From contig NZ_CP054916.1 of the NCBI RefSeq assembly GCF_013364155.1, forward strand, positions 62,001 to 126,000: 64,000 bases of DNA, given 5' to 3'. Both the position numbers and the translations under genes were made by a program. The notes below the pieces were generated by a model, which searched no databases, had not been told where the DNA came from, and was given only the letters and a program-made list of their open reading frames with translations. Of the stretch, positions 1-64,000 are shown piece by piece; within the stretch, counting starts at the first letter, position 1, and each line of letters starts with the position of its first letter. The DNA is from Streptomyces sp. NA02950 (GTDB lineage: Bacteria; Actinomycetota; Actinomycetes; Streptomycetales; Streptomycetaceae).

Positions 1-153
1 ACAGCCTGCCTCGCCACGGCCGTGGGCGACCTGCTGGCGCTCCTCGACGTCATTGACCGCTTCCGCCCGGTCGGCTCCACCACGACCCCCTTACGGCGTG
101 ACGTCGAGAGCGCGCTGCTGCATGTGCGGTTACCCGCCGTCGAATCAACCTGA
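1..153 (+). CDS. C-terminal end of an unidentified protein (partial)
   Basis: An open frame enters from the left edge and stops at TGA 151-153, giving 50 visible residues beginning TACLATAVGDLLALLDVIDR. Codon third positions are strongly G/C, as in real Streptomyces genes. The visible part is mostly helical with a leucine-rich stretch (DLLALLDVIDRF). No family is recognised and the start lies outside the window. It is called real on composition and reading direction only. Confidence 0.4.
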   Translation, partial: TACLATAVGDLLALLDVIDRFRPVGSTTTPLRRDVESALLHVRLPAVEST

Positions 154-516
154 CGAAGAGGGAAGCGGCCCGTGTACACGGTCTCGGGCATGGACGTGAT
201 CAGGTACCGCTCATTGAGTCGGACCACCACGTCATCCGGCTCACGTCGACAGTGACTGGCTTTCGGACAATCTCAACCACCTGTCCGTCGAGACCTGACG
301 GGGGCGGCCGGTCCGGCGCGTGGAAGCGGAAGGGGCAGGCACCTTGCCTAGACGTTGCGACGCAGCAGCTGACCTGCCCCAATGCCGCTACGACTTCGGT
401 CAGTTGAGCTAACGGAGGAGTACGCGGCAGCGACCGGAACGCGATCGCCAAGGTCGGCTGCTGAACGTCAGACCTTGTGAACTGATACCTCGAACCACCG
501 GAAGGAGGACCGTCCC
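154..516. other. Stretch without a supported gene
   Basis: The 360 bases between the partial left-edge gene and the 50-codon reading frame at 517 hold only short frames on both strands, without ribosome binding sites or recognisable protein motifs. The region probably carries the leader of the decayed FxLD locus. I see no RNA gene or repeat in it. Confidence 0.4.
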
Positions 517-669
517 ATGGCTGAGTGGCTGCCCGAACACGATGAGGCGACACGTCTGCGTAATACCGGATGGTGGGGCGTTCCCAGCCATGTCATCCGA
601 GCCCACTCGCTGGCCGTCCCGGACGACCAGCTCCCCGGGGGCGAGGCATCTCCGAGCGGCATGTCCTAA
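517..669 (+). CDS. Small hypothetical protein upstream of FxLD precursor 1
   Basis: A 50-residue frame starts at ATG 517 behind a near-perfect Shine-Dalgarno (GAAGGAGGAC at 501-510, about 7 bases before the start) and stops at TAA 667-669. The peptide begins MAEWLPEHDEATRL and contains the pair NTGWWG. It matches no family I know. It lies 83 bases upstream of the FxLD precursor on the same strand and could be the first gene of that transcript. The ribosome binding site is the main reason for calling it; it may instead be the remains of a longer gene. Confidence 0.4.
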   Translation: MAEWLPEHDEATRLRNTGWWGVPSHVIRAHSLAVPDDQLPGGEASPSGMS

Positions 670-752
670 TTCTCATCTCCTGGCCTTGAACGCACCACCC
701 ATCGGGGGCCAGGTCGGCAAGAGCACATCCATTCCCTACTGGAGGAACAGAG

Positions 753-938
753 ATGGCAACGACGACGAGCAGTACATCGCCGCGCGACCTCGCTTTGACC
801 CAGACAGCGGACGAGCCGGACGGCTTCGTCCTCGACATCACCCTGCTGGAGATCGCGGACCCCGCCGGTCTGGTCAACATGACCGACGACAACTGCGGTT
901 CCACTTGCCAGAAGACGACCTGCATCAGCGCCGTCTGA
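753..938 (+). CDS. FxLD family lanthipeptide precursor (copy 1)
   Basis: This 61-residue peptide starts at ATG 753 behind GGAGGAA (739-745). The leader carries the family's hallmark FVLDI at residues 25-29. The core after about residue 42 contains Thr/Ser and Cys for lanthionine rings (TDDNCGSTCQKTTC: three Cys, several Ser/Thr, two adjacent Asp). The FxLD family consists of class I lanthipeptides made by LanB, LanC and a PIMT-like methyltransferase. Here only the precursor and the start of LanB survive, so the peptide cannot be matured from this locus. Enzymes of the complete cluster at 9998-15497 could act on it in trans, but that is untested. Confidence 0.85.
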   Translation: MATTTSSTSPRDLALTQTADEPDGFVLDITLLEIADPAGLVNMTDDNCGSTCQKTTCISAV

Positions 939-1027
939 CCCTCGGTCGGCCGGGCGCTTCCTGGCGGGGTATCACCGCCAGGTGGCGTCCGGCTGTCAGC
1001 ACCGAACTACGACTCCGGGAAGGCCAC

Positions 1028-1456
1028 GTGAGGTCAACAGATATCGCCGCGAGGGGCTATCGCGCGATGGACTGGGCGTTGATCCGGTCGGTCCCCCACG
1101 GCTCGCTGTCCCTGCCAGCGTGGCCGAACCTGAGCGGCACCGCTGACGGCCAGGTCTATCAGCAGGTGGAATGGCTGCGACGGGTCTGGGCGACCGCCGC
1201 CGTCTCCGAGGCGATCAGCTACGCCAGCCCAGGACTCGCCCGGCAAGTCCAGCACCTGCGGGCCTCAGATGCCCCGGAGCCGCGGCAGACCCGCCGTGCG
1301 GCACTTTCTGTGGCCCGCTACCTGCTGCGGATGACCGGGCGTCCCACCCCGTCCGGCCTGTTCGCCGGAGTAGCACACGCTTCGTTCGGAGACCGACCCG
1401 ACCTGCGGTGGGGCACAAACCATCGGGCGGTGGCCCGAGCCGACGCCGAGTGGAAC
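1028..1456 (+). pseudogene. LanB-type dehydratase, N-terminal fragment (copy 1)
   Basis: The frame begins at GTG 1028 (GGGAAGG upstream) and shows the start of a lantibiotic dehydratase: VARYLLRMTGRPTPSGLFAG aligns with RYLLRATGRPTPFGLFAG of the intact LanB at 12456-15497, and the homology runs to the ADAEW motif at about 1439-1453. The frame then passes into sequence that codes on the other strand for a Cas3 fragment. Only about 140 of roughly 1000 residues remain, with neither complete domain, so the product is dead. The break is abrupt with no visible insertion sequence end, which suggests illegitimate recombination or a deletion. Confidence 0.8.
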
Positions 1457-1457
1457 C

Positions 1458-1779
1458 GGTCCCCCACCATGCTCTGGAACGGCGGAGTAACCTTCCCCAA
1501 GTCATGCAAACAAGCCCAACAACCCACCAACCGCCGCGACGCACCCTCATCCAACTCCAGGCACTCAGCGATCCGCCGCCGGGACCGATGCCCCAGCATC
1601 ACATCCCACAACCGACCAGCCATAGCCGCCGTATCGAGCAGATGACACACCAACGGATAAGGCCACGGCAGACCCCGTGCCTTCCCCCACAACCGCGCAT
1701 CAAGGAAACTCCCGGCAGCGGCGCACGCGGCTCGTCGGGCAGCCCCGGGCCCCGCGCCAGGACCGGTGGCGTAACGGCC
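1458..1779 (-). pseudogene. cas3: CRISPR-associated Cas3 HD-domain fragment
   Basis: On the minus strand the frame reads FLDARLWGKARGLP, then PYPLVCHLLDTAAMAGRLWD and CLHDLGKVTPPFQ. This is the N-terminal HD nuclease region of type I Cas3: the H-x-x-D of CHLLD and the HDLGK box are the metal-binding motifs. The 3' side is cut at the fusion with the LanB fragment near 1458-1474. On the 5' side the frame is closed by a stop at 1780-1782 and has no good start codon. Only about 80-100 residues survive of a protein normally over 700. No cas neighbours and no CRISPR array are visible in the window. Confidence 0.7.
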
Positions 1780-1929
1780 TCACGCCCGTCGCGGCTCATG
1801 GCCGCGTGTTGTAGTGCTGGACCATCTGTAGACGGACCGCGCGGTTGCCGACCATAGCGGTGAGCGGGGAGTGGCCGGTGCCGCCTGGGCTGAAGTCCTG
1901 GCGGCATGGGACCGCTCCGCGATGAGCTG

Positions 1930-2679
1930 TCAGGTGGGTGTCCAGCCTCGCACTTCGAGGTGGGTGATCTGCGCACCGGGTGCGAGGCGGCCGGTCTCCA
2001 CCATCCAGGCGCGTACCGCGGCGGCGACGTCGCCGCCGTGCGCGTCGACCCGGGCCTTCCACTCCCGTGCGTCGAACCCGGCTTCGCCCAGGCCGGGGCC
2101 GGCGCTGTTGCCGTACGCGCGCTCTTCGGTGCTGTCCTTGCGCTGGACGACGTTGCGGCGCACGCCCGGTGAGTCGGCCCAGCGGCCGGAGTCGATGAGG
2201 AAGTACTTCTTCTTCGCCCGGACGGTGAACGCGATCCGGCCCTGGGCCGCGGCGGTGTTCTCCACCACCGGCCGTAGCCGGGACGCGCCGGAGGCGATGT
2301 GCTGCTTGGCGGCGCGGGCCATCGTGGAGTGGCCCGGAGTGGCGACGACGTCTTTGGTGCGCACCCGGGCCGTCTTCCCAGCCTTGGTCCGGCGGCGGTG
2401 AACGTACGGCTGCGCCACCGCCTTGAGTTCCGCGACCGTGGTGGCGGTCCCGACCTGCAGTTCCTGGACTGCGTACCGCAGAGCCTCCTCGTAGGAGGCT
2501 CCTTTGCCCTTGGTGAAGAACTGGGAGACCAGGGATGGGTTGCGGCCGATGATTTCGCCGACGTCGCGCTTGGTGAAACCGGCGCTCAGCAACTCCCGGG
2601 TGAGCCGAGCCGCCTCATTCAGCTGTGGCTGACCAGCACGGCCACGGCGGCCGGTCGCTTGGCGTCTGCGTGGTGTCAC
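1930..2679 (-). CDS. HTH protein, candidate Tpc-like telomere terminal protein
   Basis: A 249-residue basic protein starting at GTG 2679, which overlaps the stop of the previous gene by four bases. After an Arg-rich start, residues about 20-65 form a helix-turn-helix (LLSAGFTKRDVGEIIGRNPS). A region with FTVRAKKKYFLIDSGRW follows and an acidic C-terminal part ends at TGA near 1930. Size, HTH-first layout and position as last gene of a large-small-medium trio agree with the published SCP1.125 (tac), SCP1.126, SCP1.127 (tpc) arrangement of linear plasmid SCP1, where Tpc is covalently bound to the 5' DNA ends. I have no alignment, so the assignment is inference. An alternative is a plasmid replication or regulatory protein. 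Confidence 0.45.
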   Translation of the reverse strand: MTPRRRQATGRRGRAGQPQLNEAARLTRELLSAGFTKRDVGEIIGRNPSLVSQFFTKGKGASYEEALRYAVQELQVGTATTVAELKAVAQPYVHRRRTKAGKTARVRTKDVVATPGHSTMARAAKQHIASGASRLRPVVENTAAAQGRIAFTVRAKKKYFLIDSGRWADSPGVRRNVVQRKDSTEERAYGNSAGPGLGEAGFDAREWKARVDAHGGDVAAAVRAWMVETGRLAPGAQITHLEVRGWTPT

Positions 2680-2921
2680 GCCGCCTCCTCGAGGTCGTTG
2701 CGGCAGGCGTGATCGGAGTAGGTGACGGTGTCGTCGCGGAGCAGGCCATCGCCCGTCGCACCGCATGCATGGCGGTGCCATTCTGCGTGCCAGGTCACCT
2801 CGGTGTTGCAGCCCCAATCCTGCTGAGAGAGCACGGTGGCTTCGTCCGCCGACATCTGCTCACCGGTGGTGTCACCCGCCAGGTGTTCCCGCTGGCCGCC
2901 CCACTGCACTCTGTTGCTCAT
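2676..2921 (-). CDS. 81-residue protein between the Tac-like and Tpc-like genes
   Basis: It starts at ATG 2921, overlapping the stop of the 712-residue gene (ATGA), and ends inside the GTGA start of the next gene, so the three genes are translationally coupled. The sequence (MSNRVQWGGQREHLAGDTTG at the start) is polar, has three Cys and several His in its C-terminal half (WGCNTEVTWHAEWHRHACG), and could bind a metal. I do not recognise the family. By position it corresponds to SCP1.126, reported as dispensable for mini-SCP1 replication. Confidence 0.6.
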   Translation of the reverse strand: MSNRVQWGGQREHLAGDTTGEQMSADEATVLSQQDWGCNTEVTWHAEWHRHACGATGDGLLRDDTVTYSDHACRNDLEEAA

Positions 2922-5056
2922 AGCCCGGCCTCTTGCTCCTCGGCGAGGTGGGCGCGGCCGAGGGTTTGCAGCGACAGCAGTTCCTCCTCCGTACGCGGGC
3001 CGGTGAACGGCCCGGGCAGGTGGCCCTTCTTGAGGTAATCGCCCGGCTGTCCGTGATACGGCCAGGCCGCGTCGTGGGTGGTGTAGATGGCGTCGGTGCG
3101 GAACGCCACGATGGAGTCGGGTGGCAGGTGCAGTGCGCCGACGTAGGCGTTGTCCTCGCGCATCTTCGTCGACAGCAGCGCAGCCCGGGCACCGGACCAT
3201 ACTCCGGCGGCCCACTCCGGGTGCGTGTACGGGTCGCGGGAGAACCCGGCGCTGCGCTGCCAGGTGATCGTCTCACCGTCGGAGCCGATGATCTGCGCAC
3301 CGGCCGGGATCTCGTGCTCATGACCGACCGGCACCGAGCGGGTAATGATCCTGGGGCGCTGGGCAAAGCCACCAATGCCATACAGCAGGATGCTGCGTAC
3401 CGCCCGCGAGGCGAGGTGGGCGGCGGTGCGCTGTCGCTCATCCCCGTGGTTGGCTGCGAGGGCCTGGAGGGATGCCCAGGCGTCTTTCAGCTTGGTCGAC
3501 CAGTCGCGCAGCGGGGTGCTGGATTCCCAGAGCAGGCCGTCGAGGATCTCGATCCGCCAGGGGGTGATCGGGTTGCGCAGGGCGAGGTTGACTTCCGCGC
3601 CCCCGGCCCAGGTGGTGAAGGTCTGGCCGGGCTCGGCTGGGTAGTACCAGGCCCGGTCTCCCGCGGCTGGCGCCGGGAGGATCCCGACGTGGTCCCAGCG
3701 GTCGGGCACGGTGACCCGGATCTGCCAGTGTGAGGGGGCGAAGAGTGCGTTGGTCTGCTCTTTTTCGGTCATCGCGGCGAAGGCGGCCGCGGTGATGCGG
3801 CGGGGTGCGCCGACGCCGGAGGCCCAGGTGTGCTTGGCGTAGGCGAAGGTGCGGTCGTACTCCACCAGCTGCGGGAGTTTGTCCGGCACGCGTGGCGGGG
3901 TGATGAGCTCGGTGCGACCCTGTCCGGCGGTGGCGTGCAGCAGTCCGCGGATCTCCTCCGACATCACCGGGTAGCCCTCGGCCCACCGCGACCCAGCCTT
4001 CGCCGGGATGGTGCGCGACCACAGGTCGCGGCCGGTCTGCGAGGGCGAGCCCATCAACGTCACATCCGGCCAGTGCCGGTGCAGTGCCCTCCACAGCATC
4101 ACGAAGGCGTCCCGCACAGTTGCGGGGTCAGCGCCGTCGGAGTCGAACCACTCCCCCACCGAGCGGATTTCGGTGTGTTGGTCGCCGCGCTGCCAGCGGC
4201 CCACCGGGTTACGCGGGTGGACCAGGTGTCCTGCCAGGCGGTCCTTGCCGCGTGAGGACTCCACCTGCCAGCCGGGTACTGGGGCGTTGAGCCAGGCGGC
4301 GACGGCATCACGCAGGAAGGGGTACCGGTCGGTGTCGCGGTGCCACGGGTCGCCGGCGGTGATGTAGATCCGCTCCACGCTGTCGGGAACGGTGGCGTAC
4401 ACAGCGGTGAGGATCTCGGACACGCTGGCGGTGCCCAAATCCAGGCGCACGGTCTGGTCGCGGTGAACGAGAACACCGGTGTTCGTGTCGAGGAATGCCA
4501 TCTGGCGCGGTTGCTGAGTGAAGGTGGGCCGCTTTGAGGCGAGGTTCGGCGCCGGTGCACACCAGGCGTCACCGCGTTCCCCGGGCGGGATCGACGGCAG
4601 CTCCCGTACCTGCGGCTCAGGCGCAGAAGCGGCGACTGCCGGCCCGGGCTGGTCCAGCGCGCCTTCCACAGCCTCCGGCACGCCGTCGTCCGCTGCTCGC
4701 AGGTCCGTGTCGAGGGCGGCACCGTTGTCGGCGGCTGCAGGCCCCTGTTGACGGCGCAGGTCCGGGGCAGGAGCGCCGGCAGGGCCCGGCGCCGGGGCAG
4801 CGGGGGCGGCTGGCGTCGGCTGCGCGGAAGGCGGCTGCTGGGGGCCGAGATGCGGGACCAGGGCGACGACGTCGACGACGCTCAGTCCAGCCGCCGGGGC
4901 GATCCGTTCGGCCTTAGCCTTCTCAAACGTCCCCAAGGCCACGATCCGCTTGTCCCGGTCCGACTCCAGACGCTGCAGCTCCTTGCGCACTGCCTTGATG
5001 TCGTCGCGAACTCGACGCAGCTCGCCAAGAGCTGCGGTGAATTCTTTGCTGTCCAT
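2918..5056 (-). CDS. Large protein, candidate Tac-like telomere-associated protein
   Basis: A 712-residue protein starting at ATG 5056 behind GGAAGAG. The N-terminal ~60 residues form a coiled coil (LGELRRVRDDIKAVRKELQR) resembling histone-like or Lsr2-like N-termini. A Pro/Ala-rich linker (to about 180) leads into a globular region that opens with AFLDTNTGVLVHRDQTVRLD and contains MGSPSQTGRDLWSRTIP and, near the end, YVGALHLPPDSIVAFRTDAIY. It has the feel of a nucleic-acid enzyme with a palm-like carboxylate motif, but I cannot identify catalytic residues with certainty. It is first of a coupled trio. In SCP1 the equivalent gene, tac, is essential for replication of the linear form. The assignment rests on gene order and size. 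Confidence 0.45.
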   Translation of the reverse strand: MDSKEFTAALGELRRVRDDIKAVRKELQRLESDRDKRIVALGTFEKAKAERIAPAAGLSVVDVVALVPHLGPQQPPSAQPTPAAPAAPAPGPAGAPAPDLRRQQGPAAADNGAALDTDLRAADDGVPEAVEGALDQPGPAVAASAPEPQVRELPSIPPGERGDAWCAPAPNLASKRPTFTQQPRQMAFLDTNTGVLVHRDQTVRLDLGTASVSEILTAVYATVPDSVERIYITAGDPWHRDTDRYPFLRDAVAAWLNAPVPGWQVESSRGKDRLAGHLVHPRNPVGRWQRGDQHTEIRSVGEWFDSDGADPATVRDAFVMLWRALHRHWPDVTLMGSPSQTGRDLWSRTIPAKAGSRWAEGYPVMSEEIRGLLHATAGQGRTELITPPRVPDKLPQLVEYDRTFAYAKHTWASGVGAPRRITAAAFAAMTEKEQTNALFAPSHWQIRVTVPDRWDHVGILPAPAAGDRAWYYPAEPGQTFTTWAGGAEVNLALRNPITPWRIEILDGLLWESSTPLRDWSTKLKDAWASLQALAANHGDERQRTAAHLASRAVRSILLYGIGGFAQRPRIITRSVPVGHEHEIPAGAQIIGSDGETITWQRSAGFSRDPYTHPEWAAGVWSGARAALLSTKMREDNAYVGALHLPPDSIVAFRTDAIYTTHDAAWPYHGQPGDYLKKGHLPGPFTGPRTEEELLSLQTLGRAHLAEEQEAGL

Positions 5057-5102
5057 CACGGTCTCTTCCCGGCGTTGCGGTGAGTACGGGGCGGTCGTGG
5101 AT

Positions 5103-5702
5103 TTATACGGGCGTGGATTGTGTGGTGACGTAGGCGATGGTGCCGCCCGAGTGGGAGGCCAGGTGTGTGCCCAGCAGAGAGTCGGCCACTTCCCGGTCAG
5201 CCGCATCGGGTGCCGTCAGTTCCTTCACCGGTCGCACCAGGTCGGTGACGTAGCCAGCCAGGACGGCGTGCGGGAATCCGTGCCGGCCACGGTTGTCCTT
5301 CTCCCAGCGTGTCAGCTGGGTCAGCACCGCGACGACGTAGCCGGAGAGTGTCACAGGGAGGACTTCTCCAGCGGCAACACTCGCCGCATCACAGCGCCAC
5401 CAGCCCTGCAGCGCCTTCAGGAGGTCACTAGGAGGCAGCGTCGCAGAGAATCCGAGCCATTGGCGGTCCTCTTCCTGTACCGGCTTGGCCACGTCGGCGC
5501 GCAGCACCGCGATTTCCCGGACTTGGAGTCGTTCCAGCGGGGCAACGGCACGATCCCGGAGAGCTTGCACTACCTCCAGAGGAACCATCACACGCACCCC
5601 ACGGCGTGACAAGCCAGGCAGCACTCCGGCCTGAATGAGGCGTCGGAAGGTCGTAACCGCGCAGCCCAACTCATCGGCAGCCTGCCCCGTTGTCAGCAAC
5701 AC
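5103..5702 (-). CDS. Winged-HTH (excisionase/MerR-like) DNA-binding protein
   Basis: GTG 5702 (or TTG 5699) is the likely start because GGGAGGAG lies just upstream; a TTG at 5729 is possible but has no such site. Residues 2-45 form a helix-turn-helix of the excisionase/MerR N-terminal kind (LLTTGQAADELGCAVTTFRR, then LIQAGVLPGLSRRGVRVMVP). The remaining ~150 residues are helical and unassigned. The gene ends 46 bases before the Tac-like gene, so it probably heads the same operon and may regulate it from the palindrome at 5732-5762. Confidence 0.6.
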   Translation of the reverse strand: MLLTTGQAADELGCAVTTFRRLIQAGVLPGLSRRGVRVMVPLEVVQALRDRAVAPLERLQVREIAVLRADVAKPVQEEDRQWLGFSATLPPSDLLKALQGWWRCDAASVAAGEVLPVTLSGYVVAVLTQLTRWEKDNRGRHGFPHAVLAGYVTDLVRPVKELTAPDAADREVADSLLGTHLASHSGGTIAYVTTQSTPV

Positions 5703-5731
5703 TTCACTCCTCCCTAACGTCGATCCCAACT

Positions 5732-5762
5732 TCGATATCTAATGAGGCATCGAAACTATCGA
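5732..5762. promoter_or_regulatory. Candidate operator upstream of the HTH gene
   Basis: TCGATA at 5732-5737 is mirrored by TATCGA at 5757-5762, with ATCGAAA (5750-5756) between them, so the CGAT-type half-site recurs in a 31-base block about 30 bases before the start of the leftward operon. This spacing fits a repressor site overlapping the promoter. It is an inference from symmetry only. Confidence 0.35.
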
Positions 5763-6277
5763 GGCGCGCCACTGGTGTCAACGTAAGAGGGCGGACCACT
5801 CCACCCGGTGGATTCGGACGGCCGGTTCCAACCGAAGACACGGCAAGCCAGCGTCGTTCCGCACCCAGGGCCTCGTTCAGTGGGGTCGCTCACTGAAGGT
5901 GTCGAAACGAAAGCGCGAACGTCCCGCCCAGCTCTCGACGTCCAGCGGACATGCCAAGAAGCGGAGAATGGCAGGATTCATCCGCCCAACGCATTCCGGA
6001 CGGGCCCCCGGGTCCTAGGCACCGGCCGTACCACCCCTCCTCCAGAGAGCGACAAGGGGCGATCGGACCCGGTCAGTCGAGCCAGTCGGTGGGAATCAAA
6101 GCGGCGGGGGCAAGCTCTTGTGCGGGCCGGGTACGTCCAGCCCAAGTGTCCGCGCGTGGCGCGCTCGACCTAGCTATTGCCTGCACGCCTCCCCCATTCA
6201 AGGCTGAGCAGAGCCCTGCAGCTGATGCGCTTGCGGGAGTACCCACCTGGGGAACGGCCGCCTAAAAAATCTTGGCC
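5763..6277. other. Stretch without a supported gene
   Basis: Between the leftward operon and the IS5-type element, 515 bases hold only overlapping short frames on the plus strand with low-complexity, basic translations. No ribosome binding sites, hairpins or homologies are recognised. Confidence 0.4.
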
Positions 6278-7146
6278 TCTTCAGACACCGTTTCCTTTGG
6301 TGTGATCGTTCGTTGAGCCGTGCATGACGGATCTGGTTGAGCGGTTGGTACCGGACGAGTTATGGATGCTGTTCCGGCGGGTGGTGCCGCCGACGGAGGT
6401 GAAGCGCCCGCAGGGCGGGGGCCGGCGACGGGCTGGTGACCGCGAGACCCTGGCAGCGATCATCTTCGTGGCCACCTCGGGCTGCACGTGGCGGCAGTTG
6501 CCGCCGGTGTTCGGCCCGGCCTGGCCCACGGTTCACCGGCGCTTCGCCCAGTGGAGCCGGGCCAGGGTGTGGGCCAGGCTCCATCGAGTCGTCCTCGATG
6601 AACTCGGCGCCCGCGGTGAGCTGGACTGGTCGCGGTGTGCCATCGACTCGGTCAGCGTGCGGGCGGCAAAAGGGGGCCACTGACGGGACCGAATCCGACC
6701 GACCGCGGCAAGAGCGGATCGAAAATCCACCTCATCACGGATCGGAACGGACTGCCCCTGTCGCTGGGTATCTCCGGCGCCAACATGCACGACAGCCTCG
6801 GTCTGAAGCCGCTCGTGCGTGGAATCCCACCCTTCCGCTCCCGGCGTGGCCCGCGTCGTCGGCGCCCGGCCAAGCTCCATGCCGACAAGGGCTACGACTA
6901 CGAGCACCTACGCAGATGGCTTCGCCAGCGGCGCATCCGTCATCGCATCGCCCGCAAGGGCATCGAGTCCTCGCAGCGTCTTGGCCGACACCGCTGGGTT
7001 GTTGAAAGGACAGTGTCCTGGCTCGCTGGATGCCGTCGCCTGCACCGCCGCTACGAGCGCAAGGCCGAGCACTTCCTGGCCTTCGTCGGCATAGCCGCAG
7101 CTCTGATCGGCTACCGCCGCCTCACCAACTGAAACGGCGTCTCAGT
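6278..7146 (+). mobile_element. IS5-family insertion sequence, about 0.87 kb
   Basis: Imperfect terminal inverted repeats are visible. The left end (CAGACACCGTTTCCTTTGGTG, about 6282-6302) matches the complement of the right end (CACCAACTGAAACGGCGTCT, 7123-7142) at about 16 of 19 aligned bases. The two-frame transposase lies between. Outer boundaries are good to about five bases and no target duplication could be fixed. The right end lies about 65 bases upstream of the next operon's likely start, so the element may have replaced that operon's promoter. Confidence 0.75.
6324..7132 (+). CDS. IS5-family transposase (programmed -1 frameshift)
   Basis: Frame A (6324-6683) starts at ATG 6324 and reads LVERLVPDELWMLFRRVVPP with the N-terminal DUF4096-type region (FVATSGCTWRQLPPVFGPAW) and the first catalytic Asp in CAIDSVSVRAAKGG. 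At the slippery run AAAAGGGGG (6668-6676) a -1 shift joins it to frame B, which carries GKSGSKIHLITDRNGLPLSL, the second Asp region (LHADKGYDYEHLR) and the Glu region (RHRWVVERTVSWLAGCRRL), ending at TGA 7132. All DDE blocks are present and uninterrupted apart from the shift, so the element may still be active. Confidence 0.85.
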
Positions 7147-7210
7147 ACCCGTCATGGGCTGCTCGTGCGATGAACCTGGTGACAGGCAAGGGAGCCCGAG
7201 GAACGGGGCG

Positions 7211-7507
7211 GTGGAGGTAGTGCAGGAGATGCTGGTGCCCGAGGGGGTGATCGCCCTCCTGGCCACGCTGGTGGCTGTCGGGGCGCGCGAGTGGCGGCGC
7301 GTGCAGCTGGCACGTGAAAAGCGCCGCATGCGCGAGCAGGAACTGCTGGCCAAGATGGTGGCCGAGGTCGCCGACGGCGGCCGGGAGGTCCAGGTGCATC
7401 ACGGTGGTGTGGTGGGCACGTGGTCGCTCACGGGCACTGTGTCCGCGTCCGCTGGGCGTGGGCCGACGGATAGGGGGCGTACGGGCGCTGTGAGGCGGCG
7501 CCGGTGA
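7211..7507 (+). CDS. Small membrane-anchored protein preceding the sigma factor
   Basis: The likely start is GTG 7211 (CGAGGAACGGGG just upstream); GTG 7220 and ATG 7229 are alternatives. The ~98 residues begin with a hydrophobic segment (GVIALLATLVAVGA), followed by a basic amphipathic helix (REWRRVQLAREKRRMREQEL) and a polar tail. The stop overlaps the GTG of the sigma factor gene (GTGA at 7504-7507), so the two are translationally coupled. The layout would fit a membrane anchor or anti-sigma-like partner, but no family is recognised. Confidence 0.55.
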   Translation: MEVVQEMLVPEGVIALLATLVAVGAREWRRVQLAREKRRMREQELLAKMVAEVADGGREVQVHHGGVVGTWSLTGTVSASAGRGPTDRGRTGAVRRRR

Positions 7508-8115
7508 CCGTGCAGGACGACTCAGGGGCGGGGATCGGTCGCGACGCGGCCGAGCGCGGCGGGCAGCTCGCCGGTGCGCCGGTTGTCGACGAGGCAATGT
7601 TCGCCGCCTTCTACGAAGCCCAGGTCGAGGGGGTCTTCAGCTTTCTGGCCCGCAAGGCCGGGCGGGATGACGGCGGGGAGATCCTCAGTCAGGTGTTCGA
7701 GGAGTTCTTCACGTGGTGGCCGAAGAATCCCGAGCATTCCAAGCCGGTGGGGACGCTCTATCAGATCGCGCGCTGTCGTCTGAACGATCATTTTCGTCGC
7801 AGCGGGCGGGTCCTGACCGTTGAGGCTGATGACCTTGCCAAGGCTGCGGCCCGCGAGACCCACCGCGACGAGCTCGCGGCCGTCGTCCAGCGTGTCGATC
7901 TCGGCACGGCCTTGGCCGAGCTGACCGAACGTGAGGTGCAGGCCCTGTCGCTGCGGTACCTGGCCGATCTGCCGGTGAAGGACTGTGCTGACGTCCTGGG
8001 GGTCGGTATCGACAACATGAAGAAGATCCTCAAGACGGCGTTGCGGAAGCTGCGGCAGTCATCCCGTATGGACGGCTACGAGACCGCCGGGACAGCGAAG
8101 GAGGCGCACCGGTGA
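7504..8115 (+). CDS. Sigma-70 family (ECF-like) RNA polymerase sigma factor
   Basis: A 203-residue protein from GTG 7504. Residues ~35-100 correspond to sigma region 2 (FYEAQVEGVFSFLARKAGRD, then GTLYQIARCRLNDHFRRSGR). Residues ~130-185 form region 4 (LTEREVQALSLRYLADLPVK, CADVLGVGIDNMKKILKTAL), the -35-binding HTH. Length and two-region layout fit an ECF sigma factor. It is coupled on both sides, to the membrane peptide upstream and the coiled-coil protein downstream, an unusual partner set that suggests a dedicated signalling operon. No classical zinc-binding anti-sigma factor is adjacent. Confidence 0.8.
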   Translation: MTVQDDSGAGIGRDAAERGGQLAGAPVVDEAMFAAFYEAQVEGVFSFLARKAGRDDGGEILSQVFEEFFTWWPKNPEHSKPVGTLYQIARCRLNDHFRRSGRVLTVEADDLAKAAARETHRDELAAVVQRVDLGTALAELTEREVQALSLRYLADLPVKDCADVLGVGIDNMKKILKTALRKLRQSSRMDGYETAGTAKEAHR

Positions 8116-9317
8116 ACCCCGAACTGCACCAGGACATCACACTGAGCCCGGACGAGAAGTCGGCCGGTTTCGCCGCGGTCATGCAGCGGCTGAAGAGCCG
8201 CAGCTCGGATGAGAGGGCCCGGCTGCGGGCGCACGCCGATGCCGCGGTGCTGGGACATGAGGCTTACGCGTTGGGACACGAGTACCTCAGGCGTGGCGAC
8301 TACGTCGCTGCGAAGCGGTGGCTGCGCGTGGCCGCAGACCACAGCGTCCCCGGCACGGAGCAGGCCCTTGAAGAGATCGAGATGAGGCAGCCGCGCGAGG
8401 GCCTGGCCGACATGGCCGCCGTCGGCATCTGTGCAGATGACGCGTCATGCACGACAAACCCGTCGCGTCCTGTCGCTTTTGTGGATGCCGAGGCCATCAA
8501 GGGTGTGCAGACGTGGATGTCAGTCAAGGATCATCCGGCCGCTCGTCAAGTGACAGTGGCTGCACAGGCAGAGGCCAAGCAGATCACCGAGCAGGCTCAC
8601 GGCGCAGCCGATGCTCTCCTGAGCGAGGCGCAGCAGCAGGCCCAGGCGGTCATCGACGAGGCACGCCAGCAAGCTCAGACGCTGATCGAGGAGGCTCAGG
8701 CGCGGGCCGCCCAGATCGGTGCTGAGGTACGTCAGCAGGGCGGCGCCTCGGAGTGGAAGCCGGTGCGTGTGTTGGAAGCTGGCCTGGACGAGGCGTGCGC
8801 GGGGAGCTGGCAGGCACTGATGTATGCCGCCCAAGAGGCCTGCAGCAGGGCTTCGGACGACTTGTGGGAGTGTTCTGCCGCCGAGAGCACCGAGTGCGCG
8901 GGCGCTGATCCAGAGCCGGGTCGGCGTCTGGTGTGGGCGCCCAGCACGCGAAGGGAAATCGCAGCCGCCTTGTGGGTTGCCTCCATCGGCGAGGCCGGAA
9001 CAGTGAGGCGCCGGGATGACCGGCGTTCGTGGCAGGGTGACATTCCCGAAGCGCTCTACGTGGCCGTTCGACTGGGGCGTGATCTGCATACTTTGGAAAG
9101 GAACGAGTGGTGGGCGAGACTCAAGAGGATCACAAGGTGGTGTTATGAGAGCCGTGGGAATGAGGCTTCCTCGGCAATTGCTGCCTCTGAGATGAACTGG
9201 GGCGACCGTGTCCTGACGGTCCTTTGGGTGGACGCTGACTGTGACGGGGATGAAGAGGAAAACAGCGCATCAGGCACGCTGGACGCTGAGGGGGCGGCGC
9301 ATGCGACAGGCCGGTGA
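8112..9317 (+). CDS. Coiled-coil/TPR-like protein coupled to the sigma factor
   Basis: A 401-residue protein from GTG 8112, overlapping the sigma factor stop by four bases. Residues ~45-90 look like a TPR/Sel1-type helical pair (EAYALGHEYLRRGDYVAAKR). Residues ~145-205 form an Ala/Gln/Glu-rich coiled coil of DivIVA-like or ATP-synthase-b-like character (EAQQQAQAVIDEARQQAQTL). The C-terminal 190 residues are globular with several Trp and unassigned. Position and coupling suggest it works with, or is the sensor/anti-sigma partner of, the ECF factor; that is inference. No membrane segment is seen. Confidence 0.6.
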   Translation: MNPELHQDITLSPDEKSAGFAAVMQRLKSRSSDERARLRAHADAAVLGHEAYALGHEYLRRGDYVAAKRWLRVAADHSVPGTEQALEEIEMRQPREGLADMAAVGICADDASCTTNPSRPVAFVDAEAIKGVQTWMSVKDHPAARQVTVAAQAEAKQITEQAHGAADALLSEAQQQAQAVIDEARQQAQTLIEEAQARAAQIGAEVRQQGGASEWKPVRVLEAGLDEACAGSWQALMYAAQEACSRASDDLWECSAAESTECAGADPEPGRRLVWAPSTRREIAAALWVASIGEAGTVRRRDDRRSWQGDIPEALYVAVRLGRDLHTLERNEWWARLKRITRWCYESRGNEASSAIAASEMNWGDRVLTVLWVDADCDGDEEENSASGTLDAEGAAHATGR

Positions 9318-9766
9318 ATGCTTACGTCCGTTGCCACGGGGTGGGCAAGGTCTTCGAAGTGGTAGGCCCGGGTGGGCGACAGGACCTGAGGCGAAGCGCC
9401 CTGTTTCATGTGAGGGAAGCATCACGGTGTAGCACGCCGGGGGTAGAGGCCGTGGTCAGGGCAGGACCGCAAGGCGCGGGGCCCTGGTAGACCATCGTGA
9501 TCGACAGCAGCCCTCGCCGTGCCCAATCCATGGGAGGGGTGGGGACTTTCGCTGAGATCAACCGGGATGGTTTCTTGGGGTCTCTCACACCTAAGGAGAA
9601 GCGGGGAAGCGCCAGCAGGCATCTTTGTCACTACATCGTGTTACCGACATCCGCCAGAATCGGGCATGAGAAGGGCCCGCTCGCTGAGGACTTGGTAGGT
9701 GCACGGCGAGCGGGCCGTGGGGTCTGGATGACCGGGAGGTTCCTTTGACCCTTCGCTTATATTGTC
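9318..9766. other. Intergenic stretch with a strong hairpin
   Basis: About 450 bases after the coiled-coil gene without a supported gene. The only clear structure is the 11-bp hairpin at 9674-9716. Confidence 0.45.
9674..9716. terminator. Hairpin, probable transcription terminator
   Basis: GGCCCGCTCGC (9674-9684) pairs perfectly with GCGAGCGGGCC (9706-9716) across a 21-base loop. No U-tract follows, which is common for Streptomyces terminators. It probably ends the sigma-factor operon. Confidence 0.5.
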
Positions 9767-9997
9767 GTGCTCGCACTGGGGGCCGGCGCAAGCTACTTCG
9801 CGTTCAAAAACGAAAAGGGCGGTACGGCGCTGCTCGTCGGGGTCGCCGTTGTTGTTCTGCTGATACAGGTGCTGGAGCTGGATGCCGAGTCCGAGCAGAA
9901 ACAGGGCGATCCCTCGCCCTCGTCTACCAGTTCATCTACAGCAGGAAGCCCACCCGCCCGTGGCTCGCACGGTGACGTCCCTCCGTCGTATGGCGAG
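9767..9997 (+). CDS. Small membrane protein or fragment
   Basis: In the frame through GTG 9767 the translation has one hydrophobic segment (GTALLVGVAVVVLLIQVLEL) followed by a Ser/Pro-rich tail. The frame has no clear ribosome binding site, and it runs on to 10195 inside the oppositely oriented methyltransferase gene, so the true end is unknown. It is probably a remnant or a very short membrane peptide. Confidence 0.3.
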
Positions 9998-11212
9998 TCA
10001 GAGAGCGATCACGAGGCGGACGGCGGTCTTGTCGATGACCTGCCCTGGGGGGAGTTTGGCATCGGGGGTGCCCGTGGGATGGGCGGTGATGGCGGGCTGG
10101 GGGGTGCGGTCGTGTTCCCAGGCGCGGATCTGTTCGCACAGCCGGTCGGCAAGCTGTTGCCCGGTGGGGCCGTGGCCGGTGGCGCCGAGTTCTGAGCGGC
10201 GCTCGGTGCCCTCGGCGGCTTCGAGGCGGCGCACGGTGAAGTAGGCCAGCGAGTCGCCTTCGACCAGGGCGGGGCTGCGGGTGGGGATGGCGGGCGTGCA
10301 CAGGCCGGTTTGTACGGCGGTGGGGTCGGCGGCGATGCGGCATGTGCCGGGTTCGGTGGCGGTCATGCGGAGCCAGACGCCGTGGAAGGAGTCGTACGGA
10401 CCGACCGTCGCCCCGGACCAGACTTCCGTCTTGGGCTGGTCGAGGACGCCTGTGAGAGCGGCCGGGGTGATGGCCTGGTCGGCGTCCCAGTGCATGGTGA
10501 CGTGGCCGCCGGGGTCGATGGTGCCCTGGTGTTCGCCGTCCTGGCCGACCATGGGCACGAAGCCGCACAGCTCGACATCCTGGGAGCGCAGGTGGTCGGC
10601 TTCGCGGACGAAGGCGACGGAGCGGGTCTGGCCGCGCCAGCGCAGCGGGACCACGAGCCGTCCGCCGACCGACAGCTGATCCCACCAGGCTGGGGGGAGG
10701 TCCCAGGCGCCGACGGTGAGGATCAGCCGGTCGTAGGGGGCGTCGTCCGGGTCTCCGAGGGCTCCGTCGCGGGTGGCGACGTGGACGTGGCCGTAGCCGG
10801 TGGTCTGAAGGGCCTTGGCGGCCTGGTCGGTGACTTCCGGGTCGATGTCGACGGTGGTGACCCGGCCGTCGTCGCCGGTCAGGTGTGCCAGGAGGGCGGC
10901 GTTGTAGCCGGTGCCCGCGCCGATCTCCAGGATGCGCTGGCCGGGTCGGATGTCGAGCTGCTGGAGCATCATGGCGACGACGGAGGGCACCGACGCACAC
11001 GACAGGGCGGCGCCGTCCTGGGCGCGCTTGGTGATGACGGCCAGGTCCGGGTCGTAGGCCTCCTCGAGGCTGGCGTTGGGCACGAACGCGTGGCGGGGCA
11101 CCTCGCGCATCGCCTGCTCGACGCGTCCGGGGGCGAGGGTGCCCTCGGCGGCGAGCTGGTCGACCATGGCTGAGCGTAGGGCCTCGGGTGAGGTGGGGGT
11201 GGTGGTGTTCAT
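9998..11212 (-). CDS. FxLD-system methyltransferase (PIMT-like)
   Basis: A 404-residue protein from ATG 11212. Residues ~15-190 are a protein-L-isoaspartate O-methyltransferase fold: VEQAMREVPRHAFVPNASLE at the N-terminus and the SAM-binding motif ILEIGAGTGYNAALL at 94-108. The C-terminal ~200 residues are specific to the FxLD-system branch. Such enzymes methylate an Asp side chain in a lanthipeptide core; in the related OlvSA-type systems the ester collapses through a succinimide to isoaspartate. It is the last gene of the leftward FxLD operon, about 95 bases after lanC. The precursor core offers an Asp in an NDG context, the most succinimide-prone kind. Confidence 0.85.
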   Translation of the reverse strand: MNTTTPTSPEALRSAMVDQLAAEGTLAPGRVEQAMREVPRHAFVPNASLEEAYDPDLAVITKRAQDGAALSCASVPSVVAMMLQQLDIRPGQRILEIGAGTGYNAALLAHLTGDDGRVTTVDIDPEVTDQAAKALQTTGYGHVHVATRDGALGDPDDAPYDRLILTVGAWDLPPAWWDQLSVGGRLVVPLRWRGQTRSVAFVREADHLRSQDVELCGFVPMVGQDGEHQGTIDPGGHVTMHWDADQAITPAALTGVLDQPKTEVWSGATVGPYDSFHGVWLRMTATEPGTCRIAADPTAVQTGLCTPAIPTRSPALVEGDSLAYFTVRRLEAAEGTERRSELGATGHGPTGQQLADRLCEQIRAWEHDRTPQPAITAHPTGTPDAKLPPGQVIDKTAVRLVIAL

Positions 11213-11307
11213 CGGCGTGGGGAGGTGTCCTTCCGTGAGGTGCCCGCCGGACCAAGCGGAGAGCAGATGCTAGTGAGTGGAGCGGGGTCGTGCGGTGCGG
11301 CTGGCCG

Positions 11308-12459
11308 TCATCCGGCCAGCAGCAGACAGGTGTCCCAGGCGACCGCGGTGGTGGCGCGGGTCAGCTGGATGCCGGCTGTGCCCTCCAGCAGCCCGTGGTC
11401 GTCGGGTATCCGGTCCTCCAGGTGGTGGTCGAGGTACTGCCGCAGGTCCGGCAGACGGTCTGCAATCGAGCTGATGTGCGCGTCGGCTGCTGCCCGGCGT
11501 GCGGTCTGGAGGAGCCCGGCCCAGCCGTGGCACAGGGAGGCGTCGGTGAGCTGGCCGAGCTGGTGGGGGTCGGCGAGGCATGCGGCCAGGGCGTGCTCGG
11601 CGTGTCGCTGCCGGGCGGTGTCGCCGAGGGCGACGGCGGCCAGTTGCTGCGCTCTCGTCAGGCCGGGGTTGCCGTAGCACCATGAGGGCCGCCCCGGCCC
11701 TCTCTGGCGGGTGGCTCCGGCTCGGTGTTCGGTGCGGGAGACCGTCTCCGGCCACCACGGGATGCCCTCGGTGCCCCGGCGCCAGGAGTCCAGCCAGGTG
11801 CACATCAGTTTGATCGCGTGCATCTGGCCGGGGATGGTGATGCCGTGCCGCATCGCGGTGGCTGCCAGGGCGAGCGGACCGCTCACACCATGTGCCATCC
11901 CGAGGTTGCCGTGCCCTCCATCAGCAGAGGGGCGGCCGTCGGTGCCGTCGGAGGTCCACCAGCCCGGCAGCATCTCGCCGTTGCTGGTGAGCGGCTCGGC
12001 CAGCCGCACCAGGTAGGCCAGCACCTGTTTGAGCAGGTCGCTGTCGCTGTGCCGGTGCATCAGGTAGGCGCCGATGCCGGTCAGTCCGCTGATCAGGTCG
12101 TACTCGCTCATCCGGGGTAGCTCGCCGCGGTCGATGCGCTCGTGTGCGGCCGCGAGGCGGGTATGGGTGAGGCGGATGACATGGCGGTCAAGGGTGTCCA
12201 ACGCGCCTTGGTAGGCGGGCTGGTTGGCGGTGTGGAGGGTGAAGGCGACGGCGGGGGCGCCGTGGAAGAGGCCGCAGGTGTCAGGGTGGGCCAGGACAGG
12301 TTCGCGGGTCATGGCCGCGGCCCAGGAGTGGGCGGTCGCCGGGTCGCCGGTGCTGGTGCGGGCGGCGATCATGTGGGCGAGGGCGATTCCGGCGGCCCCG
12401 GTGGATAAGGACTGTGCCCATCCCGGGGGCGGATCGTTCGGCGGTGTCAGCGGGATCAC
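11308..12459 (-). CDS. LanC-like lanthionine cyclase
   Basis: A 383-residue protein whose GTG start (12459) overlaps the LanB stop by four bases. The family's signature blocks are present in order: GHGNLGMAHGVSGPLAL (~183-199), SWCYGNPG with Cys261, and CHGWAGLL with Cys310-His311. These three residues are the zinc ligands of LanC cyclases. The enzyme adds Cys thiols to dehydrated Ser/Thr to close (methyl)lanthionine rings in the FxLD peptide. Coupling to LanB keeps the two enzymes at matched levels. Confidence 0.9.
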   Translation of the reverse strand: MIPLTPPNDPPPGWAQSLSTGAAGIALAHMIAARTSTGDPATAHSWAAAMTREPVLAHPDTCGLFHGAPAVAFTLHTANQPAYQGALDTLDRHVIRLTHTRLAAAHERIDRGELPRMSEYDLISGLTGIGAYLMHRHSDSDLLKQVLAYLVRLAEPLTSNGEMLPGWWTSDGTDGRPSADGGHGNLGMAHGVSGPLALAATAMRHGITIPGQMHAIKLMCTWLDSWRRGTEGIPWWPETVSRTEHRAGATRQRGPGRPSWCYGNPGLTRAQQLAAVALGDTARQRHAEHALAACLADPHQLGQLTDASLCHGWAGLLQTARRAAADAHISSIADRLPDLRQYLDHHLEDRIPDDHGLLEGTAGIQLTRATTAVAWDTCLLLAG

Positions 12460-15400
12460 CGGGCACCGCCGTCCTTGCGGTGCTTCCAGGCGAGGGCGGC
12501 TTGCCGGGCCAAGCGGCGGCAGACGGCCTCGCCGTCGCGGTCGATCCCGCGAGCGCGGTTGTGGTGCATGTGCAGCAGCGACTCCAGGACCGCGTCGGTG
12601 TCCATGTCCTCGGGCAGCACCGCCGCGTACGCCGTCAAGGAGGCGGTGCGGGCGCGCCACGCTGCTGCGACCGGGCTGGGCAGAGCTTCGGGGGTGGTGT
12701 GCTGGGCGAGGCGGATCGCCTCGTCGGCCGTCGCACGGTCGGCCGGCTTCCCTTTCGGCGCGTGTCGGTTCGCCAGCCACTGCATCGCCTTGTCCGGGCC
12801 GAGGAAGCCTCGGACGGTGTCGGTCATGCCCCAGGTGGTGAAGGCGATGGGGTCCATGGTGGTGGCGGGCAGGTGGCGTAGCTGGGCGGCCACGGCGGCC
12901 GAGTCGGCTGCGAAGACCGCCTCAGCGGCCTCCAGCGCAGCTCCGGTGCCATAGCGGCCGGTCTCAGGCCGATATGGCTCCAACGTCAGCGGCCCTGCCC
13001 AGTGGTCGGCTCGTAGCTGGTCAGACCACTGTGCGAGTGCCTGTGCGTACGCCGCGGTGTCGCTGCCGTCTCGGGTGCGGATACGCAGGCGCAGGTGGTC
13101 GGGTTCGTGGGCGGAGCGGTAGCGCACGAACCAGTACGCGGTCTCCTCCCCCAGTACATCGAGGAGGTCCGGGAGGCGGTGGGCGATGATCTCGCCCATT
13201 TGTTCGGGGTGGGTGGGGATCTTTGCGTTCAGCCAGCGCGAGCCCGCCGACATCGGAGTCTTCCCCTGTCGTTGGTTGGTCACCAGCGGCAGCGGGCCGG
13301 TGAGCGGGTCCGGTGCGGGCGGTCGGGCCGCGACCAGGGGCAGGGCGATCTCGTGGGTGTGTCCGTCGATCCATCCCAACGTGTCGGCGTTGTCGGCGGA
13401 TTCGGTCAGGATGGCGGTGCCGTGCCTCTTCAGGTGGGTGTGTATGAGGGCGGTGTGCAGTGGAACGTCGAGGTCGAGGCGGAGATGACGGTCGTCGTCG
13501 CGCAGCTCCACGTGTGCCGGGCAGTGCCATTGCGCTCGCCAGGCGGTCAGGGTCTGGTGCCAGTCTTCTGGCCCGCTGGTGGCGAGGTCGTCGGTGGTGA
13601 GCCGCCACTGGGCCGGGGAGAGGATGCTGCGGTGGTAGTGCACGCGTGGCAGGAACGGTAACCGGGCGTGGGGGCCCCAGTCGAACTCCGTCCAAGAGGC
13701 CAGGCCGGCGCGCGGGACCTGGGTGAGGAAGCGGGCCAGCGGGACCAGCTGCTTTTCGATCGCCAGTGCGTGGAAGGTCTGCGGCTCGATCACACGGCGG
13801 CGGGAGACGCTGACCAGGTGGAGCCGTTCCCGGGTGGCGGTCAGCGCCAGGTCTTCCAGTTCGATCACTTCGGCGTCGTCGGTGGGGTCCCGGTGTTCGC
13901 CGAGCGGGATGACGTGCGGGAGGAAGGCGGGAGTGCGGCAGATGTTCTGCGCGTGCGGGTAGACGGGCGGGGTGGACAGCTGCGCGGGCAGAGCCCCGTC
14001 GGTGATGGTCGGCACCGTGGCATAGACCTGGGCGAGCTCGGAAGAGGCGTCGGCGAAGCGGGCGGTGAACGTCCCGGCCGACCGGCCGGGGGCGACGGTG
14101 AGGGTGAAATCGCCCCGGTCGACGGCGTTGGCAGTGGTGGCGTGGATGCGGGCGGAGATCTCGACGTGCGGCGGGATGTACTGCTCATCGAGCAGGCCCC
14201 CGGCCAGGGTGTCGACTTCCTCGTCGGTGAGTGTGATCTGGCGGCTGCCGTCGGCCATCGCACGCCAGGCCAGTGCGGCCAGCCGCTCGTCCCGCGCGGT
14301 GAACACGGGCCGGGGCCGGGGGTGGGTGCTGCCGGGGTACCCAGCCGGGAAGCCCAGGCCTGCGTCCGGGTGGACGGCTTCGGTGACCGGGACCTGGGTG
14401 CCGGTGCCGTACCGTTCGCAAAAGGCGGTGTACCAGTCGCCCCAGGCGGCCGTGCCGGTCGGCTCGCGGGTCAGTCGCAGCAACGCCGATGCGGCTCGCT
14501 CCGCCTCATGGGCGACGCGGCGGGGAATGTGCACCTCGCACCCGAGGCGGAGGCCGACCCCCACCGGGGTGCGTCCGGCCTTTGAGACCCGGCGCATCCG
14601 GCCGGTCAGGTCCGCGCGGATGCGGTGCTGTTCTCCGGCTGGTGCGTGGTCGTGGCGGTGGACCGCGGCGCGGACGGCCTCCAGCTCGTCGAGCAGCCCG
14701 ACGGCCTCCGGCAGAGCGTCGGCCCCTGCCTCGTACAGGCGGCCGATCAGGTGGGCCAGCGGGTCGGCGACGGTGAGAGGGGCTCGCAGGCTGGTGATCA
14801 AAAAACCCTGGCGGACCAGTTCGGTGAGCATCGTGTGCACCGTGCCGGGCGAGACGGTGGAGAAGAGGCTGCCGAGTTTGTCTGCCAGTGTGCGCAGCGG
14901 GAGCGGGGATGCTGCCGCTTCCTGCACTGCGGCGACGGCGCTGGTGTGGCGGATCGCTACTCGGTTGGGCCCGTGCGGCGCCTGCAGATGGTGGCCGCGG
15001 CGGATGGCCAGATTGGTGAAAACGACCGGGAGGCGATCGAGGAGTGCGGGGATCGTCTCCAGCTGTGTGGTGATGTCGGCCAGCCACTGGGCGTCTACGT
15101 GGGCCGTGCTGCAGTGTCGGTCGGTGAAGGCTACCTGTGTCGTGTCGGCCACGGTCACCGGGGCGATCCCGGCGAACAGGCCGAACGGGGTCGGGCGACC
15201 GGTGGCCCGGAGTAGGTAGCGGGCGGTGGACTGTGCCAGGCGGCGCAGCTGTTTCGCCGTCAGTTCGCCACTCGTTCTCATCGTGGCGTCGAGGCGGTCG
15301 GCGAGGGCGGGGCTGGCCACGCGGATGGCCTCGGCGGTATCCGGATCTGTCCAGGTCCGCACCAACCAAGCCCGCACAGCGCGACTGTCGGATGGGTCGG

Positions 15401-15497
15401 GCCAGATGGCAGGGGCTTGTGTGAGCGGGGCGGATGCGGCTCGGAGCAGAGCGGTGGGGGTGTGCTGGTAAAGCGGCGTGCGGGTGGACCTGCGCAC
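12456..15497 (-). CDS. Full-length LanB lantibiotic dehydratase
   Basis: A 1013-residue protein from GTG 15497 (GGAAAGGATGACCCC upstream). Residues ~1-660 are the glutamylation domain (Lant_dehydr_N; YLLRATGRPTPFGLFAGIAP, LGCEVHIPRRVAHEAERAAS). Residues ~730-1000 are the elimination domain (SpaB_C/thiopeptide-type; FVRYRSAHEPDHLRLRIRT). Class I LanB enzymes glutamylate Ser/Thr using glutamyl-tRNA and eliminate to Dha/Dhb. Both halves in one chain mark a lanthipeptide rather than a split thiopeptide enzyme. It lies 86 bases downstream of the precursor gene. Confidence 0.92.
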   Translation of the reverse strand: MRRSTRTPLYQHTPTALLRAASAPLTQAPAIWPDPSDSRAVRAWLVRTWTDPDTAEAIRVASPALADRLDATMRTSGELTAKQLRRLAQSTARYLLRATGRPTPFGLFAGIAPVTVADTTQVAFTDRHCSTAHVDAQWLADITTQLETIPALLDRLPVVFTNLAIRRGHHLQAPHGPNRVAIRHTSAVAAVQEAAASPLPLRTLADKLGSLFSTVSPGTVHTMLTELVRQGFLITSLRAPLTVADPLAHLIGRLYEAGADALPEAVGLLDELEAVRAAVHRHDHAPAGEQHRIRADLTGRMRRVSKAGRTPVGVGLRLGCEVHIPRRVAHEAERAASALLRLTREPTGTAAWGDWYTAFCERYGTGTQVPVTEAVHPDAGLGFPAGYPGSTHPRPRPVFTARDERLAALAWRAMADGSRQITLTDEEVDTLAGGLLDEQYIPPHVEISARIHATTANAVDRGDFTLTVAPGRSAGTFTARFADASSELAQVYATVPTITDGALPAQLSTPPVYPHAQNICRTPAFLPHVIPLGEHRDPTDDAEVIELEDLALTATRERLHLVSVSRRRVIEPQTFHALAIEKQLVPLARFLTQVPRAGLASWTEFDWGPHARLPFLPRVHYHRSILSPAQWRLTTDDLATSGPEDWHQTLTAWRAQWHCPAHVELRDDDRHLRLDLDVPLHTALIHTHLKRHGTAILTESADNADTLGWIDGHTHEIALPLVAARPPAPDPLTGPLPLVTNQRQGKTPMSAGSRWLNAKIPTHPEQMGEIIAHRLPDLLDVLGEETAYWFVRYRSAHEPDHLRLRIRTRDGSDTAAYAQALAQWSDQLRADHWAGPLTLEPYRPETGRYGTGAALEAAEAVFAADSAAVAAQLRHLPATTMDPIAFTTWGMTDTVRGFLGPDKAMQWLANRHAPKGKPADRATADEAIRLAQHTTPEALPSPVAAAWRARTASLTAYAAVLPEDMDTDAVLESLLHMHHNRARGIDRDGEAVCRRLARQAALAWKHRKDGGAR

Positions 15498-15583
15498 GGG
15501 GTCATCCTTTCCGACAGTCTGTGGGGCGTTAAGGGGCCGGAGGAGGCCATCGCTCCTTGGGCCCGTTGAGCCGCTGTTGTCTG

Positions 15584-15781
15584 TCAGGTGCTGGTGCAGG
15601 CTGACGCGCAGGTCTTCTTGCAGCCGTCGTTGGTGTCGCACGCCGTGGGCATTAAGTCGGGGCGGACGTCGGAGATGACGTGGATGTCGAGGACGAAGGC
15701 ATCGTCGACGCTCTCGCCTCCGTGCTCCGTGACGGCGGTGTGCTCGGTGGCGGGCTTCCTTACGGGTGTTGCGGTGGTCAT
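15584..15781 (-). CDS. FxLD family lanthipeptide precursor (copy 2)
   Basis: A 65-residue peptide from ATG 15781 with a perfect AAGGAGG site 5 bases upstream. The leader has the FVLDI motif at residues 29-33. The core (about residue 44 on) reads MPTACDTNDGCKKTCASACT and ends TST: four Cys and about seven Ser/Thr, enough for up to four rings. The internal NDG is a plausible target of the PIMT-like methyltransferase. No protease or transporter gene is adjacent, so leader removal and export must be supplied from elsewhere. Confidence 0.92.
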   Translation of the reverse strand: MTTATPVRKPATEHTAVTEHGGESVDDAFVLDIHVISDVRPDLMPTACDTNDGCKKTCASACTST

Positions 15782-15921
15782 CAGACCTCCTTGAGAGCTT
15801 TCTCGTGTACCCCGGCCGGTTGGACGGGGTGGTCCGGCGTGGCACCAGTGGGAGGGCCGGGGGCGGCGTGGAGGCGCAGCGAGGGTGGCGGAGTCAGCTG
15901 CCCTGTATGCGGAGGGTTCTT

Positions 15922-16423
15922 TCAGGGGATGGCGTCGAGTGGCAGGCGTATCTCGACGGACTTGCCGCCGCCGTCTGCGTCGACGGATATATCGGTCGAC
16001 CCGCCCGCCTCGGCGGTCAGGGTCTCAACCAGCCACAGGCCGCGCCCGCTGACCTGGTAGGCGTCCACGGTCGCGGACGGCTTCGGCAGGGCGGGGTGCC
16101 GGTCGTGGACGGTCAGTGTCAGCTCGTCATCTTCGAGAGTCAGCGTGACATCCGCCGTGGTGGTCGAACTGGTCGTGTGTTGGGCGACGTTGGTGACCAG
16201 CTCGCTTGCCGCGAGGACGGCAGTTGCAACAATCTCCGCCTCGTGCGGCAGGCCCCACATCTGAAGGTGGGCTGCGGCCTCCCCTGCGGGCTACGGGCAC
16301 GGCTTCTTTTTCTGCTTGCACGATGAAGGACAGGCGTCGTCCGGTCACCAGTGCTGCTATCGGATGGGCTGCGCCGGCGTTCGCGTTGTGCTCCTGCACC
16401 GGGCTGGGCACTGCGTGCATCAC
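15922..16423 (-). pseudogene. HATPase anti-sigma-like ATP-binding protein, frameshifted
   Basis: The C-terminal 112 residues (from ATG 16260) are a HATPase_c/RsbW-like domain: EIVATAVLAASELVTNVAQH (N box) and VSGRGLWLVETLT (G box). The N-terminal strand lies upstream in another frame (GRRLSFIVQAEKEAVPVARR, start ATG 16420 or GTG 16423). Removing one base from the four-C run at 16281-16284 joins the frames as ARREAAAHLQMWGLPHEAE, exactly what the family shows. This is therefore a frameshift mutation or a base-calling error in a homopolymer. The gene is divergent from the XRE/DUF397 pair at 16663-17753, its usual companions. Confidence 0.75.
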
Positions 16424-16662
16424 CGGGGGCTCCCTTCGGGCGGGCGATACCTGCTCGCACCACGACGCAAACGATCAGCGACAGCAGCGCTACGGATCGT
16501 GAAGTCCCCTCAGAATGGCGTCACGAACTTCTCTCACGCAAGTGCGTCAGGGAAATGGCATATGCAGTGGTGACGTTCAATGCTGGAGGGACGGTGCGTG
16601 GAAGGGTGATGCGGCACAATTGCGTGCAGCAACACGCGGGCAGTGCTGTCAGGAGGGGTGTC

Positions 16663-17526
16663 ATGCCACCAGCCAGCGGACCGACGGTGCGCAAGCGCCA
16701 GCTCGGTGCCGAGCTGCGCCGTCTGCGCGAGGCGGCAGGCAAGAAGATCGAGGACGCGGCGGCCTACTTGGAGTGCTCGATGTCCAAGGTCTCCCGGGTG
16801 GAAACCGGACAGGCTCCGATCAAGGCCCGGGACGTTCGCGACCTTCTGGACTGGTACGAGGTCACCGACTCCGCACAGGTGGAGACCGTGATGCAGATCC
16901 ACAAGGACGCGCAGAAGCAGGGTTGGTGGGCCCACTATGAGGAGATCCTGCCGTCGGGCATGGCCACCTACGCAGGTCTGGAATCCGACGCCCGGACGGT
17001 CCGCGCCTACGAGCCGATCTTCGTGCACGGGCTGCTGCAGAGCGAGGACTACGCCCGTGCGGTCATCGCTGCGGTTCGCCCCAATGAGCCCGACGAGGTC
17101 GAACGGCTGGTCCGCTTCCGCATGGAGCGTCAAAAGCTGCTGACTCGCAGCTCCCACCCGTTGGAGCTGTGGGCAGTCATCGAGGAGTCCGCGCTGCGGC
17201 GCCCGGTAGGCGGCAAGGAAGTGATGGCCGCACAGATCAACCAGCTCATCCGAGCATCCGCCCTGCCGAACGTCACCGTGCAGGTCATGCCGAACGCCAA
17301 GGGCGCCCACATGGCCATGGCCGGAACGTTCGCCCTGCTGGACTTCGAACCGACCACCCCAAGCGTCGTCTACGTCGACTCCATCGCCGGGAATGTGTAC
17401 CTGGAGAAGGAGCGCGACGTACGCAAGTTCACCCAGACCTTCGACATGGTCCGCGCAGCCGGCCCCGACCCCCAAGAGACCCCGAGCATCCTGGAAAACC
17501 TCGCGAAGGAGATGCAGCAGCCATGA
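16663..17526 (+). CDS. XRE/DUF5753 regulator (whiJ-like)
   Basis: A 287-residue protein from ATG 16663, behind AGGAGGGG. The Cro/C1-type HTH lies at ~12-65 (QLGAELRRLREAAGKKIEDA, CSMSKVSRVETGQAPI). The DUF5753 ligand-like domain fills ~95-275 (EPIFVHGLLQSEDYARAVIA, ALRRPVGGKEVMAAQINQLI). Streptomyces carries many such regulators paired with a small DUF397 protein and a HATPase; the founding examples (abaA/whiJ loci) act on development and antibiotic production. The stop overlaps the DUF397 start (ATGA). Confidence 0.9.
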   Translation: MPPASGPTVRKRQLGAELRRLREAAGKKIEDAAAYLECSMSKVSRVETGQAPIKARDVRDLLDWYEVTDSAQVETVMQIHKDAQKQGWWAHYEEILPSGMATYAGLESDARTVRAYEPIFVHGLLQSEDYARAVIAAVRPNEPDEVERLVRFRMERQKLLTRSSHPLELWAVIEESALRRPVGGKEVMAAQINQLIRASALPNVTVQVMPNAKGAHMAMAGTFALLDFEPTTPSVVYVDSIAGNVYLEKERDVRKFTQTFDMVRAAGPDPQETPSILENLAKEMQQP

Positions 17527-17753
17527 CCAACCAGCACAGGCGACCGGCCCCAGAGGTCGATCTGACCGGCGCTGCCTGGCGTAAGAGCAGCTACAGCTCC
17601 GGCACCGGGGCCTGCGTCGAGATCGCCGTCACCGGCGGCATCGTGGCCCTGCGCGACTCCAACGACATCAGCAGGCCCGCGATGCTCTTCTCCGCCGACG
17701 CATGGGCCGCCTTCGTCCGTGGTGCCGTCGAGGGCGAGTTCATCCAGTCCTGA
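17523..17753 (+). CDS. DUF397 protein
   Basis: A 76-residue protein starting at ATG 17523 within the stop of the XRE gene. It shows the DUF397 pattern: LTGAAWRKSSYSSGTGACVE, VALRDSNDISRPAMLFSADA, WAAFVRGAVEGEF. These proteins are small partners of the adjacent XRE/DUF5753 regulators, and genetic work on related pairs suggests an antagonist or toxin-antitoxin-like relation. Confidence 0.9.
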   Translation: MTNQHRRPAPEVDLTGAAWRKSSYSSGTGACVEIAVTGGIVALRDSNDISRPAMLFSADAWAAFVRGAVEGEFIQS

Positions 17754-17829
17754 AGCGAGCACACAAAGAGCCGGCCGGGACGCGAGTCAGACACCCGGGG
17801 CGGCCTCAGCACAGAGCCGTTCCCCACGT

Positions 17830-17864
17830 CCCCGCCGAGCAGTCCCTGTCAGGGTGCGGCGGGG
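17830..17864 (+). terminator. Hairpin after the DUF397 gene
   Basis: CCCCGCCG (17830-17837) pairs with CGGCGGGG (17857-17864) over a 19-base loop that itself contains CCCTGTCAGGG. It lies 77 bases after the DUF397 stop and has no T-tract; a likely terminator. Confidence 0.45.
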
Positions 17865-18337
17865 CGTCTCCTGTCACGGCACCTCACCATCATGTCACGC
17901 GCGACCGCGGCGGCCACGACGGCGGAACTGATGCAAACTCGTCCAGCGAGATCCCACCTGGGTCTGTGCCGCGCCGCATCCGTGCCGCTGCGGTACTCCT
18001 GGAGCGCCTTTGGGTCGTAGCGGCCGTCGGCAGCTTGAAGCGCTGACGTGAGCTCAGGTTCGGAGTGCCGTGGTCCGACATGCCATGCATGTTTGAGTTC
18101 GCCGGGCTCGCTTGAGCGGTGCCTGGCATGCTGGTGGAGCGACGCGCGCGGCACTTCCCCTGCTTACGCCGGTTTGGGATGAATTTTCGGCCCCCTTCAG
18201 TGCGAGAGCCTGACCCGAAGGCTTCGGAATTTTTGCACCTGCACGTGCAGTACGTAACCCACACGGGTGAATTGGCATCTCTACGCCATCGCATACCTGA
18301 TCGGCGGTAGCGTCACCAACAGAAGGCCTATTCCTGT
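17865..18337. other. Stretch without a supported gene
   Basis: About 470 bases of lower GC than the flanks. Only short frames without ribosome binding sites are present, and no structure beyond small palindromes. Confidence 0.4.
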
Positions 18338-18697
18338 GTGAAACTTTACCCTTTGCGGATCACCTTGATCGCAAGTGATCGCCGCTATGGAGCACCTTGC
18401 CATTCTTTGACAGCAGGCGATCAGGTTCCCTCTGCAGTAGTTAAAGGCCTGAAGCATATCGCCGATTGCACGGATTCCAAGGGGTTGTGCGACCGGCTGT
18501 ACGTTGATGCCTTGAGCGGGGAGTACCCCCCGCATGAAGTCGCCCCAGGGTGGATTGCGCCCACCCCGGGGCTTGTCCGATCGAACATAGGATTCAGCTG
18601 GTGCTCGACCGAATCACGCGAGGGGCGTTCACGCCAACCTCGGCGAAAAGCGAACTTAGCAGGCCGTCGATTCTGCCCCGTCAAAACCGCATGCTGA
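18338..18697 (+). CDS. Possible hypothetical protein
   Basis: A 119-codon frame starts at GTG 18338, nine bases after AGAAGG. The region is less GC-rich than its surroundings and the translation (KLYPLRITLIASDRRYGAPC) matches nothing I know. Its tail, rich in Arg and Ser, overlaps the start of the following membrane peptide frame. It could be foreign DNA or non-coding. Confidence 0.25.
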   Translation: MKLYPLRITLIASDRRYGAPCHSLTAGDQVPSAVVKGLKHIADCTDSKGLCDRLYVDALSGEYPPHEVAPGWIAPTPGLVRSNIGFSWCSTESREGRSRQPRRKANLAGRRFCPVKTAC

Positions 18698-18867
18698 TTG
18701 CCAGCGATGTCACGGTGCGGCTGCGCAGCGTCATCTGGGTGGTCATCGTGATCTGGGTTGCCCTGGCGGGATCCAGCCACCTTCCTCCGTGGGTCATCCC
18801 GTTGGGGGTGCTGACGGCCGCTGCTGGCCGTTCAAGTGTCCGCCACCTGCGGATTCGCTTCCTCTAG
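18691..18867 (+). CDS. Small two-helix membrane protein
   Basis: From ATG 18691, 58 residues with two hydrophobic segments (SVIWVVIVIWVALAG and PPWVIPLGVLTAAAG) separated by SSHLPP, and a basic tail (RSSVRHLRIRFL). No clear ribosome binding site is seen; an upstream in-frame ATG exists at 18550. A perfect 16-bp hairpin follows 10 bases after the stop, which supports a transcribed unit. Confidence 0.35.
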   Translation: MLIASDVTVRLRSVIWVVIVIWVALAGSSHLPPWVIPLGVLTAAAGRSSVRHLRIRFL

Positions 18868-18877
18868 AGATGCCGAG

Positions 18878-18914
18878 CGCCTGTTCCGGAGGGTGTGTCC
18901 CTCCGGAACAGGCG
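18878..18914. terminator. Perfect 16-bp stem, 5-base loop
   Basis: CGCCTGTTCCGGAGGG (18878-18893) is exactly complementary to 18899-18914 with loop TGTGT. It stands between the small membrane frame and the zinc-finger/HTH gene at 19009. No T-tract follows. The best reading is a strong terminator. Confidence 0.6.
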
Positions 18915-19008
18915 TCCGGTGCCACCGACGGCTCAGTGCCGGGTTCGTCGGGGATTTTCTGCTCCGGGGCGAACGAAGAGTGTCCCGGAGGGAGGGGAGA
19001 AACGGCAT

Positions 19009-20118
19009 ATGAGTGCGCCTTCCTATACGCAGTGCGCGCACTGCGGAGGCCCGTTCCGGCAACGGTCAGGACCGGGCCGCAAGCGGGACTACTGCAACAA
19101 GTCCTGCCGACGGCAGGCTCAGCGTTTGCGTGACAGCGAGCCGGCAGCGCGCGGGGAGACAACTCCGTCTGACTGGGGGCGACAGGTCGCGGACGACACG
19201 CTCGTCCTGGCGGCCCGGTTGGCCGAGGCGGAGAGAAAGAAGGAAGCCCTGCCTGACCTCCTGTCACATGCCGACCGGCTGGCGAGAAATGTGGGCTGCT
19301 ACATGGCGGCGGCAGTGCAGGACGCACGGTCCCGCGGGACAGGCTGGGGCGTGGTGGCGCAGGCCGCGGGGGTGAGCGTGGAGACAGCGCGGGCCAGGTG
19401 GAGCGACCTCAAGGTCAAGCGGCTGCTGGCCCGGCGTGATCAGCAGTGGTCCGCACCGCCGGAGCCAGCAGCAGGGAAGTGGGCATCTGCCATGGGCGAC
19501 GATGAGACTCCGCCGGGACGTGACGGCGGAGGAGCTGAACAGGCGCGTCAGAAACTGGCAGCCGCTCTCTCCCACCTGCAGCGCCAGAGCTCGATGACCC
19601 TTCAGGATGCCGCTCAGGAGGCGGTGTTGTCTCCCTCCTCGGTGTCGCGCGTGCTGGCCGGAGCCCGTTTGCCTGCCTGGCCGACCGTGCACATGCTGGC
19701 GACAATCTTTGGAGGGCAGGCCGGGGAACTGCGGTTCCTCTGGGAGCGGGCTCAAGGGATGTCTTTCCCGGTGCGGCGGTCAGTGACCGGTGCCGCATCG
19801 CAGCTACAGGCCGCACTGCGGGGGCTGTATCTGGCGGCGGGCAGCCCCGAGTTGCGGCGCCTGTGCAAAGGCGGCGGACCTGCCCTGACTCCCGAGGTGG
19901 TCCAGGAGGTGTTCGGCGGTGGTCTCATCCCGGACTGGCCTACGGTCGAGGACCTGGTGGTGCGCCTGGGCGGAGAGGCGTCGGCCATCCGTCCCTTGTG
20001 GGAGGACATGCATTACGCATTTCTCGCCTCTCGTGATGTCTTCCCTGCGGGCGGGCTGCCACGCTCCGGGCTGCCCGGCACAGAGGGCAGCGCTGGCCCC
20101 GGGACCGCAGGCCCGTGA
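19009..20118 (+). CDS. Zinc-finger plus helix-turn-helix protein
   Basis: A 369-residue protein from ATG 19009 (GGGAGGGGAG upstream). The N-terminus has a four-Cys zinc-binding motif (CAHCGGPF...DYCNKSCRRQAQ, residues ~9-37), as in proteins trimmed from resolvase-type or MucR-like fingers. Residues ~95-140 contain an HTH (GWGVVAQAAGVSVETARARW), and residues ~185-260 a Cro/C1-like HTH (MTLQDAAQEAVLSPSSVSRV). A second copy of the latter, related in pattern (LTPEVVQEVFGGGLIPDWPT), follows at ~300-345. It is probably a DNA-binding regulator of unknown target. Confidence 0.65.
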   Translation: MSAPSYTQCAHCGGPFRQRSGPGRKRDYCNKSCRRQAQRLRDSEPAARGETTPSDWGRQVADDTLVLAARLAEAERKKEALPDLLSHADRLARNVGCYMAAAVQDARSRGTGWGVVAQAAGVSVETARARWSDLKVKRLLARRDQQWSAPPEPAAGKWASAMGDDETPPGRDGGGAEQARQKLAAALSHLQRQSSMTLQDAAQEAVLSPSSVSRVLAGARLPAWPTVHMLATIFGGQAGELRFLWERAQGMSFPVRRSVTGAASQLQAALRGLYLAAGSPELRRLCKGGGPALTPEVVQEVFGGGLIPDWPTVEDLVVRLGGEASAIRPLWEDMHYAFLASRDVFPAGGLPRSGLPGTEGSAGPGTAGP

Positions 20119-20172
20119 ATCGCCCGGTGGGTCAGGAGTGTCAGAAGTCGATGTCTCAGGAGGGAGGCTGTC

Positions 20173-20646
20173 GTGGCCTGTGGTGGACCGTCCGCGACTG
20201 CGCTACTGGGCTACCGCGCCTTCAGGCAGATGCACCGTGACAGCTACCTCCGCTACGCCCGGGTCCGGGTCGGGGACAGAGGAACTGCTGTGGTGGGAGC
20301 AGCGTTTGACTCCCTGGGGTGCCGGTGGCCCGAAGCGTTGAGCAGCGCGTGCCCGGCAGCGTTTTCGTGGCGGCTGCTGGGCCGGTGCGTATCGGAAGCC
20401 GACCGGGCGGAGGGTGCGGCGGACGAGAGCCTGGGGGGTCTGTACGGTGTGCTGCCGGCAGAGCAGGCTGATGCGGTGTTGCTGCACTACCGGCTGGGGA
20501 TGACGCTGACCGCGGGTGCGGATCTCATGGGGATCAGCTCGTCGGTCATGGCGGCCCATCTGCTCATGGCGGAGCGGAGTCTGCCGCGGTGGCTTTCCAC
20601 TGCCCTGCGTCCGCCCGAGGCAGGGACGCTGTGGGGGCGGAGATGA
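20173..20646 (+). CDS. Sigma-factor-like (region 4) protein
   Basis: A 157-residue protein from GTG 20173 behind CAGGAGGGAGG. The C-terminal half resembles sigma region 4 (LPAEQADAVLLHYRLGMTLT, GADLMGISSSVMAAHLLMAE). The N-terminal half keeps a weak region-2-like pattern (AFRQMHRDSYLRYARVRVGD). It is probably a divergent or degenerate ECF-like factor. It follows the zinc-finger/HTH gene by 54 bases and may be cotranscribed with it. Confidence 0.55.
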   Translation: MACGGPSATALLGYRAFRQMHRDSYLRYARVRVGDRGTAVVGAAFDSLGCRWPEALSSACPAAFSWRLLGRCVSEADRAEGAADESLGGLYGVLPAEQADAVLLHYRLGMTLTAGADLMGISSSVMAAHLLMAERSLPRWLSTALRPPEAGTLWGRR

Positions 20647-20804
20647 GGAATGCTGCGCGCGTGATTTCTCCACCGGTCGTCTAGTTCGCGTCAGCCGTCC
20701 GGGGGTCCTTCCCAGGATGCCTGGGCATTGCCCCGTTGCCCTCTCTAGCATGGGCCTCCCTGCTGCTGAGGAGCCTCCCGGGTGAGGGAGGCAAGGGGGG
20801 TCGG

Positions 20805-21620
20805 ATGGATCGCGGGGAGAATCCCATTGCTCATGCTATCGACGTTAATACACCGAGTGTCGCCCGCATGTACGACTGGTACCTGGGGGGCACGGACAAC
20901 TTCGCCTCGGATCGCAAGGCCTGTCAGGAGCTGTTAGAGATTGCGCCGAGCACTGCTGCTCTGGCGCGGAACAACAGGCTTTTCCTCCAGCGCGTGGTAC
21001 GCGTCCTGGCCCGGGACTACGGGGTACGCCAGTTTCTGGATCATGGTTCCGGGCTCCCCACACAGAACAACGTTCATCAGGTTGCCCAGGCTGTCGACCG
21101 GAGTTCGCGCGTCGTCTACATCGACAACGATCCGATCGTGCTGGCCCACGGGCGCACGCTGCTCGACGAGAACGACGAGACCGCCTTCATCCAGGCGGAG
21201 ATGACAGACACCGAGGGCATCTTCAATCATCCGGATGTCGACGGCTTCATCGACTTCGCCCAGCCGGTGGCTGCGCTGTTCGTCTCGGTCCTGCACTGCC
21301 TCCCCGACTCAGAGCAGCCCGGGCGAGTGGTGCGCGAGGTGGCCGACCGCCTGGCTCCCGGCAGCTTCATGGTGATCTGCCAGCTTGTCAGTGATGATGC
21401 GGCCACGCGGCAAGCGGCAACCGACTTCATGCTGCGAGTGACTGGCAACAAGTGGGGCAGAGTCAGGGAGAAGAGCGAGGTGCGGGACTACTTCGAAGGC
21501 ATGGAGCTTCTCCAGCCGTACCTTGTCGAGGTCTCCACGTGGCGTCCGGATTCAGAGGTCGCTCCCCGGCAGCGCACGTTCGAGTGGGAAGAGTACGGCG
21601 GGGTGGCCCGACTCTCCTGA
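20805..21620 (+). CDS. SAM-dependent methyltransferase, DUF574 family
   Basis: A 271-residue protein from ATG 20805. It shows the family start NTPSVARMYDWYLGGTDNFA, the nucleotide-binding region QFLDHGSGLPTQNNVHQVAQ, the acidic motif VVYIDNDPIVLAHGRTLL and the late block LFVSVLHCLPDSEQPGRVV. DUF574 (Methyltransf_19) proteins are abundant in Streptomyces and of unknown substrate. It is convergent with the XRE gene ending at 21638, with only 17 bases between. Confidence 0.9.
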   Translation: MDRGENPIAHAIDVNTPSVARMYDWYLGGTDNFASDRKACQELLEIAPSTAALARNNRLFLQRVVRVLARDYGVRQFLDHGSGLPTQNNVHQVAQAVDRSSRVVYIDNDPIVLAHGRTLLDENDETAFIQAEMTDTEGIFNHPDVDGFIDFAQPVAALFVSVLHCLPDSEQPGRVVREVADRLAPGSFMVICQLVSDDAATRQAATDFMLRVTGNKWGRVREKSEVRDYFEGMELLQPYLVEVSTWRPDSEVAPRQRTFEWEEYGGVARLS

Positions 21621-21637
21621 CCTGCGCACAGGTCGTG

Positions 21638-22573
21638 TCAGCAGTGCCGGAAGGGGTGAGCTGAGTAGCCTTTTCGGGCTTCACGGAGAAGCCGCATGGT
21701 GACCTTCCGGGACTCAGCCACCCCCCACAGCTCGGACAGGAGGTGGCGATACCGCTCGACGTCACTGTGGTTGGTGACGTACGTCGCGCCGATGGCGTTC
21801 TCCAGGTAGATCAGTTCCGTGGGGCCGCCGTGGGCAAATTTCAGATACGTTATCGGAGTCGTAGGGGCGATTTGCGCGCTTTTGGTGAACCGCACGATGC
21901 GGATGGCGATGCGGCTACGCTCTGCCGCGTGCAGCAGGTACTGGAGCTGTTCGGCCATCACCTCAGGACCGCCGACCGGCCGGCGGAGGATGCCCTCGTC
22001 CAGCAGGGCCACCAGCTGGGGACTGCCGGCGGCGTGGAGCAGCTTCTGCCGGGCAATTCGGAGTGCAACACGCCGCTTGATCTCGGTTTCACTGTCGTGC
22101 GGCCGTCCGCTCTTGACGACGGCCCTTGCGTAGCCCGGGGTCTGCAACAGCCCTGGCACGACATTGACTTCGTAGGCGCGGATCTCGGTGGCCGAGTCCT
22201 CAAGTCCGATCAGACGCTTGAGCCAGCCTGGAGTCACATCGCTGTACTCGTCGTACCACGCCGCGGCAGTCGCATGCCGGAGCAGATCACGGATGGCCTG
22301 GACCTGCTGGTCGTCCTTGACGCCGTAGTGGTTGAGGAGGTCGAGCACATCCCGCTCCCGAGGGGGATTCTCACCGCGCTCCATGCGGCTGATCTTGGAA
22401 ACGGATGCCCGGATGACCGGCGCAGCGTCCTTGATGGCCATGCCCCGCTCTTTGCGGAGCCTTCGCAGATAGGCGCCCAGGACCTTGCCGGCAGCGACCG
22501 GCTTCTCGCCGCGGCGGGGCAGGGGGACCGCCGTGGCGGTCAACGCCCCTCTGTCGGGGTGGTCGGCGGACAT
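21638..22573 (-). CDS. XRE/DUF5753 regulator (second whiJ-like)
   Basis: A 311-residue protein from ATG 22573. The HTH lies at ~30-85 (VLGAYLRRLRKERGMAIKDA, RASVSKISRMERGENPP) and the DUF5753 domain at ~115-300 (EVNVVPGLLQTPGYARAVVK, GILRRPVGGPEVMAEQLQYL). It follows the DUF397 gene by 88 bases, and a HATPase gene diverges further up, giving a second complete three-part module. Order and orientation differ from the module at 16-17.7 kb, so the two are not a recent tandem duplication. Confidence 0.9.
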   Translation of the reverse strand: MSADHPDRGALTATAVPLPRRGEKPVAAGKVLGAYLRRLRKERGMAIKDAAPVIRASVSKISRMERGENPPRERDVLDLLNHYGVKDDQQVQAIRDLLRHATAAAWYDEYSDVTPGWLKRLIGLEDSATEIRAYEVNVVPGLLQTPGYARAVVKSGRPHDSETEIKRRVALRIARQKLLHAAGSPQLVALLDEGILRRPVGGPEVMAEQLQYLLHAAERSRIAIRIVRFTKSAQIAPTTPITYLKFAHGGPTELIYLENAIGATYVTNHSDVERYRHLLSELWGVAESRKVTMRLLREARKGYSAHPFRHC

Positions 22574-22661
22574 GCAGGCTCCTGATGGGCTGGCGGCGTC
22601 CACCACTATCCCAGGATGGAGCCTGCCTGTCCGCCTCAACCGCTTTTGCCCGGGCCCGGAT

Positions 22662-22916
22662 TCAGGCCGTCATATGATCGAAGTCTCCGCTCTTTGCGCC
22701 AGCCACGAACGCAGCGAGTTCAGCGCGTGTATAGACAAGGGCGGGCCCGTCGGGATGACGGGAGTTCCGCATCGCTACTCCCCCGCCCGGAAGTTCCGCC
22801 ACTTCCACGCAGGCCCCTTCCGCGTTGCTCTTCCGGCTCTTGATCCACTTCACGCAAGTGATCGAGCTGGCAGGGACGCCGTTGACGAAGTGTTCCACCG
22901 TGACCTCTTTCGCCAT
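22662..22916 (-). CDS. DUF397 protein (second module)
   Basis: An 84-residue protein from ATG 22916. It has the DUF397 pattern KWIKSRKSNAEGACVEVAEL, VAMRNSRHPDGPALVYTRAE, LAAFVAGAKSGDFD. Here DUF397 precedes the XRE gene rather than following it. Confidence 0.88.
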   Translation of the reverse strand: MAKEVTVEHFVNGVPASSITCVKWIKSRKSNAEGACVEVAELPGGGVAMRNSRHPDGPALVYTRAELAAFVAGAKSGDFDHMTA

Positions 22917-23128
22917 GCCGTTCGAATATCACCCTCCGGGGCCGGTGCCAGAGCTGACGAAATGCCGTCATCCGCAAGCGCTCCCCGCATGCGTGAGATT
23001 TCACCTGCAATTGCACGGAGGGTGGGGTAGTCGGAATACTAGCCTCACCAGCCCGCTTCTGAAGTCCCCCGAAAGAGTGTTCACGTCACCGCCAGGGAAG
23101 CTGGCCGAGCATCGCTTGAGAGGACACG

Positions 23129-23599
23129 GTGGCCCCCCGCAGCGACTCCCCTCGCTCTCCGCAGACTCGACCCGCTCCCTTCGACTGGGGACTGGCCATG
23201 GGACTCGGAGTCCCTCACTTCTCCGCCTGCCGCTTCACCGGAGATCCCCAGTGCCTGTACCGGGTCCGCCGCTTCACCCACCGCACACTCAAACTCTGGG
23301 GGCGTCGCTCGTGCGCTGAGGACACCACCACCGTCGCCAGCGAGCTCGTCACCAACGCACTGCGCCACGCCCTCAAAAACCGGCCCGACGGCAACGGATG
23401 GCTCGGCCTGATGAACCACCCCGACGCCATCATCTGCGCCGTACACGACCCCAGCCTCGACCGGCCCGTCTCACACCCAGCAACACTCCACGACACCAAA
23501 GGCCGCGGACTGATCATCATCGACATCCTCAGCCACGACTGGGGATACGCACTCCACGGCGACTCCGGCAAAACAGTCTGGGCACTCCTCCCGACCTGA
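23129..23599 (+). CDS. HATPase anti-sigma-like ATP-binding protein
   Basis: A 156-residue protein from GTG 23129 (TGAGAGGAC upstream). It has the RsbW/SpoIIAB-type HATPase_c fold: AEDTTTVASELVTNALRHAL (N box) and HDTKGRGLIIIDILSHDWGY (G1 box), ending KTVWALLP. Divergent from the DUF397/XRE pair, it completes the second whiJ-like module. Proteins of this class bind ATP and are thought to sequester regulators. Confidence 0.88.
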   Translation: MAPRSDSPRSPQTRPAPFDWGLAMGLGVPHFSACRFTGDPQCLYRVRRFTHRTLKLWGRRSCAEDTTTVASELVTNALRHALKNRPDGNGWLGLMNHPDAIICAVHDPSLDRPVSHPATLHDTKGRGLIIIDILSHDWGYALHGDSGKTVWALLPT

Positions 23600-23960
23600 A
23601 CCACCACCAGGAGGACAGCCCGGCAGAGGAGCCAATCACCGCCCGACCGACAGGTACCGTCAGCTGCCAGGCACGCTGACGGGGAAGAGCCTCGGCGCCG
23701 CTGAGCTTCCTGCGGCGAATAGTGCCGCATCAGGCAATGTTCACCCTCCGCCTTGCAAGCCAATGCAATTGGGGGCTTGACGTACGGCGACATGCCCCAC
23801 GACGAGACGGCGGCCTGCCATGCGCTCTTGACAGTCGCTTCACAGTCGGGCGGGATGGTAAGTGGGCACGTGGCGCGGCTGTCGAGTCGGGGGGCACGTG
23901 GTGGAAGATGGCGGTGCTCCGGACCACGTTGACATACTGGAGCGTTGGGCCCGGGGCTTA
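23600..23960. other. Stretch without a supported gene
   Basis: 360 bases between the HATPase gene and the left end of the 4.34-kb element. No supported reading frame, hairpin or repeat is seen. Confidence 0.4.
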
Positions 23961-23994
23961 GAAGCTGTTTCAGAACCGGAGATCTGTCACGTTC
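23961..23994 (+). repeat. Left terminal inverted repeat of the 4.34-kb element
   Basis: A 34-base end matching the complement of 28271-28304 with two mismatches (at the 25th and 28th bases). Confidence 0.85.
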
Positions 23995-24131
23995 CGTGAC
24001 TGGCGCCTGATATAGGACCTGGTCTGGCGCCTGCGGCTCACCGAAGAGGACAAGGCCCCCCGCCTGATCACGCGACGGGGAGCACCGACGTCAAGTGTTT
24101 GTGAGCAGCGCCGAAACGGCCATCAGCGTGA

Positions 24132-25433
24132 CTACACCCGCTTCGACCCCGAACTCTGCGGCAGCGAGCCCTCCGCCCTGTCGTGGGGAGAGCCGGTACT
24201 GTCCATTTGTCTCCAGGCCGGGAAGATCACCGGGCACAGCGTGGCGAGCAGGTACACACCCCCGATCGTCAGCAGCGTGGAGGGCAGGCCGACCGAGTCC
24301 ACGAGGAAGCCCGCAGCCAGTCCGCCCAGCGGAGTGACCAGCTGGACCGAGGCTGTCGTCGCACTCAGCACCCGGCTGCGCAGTGCCTCCGGCACCGTCT
24401 CATACGTCACGGTGGCCATGATGGGGTTGAGCACACCGCAAGCGAGGCCCTCAACCGCCATGATCACGGCCAGTGGCCCGAAGGTGTCGGTGAAGGCGGC
24501 CACCACGAAGCGCGGCAGGCCTACGATGAGAAACGCAACCGTGAACACCGGCCACCGCCGAAACCGGCTGCCCACCGCACCGTAGACCAGCGCCCCCGTG
24601 AGTGCGCAGATACCAAACGCCGCGTTCAGCAGACCGAGATCGATGGAACCATCAAGCTTCTCACGGGCATGCACCGGGAGGAGCACGGCGCTCCATCCCT
24701 GATCGAGCCCCCGGGTGACCAGCGTCATCAGGCACAGGCCCAACAGCAACGGCGTGGCCGCCACGAAGCGATACCCTTCCGCGAGTTCACGACGGTAGGC
24801 ACGCAACGACGCGGGCTCGACCCGCCGTCGGGCCTGCGCCTCAGGCAGACCGCGCACCCCGAACGCGAACAGCGGCGCGGCCACAGCGAAGGTCGCGGCA
24901 TCCACCAACAGGACATTCTCGGCACCGAGTACGGCGATCAGCACACCTCCGAGAGCGGATCCAGTCAGCGCCGCACAGCGTGCCGCACCGTCGTACAACC
25001 CGGCGGCCCTGGTCAGCGGCATTGCGGCGCGTTCGGCGAGCGTGGGCAACAGCACTCCGCGGGCAGTCTCACCCGGCGAACGGAACAGCCCGGTCATCGC
25101 CATCAGCACGCACAGCATCCAGAAATGCAGGATGCCGGCGAACTGCAGCAGCGGGATCGCCGCAACGGCAACCCCGCAGGCGAGATCCGAGGCGACACTC
25201 ACCCGCCGTCGCCCGATCCGGTCGATGACCGGACCACCGACGAGCGCAGCAAGCACTACGGGCAGCAGTGTGCAGAACGCGACGATCCCCACCTTGGCGG
25301 CACTGTCCGTGCTCTGCAGCACAAACCACGGCACGCCCATGTACGTGAGGCAATTCCCAGTGATCGAAACGAAGTTGGCGCCAAGAACCGTTGTCAGAGG
25401 ACGGCGATCACCCGTCAAGAAGTCTTCGGGCAC
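24132..25433 (-). CDS. MFS transporter, probable drug exporter
   Basis: A 433-residue protein from ATG 25433 with about 12 hydrophobic segments. Motif A-like loop GGPVIDRIGRRRVSVASDLA follows TM2. TM5 region: SALGGVLIAVLGAENVLLVD. The central basic loop is LPEAQARRRVEPASLRAYRR. It resembles the DHA3-like (MefA/enterobactin-exporter-like) branch of drug exporters. It ends about 135 bases inside the left repeat, so it is cargo of the transposon. The substrate cannot be told from sequence. Confidence 0.85.
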   Translation of the reverse strand: MPEDFLTGDRRPLTTVLGANFVSITGNCLTYMGVPWFVLQSTDSAAKVGIVAFCTLLPVVLAALVGGPVIDRIGRRRVSVASDLACGVAVAAIPLLQFAGILHFWMLCVLMAMTGLFRSPGETARGVLLPTLAERAAMPLTRAAGLYDGAARCAALTGSALGGVLIAVLGAENVLLVDAATFAVAAPLFAFGVRGLPEAQARRRVEPASLRAYRRELAEGYRFVAATPLLLGLCLMTLVTRGLDQGWSAVLLPVHAREKLDGSIDLGLLNAAFGICALTGALVYGAVGSRFRRWPVFTVAFLIVGLPRFVVAAFTDTFGPLAVIMAVEGLACGVLNPIMATVTYETVPEALRSRVLSATTASVQLVTPLGGLAAGFLVDSVGLPSTLLTIGGVYLLATLCPVIFPAWRQMDSTGSPHDRAEGSLPQSSGSKRV

Positions 25434-25745
25434 TACGGTGGTCTCCCATAAGAGGAAGCGCCCACCGCGAACGAAGCAGGTCAGCCGGTGGGCGAAGCGA
25501 AGTGGTCAGCGTCTGGCGCGCACAGCGAGGCGCACCGCGATGCGGTGTTCACAAGCAGCGCCTCCAACACTTCGCCGGGATGACCACCCGGCACCTCCAC
25601 GCATTGTCCCCTCGGGTACCGGTCCTCCGCAACGGCGACCCGTTGGCAGTGGGTTTGCGCGCACACGGAATTGCCCCGAGTGGCACCGATGAAGACAGAT
25701 CTGCTAGCCACCCGGATCTCGGAGTGACACCGGCCGCAAGATGTG
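25434..25745. other. Gap between MFS and transposase genes
   Basis: 312 bases within the transposon. A 76-codon minus-strand frame (25481-25711) is present but has no ribosome binding site and no recognisable motif, so I do not call it. The MFS promoter is presumably here. Confidence 0.35.
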
Positions 25746-26708
25746 TCAGCTCAGAGCAGCTGGGGCGAGGCGGATGGTGTTCGACGGCTTCCGCAGGCGT
25801 ATGGGCTTGGGCTTGTCGGCGCTCGTCTCGACCGGTTCGACGGGGTGTGGTGACGTGCGGGGTGGCCGGGGAGGGTGGGTGAGGCGGCGGACCATGAGGG
25901 TGATGAAGGTCCAGGTGATGTGGGCCTCGCTGTGGGAGATGAGCCGCTCGTAGTCGCGGACGTTTCTCCTGGCTCTCATGATCCACGAGATGGCCCGCTC
26001 GACGCGCCACCTCTTCGCGAGGACGGCGAAGCCGTCCTGGTCTTTGCGGCGGGGCACCGTCTTGAGGGTGATGCCGAGGAAGGAGTGAGACCAGTCGATG
26101 AGGGTTCCGCCGTAGGCGGAGTCCGCCCAGGCGACGGCGAGTTCGGGATGGGTCAGGCGCAGGCGGAAGAGCTGGTCGCGGGCGGGGATACTGTCGTGCG
26201 GGGCGGCAGGGGTGACCATGACGGCGAGCGCCATGCCGCGCATGTCTACGGCCAGGTGCCGCTTCCTGCCATTGATGAGCTTTCCGCCGTCGAAGCCGCG
26301 GGTGTCCTGGCTCACCGTCTCGGCGCCCTTGACGGACTGGGAGTCCAGGATCACCGCGACGGTGTGGGGATTGAGGCCGTCGTGAACGCGGACTTTCTGG
26401 TGCAGTTCGGCGTGGATGCGGGCCAGGTCTCCGCTCGCCCGCCATCGCTGGAAAAACCCGTAGACCGTGCGCCAGGGGATCCCGAAGTCGACGGGAACGG
26501 CCCTCCACTTGCACCCATTGTCGTTCACATACCGTATGGCATCGACCACGTTGCGGCGCGAATGCTTCTCCGGGCGCCCGCCCGCGGGAAGCCGGCAGGC
26601 CGGGACGGGCAGCAGCGGTTCGAGGACGGCCCATTCGGCGTCCGTAGTGTCGCTGGGGTAGCGCCGCTCGCGCACGGCTGGCGGTCGGGTCTCGTTCGGG
26701 CAGGTCAT
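25746..26708 (-). CDS. IS5-family transposase of the 4.34-kb element
   Basis: A 320-residue single-frame transposase from ATG 26708. DUF4096 region: SDTTDAEWAVLEPLLP and RYVNDNGCKWRAVPVDFG. DDE core: VILDSQSVKGAETV (first Asp), VAWADSAYGGTLIDWS (second Asp), AKRWRVERAISWIMRARRNV (Glu). The C-terminus has an extra Pro/Arg-rich tail. Complete and uninterrupted. It sits between the MFS and RacP genes, and its start is 1 base from the racP stop. Confidence 0.9.
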   Translation of the reverse strand: MTCPNETRPPAVRERRYPSDTTDAEWAVLEPLLPVPACRLPAGGRPEKHSRRNVVDAIRYVNDNGCKWRAVPVDFGIPWRTVYGFFQRWRASGDLARIHAELHQKVRVHDGLNPHTVAVILDSQSVKGAETVSQDTRGFDGGKLINGRKRHLAVDMRGMALAVMVTPAAPHDSIPARDQLFRLRLTHPELAVAWADSAYGGTLIDWSHSFLGITLKTVPRRKDQDGFAVLAKRWRVERAISWIMRARRNVRDYERLISHSEAHITWTFITLMVRRLTHPPRPPRTSPHPVEPVETSADKPKPIRLRKPSNTIRLAPAALS

Positions 26709-26709
26709 C

Positions 26710-27126
26710 TCAGCGTTCCATGCGGGTGAGGACTTCCAGGGTGGCCTTGACCCCGCCGAGCTGTTCCAGGACCAGGCGGGCCCACTCGTCCTCGGGGGTG
26801 CGCTTGGCGTGCGGGGCGACGATCCCGGTGATGAAATTCGTGATGCGATGCAGCTCGGCCCCGAAGATCGCGCGTTCGTAAGCGATCCACACCTCGGGCT
26901 CCTCGGACAGCTGGAACCCGTCCCGGCGGTTGAAGGTCACCGGCGGCAGTCCTTCCTTGACCGCGATCTTCCGCAGGAACCGGATGCCCGTCCAGACCTG
27001 GGCGGGGGTGCACTTGGTAGCTTTGACCAGCTGTTTCAGGTGCAGCCCGGCAGGACGTGCCTCTTGCAGGGCTTTGCGTACGGCTTCGCCGTGAACATGA
27101 GCGGGCAGTCCCGCCCGCCGTTTCAT
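26710..27126 (-). CDS. RacP-like protein
   Basis: A 138-residue protein from ATG 27126 with a winged-HTH feel: HGEAVRKALQEARPAGLHLK, LVKATKCTPAQVWTGIRFLR, and the wing VTFNRRDGFQLSEEPEVWIA. The C-terminal helix region ends LVLEQLGGVKATLEVLTRM. Streptomyces proteins of this make-up are annotated RacP and are often next to DUF6192 proteins, as here (2 bases apart). The function is not established; a regulatory role for the mobile element is likely. Confidence 0.75.
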   Translation of the reverse strand: MKRRAGLPAHVHGEAVRKALQEARPAGLHLKQLVKATKCTPAQVWTGIRFLRKIAVKEGLPPVTFNRRDGFQLSEEPEVWIAYERAIFGAELHRITNFITGIVAPHAKRTPEDEWARLVLEQLGGVKATLEVLTRMER

Positions 27127-27128
27127 GG

Positions 27129-28064
27129 CTACCTGTCCCTCAGCAGCTCGGCCAGGGCCTCATCCAGGTCCACCTTCCCGGTGGACACCGCCGTCTCGAT
27201 CCAGTCCGCCGTCGCCCGGATCTTCTCTAAATGCCGTGCGACCAGCGCGAGTTGGGATTCGGAGAACTCCCGTCCCCGCAGTCGGGGAACCAGCCGGCTC
27301 GCCCCGGCGACGAAGCCCTGACAGACACCGATCAAGTCGGTGAACTCCATAGCCCGGTGGAAACCCCGCACGATCGCGACGGGATCAACAACGCCGTCCT
27401 CCTCCCCAGCGTCGTTCTCGTCCCACCATGCCTCCTCCTCGTCTCCTTCCTCGACGAGTTCGGCCTGATCGAACTGGGCCTGATTGACCAGCTCACGGGC
27501 CTGCCGGTCCCGCATCGCCTTGAAGGCCACCTCAGGCCGGTGCAGCAGGTCACATGCCGCCTGGGCAGCCACCGCCTCGTCCTGCGCAAGGTCCCGGATG
27601 GCCTCGACCTTCTCCGCCGCCGTCACCGGTGTCGCGGTCGCCCATCCCGCCGCTCGCTTCGCCGCGTCCCCGCTCCACTCGGAGTGGCCCGTCCGTTCAT
27701 TGACTGGAGGATGCTGGATCAACTCGTACGCGTCCGGCGCCGACGCCAAGATCCGGTGCACCTCGAAGGAGACGCCCTCCTGGCGCTGATTCTTCGGCCA
27801 CCGCGCGGCCACCCACCGATACGTCCGCACCGTGTGGAAGGACAGTCCTATCTCCTCGGCGAAGAGGCGTAAGGAGTCCTCCACCCCCTGCTCCTCGCCC
27901 TCCCCCAGCGCCATGTTCCCGCCGTGCGTACGCAGCGGCGCGATCTCCAGCGCGAAGTCTCCGAGTGCGAATTGGCAGCCCGTCATCACTCGGACCAGCT
28001 TCACTGACTGGTCCACCAGATCATCGAAACGCTCGCACGGCACACTGCCGACGGTCTGGACCAT
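27129..28064 (-). CDS. DUF6192 family protein
   Basis: A 311-residue acidic protein from ATG 28064. Opening VGSVPCERFDDLVDQSVKLV, then CQFALGDFALEIAPLRTHGG, an HTH-like part (EEIGLSFHTVRTYRWVAARW), VSFEVHRILASAPDAYELIQ, VTAAEKVEAIRDLAQDEAVA, and late ARHLEKIRATADWIETAVST. It resembles ParB/KorB-like architecture without a clear catalytic motif. It is always seen with RacP in my experience of Streptomyces genomes; here both lie in a transposon, which suggests roles in transposition control. Confidence 0.75.
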   Translation of the reverse strand: MVQTVGSVPCERFDDLVDQSVKLVRVMTGCQFALGDFALEIAPLRTHGGNMALGEGEEQGVEDSLRLFAEEIGLSFHTVRTYRWVAARWPKNQRQEGVSFEVHRILASAPDAYELIQHPPVNERTGHSEWSGDAAKRAAGWATATPVTAAEKVEAIRDLAQDEAVAAQAACDLLHRPEVAFKAMRDRQARELVNQAQFDQAELVEEGDEEEAWWDENDAGEEDGVVDPVAIVRGFHRAMEFTDLIGVCQGFVAGASRLVPRLRGREFSESQLALVARHLEKIRATADWIETAVSTGKVDLDEALAELLRDR

Positions 28065-28270
28065 GGCACACGCTCCCAGGGGCCCGAAAAGGCCGGCACT
28101 TCACCGGCCACCACCGCTCCGGCCCGCGTAGACCTTCCACGCTCCGCCGCCCGCCCCCAGGTCACCACAAACGACAGAAAATACCCCGCTTCGTGTGCGG
28201 GCTTGCCCGCTTATGCGCGAACACGCCCCCATACCCGACACACAGCGGAACGACTCTGCCATCCGTTACA

Positions 28271-28304
28271 GAACGTCACGGATCTCCGGTTCTGAAACAG
28301 CTTC
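28271..28304 (-). repeat. Right terminal inverted repeat of the 4.34-kb element
   Basis: Complement of the left end, 32 of 34 identical. The GAACG at 28271 is the inner side and CAGCTTC at 28298-28304 the outer tip. Confidence 0.85.
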
Positions 28305-28429
28305 TGAGCGAGGGGCCCGCTGCTGCGAGGGCGGGCCCTTCGCGCTTGCACCAGCCGTTTACTGCTTGTGCCAGTTGCACAGGTGATCGGGGACCAGGAC
28401 CGGGTTCAGGGCGTAGTCCCACGACACAT

Positions 28430-28961
28430 CCGGCGCCCACCCCTCCAGATCCCACGTCTGGAACCGCCCGTGGCCGCTGGACTGGCAGCAGCACTACCGC
28501 GTGCTCGCCGACCTCGCCGATACCGAAGCCGACGGTGTGCTGCCCGACATCCAGCCGGGCGTGCGGTTCGACGGCGACGACCTCGGACGGTGGCTCAAGC
28601 AGCAGAAGAAGCCGGGCACCTGGGCACAGCTGTCGACCGAACAGCAGGAGCGTCCAGGCTGGGCGTACAGCCTGCTGAGGCGCCGTCTCCCGCCCTGACG
28701 GCCGCGCGAGCGAAGGAGGGGCCCGAGCAAGGCGCAGCAGGCGTTCCAACAAGACCTGACAGCCCTCACGCAGTGGGTCGACCGAGAAGTCGTCCACCGG
28801 CCCGTACCACGAGGGCACGCTGAGAAGATCGCTGTCAACGGCGAGAACCGGTGCTCGTGAAGCTGGATGTGTGGGTCTCCAACACCAAATCGAGGCGCAA
28901 CAAGCTCACCCGAGAGCAGTTGGACGCCCTGCGGGAGCTGGGCATCGAATGGGCGGCATGA
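28430..28961 (+). pseudogene. Helicase with helicase-associated (HA) domains, decayed
   Basis: Pieces of the C-terminal HA-repeat region appear in three frames: WPLDWQQHYRVLADLADTEA and DIQPGVRFDGDDLGRWLKQQ (28470-28650), then LGVQPAEAPSPA in a second frame, then KLDVWVSNTKSRRNKLTREQ with ELGIEWAA ending at TGA 28959-28961. Each HA unit has the family's G-x-x-LGRW / W-x-S-N-x-x-x-R-x-x-K pattern. The helicase core is absent. Such helicases are common near the ends of Streptomyces linear replicons. At least two frameshifts and a large deletion are needed to explain the remains. Confidence 0.65.
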
Positions 28962-29038
28962 CGTCATCATGCGGGTGCGGCCACTGAGCGCCACAGTTGG
29001 CCATTTTGTACATCGCAGTTCGCCACTAAACACACAGC

Positions 29039-29512
29039 CTAGGAACGCCACCGCCTCGCCCTGACAACGGCCGTCCCGATCCCCGCCATCGCCAGCCCGA
29101 CCCCACCGAAGACCAGCGGCAGCAGCCACAGCGAGGCGAACCCGTTGATCCGCGCGTCCTCGGGGGAATCGGCGCGGTACAGCACCTCGACCCGGTCACC
29201 CTCCTCGTACGAGGGGGGATTGGAACCCGTCGAACTCCGGAACGTCCTCCGCGCGCCGTCCGCCGACGTGAACTCGACCACCGGGTATGCCGCGGGCTTG
29301 TCGTTCTCCCGCTCCTTGCCGGATGCGCCGTGGTCGTCGTTGCGCCAATCCAGCGCTACCACCGTGCCCCGGGCACGCTCCGCATCCGCCAGGAACGAGA
29401 CCGACACCCCCGCCAGGATCAACCCGACGACCAAGAACACCGTCCCGAACGCGATCGCCCCGAACCCGATCCACCGGCGGACGACACGCCCACGTCCCTG
29501 AACCTGCACCAC
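29039..29512 (-). CDS. DUF3592 membrane protein
   Basis: A 157-residue protein from ATG 29512. It has an N-terminal TM segment (IAFGTVFLVVGLILAGVSVS), an extracytoplasmic domain (RARGTVVALDWRND; AAYPVVEFTSADGARRTFRS; EEGDRVEVLYRADSPEDARI) and a C-terminal TM segment (LWLLPLVFGGVGLAMAGIGT). This is the standard DUF3592 layout, function unknown. No operon partners are seen. Confidence 0.85.
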   Translation of the reverse strand: MVQVQGRGRVVRRWIGFGAIAFGTVFLVVGLILAGVSVSFLADAERARGTVVALDWRNDDHGASGKERENDKPAAYPVVEFTSADGARRTFRSSTGSNPPSYEEGDRVEVLYRADSPEDARINGFASLWLLPLVFGGVGLAMAGIGTAVVRARRWRS

Positions 29513-30264
29513 TTCCCCCTCACTCGCCCGGAGTGAAAGGAACGCTATCCCAGGTGCCCGGCCGCCATGCTCCCGCCTCGGGCGGTTGGGCGACTACGAA
29601 GCTCAGTATCGACCACTCCTGGAGTCATACCCAGCGACCCGCTGTCCCAGCCTCGGCCTCGTGACCGCGGCGCGAGGTCCCGCGGCAGTTCGCAGGCGAC
29701 ACCGACGATGCTGGCCATCGCGTGCACCGGTCCTTGTCGTATCCGTGCTCGTGCTCGGGGAGGCTGCCGACATCACCGGTGAGCCCCGGGGGTGAAAGCG
29801 AGCTGCTTCACCGACACCCCCGGCTGTAGACGGAGATCGTGCAGAACATCGGACGGGCACTGCGGCTCAACCACGACGGGCAGCACGAAGGTGGCCGCGA
29901 TCACGCCCGTGGTCCCTGGAGCCGACGAGGATCCGACCAACATGGACGCAAGCGCGAGCTTCAAGCCCCTCGTAGCCGCACACGTCAGAGCCCCCTCTTC
30001 ACACGTCGTGTTGACGGCAGTCGGCCCCCAGGCAGTTGTGGTCGACTGCGCGCAGTGGCCCCTCCACACGGCCACATCACACACCCTCAGCACGCTCACC
30101 AGCTCCAGCAGCCCGTGGCCTCTCTCAGGTCGAGCAACCGGCGATGCAGGAAGCCGTCATCCTCGCGCAGCGCGGCATGGAGTAGGAGCCAGAACGGGCG
30201 CGGACGGCCTAGCCTCGCGCTTTCACGAGGCGGGCTGTCCGACTGGTGATCAAGAAAGCAGAAA
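29513..30264. other. Stretch without a supported gene
   Basis: About 750 bases with short competing frames on both strands, none with a ribosome binding site or known motif. Probably decayed DNA between the DUF3592 gene and the IS1380 element. Confidence 0.4.
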
Positions 30265-31873
30265 GTGCCTCTGACCAGCGAGAATGAGGATTGCTGAGGT
30301 CCTTGTTCCCGCCACCGCCGGAGGCACTTTCCAGGTGAAGAAGCGTATCGGGTCCTACCCGCGTGTCCGCGTCGAGGGCGGCGGTCGTGGGGTCGTCTCG
30401 CAGGCCGGGGCCGTGCTGCTGGTCGAGACGATCCGCAAGTCCGGTCTCGACACGGCGATATCGGCGGCGCTTGAGCCGTGGCGGAAGGCCCGGGCGGTGC
30501 ACGATCCGGGCAAGATCCTGCTGGATGTCGCGCTCGCGGTGGCACTCGGCGGGGACTGCCTGGCCGACGTGGGCTTGCTGCGGGCTGAGCCGGCCGTGTT
30601 CGGGCCGGTAGCCTCCGACCCCACGGTCTCCCGGCTGATCAACACGCTGGCGTCGGGCGGACAGCGGGTCCTGGCAGCACTGCGCACCGCCCGTGCTGAA
30701 GTACGCGAACGCGTATGGCGGTTGGCCGGTGAAGCAGCGCCGGACACGGGCGGGCAGGTGATCGTGGACATCGACGGCGTCCTCGTCCTGGCCCACTCCG
30801 AGAAGCAGGACGCAGCCGCGACCTGGAAGAAGACGTTCGGCCACCACCCGCTGATGGGATTCGTCGACCACGGCCGCAGCGGGTCCGGCGAGCCGGTCGT
30901 GGGCCTGCTGCGGCCCGGCAACGCGGGCTCCAACACCGCCGCCGACCACATCGAGGCCACCAGACTGGCCCTGGCCCAGTTGCCGAAACGGCTCCGGCGC
31001 GGCCGGCAGACGCTGATCCGTACCGACTCCGGCGGAGGCACCCACGAGTTCGTCGCCTGGCTCGCCCGGCGCGGAAGGTGGCTGTCGTACTCGGTCGGCA
31101 TGACCATCACCGACGCCATCCACCAGGCCGTCCTGAAGGTCCCGGCCTCGGCCTGGACACCGGCCGTCGAACCCGACGGCGACATCCGCGACGGCGCCTG
31201 GGTTGCCGAACTCGGCGGCGACTGCCTGACCGGCTGGCCCAACGGGCTGCGGCTGATCGTGCGGAAGGAACGGCCGCACCCCGGTGCCCAGTTGCGCTTC
31301 ACCGACGCCGACGGCATGCGGTTGACCTGCTTTGCCACCAACACAGCGGGCGAGGCGATCGCCGCCCTTGAACTGCGCCACCGCCAGCGTGCCCGTGCTG
31401 AGGACCGCATCCGCGCCGCCCGCGCCACCGGCCTGCGCAACCTTCCCCACCACGGCGCCGCACAGAACCAGATCTGGCTGGAGATCGTCCAGATCGCCCT
31501 GGACCTGCTGGCCTGGATGCCCCTGCTCGCTCTCACCGGCAAGGCCCGCCTGTGGGAGCCCCGCCGCCTTCGGCTTCGGCTGTTCTCCGCCGCCGCGCAG
31601 CTCATCACCACCGGCCGCCGCCGCTACCTCCGCCTGGCCAGGCACTGGCCCTGGGCCGACGTGATCAGCGATGCCCTGGACCGGCTCCGCGTCCTCCCGA
31701 ACCCCGGCTGACCGGCACGTTCCCGTCCCTGCGAGCAGCACCACCCCCGACCGGAGCCGTGGAACCCGGCGCCCACCCGACGCGACAACCGGGCCGTCAG
31801 CCTGCCCAGACGCCGAAACCCCCACCCCAAAGAGTCCGCCAGCAAACTGACGACCCCTCATGAACGATCGAGG
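30265..31873 (+). mobile_element. IS1380-family insertion sequence, about 1.6 kb
   Basis: The transposase fills most of the element. The right end is placed near 31873 because, immediately after GATCGAGGC, an unrelated protein frame (ImmA/IrrE) resumes in mid-domain. The left end near 30265 (GCCTCTGACC) shares only GCCTC with the complement of the right tip (GCCTCGATCG). No target duplication is certain. Confidence 0.6.
30335..31711 (+). CDS. IS1380-family transposase
   Basis: About 458 residues from GTG 30335 (a longer start at 30284 would add 17 residues). It shows the IS1380 sequence pattern: HDPGKILLDVALAVALGGDC, FGPVASDPTVSRLINTLASG, VIVDIDGVLVLAHSEKQDAA (first Asp), IRTDSGGGTHEFVAWLARRG (second Asp) and a C-terminal block QNQIWLEIVQIALDLLAWMP. 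Complete and apparently functional. Confidence 0.9.
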   Translation: MKKRIGSYPRVRVEGGGRGVVSQAGAVLLVETIRKSGLDTAISAALEPWRKARAVHDPGKILLDVALAVALGGDCLADVGLLRAEPAVFGPVASDPTVSRLINTLASGGQRVLAALRTARAEVRERVWRLAGEAAPDTGGQVIVDIDGVLVLAHSEKQDAAATWKKTFGHHPLMGFVDHGRSGSGEPVVGLLRPGNAGSNTAADHIEATRLALAQLPKRLRRGRQTLIRTDSGGGTHEFVAWLARRGRWLSYSVGMTITDAIHQAVLKVPASAWTPAVEPDGDIRDGAWVAELGGDCLTGWPNGLRLIVRKERPHPGAQLRFTDADGMRLTCFATNTAGEAIAALELRHRQRARAEDRIRAARATGLRNLPHHGAAQNQIWLEIVQIALDLLAWMPLLALTGKARLWEPRRLRLRLFSAAAQLITTGRRRYLRLARHWPWADVISDALDRLRVLPNPG

Positions 31874-32293
31874 CTAAGCGAGCGGCGCGGTCATCCTCTC
31901 CATCTGATCCCTATTGCCATGCGGGCCGCACAGCCGTGCGGTCTTTGGATAGCCTCGGACGCTGCCGACTTCATCATATTCGAAGCCAAGACTACGCGGC
32001 CTCATCAGGACCACATCATCGTGCACGAGCTGGCTCACATGATCTGTGAACATCGCAGCAGCTCATCCCTGGACGATGCGACCGCCCGATTGATGTTTCC
32101 GGATCTGAATCCAGAGCTCGTACGGAACATGCTGCAGCGTGCAAACTATTCTGATGCCCAGGAACAAGAAGCTGAGATGATGGCGACTCTGATTCTCGCC
32201 ACGCAGAACGCCGGAATCACTAGGCCCCCAACTCCCGCGCTGGGGGCACTCAGCAGGGCGCTGGGAATCACTCAAAGGCGACGCCGACTGTGA
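31874..32293 (+). pseudogene. ImmA/IrrE-type metalloprotease, N-terminus lost
   Basis: The frame is open from the IS1380 end and reads LSERRGHPLHLIPIAMRAAQ, a mid-domain strand of this family. An ATG at 31919 could start a 124-residue product. The zinc motif HELAH is at 36-40 of that product with ICEH after it; a third ligand region EQEAEMMATLIL follows. The normal first part, and the XRE regulator usually encoded just upstream in this conserved trio, have been removed by the IS insertion. The last codons overlap the next gene (GTGA). Confidence 0.7.
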
Positions 32294-33468
32294 CGATCAG
32301 CGAATTACGGAGTTTCGGGATTGGCTTGGAGACGGCTGGCATCGCCTACTTGTGGTTGGCAGTGGTGCTACGTGCTCCGACCGCCATGCGTTCAAGCGAG
32401 CAACGGGTCCTGTGGCTAGCGGTCCTGGGTGCCGCAGCCGCAGTGACGCTCCATCTGCAATGGGCCAACGACCTCATGTATCAAGCCACTGGACCCACCC
32501 ATCTGACCGCGTTGGCACGAAACCTGTTCGGCGTTCTCACCTCTGCCGCCGTACTGGACTTCGTGTTCCTGGCGATTCGCGGCCGTCACACGTACCTGCT
32601 GTACGGTGTAGCCGGGCTCGTGATGACCGCGCTCGCCTGGCTAGATCTAGCCGCAGAACCACACGTGTCACACACGATCCCTTCCGTTAGTGATCCCACC
32701 CCGTCCGGGACATACTGGGTGGTCCTCATCACCGTCAATCTCAGCACGAACCTGGTGTGCGCAACTGCCTGCTGGTGGTATAGCCGTGCGAGTTTAGACC
32801 TCGCTCTACGTGTCGGATTGCGGCTCTTCGGCCTCGGTGCTGTCTTCGCCGGAGCGTACTGGCTACTCAGCGCTACCTACATCGGGATGCGATACTCGTG
32901 GATCCCATCGATCACTCCACTTCTGCTGGGTTGTTATGCCATCTCAAGAGCGAGCGCGATCTGCGTCCCCTTCGGGACTGCGGCGGCGCTCGCGCTCAGA
33001 CGCGTCCGGATCTTGTGGCAGCTCTGGCCGCTGTGGCGTGACTTGGTCGACGCAGTGCCCGACGTCCGCCTGGTGCAGACTCAACAACGCGGCCTTGATT
33101 TCCTGCGGCGCTCTAACCCGTTGGGCTTGTGTCTCTACCGGACAGTGATCGAGATCCGTGACGCCGTTCTCAATCTGCGTGCCTACATCCCCCAGGCAGT
33201 ATTAGATGACGTTCGGGCACAGCTTGAACACGATGGCTCGTCCCCTACCGAGGTCGATCCCCGCGTGACAGCCTGCTGGTTGCGCATAGCGCGACACGCA
33301 AAGGCAAGCGGTGCGCCCCTACTGCGCGGTGATCTGACCATCCCGGTCCTCGGAGGTGCAGACCTCCCTGGCGAGATCGAGTTCCTACGCAAAGTCGCCA
33401 AGGCTGACACTTCACCTCAGCTCCGCGAAGTCGCCGCCAGCCTTAACCGCCCGATAGCGACGCGCTGA
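32290..33468 (+). CDS. MAB_1171c-like multi-pass membrane protein
   Basis: A 392-residue protein from GTG 32290, coupled to the ImmA/IrrE frame. About seven hydrophobic segments occupy the first 240 residues (GIAYLWLAVVLRAP; VLWLAVLGAAAAVTLHL; LLYGVAGLVMTALAWLDLA; GLRLFGLGAVFAGAYWLLSA). A cytoplasmic C-terminal domain of ~150 residues has RVRILWQLWPLWRDLVDAVP and YRTVIEIRDAVLNLRAYIPQ, the DUF6545/MAB_1171c pattern. Such proteins follow an XRE and an ImmA/IrrE gene in many actinobacteria; they are thought to be transporters or sensors, without proof. Confidence 0.8.
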   Translation: MTISELRSFGIGLETAGIAYLWLAVVLRAPTAMRSSEQRVLWLAVLGAAAAVTLHLQWANDLMYQATGPTHLTALARNLFGVLTSAAVLDFVFLAIRGRHTYLLYGVAGLVMTALAWLDLAAEPHVSHTIPSVSDPTPSGTYWVVLITVNLSTNLVCATACWWYSRASLDLALRVGLRLFGLGAVFAGAYWLLSATYIGMRYSWIPSITPLLLGCYAISRASAICVPFGTAAALALRRVRILWQLWPLWRDLVDAVPDVRLVQTQQRGLDFLRRSNPLGLCLYRTVIEIRDAVLNLRAYIPQAVLDDVRAQLEHDGSSPTEVDPRVTACWLRIARHAKASGAPLLRGDLTIPVLGGADLPGEIEFLRKVAKADTSPQLREVAASLNRPIATR

Positions 33469-33482
33469 GATCGGAGATCGAC

Positions 33483-34604
33483 ATGAAAATTCAAGGCAAC
33501 TGTAGCGATCAGTTCAGCGCAGTACGGGAGGCGTTCGCCGACTCCCTACGCAGCGGAGCGGATGTCGGTGCCTCGGTGGCGATCTACCTCGACGGCGAAC
33601 CCGTCGTCGACCTGTGGGGAGGCTACACCGACCAGGAGCGTACCCAACCATGGCAGCGCAACACCATCACCAACGTGTGGTCCACTACGAAGACGATGAC
33701 CGCGCTGTGTGTCCTCGTCCTCGCCGACCGCGACGAGCTCGACCTGACCGCACCGGTCACAAAATATTGGCCCGAGTTCGGTACCGCAGGAAAAAATCAC
33801 ATCGAGATCCGGCACCTGCTTGGCCACACCGCTGGTCTCCCCGACTGGGACCAGCCAATGAACCTCGACGACCTGTGCGATTGGGAGAAGGCCACCACCC
33901 TGCTGGCCCGCCAATCGCCCCGCTGGGAACCTGGCGCGGCTTCTGGCTACCACCGGTTCACCCACGGCTTTTTGATCGGCGAGGTCATCCGCCGCATCTG
34001 CCAGCAGCCAATCGGCACATTCTTCGCCGACCACATTGCTGCCCCACTCGATGCCGATTTCCACATCGGGCTCGCAGTCAAACACGACCACCGTGTCTCC
34101 GATGCCATCCCCGCACACGGCCCCGCACCCGCAGCCAACCCGCGGGTGGCCATTCCGGTCGGCACCTACGTGACTGCCCAGGATACCTGGAGCGCACAGT
34201 GGCGCCGCGCCGAGATTCCTGCAGCGGCAGGCTTCGGAAACGCACGATCTGTAGCCGCCGTCCAAGCGGTACTCGCCTCCGGAGGCCAAACGCCCTCAGC
34301 GCGCCTTCTGTCCGAAGCTACCTGCCGCATGGTGTTCGACGAGCAGTCCCACGGCATGGACCTCGTGCTCGGCATCCCCGTGCGCTTCGGAATGGGTTAC
34401 GCCTTGAAGGCTGGCGACGCACCGGTGGGGATGCCCAACCTCCACACCTGCTACTGGGGCGGAAGGGGCGGATCATTGGTCGTCAATGACCTCGACGCGC
34501 GCATGACCATCGCCTACGTGATGAATCAGATGACCCACCTCGGCCTCACCGACCCACGCAGCCACAAGCTCCTTCAAACCGCCTACGAAGCACTGGCACT
34601 CTGA
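33483..34604 (+). CDS. Serine beta-lactamase-fold hydrolase (esterase type)
   Basis: A 373-residue protein from ATG 33483, 14 bases after the membrane protein. It has the class C/EstB-like core: catalytic STTK at 67-70, the Tyr motif region SGYHRFTHGFLIGEVIRRI (~157-175), and a late WGGRGGSLVVND (HxG equivalent). There is no signal peptide, so it acts in the cytoplasm, probably as an esterase or transacylase rather than an antibiotic-degrading enzyme. It is the downstream enzyme of the XRE/ImmA/MAB_1171c type operon. Confidence 0.85.
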   Translation: MKIQGNCSDQFSAVREAFADSLRSGADVGASVAIYLDGEPVVDLWGGYTDQERTQPWQRNTITNVWSTTKTMTALCVLVLADRDELDLTAPVTKYWPEFGTAGKNHIEIRHLLGHTAGLPDWDQPMNLDDLCDWEKATTLLARQSPRWEPGAASGYHRFTHGFLIGEVIRRICQQPIGTFFADHIAAPLDADFHIGLAVKHDHRVSDAIPAHGPAPAANPRVAIPVGTYVTAQDTWSAQWRRAEIPAAAGFGNARSVAAVQAVLASGGQTPSARLLSEATCRMVFDEQSHGMDLVLGIPVRFGMGYALKAGDAPVGMPNLHTCYWGGRGGSLVVNDLDARMTIAYVMNQMTHLGLTDPRSHKLLQTAYEALAL

Positions 34605-34799
34605 CGGAGAGCCCTGTCGGGCCGCGATCTTCGACGAAGACGACCAAGCACTCGGCCAGTTCCACAAACTGCCCGGCCCCGACCTGTGGTGGTGGCGGCG
34701 ACACCCCCGCCTCCTCACCGGAGACCTCGGGCGTTCGCTTCGCTCGGCCGGTGCCAATCGGCACCGCCCCTGGCACAACATGACCCTCAGCCTCGCGGG

Positions 34800-35116
34800 T
34801 TACGGGACAACTCTTGAGCCGAGTTGTCGATGGGTGATTAGACAGCAGGCGAGTCTGGGGAACGCTTCGTGGATGTCGGCCCGTCGTTCCCATCGGATCC
34901 GCAGGCGTCGGAAGCCGTGCAGCCACGCAAAACTGCGCTCGATCACCCAACGGTAGATGCCCCAGCCCCGTGCCATGCCGCGTTCCACGGCGGGCGATGG
35001 CCGGCACGAAGCCGCTTCCGGGAGTGGTTTGCGGCCCGGATATCGGAAGCGCCGGGTAGCAGCGGTTCGATCCGCTCCCACAGTTCATCCGACACGACCC
35101 ACGGAGACGCCCTCAT
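34800..35116 (-). pseudogene. IS5-family transposase remnant with internal deletion
   Basis: The N-terminal end (MRASPWVVSDELWERIEPLL, from ATG 35116) and the C-terminal end (WVIERSFAWLHGFRRLRIRW, near 34850-34930) of an IS5 transposase lie only about 100 bases apart in different frames. The whole catalytic middle is missing. The bases 34605-34799 before it hold a plus-strand frame (LPGPDLWWWRRHPRLLTGDL) that looks like a fragment of an unrelated protein. Confidence 0.65.
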
Positions 35117-35203
35117 GACCTGACCAACCGATGAAGGTCGGGCTGGGACACGATGATCGGTTCGGATACCGTCCGAGCGATCAGACTTCACCAGGGGGAT
35201 GGG

Positions 35204-35692
35204 ATGAACGCTGAAACCGTCACCGCGGTATGCGCGGTCGTGATCGCCGTCGCGTCGCTGATCGTCTCGGTCTACCAGACGCACGCCATGCGGCAACACA
35301 ACCGCCACTCATTGCGCCCGATACTCCAACTGCACCGCGGTTGGCCGCCGGGAGGCAGGGCGGGGATCCGGCTCATCAATTCCGGACTCGGGCCGGCGGT
35401 CATCGTCGACAGCACGCTCACCGTCGATGACGAAGTGCTCGGCGCCTGGAACGCACGCAGTGTCGACCGCGTCCGAGGCCTCCTGTCGGTGCGCCCATCC
35501 GCTGTGACCTGCAACCAAGGAGAGGTCATCGCCACCGACTACGAGCAGTACGTGTTGAGTGTGGCCAGCTACGACCCGCAGAACCACGCCGAAGTCGAGG
35601 ACCTGATCAATCGGCGGCTCACGCTCATGATCCGCTACGAGTCCCTCTATGGCGGAGAGAACTACACAGCCTTCCTAGGACCCATCCGTTGA
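35204..35692 (+). CDS. Hypothetical single-pass membrane protein
   Basis: A 162-residue protein from ATG 35204 (CAGGGGGATGGG upstream). One N-terminal TM segment (VTAVCAVVIAVASLIVSVYQ), then a soluble domain starting RPILQLHRGWPPGGRAGIRL with GLGPAVIVDSTLTVDDEVLG and ending YGGENYTAFLGPIR. The pattern (TM anchor plus beta-sandwich with an N-G-L-G-P-A motif) is common in Streptomyces hypothetical proteins. No partner is seen. Confidence 0.6.
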   Translation: MNAETVTAVCAVVIAVASLIVSVYQTHAMRQHNRHSLRPILQLHRGWPPGGRAGIRLINSGLGPAVIVDSTLTVDDEVLGAWNARSVDRVRGLLSVRPSAVTCNQGEVIATDYEQYVLSVASYDPQNHAEVEDLINRRLTLMIRYESLYGGENYTAFLGPIR

Positions 35693-36084
35693 CCGGACGC
35701 TCCGCACCATGCCGCCGATCATTCTGTTAGAGCTTGTAAAGGCGGCCCTATGCAGAGTGTGCACCAGTGGCAGCTCCTGGGAGGAGGACCCCTGACAGCC
35801 GGCTCCTGGACCTCGACGCTCCTCTGCGGCGTGTGCGGAACTCGCCGACCTCTTACATCACGCAGGACGAACCGCTTCCCCATCAGGTTTTCGGTTGAAT
35901 TCGAAACCGAGGTTCGGCGTCCGGATTTGGGGCACGGCCATGGACGAAAACGGCCGGGCGAGAGCAGTACATATCCGCCAAAGTCTCCTGTGGATCAAGC
36001 CATGCCGCACCCGGACACTCGACGCGATGCTCGTTCACGAGTTGGCTGCCTGTCGGTATGTATTTGACGAGGGGGGCGCACTAG
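35693..36084. other. Stretch without a supported gene
   Basis: 390 bases upstream of the secreted nuclease gene, with only short unsupported frames. Confidence 0.35.
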
Positions 36085-37245
36085 ATGCGTTTTGGCTTGA
36101 GAAGACCTGTGGCGAGAGTCGGCTTGCTCACAGCTGCTGTGCTGTCGTCGGTCACTGTTCCGTCTGCGGATGCGCACAGCCCGGTATCCAACGAGTTGAG
36201 CGTGGAGTCGTATGTCTTACCTGTGGGTGCGGCAGCACCGTCGATGAAGGAGCTGCAATCCGCGGGTTTCCGAGCGGACCTTGCCCGCCGCACTCGACAG
36301 CAGTCTGCTGAGGCTTTGCACGTGCCGATGGAGGTTGTGGGGCCGGCCCGCTCTTACGCTGGAGCGGCCAGTGAACGGTCGGCTATGGCATCGTCTGAGC
36401 CCTCCGTTCGAGGGCAGCGTGCCGCTGGCGTGTCCTACCCGGAGCCTTCTCGTTCGATGACGGCGACGGAGTGCCGGAATGGGCTGGGTTCCGACAGGAA
36501 GCTGTTCATCAAGTCGCGGTTCGCGATCTGTTCGGGGGCCGTGTTTCGGCAGACGTGGACCAGGCGCGGGCGTCCTGTCGGCTGGAGCCACTTTATCGTG
36601 CTGGCTGTTGGAACCATAGCCAAGGACAGTCGCGAAGTCCGCTACCAGTACTACTTCACCAAGATGGAGAAGGGCGGAAGGACCAAGACGGACCAACTCT
36701 TGATCACGCCGAAGGGCAACATCCCTCAGACCTGGCCTTCACGGGTGCATGTGCAGCAGGGCGGCAGGGTGCCTGGTACCAAGAGCTTCGATCAGTTCCG
36801 TCGAGCAAGTACGTTCACTCATACCGTCAAGGTGGATCCAGGCCAGGGAAGCAGCGGCTCCCTTGACATGGTGGAAATGGTCTATCAACCGTCCATCAAA
36901 TTGGCCTTCCCGCGAGGAGTTAACGGCGCCCGCGGTGGGAACCTCTTCATGCTTCCCCCGCGCTGGGAGGCGGCCAAATACCTGCGGAACTCCACCGGTG
37001 GCGGGGATCCTCGGAAGCGAGGCGGTGCTTCGTTCGCTGTCATGGCGACACTGAAGTACAGCGCTAAGTCTGGTGCCGCCGAAAAGGCAGTGGCTCAGCA
37101 CATCAAGAAGGCATTCACTCGCCCTGCTGAAACCAAGCCGTACATGTCAGCGAAGAACGTACCCGGACAGACTCCCCAGACTCAGCTTCACCGCCTGTAC
37201 GGGGATACTCGCCGGCATGACACAAACAGGAGACAGGCTGTCGTC
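36085..37245 (+). pseudogene. Secreted NucA/NucB-type nuclease, C-terminally truncated
   Basis: From ATG 36085 (GAGGGGGG upstream) the product has a signal peptide (RRPVARVGLLTAAVLSSVTV, cleavage near ADAH) and a long pre-domain starting around TECRNGLGSDRKLFIKSRFA. Near the end comes QTPQTQLHRLYGDTRRHDTN, which in related Streptomyces proteins directly precedes the NucA/NucB catalytic block (CDEYPFA...). That block is absent: after about 37245 the frame merely runs through the antisense of the next gene to a stop at 37548. Secreted DNase-like effectors of this kind would be inactive without it. The family assignment rests on my memory of the pre-domain pattern. Confidence 0.5.
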
Positions 37246-37252
37246 GTCAACA

Positions 37253-37705
37253 CTAAGATGTCGGCCAGAATTGAACCAGGTACTGCTCGATGCCGTCGGC
37301 TACACCCTCTTCTTGAGAGATTCGTTCCACCTCAGTACGACCTGAGCAGTGGACACGAACCCTCCAGGTGCCTGGAGATGTCAGCTGAAAGCTGTGATCG
37401 CGGCCCTCGGTCCATACTGCCACTTCCCCTGACGTGGATTCAAAATCCACCTCGGCTTGAAAGTCCCACCGTTGCCGCTCATCTGGCGGAGGCACTGCAT
37501 CCCAGACCTCCACTGCCACGTTGGCTGTGTGGGTATGGCCGGCGCTGAGGATGTCGAAGCGTCCCTGGAATTCACTCAAGAATGAATCGGCAGCCGATTC
37601 GTCAGGGTACTCGACCGGGACTCGCGATTCATCGGATTCTTGAAAGCACCAACTGTAATAGGTGACATGGACTCTTAAGTCTTCGGTTAGCTTCAAGTTG
37701 GCCAC
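37253..37705 (-). CDS. Hypothetical beta-rich protein, possible immunity protein
   Basis: A 150-residue acidic protein from ATG 37705, stop 37253-37255. It has an Ile/Leu-rich beta pattern with SAGHTHTANVAVEVWDAVPP, SGEVAVWTEGRDHSFQLTSP, GTWRVRVHCSGRTEVERISQ and the common ending GIEQYLVQFWP. Similar Streptomyces proteins of unknown function share the last two blocks. It faces the truncated nuclease tail to tail; if the nuclease was a toxin this could be its immunity protein, but nothing in the sequence proves it. Confidence 0.6.
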   Translation of the reverse strand: MANLKLTEDLRVHVTYYSWCFQESDESRVPVEYPDESAADSFLSEFQGRFDILSAGHTHTANVAVEVWDAVPPPDERQRWDFQAEVDFESTSGEVAVWTEGRDHSFQLTSPGTWRVRVHCSGRTEVERISQEEGVADGIEQYLVQFWPTS

Positions 37706-37953
37706 TGAGACTCCAAGGGCGTTTTAGGTGAGTATCTCACATATTCAGTCGTGTCCAGCCAGCACTCATGCAGCAGGAACAGTAATGGGACGCCAAAGAC
37801 TCGCCCTGCTAGACACGGGCCTGGAAGCACGAGGTGTCGGGCACTCAGAAACAAGGTATGCCTTCGGGCCTTCAGCTCGCCGAGGTTCTCCACGGCTCCG
37901 TTCCAGCACTGCGCGTTGCGACAGGGCGGAGCGGGTCCTGGAGGCGAGCATCT

Positions 37954-40269
37954 TCATGCGAGGGTGAGTTGTCCAACGAGGTGGTTGGCGTGTGCCCGGG
38001 GTGGGGCTGTGGTTGGTTGTCGGATGCGGTGGTCGAGGGCGGTGAAGCGGCGTCGGGTGTGGGTGTTGGCGAGGGCTTGATGGACGGCGGCGGGCTGGCC
38101 GATGAGCATGACGCCGCGGCGTGCTCGTGTGACAGCGGTGTAGAGCAGGTTGCGTTGGAGTAGTTGGCTGGCGGAGGTGGCCATCGGGATGACGACGTAG
38201 GGGTATTCGCTGCCCTGGGATCGGTGGACGGTCAGGGCGTAGGCGTGGAGGAGTTCGTCGAGGTCGGTGAAGTGGTAGGGGACGCGTTCGCCGTCGGTCA
38301 AGGTGACGGTAAGGTAGTGGTCCTGGGCGTCGATGGCGGTGATGGTGCCGCTGGTTCCGTTGAAGACGCCGTTGTTCCCGCGGTGGGGTTGGTTGCGGAT
38401 CTGCAGGACGCGGTCTCCGAGGCGGAAGATCCGTCCCTCGTGGTGATGCTGGGGCTTGTCGGGTGCGTGTGGGTTGAGACGGGCCTGTAGTCGCATGTTG
38501 AGGGCAAGGGTGCCGGTCACGTGGCGTCGTGCGGGGCAAAGGACCTGGATGGCCTCGGACGTCGTGTTGAAGTGCTGCGGAATGTGTGTGGCAACGAGGT
38601 CGACGACGTGTTGTGCGATGTGGTTGGCGTTTTCAAGGGGGCGGCAGCCGAAGATGCCTGGTGCGGGCTGGGGTGGCTGGCCTCGCAGGATGCGGTGCGC
38701 GTTGTCGATGATCGCCGTGCTGCCGTCATCCTGGCGGAAGATGCGGGTGAGCCGGGTGCGGGGGATTTCAGGGACGGCCAGAAGGTCTCGCAGGACGCGG
38801 CCCGGCCCGACGCTGGGGAGCTGGTCGGTGTCGCCGACCAGGAGCAGATGACAGCCTGTGCGGATGGCCGCGGTGAGTCTGGCGGCGAGCTGGACGTCGA
38901 GTATGGAGGCTTCGTCAATGACGATGAGGTCGGCTGCGTCCACCGGCGTGTGCTCGCCGCGGCTGCCGGAGGGTCTGGGTGGGGGGTTGAGCAGACGGTG
39001 GATGGTCGTGGCCGGGTGTCCGGCGGCTTCCTCCATGCGCTTGGCGGCCTTCCCGGTGGGGGCAGCCAGCGCGACGCCGATCCCGGCCGTGTTGGCGATC
39101 GCGACGAGGGTGCGCAGGGCATGGGTTTTGCCGCAGCCGGGGCCTCCGGTCAGGACCGATAGAGGTGTGGTGAGCGCGGTCAGGACAGCGCGCCGCTGCT
39201 CGTCGGTCAGGTTGTCGGGAGCGCCCTGGGTGAGCTGGCTGACCCAGTCGGTGTGCTCAGCCAGGGTGGGCGGGGCGCGGTGGAGGCGCAGGATGTCTTC
39301 GGCCAGGCCAGCCTCAGCTCGGTGCATGGATGTGAGGCTGACGACGGTGGTCGCGTGAAAGAGCTCCGTGTCTTCGACAGCGGGCACGGGGAGGTTCTCT
39401 AGGACCGTCTCGCCGCGGGAACGCAAGGTGCTCAGGGCCTGGCGCAGGATCGGGTCTTCGAGGATGTCGGTGGTGGTGGGGTCGTGGTCGGTGAGGAGGT
39501 GGCGTGTACGGGCGAGGAGGACGCGTTCGGGCAGGTGGCAGTCGCCTCGGGTGCGGGCTTGGGTGAGGGTGTGGAGGAGGGCGGCCTGGAGGCGCTGGTT
39601 GCTGTGTTTGGGGATGCCGACAGCGAGTGCGATGCGGTCTGCGGTGTCGAATCCGACGCCGTGGATGTCGTGGCAGAGCTGGTAGGGCGTGTGCCGGACC
39701 ACTTCCATGGGGTTGCGGTCGCTGTCGGTGTAGGTCTGGTAGATCTTCACCGCCAGGTGGGCTGAGATGTTCAGGCCCTGGAGGAAGACCATGATTTCAG
39801 CGATGGCTTTCTGGGTTTGCCACGCCTGGGCGATGCGTTCGAGGCGGGCGGGGCCGATGCCGGTGACTTCCAGGAGGCGTCCGGGTTCGGTGTCGATGAT
39901 GTGCAGGGTCTGGTCCCCGAAGTGGTTCACGATGGCGGTGGCCAGTGTTTCGCCGATGCCGTGGATGAGTCCGGAGGCGAGGTACAGGCGGGTAGCGCGG
40001 GTGGTGGCGGGAAGCGTCCTGTGGCAGACCTCGGTCTTGAACTGGCGTCCGTAACGAGGGTGGTGGGTCCAGGTGCCGGTCAGGCGAAGGCTCTCTCCCG
40101 GTTGTGTGCCGAATAGCGCTTTGCCGACGGCAGTGACCGTCTGTGGTGCGCGGTCGTCCTCTGCGACTGTCAGGCGGATCACGGTGTGATGGTCGTGGGT
40201 GACGTGGACAAGGTGGTCGACGATTCCGTCGACGCAGTCGCGAGGTGGTGAGCCAGTCAAAGCGGTCAC
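37954..40269 (-). CDS. RecD2-like SF1B DNA helicase
   Basis: A 771-residue protein from GTG 40269 (GAGAAGAGAAACC upstream). The N-terminal ~345 residues include an OB-like part and tandem helix-hairpin-helix segments (GLIHGIGETLATAIVNHFGD; DIHGVGFDTADRIALAVGIP), as in RecD2. The motor has Walker A GGPGCGKT at 375-382, Walker B VIDEAS near 450-455, DTDQLPSVGPGRVLRDL, and the SF1 motif VHRSQGSEYPYVVIP with YTAVTRARRG. RecD2 acts alone without RecBC in recombination or repair; on plasmids the family is also related to relaxase helicases. No frameshift. Confidence 0.88.
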   Translation of the reverse strand: MTALTGSPPRDCVDGIVDHLVHVTHDHHTVIRLTVAEDDRAPQTVTAVGKALFGTQPGESLRLTGTWTHHPRYGRQFKTEVCHRTLPATTRATRLYLASGLIHGIGETLATAIVNHFGDQTLHIIDTEPGRLLEVTGIGPARLERIAQAWQTQKAIAEIMVFLQGLNISAHLAVKIYQTYTDSDRNPMEVVRHTPYQLCHDIHGVGFDTADRIALAVGIPKHSNQRLQAALLHTLTQARTRGDCHLPERVLLARTRHLLTDHDPTTTDILEDPILRQALSTLRSRGETVLENLPVPAVEDTELFHATTVVSLTSMHRAEAGLAEDILRLHRAPPTLAEHTDWVSQLTQGAPDNLTDEQRRAVLTALTTPLSVLTGGPGCGKTHALRTLVAIANTAGIGVALAAPTGKAAKRMEEAAGHPATTIHRLLNPPPRPSGSRGEHTPVDAADLIVIDEASILDVQLAARLTAAIRTGCHLLLVGDTDQLPSVGPGRVLRDLLAVPEIPRTRLTRIFRQDDGSTAIIDNAHRILRGQPPQPAPGIFGCRPLENANHIAQHVVDLVATHIPQHFNTTSEAIQVLCPARRHVTGTLALNMRLQARLNPHAPDKPQHHHEGRIFRLGDRVLQIRNQPHRGNNGVFNGTSGTITAIDAQDHYLTVTLTDGERVPYHFTDLDELLHAYALTVHRSQGSEYPYVVIPMATSASQLLQRNLLYTAVTRARRGVMLIGQPAAVHQALANTHTRRRFTALDHRIRQPTTAPPRAHANHLVGQLTLA

Positions 40270-40561
40270 GAGGTTTCTCTTCTCGGCGGGCTGGGTCCGG
40301 ACGGTGGGTCGCTGATGCGGCCGGTTGCGGTCTGAGTGGTGTTCGTGTGGACACTGCTGGAGAGGCATTGAGCCGCATGTTCGGTGTCCCAGACGCGCAG
40401 ACCCCGGTGCAGTGGTGGGTGGTGGCGCTGGTGATGGCGCTCTCGAGGGCCACGGGGGCTTTGGTTTCCGGGCTGCTGCGCCGTTCAGGACGGTGGGGAT
40501 GGTGCCGGCCAAGGCGAGCGGCGGCTTCCTGCGGCTCAGGTCGCGGAAGAGCCGGCGTCTG

Positions 40562-41440
40562 TCATCTGCGGCCTTGGTGAGTGGGCGGGGTGTCGGGCAG
40601 GTGATGGCGGATGTGCTGGTGGTGGGTGTGGGGGTTGAAGGGCTCCCAGGTGGTGCGGGCGATGTCGGCAGCGTCTGGGGCGGTGGTGTGGGTGGTGCAG
40701 CGTTGCGCGCGCCAGCGCAGTTGTTCGCTGTATGGGAGGTGGGTGAGGTCGTAGAGGGCCATCCACCATTCGGTGATCGGTAGGTGGTCTGGCTGATGGT
40801 CGGAGTGGAGGGGCGCCAGGATCCAGGTGCCGGGGAGAGCGTCGGTGTCGAGGACGGGGTACGGGCAGCGGCGGCGGGCGCGGGTCTGGGCTACGCAGGG
40901 GATGTGTTCGAGGGGGCCGGGGGCGAGGTAGCGCAGACACAGGAATTGGACGACCGGCCGGGCTTCGGGCGGTGCCGGATCGCAGGTGGGTGGGCCAAGG
41001 TGCGGGGGTGGGGGTGGTGTGAAGTGGCCGGTGTCCTGTAGGCGCCGTGAGGTGAGGGCCAGGTTGCGGCGCAGGGTGTCCAGTGTGGGGTTGCCGGGCT
41101 GTGCGGGGGTGGTGGGGCACAGGGCGCGGTGGCGTACGCGGCACCAGGGTGAGCCGTCACCGGATGGGTGGGCGATGCCGGTGTCGATGTGCCACCGCTG
41201 GCTTGGAGGTACTGCCGCGGCGGGGAGTTCGTGAGGGTGGAGTGGGACGGGATTGTGGCTAGCTGTGCAGTCGTACCACTCGATGTGGTTGCCGCAGTCG
41301 GAGCATCGGCTCTGCTGGGCGGTGCGCAGCAGGCGGGTGGGGCTGTCTGGGGCTACGCGTAGGAAGCGTGGGGGGCGGCGGTTTTTGTAGCTGCCGTCCC
41401 AGGCCAGGTCTCCGGCTGCGGGGGTGTTGGTGGCGTGCAT
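40562..41440 (-). CDS. DUF6083 domain protein
   Basis: A 292-residue protein from ATG 41440. The middle third carries the DUF6083 pattern: SRCSDCGNHIEWYDCTASHN (a CxxC pair), VPLHPHELPAAAVPPSQRWH, DTGIAHPSGDGSPWCRVRHR. The remainder is Pro/His-rich (FTPPPPPHLGPP) and ends in a second small region (EWWMALYDLTHLPYSEQLRW). Probably zinc-binding; function unknown. It sits between the RecD2-like gene and the small XRE gene, both on the same strand. Confidence 0.7.
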   Translation of the reverse strand: MHATNTPAAGDLAWDGSYKNRRPPRFLRVAPDSPTRLLRTAQQSRCSDCGNHIEWYDCTASHNPVPLHPHELPAAAVPPSQRWHIDTGIAHPSGDGSPWCRVRHRALCPTTPAQPGNPTLDTLRRNLALTSRRLQDTGHFTPPPPPHLGPPTCDPAPPEARPVVQFLCLRYLAPGPLEHIPCVAQTRARRRCPYPVLDTDALPGTWILAPLHSDHQPDHLPITEWWMALYDLTHLPYSEQLRWRAQRCTTHTTAPDAADIARTTWEPFNPHTHHQHIRHHLPDTPPTHQGRR

Positions 41441-41620
41441 GTGCGGGAAGCTGGCAGGCGACACGCTGCGGGATGTGCAGCATGGCCGCCGGTGTCCCCT
41501 GAGCGGCCGCAAGAGGTCGTACTTGCGTTCTTTTCTCGGACTGACGTTCTGGGGGGTGTCGTCAGTTCGGGTGGCGCCGATTGTTGGGGCTCGGGCGGGC
41601 CTTGCGTGGGAGCAGGCGGG

Positions 41621-41884
41621 TTAGGAGGTCGGCGTTGCCGGTGGTTCGTGGCCTTCGCAGAGGGTGCCCAGGAGTTGGTCGATGGGGGTGTCCAGGGCGT
41701 GGGCGAGGGCGTGCCAGGTCTGGAGTGTGCCGATGGTGCGACCCTGCTCGATCTCGATGAGGGTGCGGCGTGACAGGCCGCTTCGGGCGGCGAGTTCGTC
41801 ATAGGACCACCCATGCGCGGCCCGCAGCCGGGAGAGCTCGAGGCGGAGCTCGTCGAGGTTGGGGTCGGGCGGGAAGATCGTCAC
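41621..41884 (-). CDS. Small XRE-family regulator
   Basis: An 87-residue protein from ATG 41884, essentially a single Cro/C1 HTH: LRLELSRLRAAHGWSYDELA, RSGLSRRTLIEIEQGRTIGT, LQTWHALAHALDTPIDQLLG. The start codon lies only 14 bases from a block of operator-like repeats, so autoregulation is likely. It is divergent from the Cys-rich gene at 42072. Confidence 0.88.
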   Translation of the reverse strand: MTIFPPDPNLDELRLELSRLRAAHGWSYDELAARSGLSRRTLIEIEQGRTIGTLQTWHALAHALDTPIDQLLGTLCEGHEPPATPTS

Positions 41885-41898
41885 CCGCCTATCGCACG

Positions 41899-41982
41899 GT
41901 GCAGACCCCTGCCCTGTCAGTGCAGACCTCTGCCCTATTTCGACTGGAGTCGCCCAGTCCGAGCAGGGCAGAGGTCTGCACT
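41899..41982. promoter_or_regulatory. Three operator-like 17-bp repeats with nested hairpin
   Basis: GTGCAGACCYCTGCCCT occurs at 41899-41915 and 41920-41936 as direct repeats exactly 21 bases apart, and at 41965-41981 inverted. The second and third copies form a perfect 18-bp inverted repeat (41919-41936 / 41965-41982). The 28-base spacer holds a smaller GACTGG/CCAGTC pair. The block sits between the divergent XRE gene (start 41884) and the gene at 42072. Confidence 0.75.
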
Positions 41983-42071
41983 ACTGTGCCGCCGCCAGCC
42001 CGCTCACACCCGAAACGGGAGCCACGGGCATGGCTGGCTGCCCTCAAGCACAGGACGGAGGATGACGACCC

Positions 42072-42560
42072 ATGGGGTCCGGCGCGACCACTCCCCCGGT
42101 ACGGCGCACCTGGACAGTAGAGATCCGCCCGCATGCGCGGAGCCTGGTCCTGCTGTGCCCACATTGCGACCCCACCCCCGTCAATGCCGGACCTGCGGCA
42201 GTTCACGCGACCGTAGTTGCCCACTTGGCACAACACGCACGCAGTGAGACCCTGGCACCTCACCTGCGGACCTGTCAGTGCGGCGAACACGCCTGCCGCT
42301 GGCACCCACGGCACCGCGGTTGCGACGGCCCCCTGGCACTACTCCTCGCCCGCGACCACAGCGGCAGCTTCTGGCGCCTGGCCGACACCTGCCGCGCCTG
42401 CTCCATGGTCACTCCGCACTCAGCAGTAGTGCCCGAACACCGTCACACCCCGACAACCCACGCTCCTGACACCCCTGCGCGGCTTCCGGAGGAAGATGTG
42501 AGGTGCGAAACCTTCGACAGCTACCTCTGGTGGACCGACGAACCACATCTTCTCTTCTGA
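42072..42560 (+). CDS. Cys/His-rich hypothetical protein
   Basis: A 162-residue protein from ATG 42072. It has several Cys/His pairs (LLCPHCDPTPVNAGPAAVHA; HLRTCQCGEHACRWHPRHRG; DTCRACSMVTPHS), which suggests two zinc-binding clusters. The first ~55 residues begin TTPPVRRTWTVEIRPHARSL. No enzyme motif is seen. Its position beyond the repeat block suggests control by the divergent XRE protein. Confidence 0.6.
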   Translation: MGSGATTPPVRRTWTVEIRPHARSLVLLCPHCDPTPVNAGPAAVHATVVAHLAQHARSETLAPHLRTCQCGEHACRWHPRHRGCDGPLALLLARDHSGSFWRLADTCRACSMVTPHSAVVPEHRHTPTTHAPDTPARLPEEDVRCETFDSYLWWTDEPHLLF

Positions 42561-42700
42561 CACGGAGGCCCTCCCCTCCCCCGCGGCCGTTTCCCCAGCC
42601 GGATACAGCCGGTTAAGCCATGAACTGCGGGAGAAGGAAGAGCACCAGGGCAGCTCCACAAAGATGCTAGGGCCATCTATAAGACTCGCTGACCAGGAGA

Positions 42701-43840
42701 CTAGAGGGGAGCGGCAATTATTCCGTGTTGAGCTTCAACCTCTGCTTCGACCCAGGCAAGCAAGTCGGTGGAGCGATTGAGCAGTCGCTGCGCCTCATGT
42801 CGCAACGCGGTGTCGATGCGGCCGTGTTCGGCCATAGCTACGTACAGCTTCTGCAGAGCCGCGCGGAGCTCTGTGACGGCACGGATTTCGTCCGTTGGAT
42901 CAGACAGCGGCGCGCGCAATCGAGATCGAGCGAGTTCGAGTTCCTGCATCGCCTGGGTAACTCGGCGGTCAGTGCCATCAGCGCTGTTGCCAATGATGCT
43001 GTCTTCTTGTAGGACCTCGTGCGGGTAGACCTCAACGCGGCATCGGCACTCCCTGAGACCTGCCATTTTGTTTACTTCCAATGTGACTGGTCGAAGGCAG
43101 ACGGTACAGCGCACTCTCCAGGCTGCGGGATCGCTGGTGTGCCATGACAGCAGCTCGTAACCTGCTGCGGCGAGACCTCTCAGAAAACGGGGGCTGGGAA
43201 GCCGACGCTCGGCCGGGACAGGGAGAGTTGAGACTTCCTGGGGGCTCATGATGTCGTCTCCGACTCCGGCATGTCCCTGCCAGGCCCTCTTCCACGCTTC
43301 GAGCCAGGGCTTTTGATCCACGCCGTGTACGTCGCAGGCGCGCAAAAAAGCCTCGAACTGTGCGCGACTCTGCGGGATCGTCTGCTTGTTGACGATGCGG
43401 TGGGCAGTGCTACGCGGCAGCAGTCCGTACCCTCCAGCGCGCGCCTCCATCTCGCGCAGCGGTGGGGCACCCGCTTTGTCGTACAGCTCGACCAGGACTG
43501 CACCGAGATCGGCGAAGTCGCGGACAAGTTCGGGGCGTGGCGCGGTCAGGCTAGCGTGTCGACCACGGGCTGAGCGGCGCGCCTCGTAGCGGGCCTCTTT
43601 CCATAGCTGCTCGGCGTGGTCTGCCCGAGCTCCGCACGCCGTGGCATAGGCGATGACCACATCCCGGGAGGGAACGCGCACGCCGGATGCAGCGCGCTGA
43701 AGCGTGGTGGCGTGGCAGTCGGCCAGCTCCGCAAGCGAGCGGTAGGTCAGGCCGGAGTTGGCGCGAACGGTGCGCAGCCACATGGCTAGGGCGGCGAGCG
43801 CTTGGTTGGTTGTCCTCACTGGTGCTTCTCGGCGGCCCAT
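42701..43840 (-). CDS. HTH regulator with C-terminal zinc-ribbon-like region
   Basis: A 379-residue protein from ATG 43840 (GTG at 43819 is an alternative start). N-terminal XRE-like HTH at ~12-65 (MWLRTVRANSGLTYRSLAEL, CHATTLQRAASGVRVPSRDV). A second, weaker HTH-like part occupies ~110-170 (GGYGLLPRSTAHRIVNKQTI). Near 245-275 is a four-Cys region (VRCTVCLRPVTLEVNKMAGL, RECRCRVEV), then a long C-terminal coiled coil (QAMQELELARSRLRAPLSDP). Probably a regulator of the plasmid/prophage type. Confidence 0.65.
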   Translation of the reverse strand: MGRREAPVRTTNQALAALAMWLRTVRANSGLTYRSLAELADCHATTLQRAASGVRVPSRDVVIAYATACGARADHAEQLWKEARYEARRSARGRHASLTAPRPELVRDFADLGAVLVELYDKAGAPPLREMEARAGGYGLLPRSTAHRIVNKQTIPQSRAQFEAFLRACDVHGVDQKPWLEAWKRAWQGHAGVGDDIMSPQEVSTLPVPAERRLPSPRFLRGLAAAGYELLSWHTSDPAAWRVRCTVCLRPVTLEVNKMAGLRECRCRVEVYPHEVLQEDSIIGNSADGTDRRVTQAMQELELARSRLRAPLSDPTDEIRAVTELRAALQKLYVAMAEHGRIDTALRHEAQRLLNRSTDLLAWVEAEVEAQHGIIAAPL

Positions 43841-43852
43841 CGTTGCACCGCC

Positions 43853-44038
43853 TTACGCCCGGTAGGCCAGGTTATGCAGCCCTGATGCTGCCGAGCGTAG
43901 CGGAGTCGCGCGCCACAGCTTGACTGTGGTGACTGAAATCAGGGTCGAGCCAGCCAGCGTCTGAAGCATCTGCTCCGGCGGGAGCCCTAGGCCGACAAGG
44001 AGGCCGGCCAGGATGAGGATGACGACGATGACGGTCAC
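43853..44038 (-). CDS. Small membrane protein
   Basis: A 61-residue protein from GTG 44038 with AGGAACCGAC immediately upstream. One hydrophobic segment (VTVIVVILILAGLLVGLGLP), a short loop and a weakly hydrophobic second part (TLAGSTLISVTTVKLWRATP). It is 12 bases before the HTH regulator gene on the same strand, so possibly its cotranscribed partner. Confidence 0.5.
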   Translation of the reverse strand: MTVIVVILILAGLLVGLGLPPEQMLQTLAGSTLISVTTVKLWRATPLRSAASGLHNLAYRA

Positions 44039-44576
44039 GTCGGTTCCTGCTTCGCGTCCGGGCGGTATCAGGCAGCTGCTGATGCAGGCGTGGGAGAACA
44101 GACGGGTGGGCATGTTTGCTCCTGACGTGGGCTTTCGTCAGCGCAGCTGACGGGGGTTGTTACTGGCTCCAACAACGACCGCATCGCCAGGAGTTGGCGC
44201 TCCTAGCGGGCGGTGAGGATATGTTGGCACCAAGAGGCCCCGGTTCGAGACCGGCGTCGGGCATTGATGCCCGGCTGTCCCGCTCGCATGGCTCGTGGAG
44301 ATGCCCACTGCGGCCGCCAACAGATGATCAAGAATCGTTCAGTAGTCCGGTGATCAGCACACCAGCGAACTGAGGTCGGCTGGCGTGACGAAGATGGGAC
44401 CGACGGGTACAGAAATTGATGCGGTGTTGCCCCAACGTTCCTTGCGCCAAGCGCCCTTTCAGCGCGACCATCCCCGGGATGACGCGGTTCTGACGTCACG
44501 CCCCTGACTGCTACTGGCTCCAACCACAGCACACACCAGGGACTCCCGCATGTTCATGTTGGCGCATGGCCATGCC
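44039..44576. other. Stretch without a supported gene
   Basis: 540 bases with no supported frame. It contains a tRNA T-arm-like element (GGTTCGAGACC at 44242-44252) without the rest of a tRNA, and two copies of TACTGGCTCCAAC (near 44161 and 44513). Confidence 0.4.
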
Positions 44577-44611
44577 ACGGCCGGTGCCGCCTGATAGGCG
44601 GCACCGGCCGT
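44577..44611 (+). terminator. Strong terminator hairpin
   Basis: ACGGCCGGTGCCGCC (44577-44591) pairs perfectly over 15 bp with 44597-44611, loop TGATA, followed by CTTCTTCTCT. This is the clearest factor-independent-like terminator in the window. Confidence 0.75.
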
Positions 44612-44761
44612 CTTCTTCTCTGACAGCCAACATCCATCGACGACGCATCGCTGCGGTCCTTTGGCGAACGACCACGCCCCGCGGAAAACGCCCGTCTGGT
44701 CGCATCAGCACCTGCCGGGGTCCGAAAGTACTTGATCACGTGAGCAAAAGCTCATTACCGG

Positions 44762-46291
44762 TAGTTCGTTAAATCCGGCGGTAGAGGTCAATGCCGTGTC
44801 CGGTGGTGACCGCGTCGATCAGGGCCTGGAGCTCTGAGGGTGGGTCTGTGTCCGTCCAGGCTCGCCACCACCGGGTGAGGGTGATGGCGGGGGTGAGCCA
44901 GGACCGGATGGCCCGTAAGGCCCTGGGCCAGCAGGGCTGTTGGGGCTGGTGGGGTTCGGTTGATCCCCCTCTCTGGCCCGTCGTCGGGGCATGGGTCCGG
45001 CGCGGTGGCATCCAGGGGTCCCGGTGGGGCGAACCACTGGTCCCAGCAGAAGGAGAAGGCGCAGTTGACCAGGGTCTGGTGGCGGCGGATGGCGCGGTCG
45101 GAGCGGACTTGGAAGTCGGCCCAGCCGAGTTCGTCCTTGATCTGTTTGTAGCTCTGCTCGATCCAGGGCCGCAGTCCGTAGAGGTGGACGATCTCGGCGA
45201 GGCCCGCCGGCGGGTGCGGGCCGGTGGCAGCGTGGGGTGTGTCGGGGTGGGGCAGGCTGGTGGCCAGGTACCAGGTGGCCTTCTCCGGCAGGCTGCCCGG
45301 ATCGGTGGTGGCCACGACCAGCCGGCAGGGAGAGTCGGGGCCGTAGCCGCCCAGGCGGGCATCAGCCGCCCACCAGGTCTCGGTGTGCCCGTCACGGAAG
45401 TGACGTTCCACGGGCATCCAGTCGCCTGGATGCCTGGCATCGCGCCAGGCCAGTGAGTGTGCGGCTTCGATGGGGGTGTGCGGCTGGTCGGCCGGAGCCC
45501 AGGTGCCGCGGTGCGGCTTGAGCGCGACCACGTAGGCCAGGCCGGCCTCGCGCAGTGCGAGGTACCAGTCGTCGCTGACCGAGTAGGCGCAGTCGGCGAC
45601 CACCGCCCGGCAGCCGAAGCCGGCCTCCTTCCCTCGGGCCGCGAGGGCAGCGGCCAGCTGTGGTTTCGTGCGGAAGTCCGGGTCGGAGCGGCTGCGGGTG
45701 AAGTGGTGGGCGGGGGTGTAGGGAGCCGCGTGCAGCGGGTAGTACACACGGCCGTCGGTCCACACCGTGGTCACCGTGACGATGCCGTTGTCCGTCTTGC
45801 CGTACCGGCCCAGCCACTGTCGGCCCACGTGCGCGGTGGCCGTGCCGTCCTTACGGTCCCCGGAATCGTCGATCACGATGACCCCGCCGTCGTGCGGAGC
45901 CGTCGCCGACTGCTCACGCAGCAGCTCAAGCCGCCGGTCGTTGACCTGCTCGGCCTCCCAAGGGGACTCGGACAGGAAGAACTGCAGCCGCTGCACCCCC
46001 GCCGTCCCCGCACCCGCCACCGGCTCCGCCCCTGCCAGGCATGTGATCGTCTTGTTCCGCTCCCGTGGTGCCAGCAGTCCCGTCAGGTACTCGCGAAACC
46101 CCCGCCGCTGAGCCAGACTGAAGAAGAGGTCGTCGAACCGCGCCGCATAGTCCTCCAACGGCCCCGGCGCAGGCGGACACGGACGGCGAGCGGTCATCTT
46201 CAGCCCCCAGCCAGGTAGTTGACTCCTACCACCGGCCTACGACCAACCCGGCCTGCCGTCAACCCGCACCACCGCCGGATTTAACGAACTA
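44762..46291 (-). mobile_element. IS701-family element, copy 1
   Basis: 1530 bp with perfect terminal repeats of at least 20 bp (TAGTTCGTTAAATCCGGCGG and its complement). Left flank ends CCGG, matching the CCGG after copy 3 at 50537-50540, so the array as a whole is bounded by a 4-bp CCGG duplication. The right flank is CTGGTA followed by the IS630 element. The transposase gene lies inside on the minus strand. Confidence 0.9.
44788..46197 (-). CDS. IS701-family transposase (copy 1)
   Basis: A 469-residue DDE transposase. N-terminal PLEDYAARFDDLFFSLAQRR, catalytic Asp regions GGVIVIDDSGDRKDGTATAH and GCRAVVADCAYSVSDDWYLA, later IVHLYGLRPWIEQSYKQIKD with the Glu and ELGWADFQVRSDRAIRRHQT. The fold is that of the IS701/NF033540 transposases. 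The same protein is encoded without a single residue change by the two further copies. Confidence 0.92.
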   Translation of the reverse strand: MTARRPCPPAPGPLEDYAARFDDLFFSLAQRRGFREYLTGLLAPRERNKTITCLAGAEPVAGAGTAGVQRLQFFLSESPWEAEQVNDRRLELLREQSATAPHDGGVIVIDDSGDRKDGTATAHVGRQWLGRYGKTDNGIVTVTTVWTDGRVYYPLHAAPYTPAHHFTRSRSDPDFRTKPQLAAALAARGKEAGFGCRAVVADCAYSVSDDWYLALREAGLAYVVALKPHRGTWAPADQPHTPIEAAHSLAWRDARHPGDWMPVERHFRDGHTETWWAADARLGGYGPDSPCRLVVATTDPGSLPEKATWYLATSLPHPDTPHAATGPHPPAGLAEIVHLYGLRPWIEQSYKQIKDELGWADFQVRSDRAIRRHQTLVNCAFSFCWDQWFAPPGPLDATAPDPCPDDGPERGINRTPPAPTALLAQGLTGHPVLAHPRHHPHPVVASLDGHRPTLRAPGPDRRGHHRTRH

Positions 46292-46343
46292 CTGGTACTG
46301 AGGTTGAACTCGTGGTGTCGTAGGGGCTGACGGCTCGTCGTCT

Positions 46344-46856
46344 GTGCGGTATCACCAGGACATGCGGTATCCACAAGGGGGCGGGCTGACCGCCGAACGG
46401 CAGCAGTTCCGCGAGGAGTTACGGCTGAAGGCGGCTGAGAGGTTCGCCCAGGGTGAGGCGAGCTCGGTGATCGCCAAGGACTTGCGCGTCAGCGTCCGCT
46501 CGGTACAGCGGTGGCGGCAGGTGTGGGACGAGGGCGGTCCGCGGGCTCTGCGGTCGCAGGGGCCGGCGTCGCTGCCGCGACTGAGCGATAAGCAGTTCGC
46601 CCAGTTGGAGGCAGAGCTGGCCAAAGGGGCGGCCGCTCACGGCTGGGAAGACCAGCGGTGGACCCTGAGCCGCGTGAAGACGGTGATCGGCCGCCGCTTC
46701 CACCTGACCTACACGGTCCAGGGCGTGCGCAAGCTGCTGGTCCGTAACGGATGGTCCTGCCAGGTCCCGGCCCGACGGGCGATGGAGCGGGACGACGATG
46801 CGGTGGCCGGGTGGGTCAAGGAGGTGTGGCCCTGCGCGGAAGGCTCGCGGCGGTGA
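46344..46856 (+). CDS. IS630 transposase ORF A (HTH part)
   Basis: A 170-residue product from GTG 46344 (or ATG 46362). Winged-HTH domain: FAQGEASSVIAKDLRVSVRS, VQRWRQVWDEGGPRALRSQG, and a second HTH TYTVQGVRKLLVRNGWSCQV. It stops at TGA 46854-46856 inside the GTGA start of ORF B, so the transposase is made as two coupled chains, or joined by a frameshift. Confidence 0.85.
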   Translation: MRYHQDMRYPQGGGLTAERQQFREELRLKAAERFAQGEASSVIAKDLRVSVRSVQRWRQVWDEGGPRALRSQGPASLPRLSDKQFAQLEAELAKGAAAHGWEDQRWTLSRVKTVIGRRFHLTYTVQGVRKLLVRNGWSCQVPARRAMERDDDAVAGWVKEVWPCAEGSRR

Positions 46857-47428
46857 GTGGAGCCTGGCTGGTCTTTGAGGACGAAGCCGGATTCTCCATG
46901 ACGCCGCCGCAGGCGAAAACCTGGTCCCAGCGCGGCCGGACCCCGGTGGTGCGGGTCCGCGGCCGTTCGCGCAGACGGATATCGATCGCTGCGCTGACCT
47001 GCTACAAACCCGGCCACCGGTCCCGGCTGATCTACCGGCCGCGCCGGGACGACGGCCCGCGCGACGGACGCAAAAGCTTCTCCTGGCGCGACTACCGGGA
47101 CCTGCTGATCGCCGCCCACCAGCAGCTCGGCGGCCCGATCGTTCTCGTCTGGGACAACCTGAACGTCCACAAAGCCGCCGACCTGCGGGAATGGGCGGCA
47201 GTCCGGGACTGGCTGACCATTTACTACCTGCCGCCCTACGCACCCGACCTCAACCCCGTCGAAGGGATCTGGTCACTGCTGCGGCGCGGTTGGCTTTCCA
47301 ACGTCGCCTTCAGCACTCCCGAACACCTCGTCCACCGCATCCGACGCGGCTTACGGCACATCCAGTACCGCAGCGACCTCATAGACGGCTGCCTCGCCGA
47401 GACCGGCCTGACCATCCGACCCGCCTGA
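46853..47428 (+). CDS. IS630 transposase ORF B (DDE part)
   Basis: 191 residues from GTG 46853. It contains the catalytic triad: WLVFEDEAGFSMTPPQAKTW (Asp), GPIVLVWDNLNVHKAADLRE (Asp), and PDLNPVEGIWSLLRRGWLSN (Glu). Ends NPVEGI-type as expected. Complete. Confidence 0.88.
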   Translation: MSGAWLVFEDEAGFSMTPPQAKTWSQRGRTPVVRVRGRSRRRISIAALTCYKPGHRSRLIYRPRRDDGPRDGRKSFSWRDYRDLLIAAHQQLGGPIVLVWDNLNVHKAADLREWAAVRDWLTIYYLPPYAPDLNPVEGIWSLLRRGWLSNVAFSTPEHLVHRIRRGLRHIQYRSDLIDGCLAETGLTIRPA

Positions 47429-47466
47429 GCACCCCAGCGACATCACGAGTTCAACCTCAGTAACGG

Positions 47467-48996
47467 TAGTTCGTTAAATCCGGCGGTAGAGGTCAATGCC
47501 GTGTCCGGTGGTGACCGCGTCGATCAGGGCCTGGAGCTCTGAGGGTGGGTCTGTGTCCGTCCAGGCTCGCCACCACCGGGTGAGGGTGATGGCGGGGGTG
47601 AGCCAGGACCGGATGGCCCGTAAGGCCCTGGGCCAGCAGGGCTGTTGGGGCTGGTGGGGTTCGGTTGATCCCCCTCTCTGGCCCGTCGTCGGGGCATGGG
47701 TCCGGCGCGGTGGCATCCAGGGGTCCCGGTGGGGCGAACCACTGGTCCCAGCAGAAGGAGAAGGCGCAGTTGACCAGGGTCTGGTGGCGGCGGATGGCGC
47801 GGTCGGAGCGGACTTGGAAGTCGGCCCAGCCGAGTTCGTCCTTGATCTGTTTGTAGCTCTGCTCGATCCAGGGCCGCAGTCCGTAGAGGTGGACGATCTC
47901 GGCGAGGCCCGCCGGCGGGTGCGGGCCGGTGGCAGCGTGGGGTGTGTCGGGGTGGGGCAGGCTGGTGGCCAGGTACCAGGTGGCCTTCTCCGGCAGGCTG
48001 CCCGGATCGGTGGTGGCCACGACCAGCCGGCAGGGAGAGTCGGGGCCGTAGCCGCCCAGGCGGGCATCAGCCGCCCACCAGGTCTCGGTGTGCCCGTCAC
48101 GGAAGTGACGTTCCACGGGCATCCAGTCGCCTGGATGCCTGGCATCGCGCCAGGCCAGTGAGTGTGCGGCTTCGATGGGGGTGTGCGGCTGGTCGGCCGG
48201 AGCCCAGGTGCCGCGGTGCGGCTTGAGCGCGACCACGTAGGCCAGGCCGGCCTCGCGCAGTGCGAGGTACCAGTCGTCGCTGACCGAGTAGGCGCAGTCG
48301 GCGACCACCGCCCGGCAGCCGAAGCCGGCCTCCTTCCCTCGGGCCGCGAGGGCAGCGGCCAGCTGTGGTTTCGTGCGGAAGTCCGGGTCGGAGCGGCTGC
48401 GGGTGAAGTGGTGGGCGGGGGTGTAGGGAGCCGCGTGCAGCGGGTAGTACACACGGCCGTCGGTCCACACCGTGGTCACCGTGACGATGCCGTTGTCCGT
48501 CTTGCCGTACCGGCCCAGCCACTGTCGGCCCACGTGCGCGGTGGCCGTGCCGTCCTTACGGTCCCCGGAATCGTCGATCACGATGACCCCGCCGTCGTGC
48601 GGAGCCGTCGCCGACTGCTCACGCAGCAGCTCAAGCCGCCGGTCGTTGACCTGCTCGGCCTCCCAAGGGGACTCGGACAGGAAGAACTGCAGCCGCTGCA
48701 CCCCCGCCGTCCCCGCACCCGCCACCGGCTCCGCCCCTGCCAGGCATGTGATCGTCTTGTTCCGCTCCCGTGGTGCCAGCAGTCCCGTCAGGTACTCGCG
48801 AAACCCCCGCCGCTGAGCCAGACTGAAGAAGAGGTCGTCGAACCGCGCCGCATAGTCCTCCAACGGCCCCGGCGCAGGCGGACACGGACGGCGAGCGGTC
48901 ATCTTCAGCCCCCAGCCAGGTAGTTGACTCCTACCACCGGCCTACGACCAACCCGGCCTGCCGTCAACCCGCACCACCGCCGGATTTAACGAACTA
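47467..48996 (-). mobile_element. IS701-family element, copy 2
   Basis: 1530 bp, ends TAGTTCG... / ...CGAACTA as in copy 1. It is followed after the 10-bp spacer CCGGTAACGG (48997-49006) by copy 3 in the same orientation. Confidence 0.9.
47493..48902 (-). CDS. IS701-family transposase (copy 2)
   Basis: 469 residues, identical in every residue to the product of copy 1. Translations of the other frames also agree, so the two genes appear identical at the nucleotide level. Confidence 0.92.
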   Translation of the reverse strand: MTARRPCPPAPGPLEDYAARFDDLFFSLAQRRGFREYLTGLLAPRERNKTITCLAGAEPVAGAGTAGVQRLQFFLSESPWEAEQVNDRRLELLREQSATAPHDGGVIVIDDSGDRKDGTATAHVGRQWLGRYGKTDNGIVTVTTVWTDGRVYYPLHAAPYTPAHHFTRSRSDPDFRTKPQLAAALAARGKEAGFGCRAVVADCAYSVSDDWYLALREAGLAYVVALKPHRGTWAPADQPHTPIEAAHSLAWRDARHPGDWMPVERHFRDGHTETWWAADARLGGYGPDSPCRLVVATTDPGSLPEKATWYLATSLPHPDTPHAATGPHPPAGLAEIVHLYGLRPWIEQSYKQIKDELGWADFQVRSDRAIRRHQTLVNCAFSFCWDQWFAPPGPLDATAPDPCPDDGPERGINRTPPAPTALLAQGLTGHPVLAHPRHHPHPVVASLDGHRPTLRAPGPDRRGHHRTRH

Positions 48997-49006
48997 CCGG
49001 TAACGG

Positions 49007-50536
49007 TAGTTCGTTAAATCCGGCGGTAGAGGTCAATGCCGTGTCCGGTGGTGACCGCGTCGATCAGGGCCTGGAGCTCTGAGGGTGGGTCTGTGTCCGT
49101 CCAGGCTCGCCACCACCGGGTGAGGGTGATGGCGGGGGTGAGCCAGGACCGGATGGCCCGTAAGGCCCTGGGCCAGCAGGGCTGTTGGGGCTGGTGGGGT
49201 TCGGTTGATCCCCCTCTCTGGCCCGTCGTCGGGGCATGGGTCCGGCGCGGTGGCATCCAGGGGTCCCGGTGGGGCGAACCACTGGTCCCAGCAGAAGGAG
49301 AAGGCGCAGTTGACCAGGGTCTGGTGGCGGCGGATGGCGCGGTCGGAGCGGACTTGGAAGTCGGCCCAGCCGAGTTCGTCCTTGATCTGTTTGTAGCTCT
49401 GCTCGATCCAGGGCCGCAGTCCGTAGAGGTGGACGATCTCGGCGAGGCCCGCCGGCGGGTGCGGGCCGGTGGCAGCGTGGGGTGTGTCGGGGTGGGGCAG
49501 GCTGGTGGCCAGGTACCAGGTGGCCTTCTCCGGCAGGCTGCCCGGATCGGTGGTGGCCACGACCAGCCGGCAGGGAGAGTCGGGGCCGTAGCCGCCCAGG
49601 CGGGCATCAGCCGCCCACCAGGTCTCGGTGTGCCCGTCACGGAAGTGACGTTCCACGGGCATCCAGTCGCCTGGATGCCTGGCATCGCGCCAGGCCAGTG
49701 AGTGTGCGGCTTCGATGGGGGTGTGCGGCTGGTCGGCCGGAGCCCAGGTGCCGCGGTGCGGCTTGAGCGCGACCACGTAGGCCAGGCCGGCCTCGCGCAG
49801 TGCGAGGTACCAGTCGTCGCTGACCGAGTAGGCGCAGTCGGCGACCACCGCCCGGCAGCCGAAGCCGGCCTCCTTCCCTCGGGCCGCGAGGGCAGCGGCC
49901 AGCTGTGGTTTCGTGCGGAAGTCCGGGTCGGAGCGGCTGCGGGTGAAGTGGTGGGCGGGGGTGTAGGGAGCCGCGTGCAGCGGGTAGTACACACGGCCGT
50001 CGGTCCACACCGTGGTCACCGTGACGATGCCGTTGTCCGTCTTGCCGTACCGGCCCAGCCACTGTCGGCCCACGTGCGCGGTGGCCGTGCCGTCCTTACG
50101 GTCCCCGGAATCGTCGATCACGATGACCCCGCCGTCGTGCGGAGCCGTCGCCGACTGCTCACGCAGCAGCTCAAGCCGCCGGTCGTTGACCTGCTCGGCC
50201 TCCCAAGGGGACTCGGACAGGAAGAACTGCAGCCGCTGCACCCCCGCCGTCCCCGCACCCGCCACCGGCTCCGCCCCTGCCAGGCATGTGATCGTCTTGT
50301 TCCGCTCCCGTGGTGCCAGCAGTCCCGTCAGGTACTCGCGAAACCCCCGCCGCTGAGCCAGACTGAAGAAGAGGTCGTCGAACCGCGCCGCATAGTCCTC
50401 CAACGGCCCCGGCGCAGGCGGACACGGACGGCGAGCGGTCATCTTCAGCCCCCAGCCAGGTAGTTGACTCCTACCACCGGCCTACGACCAACCCGGCCTG
50501 CCGTCAACCCGCACCACCGCCGGATTTAACGAACTA
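49007..50536 (-). mobile_element. IS701-family element, copy 3
   Basis: 1530 bp with the same ends. The right flank CCGGTAACACAATG, joined to the left flank of copy 1 (CTCATTACCGG), recreates an uninterrupted palindromic target, CTCATT-ACCGGT-AACACAATGAG. Confidence 0.9.
49033..50442 (-). CDS. IS701-family transposase (copy 3)
   Basis: 469 residues, identical to the products of copies 1 and 2. Confidence 0.92.
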   Translation of the reverse strand: MTARRPCPPAPGPLEDYAARFDDLFFSLAQRRGFREYLTGLLAPRERNKTITCLAGAEPVAGAGTAGVQRLQFFLSESPWEAEQVNDRRLELLREQSATAPHDGGVIVIDDSGDRKDGTATAHVGRQWLGRYGKTDNGIVTVTTVWTDGRVYYPLHAAPYTPAHHFTRSRSDPDFRTKPQLAAALAARGKEAGFGCRAVVADCAYSVSDDWYLALREAGLAYVVALKPHRGTWAPADQPHTPIEAAHSLAWRDARHPGDWMPVERHFRDGHTETWWAADARLGGYGPDSPCRLVVATTDPGSLPEKATWYLATSLPHPDTPHAATGPHPPAGLAEIVHLYGLRPWIEQSYKQIKDELGWADFQVRSDRAIRRHQTLVNCAFSFCWDQWFAPPGPLDATAPDPCPDDGPERGINRTPPAPTALLAQGLTGHPVLAHPRHHPHPVVASLDGHRPTLRAPGPDRRGHHRTRH

Positions 50537-50566
50537 CCGGTAACACAATGAGGTGGATCGGTCCTG

Positions 50567-51045
50567 GTGCCCGTGCCTGGACGGCCAGTTGGGCGTTGTC
50601 CGGCCGTGGGGACTTCGCCTTGGATCGTGTCGGACGACTTGTGGGAGCGGATCGAGCCGCTGCTGCCGAAGAAGGAACGGCGGTTCCGGCACCCGGGCCG
50701 CAAACCCGTCCCGGACCGGCAGGTGCTGTGCGGGATCCTGTTCGTGCTCCACACCGGCATCCAGTGGGAACACCTTCCCCAGGAGCTCGGTTTCGGGTCG
50801 GGCATGACGTGCTGGCGACGGCTGCGGGACTGGAACCAGGCCGGGGTGTGGCAGCAGCTGCACGAGGTGCTGCTGGCCGAGCTGAACGCCGCCGCCCGTC
50901 TGGACTGGTCGAGAGCGGTGGTGGACTCCAGCCAGGTCAGGGCGTTAAAAGGGGGCTCCAGACGGGCCCGTCGCCGGTCGACCGGGGACGAGCCGGCTCC
51001 AAACACCACCTGATCACCGACGGGCACTCCCTGCATATCGACTCC
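50567..51045 (+). pseudogene. IS5-family transposase, C-terminus lost
   Basis: Frame A (to about 50950) reads SPWIVSDDLWERIEPLLPKK, HTGIQWEHLPQELGFGSGMT and the first Asp region LDWSRAVVDSSQVRALKGGS. A slippery AAAAGGGGG follows, and frame B gives GRAGSKHHLITDGHS. Homology stops near 51040, where the promoter region of the sigma factor gene begins. The second Asp and the Glu are missing, so it is dead. Confidence 0.75.
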
Positions 51046-51114
51046 GGCCCCGCCAGCCACCTGCTGTCGGGACCCTCTACGGTGGTGACGGTCGGCGACG
51101 GGGAGAGGTGACCG

Positions 51115-52068
51115 GTGAGCGCGCACGACGGCCTCGCAGAGGGCTTCGAGGCGCACCGCGGCCGACTGCGGGCGGTCGCCCAGCGCATGCTCGGCTCGCA
51201 CAGCGAGGCGGAGGACGCCGTCCAGGAAGCCTGGCTGCGGCTGGCCCGGACGGAAGCCGACGCCGTGCACAACCTGGGCGGCTGGCTCACGACCACGGTC
51301 TCCCGCATTTGCCTCGACATGCTGCGGGCCCGCGTATCGCGGCGGGAGGACCCGGCAGGCCACCCGGTGCCCGATGAGGACCCAGGGGCGCCTGCGGGTG
51401 GCTGCCCGGAACAGCAGGCGGTGCTGGCCGACTCGGTGGGCCGCGCCCTTCTGATCGTGCTGGACAGGCTGGGCCCCGCCGAGCGTGTCGCGTTCGTGCT
51501 GCACGACATGTTCGCCGTGCCGTTCGAGGAGATCGCCCCCGTCGTGGACCGCTCCCTCGCCGCTGCCAAGCAGCTCGCGAGCCGGGCCCGCCGCAAGGTA
51601 CGGGGCGCCCCCGCCGTCCCCGGCGCGGAGCCGGCCCGGCAGCGGCTCGTGGTCGAGGCGTTCCTGGCAGCGGCACGAGCGGGCGACATCGACGCAGTCC
51701 TCGCGGTGCTGGCGCCCGACGTCGTACGGCGTGCGGACCGCGCGGCTCTTCCAGCGGGCAGGCCGGTCGAGGTGCGCGGTGCGCGGGCCGTGGCGGAGGA
51801 GATCGCGGTCTTCGGGCAGAACGCGCACGTTGCGCAGATGGTGCTCATCAACAATGCCGTGGGGATCGTGGTCGCGCCGTACGGACGACTGCGGCTCGCC
51901 CTTACCGTCACGACCGCCCGCGGGAGGATCACCGGGTACGAACTGATCGCCGACCCGAACCGACTTCGGCAGCTTGATCTGGCCGTTCTCGACCTCACCC
52001 TGGGCGAGTCACCATTCTCTGAGTGGCATAGCGATGAGGTGCCGGCAAACGATGGCACCCTCGAGTGA
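51115..52068 (+). CDS. ECF41-type RNA polymerase sigma factor (SigJ-like)
   Basis: A 317-residue protein from GTG 51115 (GGGGAGAGGTGACC upstream). Region 2: MLGSHSEAEDAVQEAWLRLA and LGGWLTTTVSRICLDMLRAR. Region 4: LGPAERVAFVLHDMFAVPFE and SLAAAKQLASRARRKVRGAP. The C-terminal ~120 residues are the SnoaL-like extension typical of ECF41, ending with ELIADPNRLRQLDLA, which resembles the conserved C-terminal NPDKL-type motif. In ECF41 factors this extension tunes activity in place of an anti-sigma factor. The usual carboxymuconolactone-decarboxylase or flavoprotein partner gene is absent; an IS30 remnant follows. Confidence 0.88.
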   Translation: MSAHDGLAEGFEAHRGRLRAVAQRMLGSHSEAEDAVQEAWLRLARTEADAVHNLGGWLTTTVSRICLDMLRARVSRREDPAGHPVPDEDPGAPAGGCPEQQAVLADSVGRALLIVLDRLGPAERVAFVLHDMFAVPFEEIAPVVDRSLAAAKQLASRARRKVRGAPAVPGAEPARQRLVVEAFLAAARAGDIDAVLAVLAPDVVRRADRAALPAGRPVEVRGARAVAEEIAVFGQNAHVAQMVLINNAVGIVVAPYGRLRLALTVTTARGRITGYELIADPNRLRQLDLAVLDLTLGESPFSEWHSDEVPANDGTLE

Positions 52069-53316
52069 TCGACGCACCACCCGCGGATGATCATGTGTTC
52101 GTGGAGGCACAGGTGCGTGACTCCGGGTTTTCGCCGGCTCAACAGGATGAGATCTGCAGACGCCGGCGCGCGGGGCAGCCGTTCAGCCTGATCGGGCGGG
52201 CGCTCGGGGCGCCGATACAACACGCCCGTCGGTTCCTGCACCGGAGCGGCGGCGTCCGCCTCACCCCGCGGACGCGGCCGAAGTGACATCCGAGCGGCAG
52301 CGAGCGCGAGGAGACATCCCGCGGCACCGCGGCCGGAGAATCGGCCCGGCAGCTGGCCCAGCGGCTGGACAGACCGCCTTCGGCCCTCTCCCCCGGGACC
52401 GCCCGCGAACGGCCGCACAGACCGCTACCGGACCGCGTCGGCCGATGCGGCCGCCCATGCGCGTGGGCGCCGCCCCCAGCAGGCCCCCAGGAGGCCAGGC
52501 TCGCCCAAGGGCCCGCTCTGCGCGTCCTGGTGGAGGCCAAGCCCGCTCTGTACTGGTCTGCCGAACAGATCGCAGGAGGGCTGCGCCGCCAGCCCCCCGC
52601 GACGCGTCCATGCAGATCCCGCACGAAGCGATCCACCTCTCCCTTGCCGGCCCTCGCCCGCGTCAGGCGATCGATTGCAGCCTCACCCAGCGGCTCCGGT
52701 CAGCCAGGCCCCTGCGTCGTCCGAAGACCGCCCGCCGGCCTGCCTGGGCAGGGCATCATCCGCGGCATGCTGTCCATCACCGCCCGCCCCGCCGAGGTCC
52801 AGGACCGCAAGGTGCCCGGCCACTGGCAGGGGTGACCTCGTGAGGTGCACCCCCGGGGGGCGCTACGGCCCCTCGAGCGCACCAGCCGCCACACGACCAA
52901 CGTCGCGCTCCCGGACGGCACCAAGGCCGGGCAGGTCACCCCGCACCCCACCCCAAGTCCCCTCGGCACCCCGCCCCCGCCCCGGCCAACGCCCACCCAG
53001 ACCGGGACCAGGACCAGGACCGGGACCAGGACCGGGGCCGGGGCCGGGCCGGGACCGGGAGACGGCCGAGCACCAGGCCATCACCGCCGAGACCGGGATG
53101 CCGATCCACCTGGGCAAGCCGCGCAGCCCGTGGCAGCGCGGCACCAACGAGAACACCGATCGGCTGCTCCGGCAGTACCTCCCCAAGAGCGCGGACCTCC
53201 GCACGTCCAGCCAGACCGACCAGGTACGCCGCCGACGAGCTCAACCACCGCCCGCGCAGGCCCCCCGCGACCGCACTGGCGGCAAGGTCCACACTGACCT
53301 CCTGAAACAGCGGTGA
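52065..53316 (+). pseudogene. IS30-family transposase, heavily decayed
   Basis: Recognisable pieces in shifting frames: SPAQQDEICRRRRAGQPFSL and RRFLHRSGGVRLTP (HTH), LVEAKPALYWSAEQIAGGLR, RRPKTARRPAWAG, MLSITARPAEVQDRKVPGHW, ERTSRHTTNVALPDGTKAGQ, and near the end EHQAITAETGMPIHLGKPRS, PWQRGTNENTDRLLRQYLPK, DLRT, ending TDLLKQR. The order is that of an IS30 transposase, but at least five frameshifts and a repeat expansion (53000-53060) have destroyed it. Confidence 0.8.
53000..53060 (+). repeat. GGACCA/GGACCG hexamer expansion
   Basis: About ten imperfect copies of GACCRG/GGCCGG lie where an IS30 transposase normally reads LTWDRGREMAEH. The WDRG codons (tgggaccggggc) probably seeded slippage. 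This is a local expansion, not a functional repeat. Confidence 0.6.
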
Positions 53317-53415
53317 TGCGCTGACCGCTCGAGCCCGCCGATCCCTTGACGACAGCACAGGCTGCCAGGCGCCCGGGTCCGTAGGGTGGCTGCAGCAGCG
53401 GAAAAAGGGGGGCTG

Positions 53416-53838
53416 ATGCAGATCGGGGAACTGGCCCAGCGCACGGGGGCGAGCCGACGCTCGATTCGCTACTACGAGCAGCACGGGCTGCTGGAGGCTC
53501 AGCGCACCGGCCGGGGGTGGCGGGCCTATGACGAGCGTGCGGTGCACCGCGTGCTGAACGTGCGGGAGCTGCTCAAGGCAGGATTGCGGATGGACGACAT
53601 CCGCCAGGTGGCGCCGTGTCTGGACATGAAGACGGCGGACTTCCTGGCCTGCCAGGACAGTCCGGCCGAGGTACTGGCGATGTACGAGCAACGCCTGGCC
53701 GCAGTGGAAGCAAAGGCCGCGGAGCTGGCCCGCTACCGGGCCGAGCTGGTCGAGCGGATCGCGCTGTTGCGCGCCGGACGGCCGGACGGGGACTTCGGTG
53801 AGCTGCTGCGCCAGGCGGAGGCGGGCTCAGCGGCTTGA
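53416..53838 (+). CDS. MerR-family regulator
   Basis: A 140-residue protein from ATG 53416. MerR HTH and wing: MQIGELAQRTGASRRSIRYY, EQHGLLEAQRTGRGWRAYDE; then the dimer coiled coil (EVLAMYEQRLAAVEAKAAEL, ARYRAELVERIALLRAG). The effector region holds two Cys (APCLDMKTADFLACQDS), but there is no SoxR Fe-S cluster motif. It is followed by a MerR-type operator and a truncated MFS gene, so it probably controlled a drug-efflux pump. Confidence 0.88.
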   Translation: MQIGELAQRTGASRRSIRYYEQHGLLEAQRTGRGWRAYDERAVHRVLNVRELLKAGLRMDDIRQVAPCLDMKTADFLACQDSPAEVLAMYEQRLAAVEAKAAELARYRAELVERIALLRAGRPDGDFGELLRQAEAGSAA

Positions 53839-53840
53839 AG

Positions 53841-53856
53841 GTGACACTGGTGTCAC
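53841..53856 (+). promoter_or_regulatory. MerR-type operator
   Basis: GTGACAC-TG-GTGTCAC is a perfect 7+7 palindrome 18 bases before the MFS start. TTGAAG (53835-53840) precedes it as a -35, and CTACCT/TACCGT sits about 19 bases later. This is the long-spacer arrangement MerR proteins untwist. The short distance to ATG 53875 suggests a near-leaderless transcript. Confidence 0.65.
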
Positions 53857-53874
53857 TACCTACCGTGCGGGCCT

Positions 53875-54058
53875 ATGGATACTGTTGCTGGAAAGAGGCC
53901 CGGCCCGCCGGGCTGGCTGTATGTCCTGTTCTTGACCTTGCTGGCCACGGCCACGGACGAGTTCATCATCGCCGGAGTTCTGCCGTCCGTCGCCGATGAT
54001 CTGGGGGTCGGTGTCGCAGCGGCCGGGCAGTTGGTGACCGCCTTCGCCGTGGTCTATG
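53875..54058 (+). pseudogene. MFS transporter, first ~60 residues only
   Basis: From ATG 53875: PGWLYVLFLTLLATATDEFI, IAGVLPSVADDLGVGVAAAG, QLVTAFAVVYA. This is TM1 and TM2 of a DHA1-type (AraJ/chloramphenicol-like) exporter. It then fuses to transposase sequence near 54058. The remainder of the protein (~340 residues) is missing. Confidence 0.75.
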
Positions 54059-54630
54059 CGCCTGGACCGGATACGCGCCCACTGGGGCGACATGCTCCGC
54101 GTGGCCGAGTCCCTCACCCTGGGCGAGGTCCGCGGCCACGACCTGATCCGCATGCTCTCCCGGGACGGCAAGCCGACTGGGCTGGGCGACGCGTTCGCCC
54201 ACTACGGGCGGATCTTCAAAACGCTGCACCTGCTTCAGTTCGTCTCCGATGAGGGATACCGGCGGATGATCGGTGCCCAGCTCAACGTCACCGAAGCCCG
54301 TCACCGGCTCGCCCGGAAGATCTTCTTCGGGCAGCGCGGCGAACTGCGCCAGCACTACCGCCAGGCATGGAGGACCAGCTCGGCGCGCTCGGCCTGGCCC
54401 TGAACGCCGTGGTGCTGTTCAACAGCCTCTACATCGACGCCGCCGTCAAGCAACTGGCCGCCGGCGGCTTCCCGGTCACCGACGAGCTGCTCGCCCGCCT
54501 CTCCCCGCTCCAGTACGACCACATCAACTTCCTGGGCCGCTACGCCTTCACCCAGCCGTCGGCGCCGGGCCTGCGGCAGCTACACGACCCGCACAGCGAC
54601 GACGAGACGGACGACGGCGAGGACGGGTAG
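54059..54630 (+). pseudogene. Tn3-family transposase, C-terminal remnant
   Basis: LDRIRAHWGDMLRVAESLTL, GEVRGHDLIRMLSRDGKPTG, LGDAFAHYGRIFKTLHLLQF, RRMIGAQLNVTEARHRLARK and, in a second frame, GLALNAVVLFNSLYIDAAVK, LARLSPLQYDHINFLGRYAF. This is the end of the Tn3 transposase (DDE_Tnp_Tn3), including the C-terminal catalytic region. A one-base deletion near 54363 (CAGGCATGG for CAGGGCATGG) breaks the frame. The N-terminal ~700 residues are lost. Confidence 0.8.
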
Positions 54631-54867
54631 CCGCGGGCCCGTACCGGCGAACAGCGGTCCGGCCCGGAGTGACACCTACGCCTCCGGGCCGGACCGCTTG
54701 GTGCGAGTTAGGTTCAGCCGGTGGGCAGGATACGCAGGTGCGGGCTGTCCTGGGCTGAGTCAACGCAGGGGGCGGAGCGGGGCGCCGCCGCGGAACGGGA
54801 CCCGGAAAGTTCGACGTCCGAGCCGACGCGCACCGACCGGCTGCGGTCCATCTGACGAACCCATCGC

Positions 54868-54900
54868 GAGTAGGCCCGGTCGTCACGACCGGGCCTACTC
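54868..54900. terminator. Perfect 16-bp hairpin
   Basis: GAGTAGGCCCGGTCGT (54868-54883) is exactly complementary to 54885-54900 with a single-base tip, so the real loop is opened by 1-2 pairs. It insulates the TetR promoter from the Tn3 remnant; probably bidirectional. Confidence 0.65.
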
Positions 54901-54924
54901 GTATGACACTCACGCATCACAAAC

Positions 54925-54970
54925 AGAATCATTGTTCTGCTAGTGTCTCCATAAGCAGAATATGAGTTCT
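54925..54970 (+). promoter_or_regulatory. Twin TetR operators
   Basis: Two 14-base palindromes with the same outer bases: AGAATCATTGTTCT (54925-54938) and AGAATATGAGTTCT (54957-54970), i.e. AGAAT-N4-GTTCT, with starts 32 bases apart (three helical turns). They lie 16-62 bases before the tetR start and probably overlap the promoter. Confidence 0.65.
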
Positions 54971-54986
54971 TTTTGTGGGGGGTGTT

Positions 54987-55544
54987 GTGCCTCGGCTCAC
55001 CGACGCGCGCAAGGAACTTCGGCGTACTCAGATCGCCGAGGCCGCCGTCCGCTGCTTCAGCCGCAACGGCCTGGAGCGGACCTCGATCGCCGACATCACC
55101 GCCGAGTCCGGCCTCTCGGCTGGCTCGATCTATGCGCACTACCGCAACAAGGCCGACCTGGTCCGGGTCGCCGCCCGCGAGGTGCTCGCCAAGCGCGCCG
55201 CTGTCCTCGGCGAGTACGCCGCGGCCGACGCCCCACCCGGCCCCTACGAACTGCTCTCCCGCTTGATCGCCTCGATCGACCCGGCCGAGGCTCGGGTCGG
55301 CGTGCAGACCTGGGGAGAGTCGACCACCAACCCGGCCATCCGCGACATCGTCGTCGACATGACTGACCGGATGCGCGCGATGCTGCACGACTGCGTCACA
55401 GCCTGGCTCGTCAAGGTCGAGCACCATGAGCCGACCCAAGCCCGGGAGCGCGCCACTCCGATCGCCCACCGGGTCATGGCGCTCTACCAGGCCGAACTGC
55501 TGTACACCGCCTTGCAATCACCGACTGAGGAGACAGCGTCATGA
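54987..55544 (+). CDS. TetR-family regulator
   Basis: A 185-residue protein from GTG 54987. HTH: RRTQIAEAAVRCFSRNGLER, TSIADITAESGLSAGSIYAH, YRNKADLVRVAAREVLAKRA. The C-terminal ligand domain includes WGESTTNPAIRDIVVDMTDR. Its stop overlaps the aldo-keto reductase start (ATGA), so it represses its own operon through the twin operators. Confidence 0.9.
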   Translation: MPRLTDARKELRRTQIAEAAVRCFSRNGLERTSIADITAESGLSAGSIYAHYRNKADLVRVAAREVLAKRAAVLGEYAAADAPPGPYELLSRLIASIDPAEARVGVQTWGESTTNPAIRDIVVDMTDRMRAMLHDCVTAWLVKVEHHEPTQARERATPIAHRVMALYQAELLYTALQSPTEETAS

Positions 55545-56434
55545 CCACCGCGACCGCTTCGTTCGCCGGCCGCATCGTTTTGCGCGTCGGCTACGGTGCC
55601 TTGCAGCTTGAGCGGCTGCACGACCGCCGCGGCGAAGCCGTCGCGCTGCTGCGCCGAGCGGTCGAGTTGGGCGTCGACCACGTGGACACCGCCGAGTTCT
55701 ATGGCTTCGGTTTCGCCAACGCCGTGATCCGCGAGGCACTGCGCCCCGAGGACGACGTCCTGGTGGTCACTAAGGTGGGGGCTGACCCCAACCCGGGCGG
55801 GCGCGTGCCGTTGCGTCTGGCGCAGCGGCCCGAGCAGCTGCGCGCCAGCGTCGAGGACAACCTGCGCAGCCTCGGCGTCGACCGGCTCGCGGTCGTCAAC
55901 CTCCGCCGCCTGGACACCGGCCCCGGGCTGCGTCCTGAGGGCGATCAGGTCATCGACCTCGACGACCAGCTCGCGGTGATGACTGCCCTGCGCGACGAGG
56001 GCAAGATCGGTGCGATCGGCCTGAGCAGCGTCACCCTCGACGGCCTGCGCCGCGCCCTGCCGGCCGGCATCGTCTGCGTGCAGAACGCGTACAGTCTCGT
56101 CTCCCGCGACGACGAGGACATGCTGCGGTTGTGCGCGGCCGAGGGCATCGCCTGGGTGCCGTTCTTCCCGCTCGGCGGGGTCTTCCCCGGCCTGCCCAAA
56201 GCGACCGACGAGCCAGCGGTGCACGCCGTGGCCGAGTCCCTGGGCGCCACGCCCTCCCAGGTCGGCCTCGCCTGGCTGCTGCACCACGCCCCGAACGTGC
56301 TGCTCATCCCCGGCACCGCCAACGCCGCCCACTTGGAGGCCAACATCGCCGCCAGCGAGATCACCCTCGACGCCGCGACCCTCGCCACCCTCGATGCCAT
56401 CGAGTCCCGCTCCAACGACGTCCCAATCGGCTGA
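55541..56434 (+). CDS. Aldo/keto reductase
   Basis: A 297-residue (alpha/beta)8 NADPH oxidoreductase from ATG 55541. VDHVDTAEFYGFGFANAVIR holds the catalytic Asp and Tyr; VVTKVGADPNPGGR holds the Lys; the usual catalytic His position reads VVNLRRLD (Asn for His). C-terminal NADPH site: IPGTANAAHLEANIAASEIT. The substrate is unknown; with the downstream quinone oxidoreductase it suggests detoxification of a carbonyl or quinone. Confidence 0.9.
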   Translation: MTTATASFAGRIVLRVGYGALQLERLHDRRGEAVALLRRAVELGVDHVDTAEFYGFGFANAVIREALRPEDDVLVVTKVGADPNPGGRVPLRLAQRPEQLRASVEDNLRSLGVDRLAVVNLRRLDTGPGLRPEGDQVIDLDDQLAVMTALRDEGKIGAIGLSSVTLDGLRRALPAGIVCVQNAYSLVSRDDEDMLRLCAAEGIAWVPFFPLGGVFPGLPKATDEPAVHAVAESLGATPSQVGLAWLLHHAPNVLLIPGTANAAHLEANIAASEITLDAATLATLDAIESRSNDVPIG

Positions 56435-56541
56435 CCGCAACCAACGCGACCCGGCTCGCGACCGCACCACACGTCGGACACCCTGACGCACCGCCAGGCC
56501 ACGCCAGGAAACCCCGCTCTACCAGGCTCCAAGGACGGATC

Positions 56542-57561
56542 ATGAAGGCCATCATCTACCGCGACAACGGCGCCCCCGACGTTCTGCAGTTCATCGACCG
56601 TGACCTGCCAGCGCCCGGCCCCGGCGAGGTTCGCGTCCGGGTCGCCGTGTCCGGGGTCAACCCGACCGACGGGCAGGCACGCTCCGGCGTCGGCCACCCC
56701 AAGCACTTCTCGGAGGTCACCCCGCACCTCGACGGCGCCGGCACGGTCGACGCTGTCGGTGAGGGTGTCGACCAGAGCCGGGTCGGTCAGCGGGTCTGGC
56801 TGTTCATGGCCGCCGCCGGGCGGCCCACCGGCACCGCCGCCGAGTTCACCGTCGTGCCCGCCGAACAGGCCCTGCAGCTGCCCGACGAGGCTGGCTTCGA
56901 CGTCGGCGCCTCACTCGGCGTCCCCGCGCTGACCGCGCACCGCGCGCTCACCGTCGCCGAGGACGGTCCGCGCCGACTGCGGCCCGGGGCACTCGGCGGG
57001 AGGGTGGTGCTCGCCGCGGGCGGGGCCGGAGCGGTCGGGCACGCGGTGATCCAGCTCGCCCGATGGGCCGGCGCCACCGTGATCAGCACGGTCAGCAGCC
57101 CGGAGAAAGCCCGGCTGGCCACCGCCGCCGGGGCCCACCATGTGATCAACTATCGCGAGGGCGACCCGGCCGCCGAGATCCGCAAGATCGCCCCGGACGG
57201 CGTCGACATCGTCGCCGAGGTGGCGCTGGGCGCGAACCTCGCACTGGACCTGGCCGTGCTGCGAACCCGCGGCACGATCTCGACCTACGCCAACGACGGT
57301 GGCAAGCCAGTCGAACTGGACGTGCTGCAGAACATGGTGCTGAACACACGCTTCCAGTTCCTGGTGCTCTACACGGCCGGTCCGGAGGCACGCGCCGCGG
57401 CCGTCCAGGACGTCGCCGCCGCAGTGCGCGACGGCGCGCTGCCGGTCGGCGAGGAGCACGGCCTGCCGCTGATCCGCTTTCCCCTCGACCGCACCGCCGA
57501 CGCGCACCGAGCGGTCGAGAGCCGCGCGGTCGGCAAAGTCCTAGTGGACGTCACCTCCTGA
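56542..57561 (+). CDS. Quinone oxidoreductase (zeta-crystallin-type MDR)
   Basis: A 339-residue protein from ATG 56542 (AAGGACGG upstream). GroES-like part: MKAIIYRDNGAPDVLQFIDR, VAVSGVNPTDGQARSG. Nucleotide-binding Rossmann motif VVLAAGGAGAVGHAVIQLAR (~157-176) and STVSSPEKARLATAAGAHHV. It lacks the zinc ligands of alcohol dehydrogenases, hence the quinone oxidoreductase type. It is 107 bases after the aldo-keto reductase, same operon. Confidence 0.88.
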   Translation: MKAIIYRDNGAPDVLQFIDRDLPAPGPGEVRVRVAVSGVNPTDGQARSGVGHPKHFSEVTPHLDGAGTVDAVGEGVDQSRVGQRVWLFMAAAGRPTGTAAEFTVVPAEQALQLPDEAGFDVGASLGVPALTAHRALTVAEDGPRRLRPGALGGRVVLAAGGAGAVGHAVIQLARWAGATVISTVSSPEKARLATAAGAHHVINYREGDPAAEIRKIAPDGVDIVAEVALGANLALDLAVLRTRGTISTYANDGGKPVELDVLQNMVLNTRFQFLVLYTAGPEARAAAVQDVAAAVRDGALPVGEEHGLPLIRFPLDRTADAHRAVESRAVGKVLVDVTS

Positions 57562-57582
57562 CGTCCAGTCGGCTACCGCGCA

Positions 57583-57628
57583 CCCACCCGCCGCCCACGG
57601 GGAACCCCGCATGGGGCGGCCGGGTGGG
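57583..57628 (+). terminator. Terminator after the TetR operon
   Basis: CCCACCCG-CCGCCC (57583-57596) pairs with GGGCGG-CCGGGTGGG (57614-57628), one bulged C, around a 17-base loop. Its place 21 bases after the stop supports termination. Confidence 0.55.
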
Positions 57629-57699
57629 CGGCGTCACCCCGACCTCTGTCCGGCCCGCGGCCACCCCCCACCTCAAGGATTCTCATAAACGACCCTTTG

Positions 57700-57825
57700 C
57701 CCGAGCAAGATCTAAAACGGCCCGCCGAACCCTTGCTGATCTCCGATCGGTTCTCAGAACCCGTTCTCACTCAAACATGGGCCGGATCCCCTTCTGAGAC
57801 TTGTGTTGTGCGAGAATCCGGGGCC
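57700..57825. promoter_or_regulatory. Possible resolution (res) site
   Basis: Upstream of the resolvase are several related half-sites: GTTCTCAGAAC and CCGTTCTCAC near 57750-57767, CTTCTGAGAC near 57792, and GCGAGAATCC near 57811. Serine resolvases act at three paired subsites in just such a location. No fixed consensus could be derived. Confidence 0.3.
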
Positions 57826-58818
57826 GTGACGGGCGCTCAGGACCCCGCGACGCGCGACGCGGACGACGTCGAGCGCCACCCCTGCCCCCGCTGTGATGTT
57901 CAACCCGGCTCGCCGTGTCGCTCGCGCGGCGGCGCAGTCGCCAGCGCCTACCACACGGGCCGGTTCACGAAGGTGCCCCGGCTCGCGAAGCTGCTGCGGG
58001 TGCAGACGCCTGCCGACCGCGGGCCGGGGCAGCCCTGGCGGCCCGGCACCCCGCCTCCGGCCCCGGCCGCGGCGGACACCCCGGGCGCGGACATCCGTAT
58101 CGGCTACGCCCGTTGCTCGCACCTGAGTCAGGAACTCGACTCCCAGCTCGACGCGCTCACCGCCCACGGCATCCCCCGTGACAAGGTGTTCAGCGAGAAG
58201 ATCAGCACCCGGGTCCGGGCGCGCCCCCAGTTCGATCAGGCACTGCGTACGGCGCGGAAGATCAAGGCGCACGCCCCGCACTGCCGGGTGATCGTCACCG
58301 TGTATGAGATGAAGCGGCTGGGCCGTGACGCTGCCGAACTGACCGCGCTCGCCGACCACCTCACCGCCCACGGCCTGGTCCTGGAGATGCTCGCCGGTCC
58401 CCTGCCCGGCATCTACGACCCCACAGGGCCGGGGAAGCTGCTGTTCGCGTTCTTCGCGGCGATGGCGGAGACCGAGCGGGAGAACATCCGGGAGGCGACG
58501 CTGGAGGGGCTCGACACCGCGGCCCGCAAGGGCAAGCACGGCGGCCGGCCGCCGGTCATCACCGACGACATGCTGCACACCGTGCTGCGCCGCCGTGCGA
58601 ACGGCGAGTCCGTCGAGCAGATCCAGCCCGACCTAATCATCCCCACCGGCAGGCGCAAGGGCCAGAACCCCTCGGTCGCCAGCGTCTACCGGGCACTCGC
58701 CGAGCACGCCAGGCGCGAGGCGTACCCCGAGGCCATCAAGGCAGCGCACGCCGACTTCGCCGCCCTCCAGGCCGGTGAAGTCCCCGGCCCGCGTACGAAG
58801 ACCGAGCCCGCACGGTGA
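57826..58818 (+). CDS. Serine recombinase (resolvase family)
   Basis: A 330-residue protein from GTG 57826. An N-terminal CxxC...C zinc-finger-like part (RHPCPRCDVQPGSPCRSRGG, residues ~18-36) precedes the catalytic domain: RIGYARCSHLSQELDSQLDA with the nucleophile Ser98, EKISTRVRARPQFDQALRTA, VIVTVYEMKRLGRDAAELTA, then FAFFAAMAETERENIREATL. The C-terminal HTH is RRANGESVEQIQPDLIIPTG. Such resolvases accompany Tn3-type elements; the transposase remnant at 54059-54630 may have been its partner. Confidence 0.88.
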   Translation: MTGAQDPATRDADDVERHPCPRCDVQPGSPCRSRGGAVASAYHTGRFTKVPRLAKLLRVQTPADRGPGQPWRPGTPPPAPAAADTPGADIRIGYARCSHLSQELDSQLDALTAHGIPRDKVFSEKISTRVRARPQFDQALRTARKIKAHAPHCRVIVTVYEMKRLGRDAAELTALADHLTAHGLVLEMLAGPLPGIYDPTGPGKLLFAFFAAMAETERENIREATLEGLDTAARKGKHGGRPPVITDDMLHTVLRRRANGESVEQIQPDLIIPTGRRKGQNPSVASVYRALAEHARREAYPEAIKAAHADFAALQAGEVPGPRTKTEPAR

Positions 58819-59199
58819 CATCGAACCACGTCAGTGGCTACCGCTAATTTCCGTTCCGATACTCCCCGAGGGCCAAGACCAGCTCATCACGCCTAACGAG
58901 CGCAAGAGGTCCAGATAACGGCCTGCTCATCGGTCAGAAACTCGACTGGCATACAGCGGACGTAACCAACCCTCGACGAGCAAGCGCGGATCTTCCAGTG
59001 AACGCCCACTGGAAGCGGGCGACCTGTGCTAGAGAATCACCCCACAGCGTCCAAGGACAATCTCACCGATACTGGCTGTTCCGTTGGTTCCCGAGGCCGT
59101 GGAGGCCCGTGAGTTCACGGAAACTGAAGGTTCTTCAACGCGAACCCGGGGGTGTGTTGCCTTGATTCTGGGGGATGGACCCGTGGGTTCGCGGTCGAC
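58819..59199. other. Intergenic stretch with an inverted repeat
   Basis: No supported gene in 380 bases. CGCGAACCC (59139-59147) is complementary to GGGTTCGCG (59185-59193) just outside the recombinase module; it may be a terminator or an attachment-site half. Confidence 0.4.
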
Positions 59200-61119
59200 T
59201 CAGGGGTCGGCCTCGGCAGCCTGCTCCAGCAGTGCCCGTGCGGAGTCCGCGTAGCGCATGGCCGTCTTCTCGTGAAGCCCGAACACCTCGGCGAGGTGAA
59301 GGGGATCAGGGCCTTGGACCATGGCCTCTTCGAGCTGTCGGTCGACGCGGAGTCTCTCCAGAGTCGCCTCCTGGCCGCGCAGGGGCCCGCGGACCCAGCG
59401 GTTGCTGGCGCGACCGGTGCCCGTGGCGGTCTGGTTGTTGATAAGCAGGTGGAGGTTGGCCGTGTTCGGCCAACGCTCGCGCCGGTGTTCCAGCCACTCC
59501 AACAGGAGTTTCAGGGTGAGATCGTCGAGTGGCCGGGCTCGCCCGGCGATGGTCAGGCGGCGGTTCCCGACGTCGGCGTCGTCGAGCATGATGGTGGCGA
59601 TCTGGGCGACCCGGGCTGCGTGGACGGCCGCGAGAGCGAGGACGAGCCGGACGGCCGGCGTGGTGGCGACGGCGACAGAACGATCGACCTGGGCCGGCAG
59701 CAGAGGCTGGAGCACGGCGTAGTTGTTCTGGCCGACCGTGATGCGGCTGGTCGGGTTTCGGAAGATCACGCCCGACCGCTTGGCCCAACTGAACAGAGAT
59801 CGCAGTCCGACGAGCCGGTCGTGGCGATGACGGCCGTGCAGGGTCTTGAGATGAGCCAGGACGTCCTCGCGGGCCACTTCCCGCAGGTGGTCGTAGCGGT
59901 TCGACCATTCCAGGAGTGCTGGGAGGACCTGGTTGAGGTAGAGGCGGACCGTCGCTTGCTGCCGGGGGCGGCTGCGGGAACTTCCGTCGCGCAGAACCCG
60001 GGTCCAGCCCTCGGCTTCCGCAGCGATGCCCGGGGCGAGCCCCTCCAAGCGCTCGGCGAGCCAGCACTCGAAGAAGGGTTCCTCGTCATCCAGGAAGATC
60101 CCCATCTCCTCCAGGTCCGTGATGGTGTGGCCGACCCGCAGGTCCAGGGCACGGAGCGGGGTGAAGATCTCGCTGTGGCGAATGACGTCGCCCTCGGTGT
60201 ATCCGGTGAGCACGATGGCCAGGCCGCGGTTGACGGCGAAGCGGATGCCCCACCCCCAGCCCCGCGTCTCGGCAAGTCGCTGGGCGAGGTACTTTGCCCA
60301 GGCCAGCCAGGGGTTGGTCAGGTCAGCGGCGGCCGGGTCGAGGCGGCAGTAGTCACGCGGAACCTGCTCGAACAACGGCAGTTGCTTCCAATCACTGCTC
60401 GGCCGTGAGCGCGACACCGGTGGCGGTCTGCGGGATGCTTCTCGCACCCTGATGCGGTGCAGAGCCGTGAGAGCCGATCCTCTGCGGTAGTGCAGTCCCA
60501 CGAAGAAGAGCTGGTGATGGCGGACGCCCTTGAGCCATGGGGCCATCACCTCGCCATTGACGGTCGGCATGCCGGTGGCCATCTTGGCGTTGAGTCGGGC
60601 CTGGCACCAGCACAGACGGCAGTACTCCCCCTTCAGCGGCTGGACTCGTCGGCAGCCGACGCAGGCGGCCGCCTCGTGACTGCGGCCGAACATGTAGCAG
60701 GTCTGGCAGAGGCGTCCGCTGAAGTCGCCCCAGGCCAGGCAGCTGTCGCAGGAGTCGGGGGGCTTGCGATAGCCCTTCGGATACCGGCTCATGCCGGAGG
60801 CAGCGACCGGCCATCGCGGCGCTTGGGCACCACCGCCGGGGGCAGCGGTGCCGGAGCCAACCGCGACTCGACCTGTCTCTTCCTGACTGGGACGGTTGAC
60901 TTTGCCCGGCTCGGGGATCAGCAGGTCGCCGATCTCGCAGCCGAGGACGACGCAGATGACATCCAGGTCCTCCAGCTTGAGCGAGACCGGCTGGCCCGAC
61001 CACAGCCCGGACATCTTCCCGGCCGAGATCACCAGGCCGTGCTCCGCGAGATTGCGCTGAAGCTCGGACGCCTTCCAGATGCCCTTGTTCGCGGCGGTCA
61101 GCCGCAGGTTCCACCTCAT
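59200..61119 (-). CDS. Second protein of a two-recombinase module (HTH, zinc ribbons, Tyr recombinase-like C-terminus)
   Basis: A 639-residue protein from ATG 61119, overlapping the integrase stop (ATGA). An XRE-type HTH occupies ~5-70 (KASELQRNLAEHGLVISAGK, LSLKLEDLDVICVVL-like). Two to three CxxC pairs follow at ~120-190 (DSCDSCLAWGDFSGRLCQTC; CVGCRRVQPLKGEYCRLCWC). The C-terminal ~200 residues resemble a tyrosine recombinase (ALAAVHAARVAQIATIMLDD ... FGLHEKTAMRYADSARALLE) with a possible nucleophile Tyr, but with a degenerate H-x-x-R box. The pair recalls TnpA/TnpB of Tn554-like elements. Confidence 0.7.
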   Translation of the reverse strand: MRWNLRLTAANKGIWKASELQRNLAEHGLVISAGKMSGLWSGQPVSLKLEDLDVICVVLGCEIGDLLIPEPGKVNRPSQEETGRVAVGSGTAAPGGGAQAPRWPVAASGMSRYPKGYRKPPDSCDSCLAWGDFSGRLCQTCYMFGRSHEAAACVGCRRVQPLKGEYCRLCWCQARLNAKMATGMPTVNGEVMAPWLKGVRHHQLFFVGLHYRRGSALTALHRIRVREASRRPPPVSRSRPSSDWKQLPLFEQVPRDYCRLDPAAADLTNPWLAWAKYLAQRLAETRGWGWGIRFAVNRGLAIVLTGYTEGDVIRHSEIFTPLRALDLRVGHTITDLEEMGIFLDDEEPFFECWLAERLEGLAPGIAAEAEGWTRVLRDGSSRSRPRQQATVRLYLNQVLPALLEWSNRYDHLREVAREDVLAHLKTLHGRHRHDRLVGLRSLFSWAKRSGVIFRNPTSRITVGQNNYAVLQPLLPAQVDRSVAVATTPAVRLVLALAAVHAARVAQIATIMLDDADVGNRRLTIAGRARPLDDLTLKLLLEWLEHRRERWPNTANLHLLINNQTATGTGRASNRWVRGPLRGQEATLERLRVDRQLEEAMVQGPDPLHLAEVFGLHEKTAMRYADSARALLEQAAEADP

Positions 61120-62506
61120 CGGACCAGTCCTTCCAGCCGCTTCGCGGCTCGTTCCATCCCGGCAACCCAGGCGTCCTCGACCCGGGTCTGCTGAACGTGG
61201 ATATACCGCATCGTCGTGGCGATCCAGGAGTGTCCCAAGACCTCCTGAATCGCGAGCAAGTCCAGTCCAGTTCCGTAGAGTTGAGACGCGCAGTAGTGCC
61301 GAAGGACGTGCGGCGTCAGCTTCTCGCCCCACCCCGGCAGATGAGCCTTGGCCGCCTTCTTCAGGCCGTGGCTCAGTGCGTCGTCCCCGACCCGGCGCGA
61401 GGAGCCGTCGGTGTTCTTGCGCTCGGAGGGAAAGAGCGGGGCGCCAGGGCGGGTGTGTCATCGTCGAACTGGCCCCAGACGTCCTCGATGAACCACCGAA
61501 GCGTCCGGTCGGCGCCGTTGATCAGCGGCACCATCCGCTCGCGCGGGCCCGAGCCGCGGGCGCCCTTGCCGTGGCGGACGTGGAGTTTGCCGAATCGGCC
61601 CAGGTCCCACTTGATGTCGTCCAGGTCGAGCCCGCATGCCTCGCTCACCCGCAGGCCGACCTGGGACAGCAGCTTCGAGGCGGTGTAGTTCCTGGCGGTA
61701 GGGGCGAACTTGCGGCAGGTCGCCAGTTCGCCGCCCCAGCCGGTGAACAGTGTCCCGACCTCCGGCTCGCTGGGCGGGATCCGCAGCTGTGCGTCCTTGG
61801 CCCCTCGCGGCTTGTTCATCTCGTCGATCGGGCACTCGACGACCCGGCCCGTCATCCGATGGAGCTCGACCTTGTGCCGCAGCTCCAGGAACATGAAGTA
61901 CGTGGTCAGTGCCTGTGACCGGCCCAGCCGGGTGCCACTTGGCGAACCCCGCAGCACCTTCCCGAAGTACGCGTCAGCATCGGCTGGCTCCATCTCCCAC
62001 AGCGGTCGACCGAACCAGGCCCTGATCTGGTCCAGGTGTCCGACGTCCCCGCGAATGGTGCCGTCCGCCAGCCCTGCCGAGGCCCGAGCGAGAACGAACC
62101 CGGACAGAGCGTCGGTCTCGAACTGCTCCAGTTCCTCCGCCGACGCGGGCGCCCAGTGCTCGCGCAGATCCCGTACGACTGCCAGCGCCGCCAACCCGAG
62201 CCCCCTCGCCTTCGGCCCGACCGTGGATCGGTCGGACACGGTGAGAACCCTGGCCATGGCCGCCCACGCCTGCCTGACCGTCCTGCGGGCCCGGGATCTC
62301 GGTGCCGGGAAAGCAGAAACGGATCCTCCCAGTTCATCCACCTCAGCCTCCCCGAGATCAGACGCCTGATCACCCGTCTCACCGACCGCAGGCCCACACC
62401 CGTCGACCACATCCTGCACTGGTCGGCCTGGCGCCGCAGACGCCAGCACCAAGCCCGTATCAGTCACTACAAACGGCGCGGACACAGCCCCTGAACTGCC
62501 CAGCAA
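61116..62506 (-). pseudogene. Tyrosine recombinase/integrase with frameshift
   Basis: From 62506 (ATG at 62257 is an alternative start) the first ~345 residues include the SAM-like domain (DGTIRGDVGHLDQIRAWFGR) and the first catalytic Arg in LSQVGLRVSEACGLDLDDIK. Near 61440-61462 the frame breaks after DDTPA. In another frame it resumes LFPSERKNTDGSSRRVGDDA and carries the rest of the active site: LTPHVLRHYCASQLYGTGLD (H-x-x-R), LGHSWIATTMRYIHVQQTRV (His and Tyr), to TGA 61116-61118. It is either mutated or miscalled in the GGCGCCAGGGCGGG stretch. Confidence 0.8.
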
Positions 62507-62696
62507 TCAGAAAAAACACCGTTGCAGTACTAAGTCCCCTCCAGGATGTGGCTGTTGGGCACATGTCGATGACCAACCGCCAGCCTTCGAATCTACGATG
62601 CCCCCACCATGACTCCCAAGGTGGACGCAGGTAGCCTTGAGGGTCGGTTGACGACGATGGCTGCCTCTAGCGGGCACAAGAGGGGGGAATACTCAC

Positions 62697-63272
62697 GTGG
62701 GCGATTCGGCAGGCAAGGGCGACGACAAGCTCCCGGCGCCTCCGGAAGGTTGGCTGCCACTCCTCCCTGGGGAGAAGGGAATCGCCGCTCCTGCCCCCCT
62801 ACGCACCCAGTATCCCAACCAGCCGAATATCTACGATCCTTCAGCTCCTCCACCGAAGCGGTCTCTCGGGCTTGGAGTTCAAGGGCCGGAAGCGCCGAAT
62901 CTGAAGATAGCGGACAAGGTGTTGAAAGGGGCTGCAGGGAAGGCGGACGAAGTTCACGATGCTTTCTACACACCTGCAGCTTCGCTGGAAGGCGTGACAA
63001 ACCTGGGAGTAGAGGCTCTCGGGGGCCTCCAGACCGCCAATGCACTGAAGAGGTCACACGCGAAGTGGGAGGAACACGCGGGGCTTGTGACTGCGTGGCT
63101 CACCAATATTGCCACGAGCCTGCGAGCAGCGGCTAACGCGTACAACGAAACGGACCATGGCGTAAAAGACAGTCTTGGCCCGTATTTGAAACAGGCTGCG
63201 CCTACCGATTCGTCGGATACGACACCACGTTCCTCCATTTTTTTGTATTACCCGCAGGACGGGAAAGAGTGA
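62697..63272 (+). CDS. Type VII (WXG100-like) secretion-associated protein
   Basis: A 191-residue protein from GTG 62697 (AAGAGGGGGG upstream). The Pro-rich first half (LPAPPEGWLPLLPGEKGIAA) is followed by a helical C-terminal half (KVLKGAAGKADEVHDAFYTP; KWEEHAGLVTAWLTNIATSL, RAAANAYNETDHGVKD) with the WxxH/N and YxxxD/ExxxH-like pattern of ESX helical hairpins. Base composition is lower in GC than upstream genes. Its stop overlaps the next start (TGATG). Confidence 0.6.
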   Translation: MGDSAGKGDDKLPAPPEGWLPLLPGEKGIAAPAPLRTQYPNQPNIYDPSAPPPKRSLGLGVQGPEAPNLKIADKVLKGAAGKADEVHDAFYTPAASLEGVTNLGVEALGGLQTANALKRSHAKWEEHAGLVTAWLTNIATSLRAAANAYNETDHGVKDSLGPYLKQAAPTDSSDTTPRSSIFLYYPQDGKE

Positions 63273-64000
63273 TGCCGTCCTTCTATCGTGAATTCATGTC
63301 TGCCGACCTTTCCACATTGGACAAGATCGCCACGAAGTGGGAAGTGGTTCACGGCAAGATAGAGAAGTTACCGAACCGCATACGAGACGAAGTACTAAAG
63401 CCTCTTAAAGATAAAGGCTACTGGGAGGGGGCTGCAGCCCCCTACGCCTGGACTCAAATTGACGATATTCAGCGTCAGGTGGCTGGTGCGGTGAAGGTGG
63501 CTAGCGCCGTCGCGAAAGTCCTGAAAGACGGGGCCGGGGAACTTAGGACGGCTCGAAAAGAATTGCGCGAAGCTGTCGCTAGGGCGAAGAAGAAGGGGCT
63601 TCACGTCGACGGTGATGGTCAGGTGTCGGGTAAGGTCGGTGGGTCAAGCGATGTGACGACCAGAGACGTTGACGACGCTCAGGATGAGATTATTGACATC
63701 CTGCGTAAGGCCTACCTGGTCGACGAGAACCTATCGATCGCGCTCATGTACGACGTCGGGATCGATGAATGGTTTAACACGAAACCGCGTTTGACAGATG
63801 TCAACCATAACTTGTCGCTCAGCATTCCTCAGTTCAATGCCGCGAATTTGGCTCTGGACGGTAAAGAGGCTCACCCGAAGCGCAATAATGCCGACCCGTA
63901 TGATATGGGTCTGGACTGGCTCGGAAACAGTGGCCCAGAGCATCAGGATTTCACTTACGGAGACAAATTTACCGAATTGATCCAGCGCAGCGACAGCATG
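63272..64000 (+). CDS. WXG100/LXG-like protein, possible polymorphic toxin (partial)
   Basis: From ATG 63272, 243 codons are visible without a stop; the gene continues past the window. The start (SADLSTLDKIATKWEVVHGK) and helical repeats (YWEGAAAPYAWTQIDDIQRQ; VASAVAKVLKDGAGELRTAR) look like the N-terminal trafficking domain of a type VII effector. Beyond about residue 150 the sequence turns polar and mixed (NTKPRLTDVNHNLSLSIPQF). It is coupled to the preceding small protein, as chaperone/effector pairs usually are. GC is visibly lower than in flanking genes. Confidence 0.6.
   Translation, partial: MPSFYREFMSADLSTLDKIATKWEVVHGKIEKLPNRIRDEVLKPLKDKGYWEGAAAPYAWTQIDDIQRQVAGAVKVASAVAKVLKDGAGELRTARKELREAVARAKKKGLHVDGDGQVSGKVGGSSDVTTRDVDDAQDEIIDILRKAYLVDENLSIALMYDVGIDEWFNTKPRLTDVNHNLSLSIPQFNAANLALDGKEAHPKRNNADPYDMGLDWLGNSGPEHQDFTYGDKFTELIQRSDSM

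Follow-up and report, generated by a model that had tools for sequence, protein, structure and literature searches.

The question raised by this locus is whether a short leftward operon of Streptomyces sp. NA02950 encodes a telomere-capping system of the kind carried by the linear plasmid SCP1, i.e. a terminal protein (Tpc) and its partner (Tac), and, if it does, what type of enzyme Tac might be. The DNA under study (the window, 64,000 nucleotides) comprises bases 62,001-126,000 of a contig of 9,619,720 bp (9.62 Mb). We consider it very probable that the locus represents the SCP1 class of Tac-Tpc telomere operons and forms part of the terminal inverted repeats of a linear chromosome, with Tpc as the terminal protein bound to the 5' ends and Tac as a divergent protein-primed B-family polymerase that fills these ends.

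Gene content and kinship of the operon

The operon consists of four genes (window coordinates):

5103..5702, minus strand: DNA-binding protein of 199 aa with a MerR/excisionase-like HTH; heads the operon (HTH_17, E 1.2e-6, scored on a 208-aa ORF that represents an earlier start of the same gene)
2918..5056, minus strand: telomere-associated protein of 712 aa, Tac-like; predicted to be a divergent DNA polymerase of family B that uses a protein primer
2676..2921, minus strand: 81-aa protein; of seven small genes that separate tac from tpc on plasmids, it matches six
1930..2679, minus strand: Tpc-like terminal protein of 249 aa with an HTH-like domain at the N-terminus and an alpha/beta domain at the C-terminus

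The four leftward genes reported in the earlier note thus proved real: tac, the 81-aa gene and tpc overlap by 4 bp at each junction, and the HTH gene, which had been proposed to head the operon, is its first gene and lies 46 bp upstream of tac. A Tac protein of ~700 aa is therefore followed, in one operon, by a terminal protein of ~250 aa with an HTH. Homologues of the HTH gene (52-68% identity) made up five of the 12 genes tested upstream of tac, and relatives of the 81-aa protein contain, by eye, two zinc-ribbon-like Cys/His repeats, the first of which is degenerate in the NA02950 copy. The two genes presumably have accessory and regulatory roles. In the surroundings, two overlapping ORFs in different frames (6324-7132, plus strand) look by eye like a frameshift-read IS transposase of the IS5 type, and the region downstream of the operon (542-1692) holds, again by eye, ORFs like pieces of a lantibiotic dehydratase (plus strand) and of a Cas3-type HD domain (minus strand).

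That the operon belongs to the SCP1 class, as had been suggested, is supported by its gene order and by homology to pFRL3 and pSCO2. Plasmid pFRL3 carries the same operon (Tac 59%, Tpc 56% identity), and Streptomyces collinus pSCO2 encodes homologues of Tac (33% identity over 62% of the length) and Tpc (32% over 51%, E 2e-4). Passages of PMC8743542 list SCP1, pSCO2 and pFRL3 as bearers of SCP1-type telomeres and place tac and tpc on SCP1 and on the S. collinus plasmid. At a cutoff of E <= 1, homologues of Tac were found in 58 plasmid records and homologues of Tpc in 28. All but one of the 14 Streptomycetaceae records that were opened are annotated as linear, the exception being pSCO2 (circular), whose telomeres are counted in a passage of PMC8743542 despite that annotation. 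In 13 of the 14, tac is followed by tpc, either directly or past one or two small genes; in all 14 (pFRL3, pSCO2 and 12 out of 12 others) the two lie near each other on the same strand. In the remaining record, a plasmid of S. canus, a transposase gene (5244-6449) separates tac from the small gene and tpc.

Distant tac-tpc pairs, with Tac ~30% identical, are carried by plasmids from five further genera of actinobacteria, some annotated as linear (pLMV7, pKRAD01, pC1b) and some as circular (pCSL1 and a plasmid of Cutibacterium acnes). The Tpc profile matched 17 of 17 records searched, at least five of which had supplied rows to that profile. A genome scan, which retained 80 of 125 relatives, yielded six other assemblies with Tac at 1.6-12.5 kb from a contig end; these six were chosen from the 80 loci for looking terminal, and most of the others lie inside draft contigs and are uninformative on position. 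Among 150 genomes sampled from the genus, 11 gave a strong Tac match (E < 1e-100; two of them over part of the protein only), and the system is thus less rare than the 'rare alternative' to Tap-Tpg of the earlier note. In public records, Tac homologues are often annotated as Mucin-19 or hypothetical protein, perhaps due to the Ala/Pro-rich linker.

Chromosomal position and the state of the ends

The closest homologues are from Streptomyces. The operon is present twice on the contig, with one copy at 63,930-67,702 and an inverted one at 9,552,019-9,555,791, which are exact mirror positions; its reading frames are intact and the sequence is the same in both arms. Comparison of the arms, which covered the terminal 19,721 bases and the segment 63,221-79,721, gave 0 mismatches across both. 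The replicon is a linear chromosome and its terminal inverted repeat includes the operon. Of the expectation of a linear replicon with atypical ends, the first part accordingly held, as judged by the linear contig with its long inverted repeats; as to the second, the assembly ends show no palindrome array. No telomere hairpin array was found at the contig ends in the assembly (1 hairpin in 200 nt) and the contig start resembles coding sequence, which together imply that the assembly probably lacks the outermost telomere.

The ends of other Tac-bearing records are diverse. A run of at least six G at, or at most 3 nt from, the end, a feature with which the SCP1 telomere starts according to a passage of PMC4513846, was found at six of 38 ends in four of 19 Tac-bearing records, namely at the right ends of pFRL3 and pC1b and at both ends of pSCO2 and pLMV7. 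The 32 ends that are devoid of such a run include several hairpin arrays (seemingly truncated), several coding-like sequences and one archetypal telomere. The latter is the left end of the linear plasmid of BB1-1-1 (NZ_CP134205.1; CCCGCGGAGCGGG), whose right end carries a different hairpin array with TGAC/TGGC loops; this plasmid is a hybrid replicon that also bears tac-tpc. Several Tac plasmids share a common telomere type with GAATTC-rich stems and TTTC, TTC or GTT loops.

A Tpg query that is positive in 115 of 150 genomes from the genus found no match in the NA02950 genome; by this query NA02950 is a linear replicon without Tpg, i.e. without the homologue of ~185 aa that marks the archetypal Tap-Tpg system. 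This bears on the reading that the operon is a passenger, brought in when a linear plasmid recombined with the chromosome end, while another system (e.g. a GtpA-GtpB-like pair) caps the chromosome. The Tac family is indeed frequent on plasmids and the true ends of the chromosome are seemingly absent from the assembly. Moreover, nine of the 11 genomes in which Tac matched strongly are positive for Tpg too (two of these nine have partial Tac matches only), so that Tac is not the sole telomere system there, and in another chromosome that has Tpg (G091) a short Tac fragment lies in both arms (67902-68030 and 10198621-10198749), as if a tac operon had been lost. A passenger is nevertheless unlikely in NA02950, given the lack of a Tpg match and the intact frames in two identical arms, and because one of the two remaining genomes (G055; the other is G000) likewise lacks a Tpg match and carries Tac on an 8.67-Mb contig, 34 kb from its end. 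The NA02950 copy is presumably active and caps its own chromosome.

Tac, Tap and the B-family DNA polymerases

The prediction that Tac belongs, as a divergent member, to the protein-primed DNA polymerases of family B derives from its predicted structure, which has a PolB fold most like the phi29 type and matches phi29 polymerase over 431 residues at 12% identity. The segments and residues concerned are (window coordinates; counts refer to 119 aligned Tac sequences):

2927..4516, minus strand: Tac residues 181-710, structurally aligned with phi29 polymerase residues 3-523
4487..4489, minus strand: D190 (D in 93/119), perhaps what is left of exonuclease motif I
3854..3856, minus strand: putative motif A aspartate D401 (YDRTFAYA), 119/119, opposite phi29 D246 (hhalign)
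3371..3397, minus strand: motif B-like segment R554...G562 (RSILLYGIG), in helix 540-564; R/K554 119/119, G562 119/119
3092..3094, minus strand: putative motif C aspartate D655 (FRTDAIY), 119/119, opposite phi29 D455 (hhalign)

Motifs A and C thus each have a candidate catalytic aspartate, assigned by hhalign and secondary structure, with D655 at the turn between strands 649-653 and 656-659. Y406, too, is present in all 119 sequences, which come from several genera. Those acids of a 3'-5' exonuclease that could be placed are not conserved: D190 is an aspartate in 93 of the 119 sequences, and residue 192, the presumed second acid, is not conserved (E in 15, D in 14; acidic in 29 of 119). Also absent from Tac is the first aspartate of motif C of phi29 (YCDTDS). 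At the sequence level no significant similarity to known PolB was found, neither by comparing the Tac profile with the phi29 family (35 of 300 shuffles reach the score), nor by searching Pfam with Tac or PDB sequences with the Tac profile (hmmsearch), neither of which returned a polymerase. A joint profile of Tac and Tap did better against phi29, with 2 of 200 shuffles reaching the score, but its hhalign probability was still 0.5%.

A second line of evidence comes from Tap. Weak hits of the Tac profile (E 1.7e-4 to 9.9e-4) occurred at nine loci in eight genomes, and eight of these loci, one per genome, were opened. In all eight the ORF that matches best adjoins a Tpg-like ORF, whose frame looks broken in one genome (G111), and by this position the eight, which are 541-778 aa long with one truncated at a contig end, are Tap proteins. 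They constitute a selected set, with weak hits in just 8 of 115 Tpg-bearing genomes and hence partial detection. The comparison with Tap and Tpg that the earlier note had called for shows that the homology of Tac and Tap extends across the polymerase-like region: hhalign of Tac against the eight Tap proteins gave a probability of 91, E 1e-6 and a score of 61.8 (reached by 0 of 200 shuffles), and the polymerase-like part alone gave E 1.1e-6 (0 of 200 shuffles; score of the reversed control 14.1). Tpc resembles Tpg weakly, with an hhalign probability of 1.1% and a score that was reached by 2 of 200 shuffles. Motif A of Tap reads DVN-x-A-F in eight out of eight sequences, which is close to DVNSLYP of phi29; directly compared, Tap and phi29 show no significant match (hhalign 0.1%).

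In the passages concerned of PMC4513846 (2015), Tap and Tac are reported to be homologous neither to each other nor to any other protein and to lack a DNA polymerase motif; they are viewed there as a new class and the two systems as convergent, and it is left open how they polymerise DNA without a recognisable motif. Contrary to this, we argue that Tac and Tap are mutually homologous, divergent members of the B family. The passages found in two surveys of DNA polymerases (PMC12926913, PMC7544198) make no mention of Tac or Tap, and the literature searched yielded no published claim that they are relatives of PolB. Probably the telomere-associated proteins of Streptomyces and of other linear replicons of actinobacteria, Tac as well as Tap, form one family of divergent protein-primed B-family polymerases that lost proofreading and became specialised to the filling of telomere gaps, which would mean that the chromosome ends of this lineage are maintained by a captured replicase of viral or plasmid type and not by a separately evolved enzyme class.

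The weak outcome of the sequence-only tests against phi29 is what one would point to if the polymerase match were an artefact of modelling, a reading to which we give very little credence. Quite improbable, too, is a Tac that is the dead scaffold of a PolB-derived fold and binds only the telomere hairpins and Tpc, the first bond being made by a host enzyme such as DinB. The eroded exonuclease acids and the single aspartate left in motif C agree with such a scaffold, and DinB polymerases are reported as required for linear replicons (in the Discussion of PMC4513846); the presence of D401, Y406, R/K554, G562 and D655 in every one of the 119 sequences would, however, be unexpected for a dead enzyme.

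Proposed mechanism and comparison with known systems

According to passages of PMC4513846, Tap and Tac deoxynucleotidylate their terminal proteins, which for the SCP1 proteins was observed in vitro (Tac acting on Tpc). Two residues of the NA02950 Tpc may be the ones that are primed:

2170..2172, minus strand: S170, candidate priming residue by inference only, in the motif DSPG; invariant in 84/84 aligned sequences
2128..2130, minus strand: T184, second candidate priming residue, likewise by inference only; >=90% conserved and followed by two invariant Glu

In Tpg, T114 likewise precedes acidic residues (passage in PMC3572947). In the mechanism that we propose, replication would leave a 3' overhang that folds into hairpins, to which Tpc (via its HTH) and Tac would bind. 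Tpc would then offer the hydroxyl of a Ser or Thr (S170 or T184 being the candidates) as primer to Tac, which, with D401 and D655 as metal ligands, would add the first nucleotides opposite the 3' end and hand the short product to a host polymerase for extension, so that Tpc would become bound to the 5' ends.

If Tac and Tap are relatives of PolB, then their likely active-site residues are now named and directly testable, phages, adenoviruses and bacterial chromosomes would share a single enzyme family in their terminal-protein systems, and the completion of such bacterial telomeres would be explained. Tac, now often a 'hypothetical protein' or Mucin-19, would in addition be a marker that helps to identify linear replicons across the Actinomycetota.

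Among the known systems, Tac-Tpc of SCP1 (S. coelicolor) matches the NA02950 operon in gene order and approximate sizes as given in the earlier note and in passages of PMC3572947 (where SCP1 Tpc has 259 aa and an HTH), whereas the NA02950 operon is chromosomal and lies in both inverted repeats; its likeness to the SCP1 proteins was judged through the homologues on pFRL3 and pSCO2. A chromosomal tac-tpc is not new in itself, as a pair of homologues was reported earlier from the chromosome of Kitasatospora viridifaciens, a strain said to lack tpg (passage in PMC7188733); plasmid pKVP2 of the same strain bears a homologue of the NA02950 operon, and no enzyme family is named for the chromosomal pair in the passages concerned of that paper. 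Another atypical telomere pair is GtpB-GtpA of S. griseus 13350 (passage in PMC7205883). In the archetypal Tap-Tpg system, Tap, like Tac, precedes an HTH-bearing terminal protein. The phi29 system resembles Tac in predicted fold, in the positions of the motif A and C acids and in the adjacency of the genes for polymerase and terminal protein. Tac differs from it in the lack of a significant sequence score, the eroded exonuclease site, the single aspartate in motif C and the Tac-specific N-terminal ~150 residues, and in that the alignment stops at phi29 residue 523, short of the end of that protein.
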